This document shows, piece after piece, positions 1 to 33,183 of a DNA stretch of 33,183 bases. The stretch's first letter is position 1, and each line of letters starts with the position of its first letter. The position numbers and the translations under genes were made by a program. The notes under the pieces were generated by a model, which did not search any database, had not been told where the DNA came from, and saw only the letters and a list, made by a program, of their open reading frames with translations. Source of the DNA: Polyangium sp. 15x6 (GTDB lineage: Bacteria > Myxococcota_A > Polyangia > Polyangiales > Polyangiaceae); assembly GCF_029960785.1 (NCBI RefSeq), contig NZ_JASBQE010000122.1, positions 1 through 33,183 on the forward strand, written 5' to 3'.

Positions 1-168
1 CGGCAGCGCTGCCGTCTCGGCTGGCGAAGCCGCTCGTGGTCTTGGCAGGGCCTCTGTTCGATGAACTGCGCATCGCGCAGTTCATCGACCCCGAGTCCAG
101 CGCTTGCGCTGGTCCGGGGTGCAGGGGGCGGACAGCCCCCTGCTGGGGTGCGGGGCAACGCCCCGCTC
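1..168 (+). repeat. Gene-end four-hairpin module, copy A
   Basis: This stretch reads as four consecutive perfect hairpins ending next to the stop codon of the MFS gene. Hairpin 1 is at 58-88, with a 14-bp stem and ATC loop. Hairpin 2 is at 97-112 (CCAGCGCTTGCGCTGG). Hairpin 3 is at 121-143 and hairpin 4 at 150-166 (GCGGGGCAACGCCCCGC). Hairpin 4 ends 2 nt from the stop complement at 169. Bases 1-57 resemble the core that joins paired modules at 6018-6104 (shared TGGTCTTG), so the window edge probably cuts an inverted pair. Five related modules occur in the window. The role is unknown; transcript end formation or mRNA protection is an inference. Confidence 0.85.
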
Positions 169-1368
169 TCAACCCTCCGCGGGCGCTTGCTCCACCGGAC
201 GCTCGACGCCGCGGCGTTGCAGCGCGAGGAGGAGGCCGAGCAGGCTGAAGGCGGCGCAGAACAGGCCGTACATCACGACCTGGTCGCGATCGATGAGCCA
301 GCCGGCTGCTGCGGGGCCTGCGATTTGCGCGAGGCTGCCGAGGGACTGGCTCACGCCGAGTACCGTGCCTTGCTCTTCCTTGGGGACGCTCTTCGTGATG
401 AGCGTCGTCACGCTTGGGCGTACCACGGCTGCGCCGAAGGAGCCGAGCACGACGAGCACCAGTAGAAACCCGACGTTCGTGGCCAGGCCGAGCAGGCAAT
501 AGCCGAGGACCATGGTCCCGAGGCCGATCGCGGTGAGCCGCTCCTCGCCGAGCCTCTTCACCAGCCGCTTGAGCATCCCGCCCTGCACCATCGCGCCGAT
601 GAGCCCCGACAGGCCGAAGATGAGGCCTGCTTCGTGCAGCTCGTAGTCGAACTGCTTCTTCAGGTAGACGCCGAGCGCCCCCGTGAGTGCGGCGAACGAG
701 AGGCTGAAGAAGAAGAACTCGGCGAGGTGCTTGCGCGGGCCGGGACGCGCCAGGTACTCGGCCATTCCCGAGAGACGCCGGCCCGTCTGGGCTGTCGGCT
801 TGCGCGCTGGCAGGAAGAACGCCGTGAGCAGGATCGCGAGCAGGCTCAGCCCTGCGGCTGCGAGCGTGGGCGGCTTGTACTTGAAGAGCGGATCGGGATC
901 ATCGCGGAAGACGTACGTGAGCAGCGCCGTGATGCCGGGGCCGAGCAAGAAGCCCGTGCCGAAGGCGATCCCGAAGAAGCCGAAGGCCTGCGTGCGCTCC
1001 TCGTTCGGCTTCGTGACGTCGGAGATGTACGCCTGGGCGATGCTCAGGTTGCCCGCCGTCAGGCCCGCGATGATCCGGCCGACGAACAGCATCTCCAGGC
1101 TGTGGGCGGCCGCGAGCGTGAGCCAGCCGATCAGCGTGCCGGCCTGACTGAGCAGGAGCACTGGCTTTCGTCCGATACGATCGGAGAGCCGGCCGAGCAT
1201 CGGGCCGGAGACGAACATCGCCGCCGCGTAGACCGAGGTCAAAAGCGTCGCCTGGAAATCCGACGCACCGTAATCCTTCGCGTAATACGGCAGCAGCGGC
1301 AGGATGAGCGTCAGGCCGAGGACGTCGACGAAGACGGTGAGGAATATCGGCAAAAGCGGGGATCGCAT
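169..1368 (-). CDS. MFS drug-efflux transporter, TetA-like
   Basis: A 399-residue inner-membrane protein predicted to export small molecules by proton antiport. The start at 1368 begins MRSPLLPIFLTVFVDVLG, the usual TetA-like N-terminus. An upstream in-frame extension is rejected because it would run into the 43-bp repeat DNA at 1486-1626. The loop 2-3 signature GRLSDRIGRKPVL is intact, and a repeated pattern of about 12 hydrophobic segments follows, with the domain-2 start near LAEFFFFSLSFAALTGALGVYL. The length fits the 12-TM DHA1/TetA family. The substrate cannot be told from sequence and no regulator gene is adjacent. The 3' end abuts hairpin module A. Family assignment is firm; tetracycline specificity is not claimed. 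Confidence 0.9.
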   Translation of the reverse strand: MRSPLLPIFLTVFVDVLGLTLILPLLPYYAKDYGASDFQATLLTSVYAAAMFVSGPMLGRLSDRIGRKPVLLLSQAGTLIGWLTLAAAHSLEMLFVGRIIAGLTAGNLSIAQAYISDVTKPNEERTQAFGFFGIAFGTGFLLGPGITALLTYVFRDDPDPLFKYKPPTLAAAGLSLLAILLTAFFLPARKPTAQTGRRLSGMAEYLARPGPRKHLAEFFFFSLSFAALTGALGVYLKKQFDYELHEAGLIFGLSGLIGAMVQGGMLKRLVKRLGEERLTAIGLGTMVLGYCLLGLATNVGFLLVLVVLGSFGAAVVRPSVTTLITKSVPKEEQGTVLGVSQSLGSLAQIAGPAAAGWLIDRDQVVMYGLFCAAFSLLGLLLALQRRGVERPVEQAPAEG

Positions 1369-1485
1369 CGACGGCTCGCCTCGTTCGTACGGCGCGCCAC
1401 GAGGCGTTCGGGTGGCGCTGGGCGCGCATCCTGACACAGGCGCCGCGAGCACGCCCTTCCGTCGCGTCACGAAACCACCTCGGGG

Positions 1486-1626
1486 GGCGGTCGCGACCGG
1501 GGAGACGGGCCACGAAACCACTTCGAAGAGCCGCGCGCGGCGGTCTTGGGTGGTTCGAAACCAGTTTGAAGTGCCGCGCGCGGCGGTCTCGATTGGTTCG
1601 ACCACTTCGAAGGCGGTCGCGACCGG
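1486..1626. repeat. 43-bp tandem repeat flanked by palindromic direct repeats
   Basis: The 314-bp gap between the MFS start (1368) and the speA stop (1682) contains about 2.5 copies of a degenerate unit with a 43-bp period. GCCGCGCGCGGCGGTCT recurs at 1530-1546 and 1573-1589, and CCACTTCGAAG recurs at 1518-1528 and 1602-1612. The block is bracketed by two identical 15-bp copies of GGCGGTCGCGACCGG at 1486-1500 and 1612-1626, each holding the palindrome CGGTCGCGACCG. The unit length is not a multiple of three, so the open frames here are artefacts. Confidence 0.8.
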
Positions 1627-1658
1627 GTGGGCGGGTGGTTTCGGAGCTCGCGGGAGGC

Positions 1659-1681
1659 GGGCGCCCGGGGGGCGGGCGCCC
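1659..1681 (-). terminator. GC hairpin directly after speA stop
   Basis: A 9-bp perfect stem (arms 1659-1667 and 1673-1681, GGGCGCCCG with CGGGCGCCC) with a 5-nt loop begins at the base next to the speA stop codon. No U-run follows, so it may terminate with Rho or act as a 3' stabiliser rather than as a classical intrinsic terminator. Confidence 0.5.
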
Positions 1682-3616
1682 TCAGAAGCTGAGGTAGGTC
1701 TGATCCTTGAGGCCGCGCTCGTAATCGGCGAGCAGGCGCATGCCCTCGGTGGGCTTCAGGAGGTCCTGCTTGATCGCGCCGTCGACCTGGGCCTTCACCT
1801 TCGCGATGAGGCTCTGCGTGTCGTACTGCGTCAGCGCGAGGACCTCGCGGATCTGGTTCCCCGCGATCGTCTCCTCGATGTAGTAGCCGCACTCCTCGTC
1901 GTCATCGAGGAAGACGTGCACCTCGTTCACCCGGCCGAACAGGTTGTGGATGTCGCCCATGATGTCCTGGTAGGCGCCGGTGAGGAAGATGCCGAGGTAA
2001 TACGGCTCGTCGCCGCGCAGCGCGTGGAGCGGCAGCGTCTCCTTCACGTCGGAGAGGTCGATGAACTTCGAGACCTTGCCCTCCGAGTCGCACGTGATGT
2101 CGACGAGCGTGCTCTCCGCCCCGGGCCGCTCGTGCAGCCGATGGATCGGCACGACCGGGAAGAGCGCGCCGAGCGCCCAGTGATCGAGCAGCGACTGGAA
2201 CACCGAGAAGTTGCAGATGTACTGGTCGGCGAGCTTGTTCCGTAGCTCGACGACGTCCTCGGGGATCTCCGCGGGATCGAGCGCCGTGATGAGCTTCTGC
2301 ATGCGCTCGGCGGTCTCCCAGAACAAGGCCTCGACCCGCGCCTTCACGTCGAGGTTCAAGAGCCCGAGCTCGAACATCTTCTGCGACTCCTCCTTCGCCT
2401 GGAGGATGTCGTGCCACGACTCGGCGAGGTTCTGGACCGAGAGGCTGTCGCGCGTGTCGAGCAGGTTCCGAATGAGCTTGTGCTCCTCCGTCTGGATGTC
2501 GATCGGCGCCTCCGGGGTCTTCTCGATCGAGCCGAACGCCTGCACCACGAGCACCGAGTGGTGCGCGACGATCGCGCGCCCCGACTCGCTCACGATGTTC
2601 GGGTGCGGGACTTTCTCGTCGTCGCAGATGTCCGCGATGTTGAAGACGATGTCGCGCGCGTACTCCTCGACGGAGTAGTTCATCGACGAGTGGAACGTCG
2701 ATCGCGAGCCGTCGTAGTCGATCGCGAGGCCGCCGCCGACGTCCATGTACTCGATGCGGTGCCCCATCTTGCGGAGCTTGGCGTAGTGCCGCGCCGCCTC
2801 GCGCACCGCGCGCTTGATGACGAGGATGTCCGGGACCTGCGAGCCGATGTGGAAGTGCAGGAGCTTGAACGCCGAGCTCATGCCCGCCTCCGCGAGGATC
2901 CCGCATGCCGCGAGGATCTCCGCCGTGGACAGGCCGAACTTCGCGTGCTCGCCGCCGCTCTCGGCCCACTTGCCGGCGCCCTGCGTCATGAGACGAACGC
3001 GGAGGCCGAGCATGGGCTCCACGTTCATTTCCTTTGCAACACGAACGATCGTCCGCACCTCGGAGAGCTTCTCCGCGACGAGGATGACCTTCTTGCCGAG
3101 CTTGCGGCCGATCATCGCGGTGCGGATGAAGTTCTCGTCCTTGTAGCCGTTGCAGACGATGAGCGACTCGTTGTCGGTGTGGACGCTGAGCCCCGCGAAG
3201 AGCTCGGGCTTCGAGCCGACCTCGAGGCCGTAGTGGTAGGTCCGGCCCGCTTCGAGGATCTCCTCCACGACCTCCTTCAGCTGGTTCACCTTGATGGGGA
3301 ACACGCCACGGTAGGTGCCGCGGAACTTGAGGTCGGAGATCGCGCGGTTGAACGCTTCGTTCAGCGTCCGCACGCGGTGGTGCAAGAGATCCTGGAAGCG
3401 GATCAGGAGCGGGGTGCGAAGGCCCTGATCACGCGCCTCTTCGACGACGTCGATGAGGGCGATCTTGCGACCTCGATCCTGGAGGGGCGCCGCCGTGATG
3501 TTCCCCGTGGGGTTCACGTCGAAGTAGCCGCGGCCCCAGCGGTCGATCATGTAAAGGGCCTTCGCGTCGTCGGTGCTCCACGCGTCGGTGTCGGTGTCGT
3601 GATGGCTGCTGGTCAA
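1682..3616 (-). CDS. speA: Biosynthetic arginine decarboxylase
   Basis: Converts arginine to agmatine with pyridoxal phosphate, the first step of the agmatine route to putrescine; cytosolic. The 644 residues match the length of E. coli SpeA (about 658). Visible landmarks are the PLP lysine K109 in PIKVNQ, VCNGYKD at 154-160, HFHIGSQ at 254-260, GGGLAIDYDG at 294-303, SESGRA at 343-348 and the catalytic-cysteine segment DITCDSEG in the C-terminal domain. The start is TTG at 3616, chosen because AAGGGAGA lies 8 nt upstream and the N-terminal region aligns with the family (WGRGYFDVN like WGNNYYDVN). It lies downstream of a small basic protein gene on the same strand but has its own promoter-like sequence and a long hairpin-rich leader. 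No agmatinase gene is in the window. Confidence 0.97.
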   Translation of the reverse strand: MTSSHHDTDTDAWSTDDAKALYMIDRWGRGYFDVNPTGNITAAPLQDRGRKIALIDVVEEARDQGLRTPLLIRFQDLLHHRVRTLNEAFNRAISDLKFRGTYRGVFPIKVNQLKEVVEEILEAGRTYHYGLEVGSKPELFAGLSVHTDNESLIVCNGYKDENFIRTAMIGRKLGKKVILVAEKLSEVRTIVRVAKEMNVEPMLGLRVRLMTQGAGKWAESGGEHAKFGLSTAEILAACGILAEAGMSSAFKLLHFHIGSQVPDILVIKRAVREAARHYAKLRKMGHRIEYMDVGGGLAIDYDGSRSTFHSSMNYSVEEYARDIVFNIADICDDEKVPHPNIVSESGRAIVAHHSVLVVQAFGSIEKTPEAPIDIQTEEHKLIRNLLDTRDSLSVQNLAESWHDILQAKEESQKMFELGLLNLDVKARVEALFWETAERMQKLITALDPAEIPEDVVELRNKLADQYICNFSVFQSLLDHWALGALFPVVPIHRLHERPGAESTLVDITCDSEGKVSKFIDLSDVKETLPLHALRGDEPYYLGIFLTGAYQDIMGDIHNLFGRVNEVHVFLDDDEECGYYIEETIAGNQIREVLALTQYDTQSLIAKVKAQVDGAIKQDLLKPTEGMRLLADYERGLKDQTYLSF

Positions 3617-3637
3617 CGTCTTCGTCTCCCTTGGGAC

Positions 3638-3801
3638 CCGAGGGCCATGGCCCTTGCGCGACGTGCTGTTCGGGGCAGAGCTCCCTCGCAGCGCGCGAGG
3701 GAGCCAGGGGCGGCTTTGAACGTGAAATGCTGTGCGACGGACGTCGGTCTTCCGGTACGTCCGTGCTGCGGCTCAATACGCCAGGAAGGTCGAACCTTCA
3801 A
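3638..3801 (-). promoter_or_regulatory. speA promoter, operator-like palindrome and structured leader
   Basis: On the minus strand, TTGAAG (3796-3801) and TATTGA (3773-3778) are separated by exactly 17 nt and fit a weak sigma-70 promoter. A perfect inverted repeat GAAGGT-CGA-ACCTTC (3785-3799) straddles the -35, like an operator. The roughly 150-nt leader would contain three palindromes: 3738-3763 (7-bp outer stem), 3680-3704 (10-bp perfect stem, 5-nt loop) and AGGGCCATGGCCCT at 3641-3654 just before the ribosome site. The promoter call is an inference from spacing and composition. Confidence 0.45.
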
Positions 3802-3881
3802 GGGTAGGGTGCGATGCCGAGAGGACGGGACAGACGAACGGGAGGAGGGGAAGGGGAGGAGGAGGGGAAGGGGGAGCGGGC

Positions 3882-4250
3882 TCAGGCCTTGGCGGCCGTC
3901 GCCGCCTTGGCGCGCTTCGACGCGGCCTTGTACTGGTCGTACAGGCGCGGAACCGGGAAGGCCTCGAGGCGCTTGCGGTAGCCGGCGTCCTTCGACCGGT
4001 TCTCGGCCGTCAGGATGGCGTCGATGAGCTTGGCCCGGGTGCCGAACTTCTCCTTGACCTCGGAGAAGGTCGCGTGGAGGCGCAGGAGCTTGGCGTTCGA
4101 GACGTGATCGAGGCCCTTGTCGCCGCCGCGGTCCGAGCTCGTGCGGCCGACCCACAGGTCCTCCGTCATGAAGCCCTTGAGCGCCTCGACGAGCTTCGCC
4201 TTCTCGCCGAACTTTTCCTTGACGATCGCGAGCGGTGCCTTGCGTGCCAT
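3882..4250 (-). CDS. Small basic protein with internal duplication, unknown function
   Basis: A 122-residue, Lys/Arg-rich soluble protein with no signal peptide or membrane segment. The start at 4250 is fixed by a strong GGAGG ribosome site 6-7 nt upstream. Two related segments, VKEKFGEKAKLVEAL (10-24) and VKEKFGTRAKLIDAI, suggest an internal duplication of a helical unit. The centre carries WVGRTSSDRGGDKGLDHVSNAKLLRL and the tail is Ala/Lys-rich (SKRAKAATAAKA). I do not recognise the family. The basic tail is compatible with nucleic-acid binding, but nothing in the sequence proves it. The gene has its own promoter-like sequence and is followed by a polypyrimidine tract in the mRNA sense (3838-3880). 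Confidence 0.85.
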   Translation of the reverse strand: MARKAPLAIVKEKFGEKAKLVEALKGFMTEDLWVGRTSSDRGGDKGLDHVSNAKLLRLHATFSEVKEKFGTRAKLIDAILTAENRSKDAGYRKRLEAFPVPRLYDQYKAASKRAKAATAAKA

Positions 4251-4304
4251 GTCTTTCCTCCGTTTTGGCGCGAGATCACTCGCGCGGTGATGGGTAGGGG
4301 GCGC

Positions 4305-4334
4305 CATGTAGCAGACACGGCGGGGGGAACGCAA
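4305..4334 (-). promoter_or_regulatory. Promoter of the small basic protein gene
   Basis: TTGCGT (4329-4334) and TACATG (4305-4310) are 18 nt apart, with TG one base upstream of the -10 hexamer (extended -10 form). The predicted transcript start lies about 45-50 nt before the ATG at 4250. Confidence 0.45.
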
Positions 4335-4364
4335 GGGAGGGCCGGGAGGGCGACCAGGGCGCAT

Positions 4365-4431
4365 GGTTTTGCCTGGGCTCGCGCGCCTCTCGAAAGGCCG
4401 AGCCCGGGAGGCGCGTCTGGCAGGAAAAACC
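4365..4431. repeat. 67-bp imperfect inverted repeat in the divergent spacer
   Basis: The outer arms GGTTTTgCCTG (4365-4375) and CAGGaAAAACC (4421-4431) pair at 10 of 11 positions. Inside them lie CGCGCCTC/GAGGCGCG and GGGCTCG/CGAGCCC complements. It sits in the spacer between the small basic gene (-) and the ferritin-like gene (+). It could be a transcript hairpin in the ferritin-like leader or a protein-binding site. Confidence 0.5.
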
Positions 4432-4526
4432 CTCCGAGGCGCGCGCGGCGCTTGCGGGGGATGCGTGGCCTCGCCAGGTAGCCCCCCGAGGGCGCGGCGC
4501 CCTCCACGGGACGGAAGGGAAGAGGC

Positions 4527-5021
4527 ATGGACGAGAAGATCCTCCAGTGTCTGAACGAGCTCATCGCGCTCGATCTCGCGTGCGCAGCGGCCTACGAGGT
4601 GGCGCGCGGGGTCTGCAAGGACGAGGAGATCCTGGGGAAGTTCTCCGAGTTCCGAGAGGACCACCTCCGGCACGTGCGCGAGCTCGGCGAGCACATCCGC
4701 AGCGCGGGCATCGAGCCTCCGAGCGAGCTCGATACGAAGGGCGTGATCATCCAGGGCTTCACCTCGCTCGCCTCGCAGGAAGATCGGACGGCGGTGCTCG
4801 CGATGCGCGGCAACGAGGAGCTCTCGAACAACGCCTACGCGTCGGCGCTGCAAGCGGGGCTGCCGGAGGAGATCCGCACGCTCGTCGCGGCGAACTTCGA
4901 GGATGAACGGCGGCACATGCGCTGGATGCGCGGAGCCGTCGTGCTGCGCGGCTGGGACGTCGAGCAGCCGGAGCTCCGCGAGCTCTCGGTGGACGCCCAA
5001 GGCACGCGCAAGGCAGCTTGA
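4527..5021 (+). CDS. Ferritin-like diiron four-helix protein (DUF2383-like)
   Basis: A 164-residue cytosolic all-helical protein of the ferritin-like/rubrerythrin-like class. Candidate metal ligands appear in the expected order: E24 in the first helix, D45/H46/H49 in EDHLRHV, E98 in NEELSNNAY, and E125/H130 in EDERRHM. The length and four-helix pattern fit the PF09537-type family. Likely roles in this class are iron handling or oxidative stress, but the substrate is unknown. The ATG at 4527 follows the purine-rich ribosome site AAGGGAAGAGG. The GNAT gene follows 50 bp downstream, though that gene appears to have its own leaderless promoter. Confidence 0.8.
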   Translation: MDEKILQCLNELIALDLACAAAYEVARGVCKDEEILGKFSEFREDHLRHVRELGEHIRSAGIEPPSELDTKGVIIQGFTSLASQEDRTAVLAMRGNEELSNNAYASALQAGLPEEIRTLVAANFEDERRHMRWMRGAVVLRGWDVEQPELRELSVDAQGTRKAA

Positions 5022-5058
5022 CGAGGCCGCGCGAAGGCGAGCGAAAGGCCTTCGGTGC

Positions 5059-5074
5059 TACGCTCCCATCCATG
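5059..5074 (+). promoter_or_regulatory. Leaderless-type promoter of the GNAT gene
   Basis: TGCTACGCT (extended -10, hexamer TACGCT at 5059-5064) is followed by 7 nt and then ATG at 5072. No Shine-Dalgarno is visible. This places the predicted +1 at or beside the start codon. Confidence 0.5.
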
Positions 5075-5899
5075 TCTGCGTTTTTCTCGGCGAGGCCCGC
5101 CACGGCCGCCGATTACGACACGTACGCGCGCCTGTTTCCCGAGCTCGGGACGGACGATCCCACGCTGTCGCGCGAGCCATGGGCCGCGGAGCTCATGCCC
5201 CACACGCTGATCCTGGAGCAAGGGAGCGATATCGTGGGGTACGCGTACGTGGTGGTGCTGAAGGAGACGGGGTACGTGCGCCACGTGGTCGTCGCGCCCG
5301 AGGCGCGCGGCAAAGGCGCGGGGCGCGCGCTGATGCAGGCGAGCGCCGAGCGATTCCGCGCGGCAGGCTGCTCGCGCTGGTGTCTCAACGTGAAGGTCGA
5401 GAACACCGTGGCGATCGCGCTGTATTCGTCGCTCGGCCTGGCGAAGGTGTACGAGTCGACGTCGATGCGGATCGGCTGGGAGACGCTCGCACGCCTGCCC
5501 GGCGAAGAAGAAGGGATCACGGCGCGGGTGATCGATCCGCGCGAGGACGCGGCGCTGGAGGCGGCATTTGGCCTGCCCATCGGTGCGATCACGATCTGTC
5601 GCGCGCGAGCGGGGTGGGTGCTGCTCCGGCTCGTGGACGCGGCGCAGCCAGAGGAGGCGCGGGTAGGGTTTGCCTGTTTCAATCCGTCATTCCCGGGTTC
5701 ATTCCCGTTCCGCGTGGCAGGGCCGACGCTCGTTCGGCCCCTGCTCGAAGCCCTCCGGCCTCACGCGAGGCCCGAGGACACGTTCACGCAGGTCGTCGTG
5801 GAGGACGATCCCGAGACGAAACACGCGCTCGTCGAGGCAGGTGCGTCGGTGCGGATGGAGATCATGAACATGGCAGGGCCGATCCCGGAACGGGTTTGA
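5072..5899 (+). CDS. GNAT-family N-acetyltransferase
   Basis: A 275-residue protein whose N-terminal half is a clear Gcn5-related acetyltransferase. VVVAPEARGKGAGRAL is the acetyl-CoA pyrophosphate loop (R/QxxGxG/A type), followed by NVKVENTVAIALYSSLGLAKVYES, the usual motif B region. The C-terminal 120 residues form a second, weaker domain that may be a degenerate GNAT repeat; it contains PEDTFTQVVVEDDPETKHALVEAGASVRMEIMNM, which looks like a second motif B. The acceptor is unknown. The ATG at 5072 is preferred over an in-frame TTG at 5018 that overlaps the previous stop, because the family N-terminus (SARPATAADYD) starts here. Its 3' end runs into hairpin module B1. Confidence 0.88.
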   Translation: MSAFFSARPATAADYDTYARLFPELGTDDPTLSREPWAAELMPHTLILEQGSDIVGYAYVVVLKETGYVRHVVVAPEARGKGAGRALMQASAERFRAAGCSRWCLNVKVENTVAIALYSSLGLAKVYESTSMRIGWETLARLPGEEEGITARVIDPREDAALEAAFGLPIGAITICRARAGWVLLRLVDAAQPEEARVGFACFNPSFPGSFPFRVAGPTLVRPLLEALRPHARPEDTFTQVVVEDDPETKHALVEAGASVRMEIMNMAGPIPERV

Positions 5900-5911
5900 C
5901 CGGGCGCCGCG

Positions 5912-6209
5912 CTGGGGCGTTGCCCCAGGCCCCACCAGGGGCTATCCGCCCCTGGACCCGGACCAGCGCAAGCGCTGGACCCGGGGTCGATGAACTGCGC
6001 TTCGCGCAGTTCATCGAACAGGTCGAGGCAAGACCAGCTACGACCCTGCCGACCAAGACCGCCGTGACTGGCAACGCTGTCCCTGGTCTTGCCACCGGCC
6101 CTGTGGGAAGAACTGCGCATCGCGCAGTTCTTCCCCCTGAGGTCCAGGGCTTGCCCTGGTCCGGGTCGAGGGGCGGATAGCCCCCGCGGGGTCCGGGGCA
6201 GAGCCCCGG
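5912..6209. repeat. Inverted pair of gene-end four-hairpin modules, copies B1 and B2
   Basis: Lying between two convergent genes, this element holds two modules head to head. B1 reads outward from the GNAT stop: hairpin 4 (5912-5928), 3 (5935-5955), 2 (5963-5978), 1 (5987-6017, 14-bp stem). B2 is its mirror: hairpin 1 (6105-6135, 14-bp stem, ATC loop), 2 (6144-6159), 3 (6170-6184), 4 (6193-6209), ending 8 nt from the TPR gene stop. The core 6018-6104 has its own 11-bp inverted repeat (GGCAAGACCAG 6027-6037 with CTGGTCTTGCC 6083-6093). Stem sequences differ between the two sides but pairing is kept. Confidence 0.85.
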
Positions 6210-6217
6210 CGCAGCGC

Positions 6218-9200
6218 CTAGTTCGTGGCCTTGCCGGCGAGCAGGTCTGCGGCCGTCTTGCGGATGCGGGGCTCGGGGTCGCTCGTGGAGAGCTTGCGCA
6301 GGATGGGCTCGGCGGCGGCGCGGTCGAGTGAGGCCATCGAGAGGGCTGCGGCCTCGCGCACGAGGGCGTACGGGTCCTCCTGCGCGATCGTGGTGAGCGT
6401 GTCGAAGGCGACGCGGCCGCCTGCGCCCGCGCCGAGACGACCGAGTGCTTCGGCGGCGCGCACGCGGAGTGGCCAGCTCGGGGCTTCGCGACCGAGGCGC
6501 GCGACGGCGGCGATGGTCGCTGGGTGCTTGATCTTGCCGAGCGCGGCGAGGGCGGCTCGACGCACGCTCTCTTCGGGATCGGAGAGCGCGTCGATCACGG
6601 CGTCTTGCGCCTCTTTTTCGGGCCTGCGCGCCAGGAGCTCGACTGCGCGCGTGCGGACCTCGAGCGCTGGATGGCGGACGAGCGCGACGAATGCAGGGAC
6701 GACGGCGGCGGCGATGCGCTCGATCGCGGCGGAGCTCGCGCGCGCCGCCTCGGGATCGAGCTTGTCGTCGCGGCCGAGCAGGGGCGCGAGCGAGAGCTCC
6801 ACGTCGCTCGCGAGGAGCGCGTCTGCCACGACGCGGGCGCGATCGGGCGAGGTCGAGGCTGCGGCCACGGCTGCGCGTTCGAGCGAGGGCGCGAGCGCGA
6901 CGAGGGCGCGGGCGCGGGCGGACGCGAGGTGTGCCGCGTCGGGGCCGAGGCCTGCGAGGATCTCCTTCATGGAAAGCGGACCATCGGGCACTGGCAGTGC
7001 TTCACCCGTGCGGGAGAAGTTCTTCGTGGCGAGCGCGGTCGCGGCGGCGACGGCGGTGCGGCGCATCGACTCGTCGGTCGCGAACAGGCTCGACGCGAGG
7101 GCGTTCTCGGCCGAGGCGCTCTGCGCGGCGTCGCCCTTCGGCGCGAGGCGCGCGAGGGCCACGAGGGCCGCCTGCCGGAGGATCGGCTCGTTCGCGTCGG
7201 CGAGCGCGACGAGCATGTGGAGGTTTTCGCTCTGGGAAGCGCCGACCTCGGCGAGCGCGTGCACGGCTGCGGCGCGCGCGGTCGCGCCGGCCTCGGGCGC
7301 GCGGGCGAGGGCCACCAGCGCGGGGGTGTACTTCTTGTCGTGCGTCAGCCCGAGGCCGAGGGCCGCGACGCCGCGCACCTCCGGCGAGGTCGAGCCGAGA
7401 AGTTTGACCAGCAAGGGTTCCGCTTTCTTGTCACCCATGCGCGCCACGCCCCAGGCTGCGGCGACGGCGATGGAGTCGCTCGGCAGGAGCGCCGCGCCCG
7501 TGTCCTTCGGCGCGAGCATCTGCTCGTAGCGCGGCAGGATCGACGGATCACGCAGCGCGCCGCAGGCGATCATGGCCCGCACGCGCAGGCTCTTGTCGGC
7601 CTGGCCCGTGGCGTAGTTGTAGAGGGCCGGTCCCGCGCTCTTGTTCTCGACGTACGCGAGCACCTCGATCGCGATCTTCTGCTGCGACTCCTTGTCGTCG
7701 GCGAGCGCGTCGAGCAGCGGCTTGATCGCGCGCGCGCCGATCTTCGCGAGCTCCGCGCGGGCCGCCTTCGCCGCGGGCGACGTGCCGCCCTCGTGACGCA
7801 CCTTCTGCACGAGCGGCAGCGTCATCGCGCCGTAGAGCTCGACGAGCAGACGCCGGTAGATCCCCTTCTGCGGGTTGCCGACGGCGACGGGCAGGAGCTC
7901 GCGTTCGAGGGACTCGAGCGAGTTCTTGCCCAGGTTGATCTGCATGCTCATGCGCGCCGCGCGCGAGACGAGCTCCTCGTCGGGCGATGAGCGCACGACG
8001 CGACGGAAGAGGCGATCGGCCTCGTCGACCTGGCCGCTCGAGAGGAGCAACTCGGCGAGGTCGAAGTAGACCGGGAAGAGACGGTCGTTGCGCTGGATCG
8101 CCTGGCGATACTCGGCAATCGCGTGGACGTAGTCCTGCCGCCGGCGGTACATGTCGCCGAGCTTCTGATGACCGTTCGCGTCCTCGGGCGAGAGCTCCAC
8201 GGCGCGCGCGGCGTACTTGATGGAGTCGTCGTCCCGATAGAGCTCGGCCGCATACTGCGCCATGCGCTGGTAGAACTCGCGGGCGCGCTTGGGGTTCACC
8301 TCGACGAGTTTTTCGAGGACGCCGATCGCGCCGAGCAGGTTTTGTTCGAGCACCAAGATTCGTTCGAGCGCGAGCAGGCTCTCCTCGTCGCCGGGCGCGA
8401 GCTCGGTGACCTTGCGCAGCGTGGCCTCGGCGTCCGCGAGGCGATGCAGGCGGCGCTGCACCTCGGCGAGCAGCCTTCCGGCTTCGAGGTCGGGCGGGGT
8501 CGCGTTGAAGCGCGCCGTGAGCGGCGCGACGCGGCCCGGGAGCTCGTGCGCGAGCGACCACAAGCTCACGATGTGCGTGCGCGCCTCCCGCGCGAGGAGC
8601 TTGTCGTTCTGCGCTCCGGCGAGCAGCTCCTCCCAGATCACGCGCGCCTCGGCGTAACGCGACGCGGCGCTGCCGAGCGACGCGGCCGTGCGCTCGATCG
8701 CGATGGCGAGGTTCTTCTTGTACCGGACGTTCGTCGGCTCGAGCTGGACGGCCTCGCGCAGCGCGTTCAGCGCTTCGAGCGGCATGTCGTGGTCGAGGTA
8801 GACCTCGCCGAGCAGGGAGTTCGCCCGCGCGCGGTTCGGCACGACCTGCTTGATGCGCGCCCACGTCTCCAGGGCCTTTTTCTTGTCGCCGGCCTGGTAG
8901 TAGCGATCGCCGAGATCGACGATGTACGTGTGGTCGGCGCCGCCCGAGGCCGCGAGCTTCTGCAGGACCTTGAGGGCCTTGTCCTTCTCCTCGACGCGCT
9001 CGTAGAAGTCGGCGACGGCGGCGAGGATCTCGGGCTCGCTGCCGACGCGCGCTTCGAGCTCGGTGAGCAGCTTCAACGCCTTCGGGCGATCGCCGCGCTG
9101 GATCAGCGTCTCGCAGAGCTCGAAGACGAAGTCCGGGTTCCCGGGCGCGGCCTTGATGAGCGCCTCGTACTCCTTGATCGCCGCGTCGAGCTCGCCCGCG

Positions 9201-10357
9201 GTCTGCAGGAGGTGCACGAGCTTCAGGCGCACGTCGATCGCGCGGCTGTCGATGCCGAGCACCTTGCGGTACGTGGCGATCGCCTTGTCGACGTCGCCCG
9301 TCTCCTCGTAGAGGCCGCCCAGCGTGGCGAGGCGCTGCGCGTCCTGCGCCTTCTCGGCCTCGAGGATCGGGATGAGCTCGGCGAGCTTGCCTTCGGCGCG
9401 GAAGGCGTCGGTCATGATGACCAGGATCTCGGCGCGCACGCCCGCCGCGCCGCCCGCGACCGAGAGCGCGCGCTTGAGCACGCTGAGCGCCTCCTCGGTC
9501 TTCTTCTGCCGCGCGAGGACCTGGCCGAGATCGCGGAGCGCGGGCGCGAGCGCGCGGTTGTCGCCGGCGGCGGCCTTCACGAGCTCGCGGAACTCGACCT
9601 CGGCGCGATCGTAGAGCGACCGCGCGAGCAGCTCCCGGCCGAGCTCGGCCTTCACGAAGAGCGAGCCCTGCGCGGCCTTCACGAGCGCGTCGTGATACTT
9701 CTTCGCGGCCTCGAAATCCTTCAGATCGAGGCAGAGCCCGAGGAGCGTGCGCGTCGTCTGCTCGAGATCCGGGCCGGGCTTGAGCAGGGCGAGGGCCTTT
9801 TCGTAGCTCGCGCGGGCGGCGGATTTGTCGCCGCGCTCGGACTGGAGCTGCGCGAGGGCGAGGATCGCCTGCGGATCGTTCGGCTTCTCGGCGATCGCGG
9901 CCTCGTACGTCTTGACCGCGTCCTCGGGGCGGCCGTCGAGCTTGTAGATGCCGGCGAGCGCGACCTTCGCGGCCCAGGCGTCGGCGCCCGGCGTGGCGGC
10001 GCGTTTCTCGAACTCCTCGACGAGCTTCTTGATGTTGCCGTCGCGCTCCCGATAGAGCTGCGAGAGCCGCTGGAGCGGGAACGGCGCGCTCGGCTGCGAG
10101 ATGACGATCGCCGTGTACCGCGCGATGAGCGCGTCGCTCCCCGGGCCCTTGCCCCCCGCCTCCGGGTCGCCCTGAGGCTGCTTCGGCTGCTTCGGCTGCG
10201 CGGGCTTGCCCCCGCCGGGGCCGGGCTTGGGCGGCGGCTTCTTGCGGTTGCGCCCGGACGGGTCGAAGTCCGCGGCCTCGGCGCTGGGCGGCGCGAGGAC
10301 GGTCGCGGCGAAGGGCAAGCCGAGGAGCAGGCAGCCGGCGAGGACGTGGGAGCGCAC
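6218..10357 (-). CDS. Large exported TPR + HEAT-repeat protein
   Basis: A 1379-residue protein. It opens with a signal peptide (MRSHVLAGCLLLGLPFAATVLAPPSAEA, cleavage near 28), then a Pro/Gly/Lys/Gln-rich linker (about 35-70). Some twenty tetratricopeptide-type helix pairs follow to about residue 830 (for example NPDFVFELCETLIQRGDRPKALKLL, EDANGHQKLGDMYRRRQDYVHAIAEYRQAI). The rest, to the end, is HEAT/Armadillo-like repeats (for example DPEESVRRAALAALGKIKHPATIAAV). Both repeat types are protein-binding solenoids, so a periplasmic or surface scaffold is likely; no catalytic motif is seen. The start is GTG at 10357 with no ribosome site, but TACCCT lies 7 nt upstream. It lies 66 bp downstream of the M61 gene on the same strand. 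Confidence 0.9.
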   Translation of the reverse strand: MRSHVLAGCLLLGLPFAATVLAPPSAEAADFDPSGRNRKKPPPKPGPGGGKPAQPKQPKQPQGDPEAGGKGPGSDALIARYTAIVISQPSAPFPLQRLSQLYRERDGNIKKLVEEFEKRAATPGADAWAAKVALAGIYKLDGRPEDAVKTYEAAIAEKPNDPQAILALAQLQSERGDKSAARASYEKALALLKPGPDLEQTTRTLLGLCLDLKDFEAAKKYHDALVKAAQGSLFVKAELGRELLARSLYDRAEVEFRELVKAAAGDNRALAPALRDLGQVLARQKKTEEALSVLKRALSVAGGAAGVRAEILVIMTDAFRAEGKLAELIPILEAEKAQDAQRLATLGGLYEETGDVDKAIATYRKVLGIDSRAIDVRLKLVHLLQTAGELDAAIKEYEALIKAAPGNPDFVFELCETLIQRGDRPKALKLLTELEARVGSEPEILAAVADFYERVEEKDKALKVLQKLAASGGADHTYIVDLGDRYYQAGDKKKALETWARIKQVVPNRARANSLLGEVYLDHDMPLEALNALREAVQLEPTNVRYKKNLAIAIERTAASLGSAASRYAEARVIWEELLAGAQNDKLLAREARTHIVSLWSLAHELPGRVAPLTARFNATPPDLEAGRLLAEVQRRLHRLADAEATLRKVTELAPGDEESLLALERILVLEQNLLGAIGVLEKLVEVNPKRAREFYQRMAQYAAELYRDDDSIKYAARAVELSPEDANGHQKLGDMYRRRQDYVHAIAEYRQAIQRNDRLFPVYFDLAELLLSSGQVDEADRLFRRVVRSSPDEELVSRAARMSMQINLGKNSLESLERELLPVAVGNPQKGIYRRLLVELYGAMTLPLVQKVRHEGGTSPAAKAARAELAKIGARAIKPLLDALADDKESQQKIAIEVLAYVENKSAGPALYNYATGQADKSLRVRAMIACGALRDPSILPRYEQMLAPKDTGAALLPSDSIAVAAAWGVARMGDKKAEPLLVKLLGSTSPEVRGVAALGLGLTHDKKYTPALVALARAPEAGATARAAAVHALAEVGASQSENLHMLVALADANEPILRQAALVALARLAPKGDAAQSASAENALASSLFATDESMRRTAVAAATALATKNFSRTGEALPVPDGPLSMKEILAGLGPDAAHLASARARALVALAPSLERAAVAAASTSPDRARVVADALLASDVELSLAPLLGRDDKLDPEAARASSAAIERIAAAVVPAFVALVRHPALEVRTRAVELLARRPEKEAQDAVIDALSDPEESVRRAALAALGKIKHPATIAAVARLGREAPSWPLRVRAAEALGRLGAGAGGRVAFDTLTTIAQEDPYALVREAAALSMASLDRAAAEPILRKLSTSDPEPRIRKTAADLLAGKATN

Positions 10358-10370
10358 GAGCGGGAGGGTA
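10357..10370 (-). promoter_or_regulatory. Leaderless-type promoter of the TPR/HEAT gene
   Basis: On the minus strand TGATACCCT (extended -10; hexamer 10365-10370) is followed by 7 nt and then GTG (10357-10355). The -35 region is poor and no Shine-Dalgarno is present. Confidence 0.5.
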
Positions 10371-10423
10371 TCACGCGGAGGCAGCTCGAGCCTGCTCGCG
10401 GAGGGAGCGGAAGCGGCAGACTG

Positions 10424-12328
10424 TCAGTTTTTGCGGTGTTCGCTCGCGCTCGCCCGAGGCTTGATGAGCTCACCGAGCAGATCGGGTCTCGAGGCGTCGC
10501 GTTCCAAGTGCGGATATTTCTCCCCCTCGGTGTAGTTCACGAAATACGTCCTATAAAACCCTGCGTTCTCCACCAGCAGCTCGATGGGCTTCCGTGTCCG
10601 CAGGGCGTGTCGGAGTTCTTCGGCGGACCATTGCCGTCCATTCACCGCGATCAGCTTCATGCCGGGCGCAAGGCCGGCCAGTTCCGCTGGCATACCGCGG
10701 ATGGCGTCCAGGATTTTCCCGTCCTCGTTGCGCGTGCGAACCCGTAGCCCGATCGAATAGCTGAAGTCTGCTACCCGTCGATACTCCTTGTCAATGGATT
10801 CCGCGAGCTCGTTGGGTTTGTCGGTATAGGTCAACTTCCACCCACTCGATTCGATGCCTCCGAGCGGAGCGCGCGGTCCCGTGGAGTTCAATCGAGCGTC
10901 GAAGAAACCCTTCCAGTCGTAGGGAGCCACGTCATCGAGGGCAGCGACCACGTCGTCGAACGTGTAGGGCTTCATCTCGGGGACGCCGCCGCTTCCGCCG
11001 TGAAAGAGGCGGATGAACTCGTCGAGCGACCGCTGGCCCTGGGTCTGGTGGCGGATGATCCCGTCGGCTTCGAGCCAGATCAGCACCCCCTCATCGTAGA
11101 AATCGGTGCCCCGTCGCCAGGATCTCCATTCCTGCGGCGCGTCGTAGAGGACCTGTGCCGAGATCGCCGTGTCTGCCAGGGGTCGCCACGTGCGTCCTGG
11201 CCGGGTGCGATCCAGATACGCAGCGGTGCTCGCAAGATCCTCCCGAAATTCCTCGGGCGTGAAGAGGCCGCTGCGGGCCGCGAGCACATTCCCCAGGTGT
11301 TCCGTGAGTCCTTCGTAGACCCACAGCAGCTCTCCCTTCATCGGCTGCTCGAAATCGGGTGTCGCCAGGCCGGCGGGGCGACGGTATTTCCCGTTCCAGG
11401 AATGCACGAACTCATGCGAGAGCAAGCTGCCCGTCAGCTGCTGCAAGCCGTAGGTGCCGAGGGAACGCTCCGGAGGCCGGTTGTCACTGGATTCATGGTG
11501 TTCGAGTCCGAGGTAACCACCCACGTGATCACTGAGCGATACCAGGAAACGGTAACTGCGATAGGGATGAGCGCCGAAAAGGGCATGGGCCTCGGTGACC
11601 AGTCGTTGGTAGTTTTCGACCATTTTTGACGGCATTTCCAGCGCCCACTCGGAATCGCCGGCCATGTCGATCTGGTGAGGCGGCAGGCCGGAGACGCTGA
11701 GCGGAATCGTCCGAAAATGAGCGCCGCTGAGGACCGGCGAGTCCACGAGGGTCGTCAGAGATACAGGGTCGAACTCGATGGTCTCCCCGCTCTGCCTTGC
11801 CACCGGTAGCGCGGTGCCGAACTTCCACCCGGCGGGAAGGCGCAACGTGGCGGCATAGGTCAGATCGCCGGGCGCGCGGCCCTGGGGAGAGAGTAAGACC
11901 TGATTCCAGCTCAACACAGCCAGTTGCGCACTGGCCGCCGAACCCTCACTTGCTTGGCTGGGTGAGATGTAGTCGAGCTCGGCCTCGATGGCATTCGCTC
12001 CGGCAGGCGCCTCCAGATGGAAGGCATACATGTCCACGTCGTCGCGTCTCCAAGCGAGCGTCTGGCCCGCGGCCGTGAACTTCAGTCCAACGAGGTTCGC
12101 AATCGGGCCCTCCGGGCTGTGGTGGCCGGGAATCCACTTGGGATACAGCAGAGTAAGAGGTCCCGGTGTTACGGGGATTATCAACTTGGCATGAAAGATC
12201 CGGCGGGGCGCTTCGCTCAAGTCCACGCTCAGGCGAATGGTCTGAGCCTCCGCGCTCCCGGCGCCGATCGAGATCAGCGCCACCGCGACCCAACTCACCC
12301 AGATTCTGGTTATGGAATTGTCTCGCAT
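10424..12328 (-). CDS. M61-family metallopeptidase with C-terminal PDZ domain
   Basis: A 634-residue exported zinc peptidase of the glycyl-aminopeptidase (M61) type. The signal peptide ends near residue 29 (GSAEAQ). An N-terminal beta domain carries LLYPKWIPGHHSPEGP. The catalytic domain shows GGYLGLEHHES, then HEFVH at 305-309 followed by SWNGKYRRP, and the third zinc ligand E339 in YEGLTEHLG. A PDZ-like segment follows (FSYSIGLRVRTRNEDGKILDAIRGMPAELAGLAPGMKLIAVNG). All hallmark residues are present, so it should be active. Sampled stretches are 55-63% GC, against about 77% in the neighbouring TPR gene, with more A/T-ending codons. This suggests horizontal acquisition or relaxed codon use. 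The start at 12328 is chosen for the signal peptide. Confidence 0.92.
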   Translation of the reverse strand: MRDNSITRIWVSWVAVALISIGAGSAEAQTIRLSVDLSEAPRRIFHAKLIIPVTPGPLTLLYPKWIPGHHSPEGPIANLVGLKFTAAGQTLAWRRDDVDMYAFHLEAPAGANAIEAELDYISPSQASEGSAASAQLAVLSWNQVLLSPQGRAPGDLTYAATLRLPAGWKFGTALPVARQSGETIEFDPVSLTTLVDSPVLSGAHFRTIPLSVSGLPPHQIDMAGDSEWALEMPSKMVENYQRLVTEAHALFGAHPYRSYRFLVSLSDHVGGYLGLEHHESSDNRPPERSLGTYGLQQLTGSLLSHEFVHSWNGKYRRPAGLATPDFEQPMKGELLWVYEGLTEHLGNVLAARSGLFTPEEFREDLASTAAYLDRTRPGRTWRPLADTAISAQVLYDAPQEWRSWRRGTDFYDEGVLIWLEADGIIRHQTQGQRSLDEFIRLFHGGSGGVPEMKPYTFDDVVAALDDVAPYDWKGFFDARLNSTGPRAPLGGIESSGWKLTYTDKPNELAESIDKEYRRVADFSYSIGLRVRTRNEDGKILDAIRGMPAELAGLAPGMKLIAVNGRQWSAEELRHALRTRKPIELLVENAGFYRTYFVNYTEGEKYPHLERDASRPDLLGELIKPRASASEHRKN

Positions 12329-12568
12329 GGATGCCCCCCCGAGAGGCTTCTCCCGTGTTGCCCCACAAGAATGGTAGGGGGCTCGTCCGTGGTCGTAAAT
12401 GGGGCTCGAGGCGCCAGGGGAAGCGAAGGCGAGTCGCGAAGGGGAAAGCGGCGCCGCGGCGAGAAACGCCCTGGCGCAGGACAACCCGAGCAGATCCAGA
12501 AAGTCGTACTCGCAGGAGTCCTTGTTTTCAGTGCCCCGCGCAGGCGGAGGCCCCTGCCTCCTCGTATT
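12329..12568. other. Intergenic spacer between protease and M61 genes
   Basis: This 240-bp gap holds a small hairpin (GGAGG 12546-12550 with CCTCC 12557-12561) 8 nt past the protease stop, possibly its terminator. A TACCAT hexamer about 40 nt upstream of the M61 start could be a minus-strand -10. I see no gene in it. Confidence 0.4.
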
Positions 12569-13849
12569 TCATTCGTATCCGGCGAGGCGCCAGTGACCCT
12601 GCTCGAAGCGGAAGCGCATCGTCCGGCGCTCGCCCGAGCCGAGATCCATGCCCACGCGCACGAATCCGCGATCGTCGTAATCGCGCACGTCCTTCTCGAC
12701 GACGCGCGAGCAAGGATCCCCCGTGATGCCCTTTTGCCGCTTCAGGTCGACGTAGAGATAGGCGAACGTGAGCCCGCGCAGGTGCTCCATCACGTCGCCT
12801 TTTTTCACGGCGGACACGAGCTCGCCGAAGGCCTCCTCGTTGACCTTGGGTTTGCCCGGGGTGATTTCGCCCGTCTCCTCGTTGCGCTGCGGAGGTTCAT
12901 TCTCGATGTACCTGAGCTCCCAGGTGGGCACGCCGCGCTCGGCGACGAGGCGATCCGAGACGAGCGAGACCGTCGAAATGGGAGGCTCGCCGCCGATGCT
13001 GAGCTCGTCCGTGAGCTCCTTGCACGAGCCCTGGATCTGCTTGATCGTCGCCTTTACGTCCGTCTTCGACGGCACATTGAAGGCGCGATCGAGCACGCCC
13101 TTCACCGTGGCGGCGGGGACGGCGCTGTAGAGGTTGTCGTTCGAGCGCATCGTCAGGGTGTTGATGCCGATGACGTCGAGCGAGTCCTTGCGGAAGAGCG
13201 GGCCGCCGCTGTTGCCCGGATCGATCGCGGCCGTGTGCTGCAGGAACGAGGACTTGTGGCCGCGCACCGTGACCGAGAAATCGGCGTTCGAGATGGTGCC
13301 GCTCGTGAGCCTGTACGATTGCTGATCCCCGACGCGCGGATATCCCGAGGCCTGCACGGCTTCGTCGTTCTTCGTGGTGCCATCCGAGAGCGTGGCCACC
13401 GCAATGGCGCTCGTCGCCAGGCTCTCGGGCACCTTCACGACGGCGACATCGTATTTGTCGTCGACATAGAGGACCTCGCAATCGTTCAGCGACGTGTGTT
13501 CGTCGAGGATGATCGTGACCTTCGGCGCGCTGTCGACGACGTGCCGGTTCGTGATCAGCACGAGGCCCTTGCCGTCCGGTGTTTTGAGGAAAAAACCGCT
13601 GCCGGTCGAGGTCCAGCCCACGCCGGCGGTGCCCATGGCGTCCGGGAGGCGCGATTTCTTGACGGTCTCGACGAACGCCGTTTTCACGTCCTCGGGCAGC
13701 TCGGCCTTGACGCGAACGGTGGCCTTGCGCTGCATCTCGGGCACGTTGACCTTGGCCGCGGCGGAGGGCTCCTTCGTCTCCGGAAGAGGCGCTCCGCCTC
13801 CGCAGCCCATCAGGACAAGAACCAAACCGAACGCGAGCCTGGAAGCCAT
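12569..13849 (-). CDS. HtrA-like trypsin-fold serine protease, lipoprotein
   Basis: A 426-residue predicted lipoprotein with signal and lipobox LVLMGC (Cys16), followed by a Pro/Glu/Lys linker. The S1-type fold follows with the full catalytic triad: H103 in TNRHVV, D134 in YDVAVVKV and S214 in GNSGGPL. There is no PDZ domain. Instead about 170 residues follow with no recognised domain (WELRYIENEPPQRNEETGEI, then FRFEQGHWRLAGYE at the C-terminus). It may act in envelope protein quality control or regulated proteolysis, but the target is unknown. The ATG at 13849 has a GAGGA ribosome site; the longer in-frame upstream extension lacks a signal peptide and is rejected. It lies 83 bp downstream of the unknown membrane protein gene on the same strand. 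Confidence 0.9.
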   Translation of the reverse strand: MASRLAFGLVLVLMGCGGGAPLPETKEPSAAAKVNVPEMQRKATVRVKAELPEDVKTAFVETVKKSRLPDAMGTAGVGWTSTGSGFFLKTPDGKGLVLITNRHVVDSAPKVTIILDEHTSLNDCEVLYVDDKYDVAVVKVPESLATSAIAVATLSDGTTKNDEAVQASGYPRVGDQQSYRLTSGTISNADFSVTVRGHKSSFLQHTAAIDPGNSGGPLFRKDSLDVIGINTLTMRSNDNLYSAVPAATVKGVLDRAFNVPSKTDVKATIKQIQGSCKELTDELSIGGEPPISTVSLVSDRLVAERGVPTWELRYIENEPPQRNEETGEITPGKPKVNEEAFGELVSAVKKGDVMEHLRGLTFAYLYVDLKRQKGITGDPCSRVVEKDVRDYDDRGFVRVGMDLGSGERRTMRFRFEQGHWRLAGYE

Positions 13850-13932
13850 CGGCACATTCCTCGTGGGGGTGGATGGAAACCGCGAACCTCGATCAGACAC
13901 GACTCCGAGGCCCTTGGCAAGCCGTCCCACGA

Positions 13933-15306
13933 TCAGCGGCGGAACGTGGACAGGGCCGCGAACAGCGCAAAACCAAGCACGACGAGCGTGATCACGAGCG
14001 CGACGCGCAGCGCCGGATGACTCTCGCGCGCGGATTCCACGATACGTCGTTGGTCCTCGGACGGAATGGGCGCGCCGGCCTCGTCGCTCGCTTCGAGCGA
14101 GACGGCCGCGGCGAGGTTCGCGTCGAGAGCGCGCTGCGACGCCCGCGTGCGCACGAGGATCAAAAGGACTTCCGCGAGGGCCGCGATGGCGACGAGGAAG
14201 ACGGCCGCGCGCCGCGCCGAAGAGGCTCTTGCCTGTTCGCGGGCTTCGGCGGCGGCCGATCCATCGAGGAGGAGCTCGAGGCGGGGCGCGGAGGCGGATG
14301 CGGCGTGAGGTCCGAGGGGCCAGGCCGTCGTGGCGTCGCCGCGCTCGCCGGGGTCGCCGGAGAGGATGATCTGCGCGGGCTCTTCCGGCGGCTTCACGTC
14401 GAGGTGACCGCGGAAAAAACCGACGTCGTCGCGCGTGACGGGGACGACCGCGCCGAGGATGCGGCCCGCGTCGGTGACGATGGAGGCGTAGACACGATCG
14501 CGCGGGGCGGGCGAGACGAACGTGAGGCCGGCGTGGAGGTCGGGGTCGAGCCAGATGGCGCCCGGACGCACGGGCAAGAGGCCTTCCCAGCGGCCTTCGT
14601 TTCCGTCGGGATCACGCGCGGTGATCGCGAGCTCGACGTGGTGCGCGAGGGGCGTGACCGTGAAGGAGGCGGCGCCACGCTCGTCCGTGTCGGTTTTCTC
14701 GGGCGTGATCGTCGCGCCGGGCGCCGAAAGCGAGAGCGTGATGCCCGCAAAACTCGGGCGATAGGGCGAGACGTGCTCGGGCAGGCCCACGGAGACATCG
14801 AGCGCCTCGGGGAAAGGCGAGACGAGGTGGCCGCGGCGCGCGCGCACGAAGAAGCGGTGATGGCCGCTCGAAACGCCAGCGATGTCGCCCGCGATGTCGC
14901 CCGCGGGGGCGCCCTTCGGAGGAGGCGCCCGGAGCGGCACGATCCCTTCGGCGAGGACCGTTTTCCCCTGGAGAACCCGGACATCGAGCGGGCCGGTGAG
15001 CGGCGCGGTTTTCTCGACCGAGGCTTCGCCCACGCCGTCCGGGCCGAGCGAGACCGCCCGGGGCGCGAGGAGCGCTCCGGCGTCCGTCACCTCGACGGTC
15101 ACGCCTTCGAGGGCCGCGACGTCGTCCACGCCGAACAGCCTTCGCGCGCCTTCGAGGCGGAGCGCGAGCGTCCGGCCGCCGGCCACGGGCACGCCGCGGA
15201 CCCGCACGAAGGGCGCGGGGTTCGGCGAACCCGGGCCGAAGAGCACGAGCGCGGTGACGGTCACCGAGGCCGCGGGCACGACGTAGGTGGCCAGGCGACC
15301 GAGCAT
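13933..15306 (-). CDS. Membrane protein with Ig-like periplasmic region, unknown
   Basis: A 457-residue protein I cannot place in a named family. An N-terminal hydrophobic segment (7-24, signal anchor) is followed by about 340 residues of beta-rich, Pro/Gly-rich sequence. One segment, ITLSLSAPGATITPEKTDTDERGAASFTVTPL, resembles bacterial Ig-like/invasin folds. Two transmembrane helices follow at 368-385 and 433-453, enclosing a charged 45-residue loop. A tiny tandem duplication encodes DIAG-DIAG (137-144). It starts 69 bp from the divergent zinc-module gene. No Shine-Dalgarno is visible; TAGACT lies 9 nt before the ATG, so a very short leader is likely. It may be a membrane-anchored adhesion or sensor protein, which is only inference. 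Confidence 0.75.
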   Translation of the reverse strand: MLGRLATYVVPAASVTVTALVLFGPGSPNPAPFVRVRGVPVAGGRTLALRLEGARRLFGVDDVAALEGVTVEVTDAGALLAPRAVSLGPDGVGEASVEKTAPLTGPLDVRVLQGKTVLAEGIVPLRAPPPKGAPAGDIAGDIAGVSSGHHRFFVRARRGHLVSPFPEALDVSVGLPEHVSPYRPSFAGITLSLSAPGATITPEKTDTDERGAASFTVTPLAHHVELAITARDPDGNEGRWEGLLPVRPGAIWLDPDLHAGLTFVSPAPRDRVYASIVTDAGRILGAVVPVTRDDVGFFRGHLDVKPPEEPAQIILSGDPGERGDATTAWPLGPHAASASAPRLELLLDGSAAAEAREQARASSARRAAVFLVAIAALAEVLLILVRTRASQRALDANLAAAVSLEASDEAGAPIPSEDQRRIVESARESHPALRVALVITLVVLGFALFAALSTFRR

Positions 15307-15375
15307 GCGAGGCCGAGTCTACCGCGGTTGGATTGCGTTCGGGCAGCGCATCCGATAGAGCAAGCGCGAGGGACG

Positions 15376-16098
15376 ATGGGAGAGGCAAAGACGAAGAAGG
15401 GCGGAAAGAAGGCGCCTTCGCGGGACGAGGTCGTGCTGAAGCTCCGCTCGGATCCGCGCACGGAGAAGCGGTTCGAGCCGAAGAGCTCGCCGTCGGCGAT
15501 CCTGTCGGTGCTCGCATTCTCGGTGGCGGCGGTGCTCGTCGGGGCCGGGACGTACGGGCAATGGCTGCGCGACGAGGCGCTCGGGCCGCACAAGGCCGCG
15601 CCGTACCTGCTCGCGGCCGGCGCGGCCGTGCTGCTCGTGACGGCGCTGTTCGGGCCGCGGCCAGCGCAGACGATCCGCGTGGGCGACGCGGGCGTCGGGG
15701 TCGAGAAGGGTGCGAACGAGATCGAGCGGATCGCGTGGCATGCAGTGCGCCGGATCGTGCTCGGCGATCGGACGCTGACCGTGGAGGGGGAGGGGACGTC
15801 GATCATGATCTCCCTCGCGGCGCTGCCCGAGGCGGCGGGCAAGGTGCTGCGCGAGGCGCGCGAGCGGATCCCGGCCAAGATGGAGGACATCAAGGCGGGG
15901 GCGCTGGAGAACGGGAGCGAGGGCGCGGCCGAGACGCTGCCGCTCGAGCCGGCGCAGGTCGCGGGGCTCAAGTGCAAGGCGAGCGGCAAGCTCATCGCGT
16001 TCGAGCGCGACGCGCGCCTCTGCGGCCGGTGCGGCGAGGTCTACCACAAGGATGCCGTGCCGAAGCGCTGCGCCACGTGTGACGCGCGGCTCAAGTAG
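15376..16098 (+). CDS. Two-TM protein with C-terminal Cys/His zinc module
   Basis: A 240-residue protein. A basic N-terminus (KTKKGGKKAPSRDE) precedes two membrane helices (41-60 and 76-93). A PH-like beta segment follows (TIRVGDAGVGVEKGANEIERIAWHAVRRIVLGDRTLTVEGEGTSIMI). The C-terminus has C216-x2-C219, H224 and C232-x2-C235 (CGRCGEVYHKDAVPKRCATC), with an extra C200 upstream. This spacing looks like a prokaryotic RING-like or zinc-ribbon fold. The function is unknown. Start ATG at 15376 with GAGGGAC upstream. It may be co-transcribed with the coiled-coil gene 39 bp downstream, although that gene has a leaderless-type promoter of its own. Confidence 0.8.
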   Translation: MGEAKTKKGGKKAPSRDEVVLKLRSDPRTEKRFEPKSSPSAILSVLAFSVAAVLVGAGTYGQWLRDEALGPHKAAPYLLAAGAAVLLVTALFGPRPAQTIRVGDAGVGVEKGANEIERIAWHAVRRIVLGDRTLTVEGEGTSIMISLAALPEAAGKVLREARERIPAKMEDIKAGALENGSEGAAETLPLEPAQVAGLKCKASGKLIAFERDARLCGRCGEVYHKDAVPKRCATCDARLK

Positions 16099-16124
16099 TC
16101 CGTCCACGGACATCGGGCCTCGGG

Positions 16125-16140
16125 TACGCTCGGGGCCATG
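16125..16140 (+). promoter_or_regulatory. Leaderless-type promoter of the coiled-coil gene
   Basis: TACGCT (16125-16130) is followed by 7 nt and ATG (16138). The hexamer and spacing are identical to those at the GNAT gene 11 kb away, and there is no Shine-Dalgarno. Confidence 0.5.
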
Positions 16141-17763
16141 TCGACATCGCACCTCGAATCTCCGCGCAAGATCCTCGAGCTCGGCACAGGCACCACGGCC
16201 TCTGCGTGGCTCGGGAGTTCGGGCCTCGTCGCGTTTTTGACGTCGAGGCCGGCCCGCATCGCGGTCACGCCCGTGACGGCGACGAGCGGAGAAGCGATCG
16301 ATCTACCCCGCATCACCGCGCAGGAAGTGGCGCTGCTGTCGAAAGACGTGGCGCTCGTTCGCGACAAGGAAGGAACGGTGTGGTCCGTGCCGCTCGGGGA
16401 TCCGTACCGGGTGCGCGAGATCGTGCGGGACATGCGGACGCTCTTGCCGCGTCCTTCGGGGGAAGGCGCGTTCGCGATCAGCGACGAGGGCAAGGTGCTC
16501 ACGCTGTCGCTCGGTCGCGGCGAGGTCGGCGCGCGGCCCGTGGAGGTCCCGGGGCGCGTGCGCGCGGGAGACGCGGGAGACGGCGTGACGTACCTCCTGG
16601 CCGAAGGCGAGCAAGGCGGGCAGCTGCGCGTGTATCCGGGCACGACGCCGGAGCGCGGGCCGAGCGCGCGCGTGACGTTGCCGGCGGAGGCGGCGGAGTT
16701 CGATCAGGTGCGCGGCGGGCGCGTGTATTGCGCGGTGTTCAAGCGCGGCGGGACGGGGCTCTGCTTGGTGATACGGGACGGGGCGCGCGCGGAGGCGTCG
16801 CTCGTCACGCTGGAGGCGCCGATCGCGGATGCGGTGGTGACGGAGACGAGCGTGGTCGTGGCGTTCGCGAATGGGAAGCTCGCGCTGTACGACGCTGCGT
16901 CGCTGGCGACGCCGAGCGAGGGGCCGAGGGCGCCGGTGAGCACGACGGCGGCGGGCGGGAAGGGGCGGCCGCGTGTGCTTCTGGCGACGACGACGAAGGG
17001 GGCGACGTCGATCTGGATCGGGACGGCCGAGGGCGAGGTGTTGCGCGCGGCGGTCGTCGAGGCGGCCGCGGCGCCGGAGCCGCCGGCCGCGGAGCCTGCG
17101 GCGCCGGTTGTGCAGGGGCCGTCGACGGAGGAGGTCGAGGCGCTGCGGAAGGAGGTCGCGTCGCTGCGGGGGGCGCTCGCGGAGAAGGGACGCGACGTCG
17201 AGACCGTAAAAACGCTCCTCGATGAGAGGCATCGAGAGGTCGAGACCGTAAAAACGCTCCTCGGTGAGAGGGATCGAGAGGTCGCCACCGTGAAGACGTT
17301 GCTCGACGAGAAGGGTCGAGAGGTCGACGGACTGAAAGTTTTGCTCGACGAGAAGGGTCGAGAGGTCGACGGACTGAAAAGTTTGCTCGACGAGAAGGGT
17401 CGAGAGGTCGACGGACTGAAAAGTTTGCTCGACGAGAAGGGTCGAGAGGTCGACGGACTGAAAAGTTTGCTCGACGAGAAGGGTCGGGAGGTCGACGGAC
17501 GGCTGAAAAGTTTGCTCGACGAGAAGGGTCGAGAGGTCGACGGACTGAAAGCTTTGCTCGACGAGAAGGGGCGAGAGCTCGAACGCGTGCAAGGCGGGCT
17601 CGAAACGAGCAAGCGCGACCTCGCGCGTGCTCTCGAGGATCTCCGCGAGGAGCGCGCGAAGTACGAGCAGAGCCTCGGCAAGCGGCTGGACGGCGTCCTG
17701 CCCGAGCGCGTGCGCAGCGGCGTCGACTTCGTCGTCTCGCTCGTCGAGAACCGCCGCCGCTGA
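16138..17763 (+). CDS. Beta-repeat protein with expanded 14-residue coiled-coil repeats
   Basis: A 541-residue protein with no signal peptide. Residues 1 to about 310 are beta-rich with repeating short strands and loops, like a degenerate beta-propeller (DVALVRDKEGTVWSVPLGD, VVVAFANGKLALYDAASLA). An Ala/Pro linker (about 310-335) leads into a coiled coil. Residues 354-480 are nine tandem copies of a 14-residue, two-heptad unit of the form VDGLKSLLDEKGRE. The first three are more divergent (VETVKTLLDERHRE), and one of the later copies carries an extra Arg (VDGRLKS). The tail (ETSKRDLARALEDLREERAKYEQSL) continues the coil. It is likely cytosolic and oligomeric, possibly a sensor or cytoskeletal element; no family is recognised. 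Confidence 0.85.
   Translation: MSTSHLESPRKILELGTGTTASAWLGSSGLVAFLTSRPARIAVTPVTATSGEAIDLPRITAQEVALLSKDVALVRDKEGTVWSVPLGDPYRVREIVRDMRTLLPRPSGEGAFAISDEGKVLTLSLGRGEVGARPVEVPGRVRAGDAGDGVTYLLAEGEQGGQLRVYPGTTPERGPSARVTLPAEAAEFDQVRGGRVYCAVFKRGGTGLCLVIRDGARAEASLVTLEAPIADAVVTETSVVVAFANGKLALYDAASLATPSEGPRAPVSTTAAGGKGRPRVLLATTTKGATSIWIGTAEGEVLRAAVVEAAAAPEPPAAEPAAPVVQGPSTEEVEALRKEVASLRGALAEKGRDVETVKTLLDERHREVETVKTLLGERDREVATVKTLLDEKGREVDGLKVLLDEKGREVDGLKSLLDEKGREVDGLKSLLDEKGREVDGLKSLLDEKGREVDGRLKSLLDEKGREVDGLKALLDEKGRELERVQGGLETSKRDLARALEDLREERAKYEQSLGKRLDGVLPERVRSGVDFVVSLVENRRR
17197..17577 (+). repeat. Nine-copy 42-bp in-frame tandem repeat
   Basis: 381 bp made of eight 42-bp units and one 45-bp unit inside the coiled-coil gene. 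Copies 4-9 are almost identical at DNA level (the run GAAAAGTTTGCTCGACGAGA recurs), which suggests recent expansion by slippage or unequal crossing-over. The 45-bp unit has an inserted CGG (extra Arg) that shifts the heptad register by one residue. There are no unique spacers, so it is not a CRISPR array. Confidence 0.95.
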
Positions 17764-17770
17764 GCCTCCT

Positions 17771-17872
17771 TGCAAAGGCCGCATCGCGGCCTTTGCACCA
17801 GCGGTCCAGCGCTTGCGCTGGTCCGGGTGCAGGGGCGGATAGCCCCTGCTCGGGTCCGGGGTGAAACCCCGG
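17771..17872 (+). repeat. Gene-end four-hairpin module, copy C
   Basis: A single module between convergent genes. Hairpin 1 is at 17771-17797 (12-bp stem, ATC loop, stem TGCAAAGGCCGC unlike copies A and B). Hairpin 2 is at 17806-17821, hairpin 3 at 17829-17849 and hairpin 4 at 17856-17872 (CCGGGGTGAAACCCCGG), ending 15 nt from the stop of the HD gene (17888). No mirrored partner serves the coiled-coil gene; only 7 nt separate its stop from hairpin 1. Confidence 0.85.
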
Positions 17873-17887
17873 CGCGACGCCGCCTCC

Positions 17888-18856
17888 CTAAAGCCCGAAG
17901 CGCCCTGCGTTATCCCGCAAGAACGCGAGATACACGTCGGCACACTGGTGCGACGGGACCTCGCCGCTGTCCACCGCCGCTTCGAGTGCCTTCTTCAGCT
18001 CGCCGATCTTGCGCGACGGCGGCAGACCGAACGAGCGCATGATCTCGTCGCCGATGCCGCTCGGCAGCGGGGGCACGACGGCGTCCTGCTTCTGGATTTG
18101 CTCCACGCGATCGGCGAGATCGCTGATCTGGCGCAGACCCTTCTTCTTTTTCTCTGGACGCTTCGTGGTGATGTCCGCGCGCGACAGGTCGAGCAGGTCC
18201 TGGAGCTGATCGCCCATCTCCTTCGCGAAGCGGCGCACGGCGCTGTCCGTCCACGAGGCCTCGTACTGGCTCGCCCGCAGGTGGTGCAGGATGAGGAACC
18301 GCACCGAGCTCTTCAGCGCCGGCTCCGGGTTGAAGAGCGGCAAACGCCGATCGAGCCGGTCGAACATGCGCGCGCCTACCTCGGCGTGGCCGAAGAAGTG
18401 AACCTCTCCCGAGGGCGAGATCGTCCGCGTCTTGACCTTGCCGATGTCGTGCAGCAGCGCCGCCCAGCGCACCTCGAGCCGCGGCACGGCTTGCCGCACC
18501 ACTTGCTTCGTGTGCTTCCAGACGTCCTTGTGACGCCACTCGCCGTCGCCGAAGCCGACCATCGCTTTGACCTCGGGCAGCATTGCGGCGAGCGCGCCGC
18601 ACTCGAGGAGCGCGTCGAGACCGTCTTCGGCGTCGCGCGACATGATGATCCGGTCGATGGAGCGGCGGACGTCGGGGAGATAGAGCGACGAGGCGGCGCG
18701 GAAATCCTCGCTGTCGGCGACCGGGTGCGTGGGCGCTTCGCCTGGCTCGGCGGGCGGCGGCGGCGTGCCTCTCTCGGCGCGCTCGACGGCCCAGGCGAGG
18801 GCCGTCATGGCGCGTTGCGGATCGGGGGACTTCGGGGCCTTCGTCTCTTCCTGCAC
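17888..18856 (-). CDS. HD-domain metal-dependent phosphohydrolase-like protein
   Basis: A 322-residue cytosolic protein with the HD signature: H115 in WKHTKQVV, H136-D137 in LLHDIGK, H157 in FFGHAEVG and H191/H192 in LHHLR. The region around the HD core, with HKDVWKHT and the preceding LECGALAAMLPEV, resembles the C-terminal HD half of tRNA CCA-adding enzymes. The N-terminal nucleotidyltransferase domain of those enzymes is missing. It could act as a 2',3'-cyclic phosphodiesterase or nucleotide phosphohydrolase; this is inference. The start at 18856 is GTG with a weak ribosome site; an ATG at 18808 is possible. It is last in a same-strand series after recA and sixA, 79 bp from sixA, in a spacer with a strong G-run on the + strand (18876-18901). 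Confidence 0.85.
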   Translation of the reverse strand: MQEETKAPKSPDPQRAMTALAWAVERAERGTPPPPAEPGEAPTHPVADSEDFRAASSLYLPDVRRSIDRIIMSRDAEDGLDALLECGALAAMLPEVKAMVGFGDGEWRHKDVWKHTKQVVRQAVPRLEVRWAALLHDIGKVKTRTISPSGEVHFFGHAEVGARMFDRLDRRLPLFNPEPALKSSVRFLILHHLRASQYEASWTDSAVRRFAKEMGDQLQDLLDLSRADITTKRPEKKKKGLRQISDLADRVEQIQKQDAVVPPLPSGIGDEIMRSFGLPPSRKIGELKKALEAAVDSGEVPSHQCADVYLAFLRDNAGRFGL

Positions 18857-18935
18857 GCGAAATCTCGGTGAAAACGGGGGGAGGGAGGGGGAGGGAACGG
18901 GTAGCGCGGCGCGCCTTGCCTGTCGAGCGCGCGCG

Positions 18936-19433
18936 TCACCGGTTCGGGCGCAGCACCGTCGTCACGCGGAACGACCCGTTGAGCTCGGCCCTCACGCCCG
19001 GCCCGCTCGCGCGCGCGACACCCACGAGCATGCCCGGATGCAAGCCGAGCGGCAGCTCCGCCACGTCACGCACGAGCAGACGCAGGAGCGCGATCACCAT
19101 CGGGTGATGGCCGACGAGCAGCGCGTCCGCGTCCGACGCGGCGAGCTCGCGCAGGAGCGAGACCGCGGGCGACTCGTCCGGTTCGAGCTCCGAGAAGGTC
19201 TCGATCGGGATCGCCGCGGCCCCGAGCGCGCCGGCCATGAGCTCCGCGGTGTGATGCGCGCGCTGGTACGTGCTCGCCACGATGCGGCCGAGCGTCGGGC
19301 CGTGCTGGGCTCGTAGCGTCTTGCCGATCTCCTCGACGCCGAGGATGCCTTCGGAGGTGAGGGGGCGATCGCGGTCTCGCCCCGTCGGCGAGCTGTCGGC
19401 CGCGAGGCCGTGGCGCATCACGTAGAGATTCAT
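18936..19433 (-). CDS. sixA: SixA-type phosphohistidine phosphatase
   Basis: A 165-residue member of the histidine-phosphatase (phosphoglycerate mutase-like) superfamily, matching SixA in length and motifs. It has the catalytic R7-H8-G9 at the extreme N-terminus, R58 in [11 protein letters not shown] (like SPYLRAQQTAE) and the second active-site H109 in GHHPMV. E. coli SixA removes phosphate from histidine phosphocarrier domains; the partner here is unknown. The start at 19433 is fixed by the conserved MxLYVMRHG opening. It follows recA by 47 bp on the same strand, with a hairpin between them (19442-19471). No clear ribosome site is seen, so coupling or a weak site is likely. Confidence 0.88.
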
Positions 19434-19441
19434 GGGGACGA

Positions 19442-19471
19442 GAGGGAGCCTGCCATGAAGAAGGCCCCCTC
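19442..19471 (-). terminator. Hairpin between recA and sixA
   Basis: In the mRNA sense GAGGGGGCCT and AGGCTCCCTC pair over 10 positions with one G-U and a 10-nt loop, starting 9 nt past the recA stop. No U-run follows. It could be a partial terminator or attenuator that keeps sixA below recA, or an mRNA processing stop. Confidence 0.45.
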
Positions 19472-19480
19472 GGGGATGGC

Positions 19481-20602
<1,122 letters not shown>

Positions 20603-20655
20603 GGCGACCTCGGGGGGCAGGGGGGCAGTGAGGGTAATGGGTTGCGGCTGGGGGT

Positions 20656-20694
20656 TTGGGGGCGTAGCTAGGCTTGTCCTAGCGTAGCCCCCAA
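20656..20694 (-). promoter_or_regulatory. recA leader hairpin
   Basis: A 39-bp imperfect palindrome: outer arms TTGGGGGC/GCCCCCAA, a 3-bp mismatch (GTA against TAC), and inner arms GCTAGG/CCTAGC. It lies in the predicted 5' leader of recA between the promoter and the ribosome site. It could be a leader hairpin or an additional operator. Confidence 0.5.
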
Positions 20695-20711
20695 GCGTCA
20701 GAAAGCGCGCC

Positions 20712-20724
20712 ACGAACCGTTCGT
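20712..20724. promoter_or_regulatory. Perfect 13-bp palindrome at the recA transcript start
   Basis: ACGAAC-C-GTTCGT lies about where transcription should begin (8-20 nt past the -10). Its position suits a repressor site. The half-site GTTCG is related to LexA half-sites, but the spacing differs from the SOS box proper. Confidence 0.4.
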
Positions 20725-20732
20725 CTGGGCTG

Positions 20733-20761
20733 CGTATACTGTCCGGCTGTTCAGGAGGCAA
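20733..20761 (-). promoter_or_regulatory. recA promoter with LexA-like box in its spacer
   Basis: On the minus strand TTGCCT (20756-20761) and TATACG (20733-20738) are separated by exactly 17 nt. Those 17 nt (20739-20755) read CTGTCCGGCTGTTCAGG on the + strand. They match 15 of 17 positions of the M. xanthus LexA consensus as I recall it (CTRHAMRYBYGTTCAGS), including the full GTTCAGG half. A LexA site filling the spacer would block RNA polymerase directly. The match is by eye and from memory of the consensus. Confidence 0.6.
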
Positions 20762-20810
20762 GGCTGAACGGCGGGAGAGCGGACAGGTTATGTCCGATCC
20801 CAAATTTCCG

Positions 20811-23800
20811 TCAGAAGAGGCCTATGGAGAAGTGGAAGGCGCCGATGTCCTCCCACTGGCGGCGGTTCAGGTTGAAGCCGTAGTCGAGCGCGAGGGGGCC
20901 GATGGGGGTCGTGATGCGTAGCCCCGCGCCGAGGGCGTAGCGGAGGGTGAAGTCGATGGCCGTCGGCTCCTTCCAGAGGTTGCCCGTGTCGAGGAAGAAG
21001 CCGGCCTGGAAGAGGTCGGTGACCGGCACGCGGAGCTCGAGGCGCGGGTTGATCGAGAGGTCGCCGCCGCGGATCGGGACGTTCGCGAGGACGGCCGAGC
21101 GCGTGGTCTGGCCCTTCGCGATGAGCCCACGCGCGACGTCCTCGGGCACGAGCGCGTCGGCGAGGAAGGCGCGGATCGTGTCGACGCCGCCGAGGAAGAA
21201 GAGGCGGTCGGGGTAGGTGGAGCTGCCGTCCTTGAGCTGGAGGTTGTAGCCGGCCGCGAGGCTCATCGCGATGCTCGGGCCCTTCGAGCCGAGCTCGAAG
21301 TAGCCGGCGACGCGGCCGGACATGCGGAGGAAGTGGCTGTTGATCGTGGCCTCGCCCTCGTCGGTGGGCAGCGCGTTGACGTGCTCGACGCCGAACGCGA
21401 CGAGCGCGCCCTTGGTGGCGGCGAAGGCGCTGTTGCGGCCGTCCCACGCGAAGTTGATGCGCTCGGCGACGGCGAACGTGCTGCCGAACGGCACGCGGAG
21501 GAGCGGGATGAGCGGCGAGTCGATGGCCGTCTCGTTGAAGACGTCGACCTCGTTCACCTCCGCGGACGCGCCGAGGCGCATCGTGATGGTGCGGCTCGGC
21601 CGGTAGGCGAGCGTGGGCACGAGCGCTTGCCGGCTGATGCCGAAGCCGCGCTGGTTGTCGCGCACGTCGATGCCGTCGACGGAGAGGCTCACGAGCGGGC
21701 CGAGCCCGATCTCGGGGAACGTGATCGACGCGGTGTTCCGGCGCTCGAGCTGCTGGCCGACGCTGAGCTTCTTCTCGTAGTCGGCGCGCACGCCTGGATC
21801 GAGGACGATGAAGTCGAAGAGGTAGGAGAGCTGCACGCGCAGGGTGAGCGCGATGGCGAGGCCCGCGATGTTCTTGTGGCCGTACTCGACGGCGAAGCGC
21901 AGGCCCTCGCCCGTGGAGAAGCCAACGCGCGGATCGAGGTACTGCGGGACCTGCTCGGTCACCGTGACGAGCACGCGCTTCTGCTTCTGCGGGACCTCCG
22001 GATCTTCGAGGCCCACCGAGACGCTGGAGAACGCGCCGAGCGAGCCGATGCGCTCCTCGCTGCGCCGCGCGTCACGCTCGACGAAGGGTTTGCCCTCCTC
22101 TAGCGCGATGCGGCGCAGGATGAGCTCTTCGCTGGTGCGGAGCGCGCCGCGCACGACGAAGCCGCCGACGATGACCTGATCGCGCTCGGTGATCGCGAAG
22201 CGCGCCCGCGCCCGCGTGCGATCGGGCGAGGGCTCGATCGCGGCCTTCACCTCGGCGAACGCATAGCCGCGATCGCGGTAGGACTCGACGAGCCGGAGGC
22301 GCGCGGCCTCGAGCTCGATCGTGGAGAGCGGCTTGCCGAGCTCGAGGCGGCTCGTCTCGAAGAGCGCTTGCTCGGAGAGCGTGCGGCTTCCTTCGAAGGC
22401 GACGTCGTGCAGCAAGGTCTGCGGGCCGAGGTGCATCGGGATGCGCAGCGCGATCTCACGCGAGCACTCGACGTGCTTCACGGGATCGGGGCGGCACACG
22501 AGCGTCTGCGGGGGATCGGGCTCGGGCAGCGGCAGGCCGAGGGCGTCCTTCGCGCAGAGGGCTTCGTTCGGCTCGCGCGGCTCGGGGATGCAGCGGCCCG
22601 CGGGGGAGCGCGCGCTGCACGTCGCGCGCTCGACCTGCACGGGCCCGACGACGGCGTTGAGGTAGCCCTTGCTGTAGGCGAGATCCTTCAGGTGCTTGAG
22701 CGCGCGCTCGTAGGTCTCGGGCGCGTACGTCTCGGCCGGGTTCAGATCGAGCGGCCTCGCCACGGCGCGCGGCCCGCGCCCGCCAAAGAGCGCCGAGACC
22801 GCGTTCGGATCCTTCAGCGAAAAACCCTTGTCGCCGGGCAGATCCTCCACGAGGAAGCTGTCGATCTCGCCGCGCACCTGTTCGGCGTTCCAGGTCTTCG
22901 GCAGGCACGGGAAGATGCGCTGCGCGACGCGCACCTGATCGCCCTCGTCGATCCGCAAGACGAGGTGGTGCACCGGATCGTTCGGGCCGCCGCGCTCCTC
23001 GGGGACGACGCGCGCGTCGAGGAAGCCGCGCTGCACGTAGAAGCGGGTCAGCCTCTCGACGAGCTCCTGCGTCTTCTGCTCGAGGCCTTTCTTCGGCGCG
23101 ATCGCCGCGGAGAGCTCGACCTCGTCGACGGAGCGGTTGCCCTCGAAGACCGGGACGACGCGCGGCCCGGGCGTGACGTACACGAAGAGCTCGCTGCTCG
23201 ACGCCGAGAGCCGCACCGCGTGCTTGACGTCGGCGCGGTAGAAGCCGTTTTCCCGCAGCACCTCGGCGAGATCCCGATCGGCCTCCTCGAGCAGCGGCTC
23301 GTCGATGCGCGCGCCGACCCCGAGCCGGTAGCGTTCTTCGAGGCCGTTCACCTCGCGCTCCATGCCGGGCGTGATCACGAAGTAGCGACGCGTCACGGTG
23401 CGCGGCGCGCCCGCGTCGATGTCGATGCGCAGGACGACGCGGCCCGGATCGTCCGTGTCCGAGACGTCGGACGTGACGTTCGCTTGCGGGTAGCCGTGAT
23501 CCGCGTAGTACCGGCGGATCCGCTGCCCGATCTCCGTCAACATCGGCGCCGTGATCTCGCCGCCCTCGCGCACGCGCGCCGCGTCGAGCGTCGCCGCGCG
23601 ATCCAGCGTCGCGCCCGTGAGCCGGATCGAGGCCACGAGGCGCCGCGGAAGCACGTGCGCCCGCAGCACCACGCCGTCTCCCTCGGCGATCGCCTCCACG
23701 GTCACGCGCGCGAACTGCCCCGTCTCGGTGAGCTCACGCATCACGGTTCGCGCGGCCGAGGGCTCGAACGGTTCGCCCACGCGGATCTTCGTGATGCGCA

Positions 23801-24074
23801 GCGAGGTGCTCCATCGCGAGCCCACGGTCACGACGTCGACCCGCTTGATCGGTTTGCCCGTGAGCGCGCTCGTGTCCGGCGGCGGCGAGAGCTGCGGCGC
23901 GGCGAGCGCGGCTTGCGGCTCCTCGCCGGCGAGCGCCGCGCGTTCGCCGGGGCTCGTCCCCTGCTTTTTCGCGTCCTCGGCCCCCGCCGCGCCTGCGCCG
24001 AGCAGGCAGACGAGCGAGCATGCCGCGGCGAGGCAGCGGGCTCGTTGGGACCGGGAAAAACGCGGGATGGGCAC
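20811..24074 (-). CDS. Omp85-family outer-membrane assembly protein, TamA/BamA-like
   Basis: A 1087-residue protein with a signal peptide ([17 protein letters not shown]). A long series of POTRA-like repeats follows over the N-terminal two thirds (for example [61 protein letters not shown]). The C-terminal part is a 16-strand-type barrel ending in FHFSIGLF, with terminal Phe as in outer-membrane proteins. The lid-loop motif normally (V/I)RG(F/Y) reads IRAF here (21165-21176): the Arg is kept and Gly is Ala. The Cys-containing insert ([21 protein letters not shown]) is unusual. Start: GTG at 24074 gives a compact signal peptide; the longest frame would overlap the divergent gene. TamB is encoded 1.2 kb away. 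TamA, rather than BamA, is an inference from that neighbour. Confidence 0.85.
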
Positions 24075-24114
24075 GGGCCGAGGTGGATGGGGGCACGGAG
24101 GGGCTCGCGGCCCT

Positions 24115-24162
24115 TTGGAGACGCCCGTCCCGATGCTACCGTCCGCCCGAGTTGCTCGCCAA
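24115..24162. promoter_or_regulatory. Overlapping divergent promoters
   Basis: For the + gene: TTGGAG (24115-24120), 16 nt, TACCGT (24137-24142) with TG one base upstream. For the - gene: TTGGCG (24157-24162), 18 nt, TAGCAT (24133-24138). The two -10 hexamers share 24137-24138, so the promoters should be mutually exclusive. Confidence 0.45.
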
Positions 24163-24172
24163 AAGGTACGGC

Positions 24173-24985
24173 ATGGCTGATCCGACGATCCTGATAGGGG
24201 CGGTCGCATACGACCCGAAGGTCGTGACCATCTGGGAGGGCATGCGTGAGCACTTCCAGGAGCACGGCGTGTCCCTCGATTTCGCGCTTTTCTCCAGCTA
24301 CGAGCGGCAGATCGAGGCCCTGCTCCACGGGCACGTCGACATCGCCTGGAACTCGGGCATCTCCCATGTGCGTGTGAAGCGGCGCACCGAAGGTAAGTCC
24401 ATCGGCATCGCCATGCGCGACCGGGACCGCGACGTCTGCGCGAAGATCCTCATCCGCCGGGAGGTCGTCGTTCGGAAGCTCACGGATCTGCACGGAAAGG
24501 TGCTGGCCGTGGGGACGCGGGACTCGGCGCAGTCGCGGATCTTGCCGCTCTACTACTTGAAGCAGGCAGGCGTGGATCTGAACCAGGTGAAGATCCTCGC
24601 GTTCGACTCCGACGTCGGCAAGCACGGCGACACGGGCGCGAGCGAGCTCGCGGTGCTCGCGGCCGTGCATGAAGGTCGGGCCCACGCGGGCGCGGTCGGG
24701 AGCCTCGTCTTCCAGGCCGAGCAGGCGGCGGGGCACGTCGATCCGCGCATCGTCGACGTCCTCTGGACGACGCCGACGTTCGACCTGCGCATGTTCGACG
24801 CGATGCCCACGCTCGCCGCGGACAAGATCGAGGCGTTCAAGCGCATCCTCTCGGAGATGGCGTACGCGAACCCGAAGCACCGCAAGCTGCTCGACATGGA
24901 AGGGCTGCGCCGCTGGATCCCGGGTCGCGAGATGAGCTACGCGCCCGTGCGCGCCGCGCTCGACGATCTACCCGGCTTCGGCTGA
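24173..24985 (+). CDS. PhnD-like substrate-binding protein without signal peptide
   Basis: A 270-residue protein of the phosphate/phosphite/phosphonate-binding type II periplasmic protein family. It shows the opening TILIGAVAYDPKVVTIWEGM, FSSYERQIEALLHGHVDIAWNSGISHV, LHGKVLAVGTRDSAQSRILPLYYLKQAGVDLN and the late segment MPTLAADKIEAFKRILSEM. It lacks a signal peptide or lipobox: the mature fold starts a few residues after the ATG. No ABC permease or ATPase gene is nearby. It may be a cytoplasmic sensor or enzyme-like derivative rather than a transporter subunit. The ATG at 24173 is supported by AAAAGG upstream. Its 3' end abuts hairpin module D1 (2 nt). Confidence 0.85.
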   Translation: MADPTILIGAVAYDPKVVTIWEGMREHFQEHGVSLDFALFSSYERQIEALLHGHVDIAWNSGISHVRVKRRTEGKSIGIAMRDRDRDVCAKILIRREVVVRKLTDLHGKVLAVGTRDSAQSRILPLYYLKQAGVDLNQVKILAFDSDVGKHGDTGASELAVLAAVHEGRAHAGAVGSLVFQAEQAAGHVDPRIVDVLWTTPTFDLRMFDAMPTLAADKIEAFKRILSEMAYANPKHRKLLDMEGLRRWIPGREMSYAPVRAALDDLPGFG

Positions 24986-24987
24986 GC

Positions 24988-25276
24988 GCGGGGCTTTGCC
25001 CCGCACCCCAGAAGGGGGCTGTCCGCCCCCTTCACCCCGGACCAGGCACGGCCTGGACCGAGGGCCGAGAAACCGCGCGATGCGCGGTTTCTCGGACGAG
25101 CCCGTGGCGAGACCACGAGCGGCGTTGCCAACCAAGACAGCAGCGCGGTCGTTCCTGGTCGCGACGTTCTCCCTGTCGACAGCGCGCATCGCGCGCTGTC
25201 GCCCCGGGTCCAGCGCTTGCGCTGGTTCGGGTCCAGGGGCGAACAGCCCCTGGTCGGGCCCGGGGTGAAACCCCGG
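24988..25276. repeat. Inverted pair of gene-end four-hairpin modules, copies D1 and D2
   Basis: Fills the 302-bp gap between two convergent genes. D1: hairpin 4 (24988-25004), 3 (25011-25033), 2 (25042-25056), 1 (25065-25095, 14-bp stem, GAT loop = ATC on the other strand). D2: hairpin 1 (25177-25201, 11-bp stem, ATC loop), 2 (25210-25225), 3 (25233-25253), 4 (25260-25276). The hairpin 1 stems (CCGAGAAACCGCGC in D1, CGACAGCGCGC in D2) are unrelated to each other and to the other copies, but fold the same way. The core between them shares ACCAAGAC and CCTGGTC with the B core. Confidence 0.85.
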
Positions 25277-25287
25277 CGAGACGCCCT

Positions 25288-28200
25288 TTATTCGAACTCG
25301 AGCCGCCAGCGCAAATCGGCGCCGAGGTTACCGAGCGGCGAGGCCGAGACGTCGTTCGTGTTGTCGTATGCGCCCTGCACGATGACGCGTTTGCCGAGGC
25401 GCCACTCGATGCTCGAGCGGACTTCGCGGTTCTCGGTGATGCCCGTCGTCACGGTGGCGCGCACGTCCTCCGTGATGCGCTTGCCGAGCGTGACCGTGGG
25501 CTCGGTGCGGCCCGTGCGCGACGAGTACGACGTGCCGAACCGGAACTCGTCGATGAGCGGCACGATCGTCTTCACGGCCTTGTCTGCGCCGGTCAGCGCG
25601 GCGAGCGCTTCGAGGCCTACGGTCTCGCCGAGGGACGACGCGAGCCCGCGATCCATCTCGGCTCGCGTGAGGCCGAGCGTCAACAAGAGGACGATGTCCT
25701 CCTGCCCGAGCGGCGGATCACTCGTGAGGTCGAGCTTCACGTTCTCCTGATCGCCGTGGGCGTAGAGGTTGATGCGCCACTGCTGCCCGAGCGTCGCCGT
25801 CGCCGCTGCGCTCGTGCTCGTGTCCGCCGGCGCCGTGCCCGCGGCGCTCGTCGCTGCGTAGCGCCGATATTCGGTCTGCGCGCGCAGATCGATCCGCGGC
25901 ACGAGACGCAGCGGATCGTCGAACCGAACCGAGCCTTCGCGCACCGTGAACTCGCTGTTTCGCAGCCGCAGCTTCGAGTCCGGCAGGATGCGCAGGTTGC
26001 CCCGCGCGCCGTAACGCTGGTTCGTCCCGGAGAGCGCGAGCCCCGGCGGCGTCACTTCGAGCAGCATGTCGACGAGCCCGTTCGAGAAGCGCATCGGCCG
26101 CGGTGAGACCACGTTCACGTCGAAGCGCAGCGCGTCGTTCTTCGGGTCGTACGTCTCCACCGCGGTGCGCTTCGGCCCGCCTGCGAGCTGGTTCAGATCG
26201 AGGCTCAGCGCGATCGGCCGCGAGTACGTGAACGACGTCAGCGACACCGTCCCCTTCACCTCGGGCAGATTCTTCTCCGCGCGCTCCTCGTCGGACGTGC
26301 TTGGCCGGAACGTCGCGGCGAGATCGGCGTCCGCGGTCAGGTTGATGCCATCGCCGAGCGGCATCTTCACGCCGCGCGCGACGATCGAGGCCTCGGCCGT
26401 GCCGAGTTCGAAGCCTCGGATCGGCATGCGCCCCGTCAAGCTCACCTCGCCGCCGCCGACCTTCGCCGCGCCGCGCAGGATGCGCACCTCGCTGTTCGTC
26501 ACCGCGACGTCCACCTCGACGTCGTCGATCGACACGGGCAAACCTCGCAGCGCGAGCTCGCCGCCGCGCAGCCGCGCCGAACCTCCGTACCGCAGCGCGT
26601 TCGTCGTGCCCTGCACCCGCAGGTTCGCCTCGAGCGACCCCTTCGCCCGCGAGACCTGCGGCATGTCCGCGGACAAACGCCCGAGATCGAGCGGCCCCAC
26701 GCGCAGCCCCACGTCGAACTCCGGCGCGGTCACGAGCCTCTGCACGCGGCCGCCGAGCGCGATCGGCGCCGACAGACCCGAGCCACTCTGCACCACGAGA
26801 TCGAGATCGGGCAGCGCGAGCGTGTTGTTCTGCACGACGATCGGCCCCGGCGTCCCGCGCAGCGACACGCGCCGCCCGCCGCGTTCGAGATCGAGCCCCG
26901 TCAGCGCCACGACCACGTCGCTCTTCGCGAGATCGTCGAGCGGCAGACGCCGGATCTCGAGCGCCGCGTCGAGGCTCCCGTGCGGCGGGGGGGCGCTGAA
27001 GGCGACGCCGGGGATCAGGTTCGCGAGCGTGCCGAGATCGAGCCCGCGCGTCGTGAGCTTGCCCGTCACGACCTTGTGCTTCTGGCGCGTGATGCGCACG
27101 TCCTCGAGCGCGAGTTGCCCGCCCGCGAGCATCCCGTCGACGCGGAACGTGCCCGCGGACGTGTCCCTTTCGAACTCGGCCCGATCGAAGGGCCCCGAGC
27201 GCGGGTTGCCGCAGCGCGTCCAGCCGTTCGTCTTCACCTGCGTGCTCTCGGATCCCATCAGCACGCGGAGCTCGGACGACGGCAGCGACGAGGGCCCGAT
27301 CCGGATCGGCGAGATCTGCACGTCGGCCTGCGCTTCGAGCTGGCTCACCGTCCCCGAGATGTTCGCGATCGCCGAGATCGAGCCGTCGAGCGGCTTGCCC
27401 ATGCGGCCGAGCGCGTCGAGGTGATCGATCGGGATCCCCGTGGCGATCGCCTGCCCCGACACACGCCCGCCCGGACGAATCGACACGGTCGCGAGCAGCG
27501 AGCCCGAGCCCTTGCGCAGGCTCGCCGCGTGCACGTCGAGGTTCATCCCCGCGGCGCCCGCCTCGCGATCTTCCCAGTCGAGATCCACGTCGACGTCGCC
27601 GTCGGAATACTTCTCGCCGAAGAGCGCCACCTCTTCGAGGTGCATCTTCGTCTTCACGCGCAGGCGGCCCGCGCCGCAGCGATCCTCGGGCCCGCCGACC
27701 ACGAAGTGCACACGCGCCGTTCCGCTCGCGTTGCCGTCGATGTCGGCGAAGCGCGGATCGTCGTCGAGGTGCACGACCCGGTAGAAGTCGTGGAGCCAGA
27801 GGTGCGGCGCGGCCTGCGTGTCGATCTCCGCGTCGACCACCACGTTCGGCCCCGCGTCGAAGTCGATGTGCACCTCGGGCGCGCGGATCTTGCTGTCGCC
27901 CTTGCGCAGGTGCACGTCGGCGAGGCGCAGATCGAACGGCTCGAAGAACACGCGCGCGCTCTCCACGTCACCGAACGAGAACGCCGCGAACTCGAAGCCC
28001 TTGATCGATGCGTCGGCCTCGATCTTCGGCCGCGTGAACGGCCCGCGCGCCGCGGCCGTGATCTCCGCGATCCCCGCGATCGGGATGTTCTTGAGCGGCG
28101 AGATCTCCGACAGATCGACGTGCGATCCCTTCGCGATCTCGATGTCGAGGAAGCTCTTGAAGAACAGCTTTACCGTGGTGTGGAGCTCCGACTTCGGCGT

Positions 28201-29712
28201 CTCGATCGACACGTCGTCGAGCACGATCCCCGTCGGACGCACACGGAACGCGCCGCGCAGCTTGCCCTCGGCCACGCCCATCATGTGCCCGCGCGCGGGA
28301 TCCGTCGTGGGTTTGTCGAAGACCTCGAAGTTCCGCGTCGTGAACTCCATGGGCCCGTCGAGCGAGAGCGGCGAGAGCGTCCCGCCGAACCGCTCGAAGT
28401 GACCGCGCTCGAGGTGCCACGCTACGTGCGCCTGCGGGTGCACGCCGAGATCCCGGAGCAGCCCCGGGAACTGGATGTCGCGCAGCTCGATCGGACCCGC
28501 GTTGAGCGGCGCGCCCGGCGCGAAGGGCTCGATCTTCACGTCGGCGATCGTCCCCGTCCCGTCGGCCCACCCGAGCTCGATCTTCGACACGCGCACCACG
28601 TCCTCGGCGATCGACACCTCGCCCTCGAACGTCGACGCGAAGACCTTGCCCGACAGCCCCGGCCGATTCGCCTCGATGCGCCCCACCACGCGCGGCAGCG
28701 TGGACTTGCCGTCGTGCTCGACCTCCACGTCGAGCCCCACCGCGCCCGTGAGCCACGGCGTGTCCACGAAGCGATGCGCGATCGGCACCGGCAGCCGCGT
28801 CCGCACGCGGCCACGAAACGCCGGCATCGCGAGCGGCGCCCCGCCTTTCGGTAGCTCCACGCGCAGCGCGCCGAGCTCGAGCTCCACCGAGCGCCAGTCG
28901 TCCTTCCCGAGCTCGCACCCCGGGCTCGTCTCCGCGTCCGGATCGAGATCCGCCGCGCCGAGCAGCCGGAGCCGTCGGACGAGCAGCCCCTCCGCGTCGA
29001 CGCGCACGCGCGTGTCGAGCCGGCAGATCACGTCCTCGTCGACCATGTCTTCGTCGGGTCGACCGGGCATGGGGTGCGTCCGGACGATCGTGCTTTTTCC
29101 GGCGCGGAGCGCGATCTCGAAGGCTCCGTCGTCCTCCGCGGACACGTCCACGTCGACCTCGCTCGTCACGACGTGAACGCCCTCGACGAGCGCGTCGATC
29201 CGCGCGTCCGTCACGGCGAGCGACGAGAACGGGGCGCGCGTCTTCTCGGCCGACGGCTGCGAGGCCGGCAGCTGGAGCGTGAGGTTCTTGAGCGCGCCGC
29301 CCTCGACGACGGCGCGGATCCGCGGCCCGAGCACCTCGACCTCGCCCACGTCGAGCTGCCCGTCGAGCAGGGAGAACACCCGCGGACGAACGCTGACCCG
29401 CTCCACCGAGAGCACGGGTGCGCCGCCGTCGGTCGCGTCGACGACCAGCTCTTCGAGATCGATCGCCATCGGCCAGGCCTGCACGGCGACCTGGTAACGC
29501 GCGACGACGCCGAGCTCCCGTTCGATGAGCGCCGCCGTCTCGCGCGCGGCCCACGCGCGCACGGGGCCTGTTCGCACGAGCGCGCCGAGGACGAGCGGGA
29601 TGGCCCCGACCAGGGCAAACAGCACGCAGAGCGCGATGGCGAAGGCGCGGCCGACGTCGCGACGCCCGCGTTTCCGCGTGCGTTTGTTCGTCGGGGCGCT
29701 GCCGGAAGCCAT
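25288..29712 (-). CDS. tamB: Translocation and assembly module protein TamB
   Basis: A 1474-residue AsmA-like/TamB protein. A basic N-terminus and single membrane anchor (23-46) precede a very long beta-helical periplasmic region of repeating short strands (VSVRPRVFSLLDGQLDVGEVEVLGPRI and similar). The C-terminal TamB (DUF490) domain is diagnostic: SDPPLGQEDIVLLLTLGLTRAEM, FRFGTSYSSRTGRTEPTVTLGKRITEDVRATVTTGI and the end LGADLRWRLEFE. TamB-type proteins span the periplasm and help move outer-membrane proteins and lipids, with an Omp85 partner. It is somewhat longer than E. coli TamB (about 1259). Start ATG at 29712 has no Shine-Dalgarno but TAAGCT 7 nt upstream. The partner candidate is the Omp85 gene at 20811-24074. 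Confidence 0.93.
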   Translation of the reverse strand: MASGSAPTNKRTRKRGRRDVGRAFAIALCVLFALVGAIPLVLGALVRTGPVRAWAARETAALIERELGVVARYQVAVQAWPMAIDLEELVVDATDGGAPVLSVERVSVRPRVFSLLDGQLDVGEVEVLGPRIRAVVEGGALKNLTLQLPASQPSAEKTRAPFSSLAVTDARIDALVEGVHVVTSEVDVDVSAEDDGAFEIALRAGKSTIVRTHPMPGRPDEDMVDEDVICRLDTRVRVDAEGLLVRRLRLLGAADLDPDAETSPGCELGKDDWRSVELELGALRVELPKGGAPLAMPAFRGRVRTRLPVPIAHRFVDTPWLTGAVGLDVEVEHDGKSTLPRVVGRIEANRPGLSGKVFASTFEGEVSIAEDVVRVSKIELGWADGTGTIADVKIEPFAPGAPLNAGPIELRDIQFPGLLRDLGVHPQAHVAWHLERGHFERFGGTLSPLSLDGPMEFTTRNFEVFDKPTTDPARGHMMGVAEGKLRGAFRVRPTGIVLDDVSIETPKSELHTTVKLFFKSFLDIEIAKGSHVDLSEISPLKNIPIAGIAEITAAARGPFTRPKIEADASIKGFEFAAFSFGDVESARVFFEPFDLRLADVHLRKGDSKIRAPEVHIDFDAGPNVVVDAEIDTQAAPHLWLHDFYRVVHLDDDPRFADIDGNASGTARVHFVVGGPEDRCGAGRLRVKTKMHLEEVALFGEKYSDGDVDVDLDWEDREAGAAGMNLDVHAASLRKGSGSLLATVSIRPGGRVSGQAIATGIPIDHLDALGRMGKPLDGSISAIANISGTVSQLEAQADVQISPIRIGPSSLPSSELRVLMGSESTQVKTNGWTRCGNPRSGPFDRAEFERDTSAGTFRVDGMLAGGQLALEDVRITRQKHKVVTGKLTTRGLDLGTLANLIPGVAFSAPPPHGSLDAALEIRRLPLDDLAKSDVVVALTGLDLERGGRRVSLRGTPGPIVVQNNTLALPDLDLVVQSGSGLSAPIALGGRVQRLVTAPEFDVGLRVGPLDLGRLSADMPQVSRAKGSLEANLRVQGTTNALRYGGSARLRGGELALRGLPVSIDDVEVDVAVTNSEVRILRGAAKVGGGEVSLTGRMPIRGFELGTAEASIVARGVKMPLGDGINLTADADLAATFRPSTSDEERAEKNLPEVKGTVSLTSFTYSRPIALSLDLNQLAGGPKRTAVETYDPKNDALRFDVNVVSPRPMRFSNGLVDMLLEVTPPGLALSGTNQRYGARGNLRILPDSKLRLRNSEFTVREGSVRFDDPLRLVPRIDLRAQTEYRRYAATSAAGTAPADTSTSAAATATLGQQWRINLYAHGDQENVKLDLTSDPPLGQEDIVLLLTLGLTRAEMDRGLASSLGETVGLEALAALTGADKAVKTIVPLIDEFRFGTSYSSRTGRTEPTVTLGKRITEDVRATVTTGITENREVRSSIEWRLGKRVIVQGAYDNTNDVSASPLGNLGADLRWRLEFE

Positions 29713-29725
29713 GACGCCGAGCTTA
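29710..29725 (-). promoter_or_regulatory. Leaderless-type promoter of tamB
   Basis: On the minus strand TAAGCT (29720-29725) is followed by 7 nt and the ATG of tamB. The spacing matches three other genes in the window. Confidence 0.5.
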
Positions 29726-29870
29726 CCTCAGGCCTGTCCCCCGTGCCGGGATCACCGTTCGCGAGGCCCTTCAGCGCTTTACGTGGCTCGAGAATCCTGG
29801 AAACATCCGGCTGTCTTGCGTGCGAGGTCCGGGTGCGCGTGTGCTCGGCCTCGTGTTGTTCGGAGGGCCG

Positions 29871-31574
<1,704 letters not shown>

Positions 31575-31581
31575 CGTTTCC

Positions 31582-31638
31582 CGAGAGGTAGCCCGGCGAC
31601 GCTCCGCGTCGCGGCGCATCACCGGGGCTTTCCTCTCG
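31582..31638. terminator. Bidirectional hairpin between convergent genes
   Basis: A nested inverted repeat: CGAGAGG (31582-31588) with CCTCTCG (31632-31638), then AGCCCGG with CCGGGGCT and CGACGC with GCGTCG inside. It starts 7 nt past one stop and ends 8 nt before the other. It is unrelated in sequence to the four-hairpin modules. Confidence 0.6.
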
Positions 31639-31646
31639 TATCCCCG

Positions 31647-32705
31647 CTACTTCACGCCATAGGTCGCCACGACGGGGGCATGGTCCGTCGCCGCGTCGAC
31701 GTCATCGCCGTGGCGAATGGTCACCGACGCCTGATCGAGCATCCCCGCGAGCAGCGGATTCGACATCTGGTGGTCCACGAGCTCCAGCGTTCCCTGATAA
31801 TCGTACGTCCATCGATCGTTTGTCGGGACGAAATCTGGCGCATTCGTGTATGTCCCGTCCCCCTCGCCCATGACGGCGAGGTGCGGCGGCGAGCCCGGCG
31901 TGTCATTGAAATCGCCCAGCACCAGCACCGCCCGTGACGGGTCCTCCTTCACGAGTGCATTCGCGATCGCGCGCGTGCGTTGCGCCTCCGCGAGACGCTT
32001 GTTCGGATTGTCGTCCTCCTTCGCCTTGAAATGCACCCCGAGGAGCACGATCTTTCGCCCGTTGTAGGTCAGGTGGTACTCGGGGCAGTCGCGCGAGAAT
32101 CGATACGTCGGCCCCACCGTCCCGTTCAGCGGGAATTGCTCGTCCTTGTGCGAGACCACCTGGTCGATCGGCAGCTTCGATAGAATCGCGATGTCAATGC
32201 CGCGCGGATCGTTCCCATCCACGATCCCGATGCTCGTGTATTTCCCTCCGAGCTCGTTCTGCACGAGGTCCGACAGCGACGCCTCGTTCTCCACCTCCTG
32301 GAGCACCACCACGTCCGCGTCGATCGCCGAGAGCACCACGCCGATCTCCTTCCGATGGGCCACGTATTGCGCCGTCGTCCGCACCACCTCGTCCACCGCG
32401 GCGCTGTCGTTCTTGTCGTTCAGGTAATTGCGCACGTTCCAGTTGACGACGCGCAGCGGCATCGGATCTTTCGGCGCCCCTCCGCCGCTCCCGCCCGCTC
32501 CGCCGGCTCCGCCGCTCCCGCCGCCCCCGCCGGCGTCGCCGCCCGAGCCGCCCTCCCGGACGCGGCCATCCTGTCCGCATCCACCGCTCGAAAGCACGAG
32601 CAGCGCTGCGGCGAGCGCGCCGCTCGCCGTGAGCCTTCCCGCGCGGGCGAGGCCTGTCCATCCACCAAAACGAGAGCCTTGGGACCTAGAAGAAGCATGC
32701 AACAT
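31647..32705 (-). CDS. Endonuclease/exonuclease/phosphatase-fold lipoprotein
   Basis: A 352-residue predicted lipoprotein. The signal ends LVLSSGGC (Cys43), followed by a Gly-Gly-x linker and an intact EEP fold: NWNVRNY, LQEVEN (catalytic Glu), GVHFKAKED, LGDFND (D/N metal site) and TDHAPVVATYG (terminal His-Asp motif). The family includes Mg-dependent DNases and phosphodiesterases; surface location suggests an extracellular nuclease, but phosphatase activity is not excluded. ATG at 32705 is the most likely start; an upstream in-frame ATG at 32789 would give an unusually long n-region. It is divergent to the next lipoprotein gene. Confidence 0.9.
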   Translation of the reverse strand: MLHASSRSQGSRFGGWTGLARAGRLTASGALAAALLVLSSGGCGQDGRVREGGSGGDAGGGGGSGGAGGAGGSGGGAPKDPMPLRVVNWNVRNYLNDKNDSAAVDEVVRTTAQYVAHRKEIGVVLSAIDADVVVLQEVENEASLSDLVQNELGGKYTSIGIVDGNDPRGIDIAILSKLPIDQVVSHKDEQFPLNGTVGPTYRFSRDCPEYHLTYNGRKIVLLGVHFKAKEDDNPNKRLAEAQRTRAIANALVKEDPSRAVLVLGDFNDTPGSPPHLAVMGEGDGTYTNAPDFVPTNDRWTYDYQGTLELVDHQMSNPLLAGMLDQASVTIRHGDDVDAATDHAPVVATYGVK

Positions 32706-32953
32706 GCGCTCAGTGTCCCGTCGCCATTCCGGCGCGGCAAGTCCCGCGTCGTTTCTCGGCTTCCTCGACGTGGTCAGGTCCGCGACCATCCCCCGCCACT
32801 TTGCGCGAGGGGTTGTCGGATCGCCGTTCGGGGCCGGCTGGGCGCGCGGACAATGAATGCAAAGGGCGGCTCCCTTTCTTTACAGGATCGCCCGGCCCAT
32901 GCGACGATCGCTTTTGACCCGGGCATTTGCCCGGGCGCTTGCAGGAGTCGGGC
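32706..32953. other. Divergent spacer between two lipoprotein genes
   Basis: 248 bp holding two small hairpins, AAAGGG/CCCTTT (32861-32877) and CCCGGGC-ATTT-GCCCGGG (32918-32935). The second lies just upstream of the ribosome site of the right-hand gene and would be in its leader. I could not pick a convincing promoter. Confidence 0.45.
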
Positions 32954-33183
32954 ATGCGAAATATCACGCGCGTCACGCTGGTCGCCGGCGTATTTTCTCT
33001 CGTCCTCGGCGCAGCCGTCGCGGGCTGCAACGGGGAAGGATCCAACACGAGCACCGGCACCCTGGGGGCGGGAGGCGCCGCCGGCAATGGGGGCTCGGGC
33101 GGCACGGCGGGCGCAGGGGGCGCGGGCGGCGTCCAGGGCCCGGGCGGCGCGGGCGGCGTCGGCGGCATCGGCGGGCAAGGCGG
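32954..33183 (+). CDS. Gly-linker lipoprotein, N-terminal fragment cut by window edge
   Basis: The frame is open to the last base, giving 76 residues. A signal peptide (MRNITRVTLVAGVFSLVLGA) with lipobox AVAGC (Cys25) is followed by a Ser/Thr stretch and a long Gly-Gly-x linker (GAGGAAGNGGSGGTAGAGG and onward). AGGAG lies about 7 nt before the ATG. The layout matches the MopE-repeat lipoprotein 3 kb to the left, so Cys/Asp repeats may follow beyond the edge; that is not visible here. Confidence 0.85.
   Translation, partial: MRNITRVTLVAGVFSLVLGAAVAGCNGEGSNTSTGTLGAGGAAGNGGSGGTAGAGGAGGVQGPGGAGGVGGIGGQG

Follow-up and report, generated by a model that had tools for sequence, protein, structure and literature searches.

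Four-hairpin modules behind Polyangium genes are very probably arms of a MITE family that shares its ends with an IS4/Tn5-type insertion sequence

A stretch of 33,183 nucleotides from Polyangium sp. 15x6 (hereafter the window) carries six copies of a four-hairpin module, each close behind the stop codon of a gene, which raises the question of what these structures are and why they lie where genes end. The first-pass annotation, made from the letters alone, had offered three readings: a transcript-end structure, a barrier to RNases, or a repeat that is selfish and targets the ends of genes. The last of these is the one borne out, by empty sites in related genomes, terminal inverted repeats (TIR), 9-nt target-site duplications (TSD), an insertion sequence (IS) with matching ends and a bias towards gene ends. 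Taken as a whole, the module is very probably an arm of a Polyangium MITE family, which a Tn5-like transposase apparently moves in trans and whose gene-end bias probably arises by both targeting and selection. The earlier statement that the module is not part of one mobile gene was correct, yet it does belong to a mobile element.

All six modules (M1 to M6) were found where they had been placed, and each contains four hairpins in a constant order, which we name in gene sense A (the former hairpin 4, proximal to the stop), B, C and D, while the types F, R, S, T and U are our own labels, based on the D arm. As had been claimed, the genes beside the modules belong to different families (MFS, GNAT, TPR/HEAT, HD, phosphonate-binding and TamB). 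The start of the covariance-model match is 3, 13, 9, 16, 3 and 12 nt from the stop in M1 to M6, respectively; the spacing of 2-15 nt first given for hairpin 4 holds for five modules and is exceeded by M4, at 16 nt. The folding energies are 6.1 to 9.2 SD below those of 200 dinucleotide shuffles, and for all six modules no shuffle of the 200 reached the value of the module. In the minimum-energy fold of M3, A is paired with part of C and its own hairpin is not formed. A T run 3' of the hairpins is absent in all six window modules, and an Rfam covariance-model search of the window gave no match at the modules and two sub-threshold matches elsewhere.

M2 (5912..6017, plus strand, F-type; covariance-model score 120.0 bits, z -8.6) is composed of A (5912-5928), B (5935-5955), C (5957-5985) and D (5987-6017), and its hairpin A begins 12 nt after the TGA stop of the GNAT gene (5897..5899, plus strand). 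It is faced by M3 (6105..6209, minus strand, R-type, 115.6 bits), adjoined by the TAG stop of the TPR/HEAT-repeat gene (6218..6220, minus strand), which is TGA in the four relatives with an empty site. The central spacer (6018..6104, no strand assigned) can be read from the sequence as an imperfect palindrome (GGCAAGACCA ... TGGTCTTGCC), and M2 and M3 together are one element between convergent stops. Similarly, M5 (24988..25095, plus strand, S-type, 101.0 bits) and M6 (25177..25276, minus strand, U-type, 92.7 bits) are the left and right arms of a pair; that each pair forms one unit of ~290 nt had not been seen in the first-pass annotation. M4 (17771..17872, minus strand, 98.5 bits) is a single T-type module between convergent stops, and M1, with its A-B-C-D series 3' of the MFS gene stop (58..166, minus strand; match at 58-165, 109.5 bits, z -8.8), is probably one half of an element whose remainder was lost at the contig end. 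The window also holds 42-nt tandem repeats (17133-17603) in the 3' part of a 541-aa gene, which has no Pfam match at E 1e-5.

The distribution of the module was determined in a panel of 59 genomes, comprising 15x6 itself (13.38 Mb, 275 contigs), five Polyangium congeners (G001-G005) and 53 genomes from other genera. The B core GGGGCTNTYCGCCCC has 267+264 = 531 matches in 15x6, where its reversed control has 0, and 50, 374, 358, 268 and 234 in the five congeners; among the 53 other-genus genomes, eight have one or two matches (nine in total), against seven reversed-control matches in the same genomes. A covariance model, proposed at the outset as a check and built here from 30 copies, found matches in six of the 59 genomes, every one a Polyangium, scoring being capped at 67 per genome. 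A longer pattern gave at least 73 stretches in the GTDB contig set, and among the matches listed all are from Polyangium (P. fumosum DSM 14668, sp. 6x1 and sp. y55x31). The family is present in dozens to hundreds of copies per genome and, among the 59 genomes, is restricted to this genus. In the G005 contig C1 (13,235,919 bp), the 32 exact matches of GGGGCTATCCGCCCCT, in which some pairs are counted with both arms, are all confined to 3.62-9.18 Mb. A 7.7-Mb arc with the presumed origin, dnaA being at 11.65 Mb, has none of this subset, while a broader core occurs from 1.31 Mb onward among the matches listed (to 5.56 Mb). In 15x6, taking the first 100 of the 531 B-core places, ten contigs (C4, C6, C7, C14, C18, C25, C34, C36, C38 and C40) begin or end within about 200 nt of a module, and the modules seem to break short-read assembly.

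To describe module anatomy and position we used 795 kb of the 15x6 genome, from contigs known to hold matches, in which 82 covariance-model matches minus three opposite-strand shadows of stronger matches leave 79 copies, arranged as 31 pairs and 17 singles. In gene sense A is GGGGC-nnn-GCCCC, B is GGGGC-TRTYC-GCCCC, C is CCAGnn-loop-nnCTGG, and D is a stem of 11-14 bp with a loop usually of 3 nt, most commonly GAT (150 of 328 copies); the D arm is GATGAACTGCGC in the F type and GAAGAACTGCGC in the R type. The arms are unlike in 30 of the 31 pairs (24 F/R, three F/S, two S/U and one F/U, the remaining pair being R/R), and all five T-type copies in this sample are single. The gap between facing arms is mostly 84-90 nt, the outliers spanning 44 to 559 nt.

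Presence and absence of elements between species at syntenic sites suggest movement. We compared the window with syntenic DNA of the five relatives, whose anchor genes are 83-90% identical; a further synteny anchor, C37, has no long match in relatives. M1 is absent in all five, with the convergent stops adjacent to each other. The M2/M3 site is empty in G001, G003, G004 and G005, and filled and remodelled in G002. The M5/M6 site is empty in G001, G003 and G005, has a single T-type module in G002 and is filled in G004, where the contig breaks off within a module. G002 and G003 carry module pairs at the M4 site, the module of G004 there has additional hairpins, G005 shows a different palindrome, and G001 has nothing. 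Conversely, window 1467-1682 is without modules, and pairs occur there in G002, G003 and G004; a tandem palindromic repeat (GGTTCGAAACCACTTCGAAG-like) lies at 1480-1640, and also at the same place in G005. Elsewhere in 15x6, a 3.7-kb segment of three genes has an F/R pair at each end (L055, C44:104344-108338); segment and pairs are absent in G004 and G005, and G002 has one pair without the segment. As judged from sequence, this segment is a candidate for gene gain by recombination between elements.

The ends of the main F/R family were then defined on intact copies, which begin and end with the terminal inverted repeat CTGAGCATKGGTCTCATC, ~34 nt outside A. The exact TIR pattern has 95 matches in the six genomes, IS ends included, against 0 for the control; allowing up to four mismatches, 41 module outer ends carry it, compared with 295 distinct module ends in the loci. 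Most copies lack the TIR, and the six window modules all fall outside this class. In the 17 two-ended elements, the 9-nt flanks are identical at 9/9 positions in six and at 8/9 in four (L049 included), L263 has a 10-bp duplication, and six show no clear duplication (L267, L276, L280, L083, L150 and L059); L049, L083, L150 and L059 were judged from a separate end alignment, the flank comparison being one base off at the left. Cross-paired flanks match at eight or more positions in only 2 of 272 controls. The two-ended copies are mostly 350-392 bp long, and three of 784-1011 bp (L059, L150 and L122) have interiors that are enlarged, nested or rearranged. In L150 (1095-1980) and L131 (1976) elements are nested in other modules, the new TIR directly adjoining B or C. 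In their sequence, the elements have the structural features of a MITE that were checked, namely terminal inverted repeats on intact copies, a duplication of 8-9 of 9 nt in 10 of the 17 two-ended copies, and a cognate IS whose TIR is identical or almost identical (see below). Widely spaced pairs were considered as autonomous elements and rejected, their interiors being other short repeats: five such pairs inspected by eye, two of them with ORF lists, contained only a C-terminal transposase remnant (L125). Short palindromic repeats like GTTCCGAAAAAGGGGAAC lie between the widely spaced modules of L123 and L125 (G005, 3.86 and 5.31 Mb), and tandem GGCACGGCCTCGTACCTCCAA-like units in L122 and L124.

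The transposase remnant in L125 led to an IS of 1504 bp, present in full four times in G005 and once (1503 bp) in G002, and with 13 partial matches in G003; 15x6 and G001 have diverged relatives only, and G004 has no match. Its 475-aa transposase is of the IS4 family and Tn5-like (NF033590, 254.9 bits; Tn5 transposase structure 1mus, E 4.5e-36), with PF14706, PF01609 and PF02281 over cut-off, and thus has the N-terminal DNA-binding, DDE and C-terminal dimerisation domains of the IS50 group. In G005 the IS has the ends CTGAGCATTGGTTCCATC and CTGAGCACTGGTCTCATC; the G002 copy has the exact TIR of the elements at one end, and insertion duplicates 9 bp. Trans-mobilisation of the MITEs by this IS4-like transposase is what we infer, because ends and duplication length are shared with the IS. 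Of 20 IS copies or ends, in which the two ends of one copy, notably in G003, may count twice, 16 lie in hairpin C, two elsewhere in or across modules (L238, L240) and two outside (L243, L248); no module was found inside the full G005 and G002 copies. The 15x6 genome has the most module copies, yet only diverged IS4-type relatives, with the end CTGACCATTCATCTCATC (L236 and L239, and L237 in G001).

A second family is formed by the T type, whose ends are GAGGGTG...CACCCTC (or CACCTTC) with TGA on both sides. This flanking TGA is present in both complete copies, L261 (15x6) and L259 (G004). The L259 site is empty in G002 and G005, and its TGA is the stop of the neighbouring gene; as the TGA is duplicated on this stop, the insertion leaves the gene whole. 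Six A-side GAGGGTG ends are preceded by TGA (four), TCA (one) or TAG (one), and L260 adds a further TGA. Only the duplication is counted as evidence here, and not the neighbourhood of TGA, because TGA is the commonest stop generally (482 of 615); for the whole family, stops beside elements show no TGA enrichment (43 of 54). An autonomous T-type IS was sought with the strict end pattern, which has only four matches in the six genomes. A 3-bp TNA duplication is known from subgroups of IS5. Because the T-type ends and duplication differ from those of F/R elements, the hairpin array is common to families with different ends.

In the 795-kb sample, no element of the 48 overlaps a called gene by more than 40 nt, an absence that is partly built in, because genes were called with our own codon model and its intergenic training included gaps with modules. 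For the 42 elements with both neighbouring genes, convergent gaps hold 20 in 9.4 kb (10% of the sampled intergenic DNA; 2.13 per kb), tandem gaps 18 in 50.2 kb (0.36 per kb) and divergent gaps four, all pairs, in 34.8 kb (0.12 per kb). With this excess in convergent gaps, copies are not random with respect to stop codons, in agreement with the attachment to gene ends first proposed, and all 14 tandem pairs are closer to the stop (10-35 nt) than to the next start. The orientation described for the window, with the series pointing away from the flanking gene, holds there and does not extend genome-wide, as A is towards the stop in only one of four tandem singles. Such a distribution could also arise if MITE insertion were random and copies in genes or promoters were lost by selection, an explanation of position only, to which we give somewhat less than an even chance; the missing gene overlaps, the stop-proximal tandem pairs, the scarcity in divergent gaps and a young copy inside a called gene (L269) are all consistent with it. 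However, 8 of 10 young copies (with TIR and TSD, their age being inferred from these intact ends) already lie from 36 nt inside to 94 nt beyond a gene 3' end, although these too have come through selection; the other two are L269 and L049, the latter in a divergent gap. Insertion points are also richer in inverted repeats, with a mean, over only 10 observed points, of 4.3 against 2.1 (2.09 at 334 points behind stops, resampling P 5e-5; 2.04 at 784 intergenic points, P 7.5e-4), and are clear hairpins in three of the 10 and not in seven. Together with the TGA duplicated by the T type, this argues against selection alone, and targeting and selection probably both act.

Stem conservation bears on whether the module could instead be a host-encoded transcript-end structure, such as a terminator, an RNA 3'-end protector or an RNase barrier, kept because genes need it. 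In 30 diverse copies, 98.8% of cells are paired in the named structure, against 36-48% when it is slid, with double changes at 15 pairs. In a larger alignment of 341 copies, chosen for an exact B core and a palindromic D, which makes those pairs paired by selection, the C inner pairs are Watson-Crick in 612/612 and the A outer pair in 320/321 cases, and the D pairs, scored in 328 of the 341 copies at the register with most Watson-Crick pairs, in 3860/3936, with eight G-U and 68 other mismatches. A base of the B loop and one of the B-C spacer are Watson-Crick in 306/306 scored copies (C-G 240, T-A 66; 117 and 22 in a smaller set of 139), which would form an overlapping stem or a pseudoknot. The exception is the outer B pair, which is G-U in 117/341. 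RNA helices under selection usually pass through G-U; that such pairs are nearly missing from most of the stems that vary therefore speaks against selection on RNA structure and fits DNA palindromes or strict folding of single-stranded DNA. That the arms are near-perfect despite decayed ends suggests some function, or a DNA repair process, beyond simple mobility.

In favour of a transcript-end role are the short distances to the stop (3-16 nt in the window, 10-35 nt for tandem-gap pairs), the very stable folds and the compensatory stem changes. We consider it improbable all the same, as the module is absent at orthologous genes of several relatives, four pairs occupy divergent gaps, three of four tandem singles are reversed, TIR and TSD are present, no T run follows the window hairpins, and G-U is almost missing from the A outer, C inner, D and B-spacer pairs, with many only in outer B. 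The modules may nevertheless have had a termination effect co-opted. An origin as REP/REPIN elements, mobilised by a Y1 tyrosine transposase (RAYT), would likewise account for inverted, extragenic hairpin doublets in hundreds of copies with compensatory arms; it is scarcely credible, given that the elements have TIR and duplicate 9 nt, and that an IS with a DDE transposase shares these ends. RAYT was rejected as the mover, since PF01797 has no match in three repeat-bearing genomes (G002, G004 and G005) and only one or two in the other three (one in 15x6, one in G003 and two in G001).

We therefore return to the MITE reading, for which the following mechanism can be proposed. An intact F/R element has the order TIR, A-B-C-D, a core of ~85-87 nt, D'-C'-B'-A' and the inverted TIR, and the Tn5/IS50-like transposase of the 1504-bp IS would move it in trans with duplication of 9 nt. 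The T type, with the same hairpins, its own ends and a duplicated TGA, could occupy a TGA stop with the gene kept intact. Insertion would favour GC-rich hairpins, meaning sites behind genes as well as the modules themselves, and insertions elsewhere would be selected against, leaving elements at gene 3' ends. Subsequent decay of the outer ends and exchange of arms between copies would result in the pairs without ends and the single modules that the window shows. As for the hairpins, we think that they serve DNA-level folding in transposition or replication, transcript termination being a tolerated side effect. More speculatively, A-B-C-D might be a portable DNA-folding module, almost strictly Watson-Crick, of at least two MITE families whose unlike ends and duplication lengths would point to different transposases. 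It would combine single-stranded DNA folding, docking of insertions and a self-targeting system that seeks gene ends, and would allow the parasites to occupy stop codons and terminators with no harm to genes; this wider proposal is possible and, in our view, on the unlikely side.

No earlier description for Polyangium was found among the listed titles and abstracts of the open-licence PMC literature, a partial corpus, and the main text of the RepRanger paper (PMC12306157) has 0 occurrences of Polyangium, Myxococc- or Sorangium. Under the MITE reading, the structured 'gene-end' signals that Polyangium genomes have by the hundreds would be mobile DNA, and data are needed before any of them is annotated as a terminator or an RNA. 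This reading would link an IS4/Tn5-type IS to a large MITE family, with the IS entering the same kind of hairpin that its presumed MITEs carry, and provides a case of elements reaching stop codons at little cost through duplication of TGA. Watson-Crick covariation almost without G-U makes DNA- versus RNA-level selection on repeats testable, and assemblies seem to be interrupted at the elements, which also appear to border acquired genes.

The ends of Tn5 start with CTGA and its insertion duplicates 9 bp, both as in the Polyangium IS, and the transposase family is that of IS50/Tn5, as seen in the PDB structure match; in contrast to IS50/Tn5, the Polyangium TIR differs beyond CTGA, a MITE family is present and no composite transposon was seen. 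Pneumococcal BOX, RUP and SPRITE have other sequences, modules and ends than the Polyangium elements. As described for bacterial IS-family MITEs (PMC10969869; TIMEs, PMC4133298), the elements are short, non-autonomous, intergenic and multicopy, with TIR and TSD, and have a cognate IS in related genomes (PMC10969869); they differ from the MITEs of that review, whose main text has no occurrence of 'IS4', in the ordered hairpin array of ~100 nt inside each end, in their unlike arms, and in one array being common to families with different ends and TSD lengths. With REPINs and BIMEs as presented in PMC3116915 they share extragenic inverted doublets of palindromic units with compensatory arm changes, whereas the Polyangium module has four hairpins, an IS4-type TIR and a 9-nt TSD, and there is almost no Y1 transposase. 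Like BOX, RUP and SPRITE in the accounts of PMC3049150 and PMC10969869, they are folded, of narrow taxonomic range, subject to nested insertions and judged parasitic. In the REP-targeting IS elements reported in PMC1525189 an IS enters a repeated extragenic hairpin, as it does here with hairpin C, but in Polyangium the elements that make up the target repeat share terminal repeats with the IS. By this comparison, BOX, RUP and SPRITE, together with the REP-targeting IS elements, appear to be the nearest parallels.
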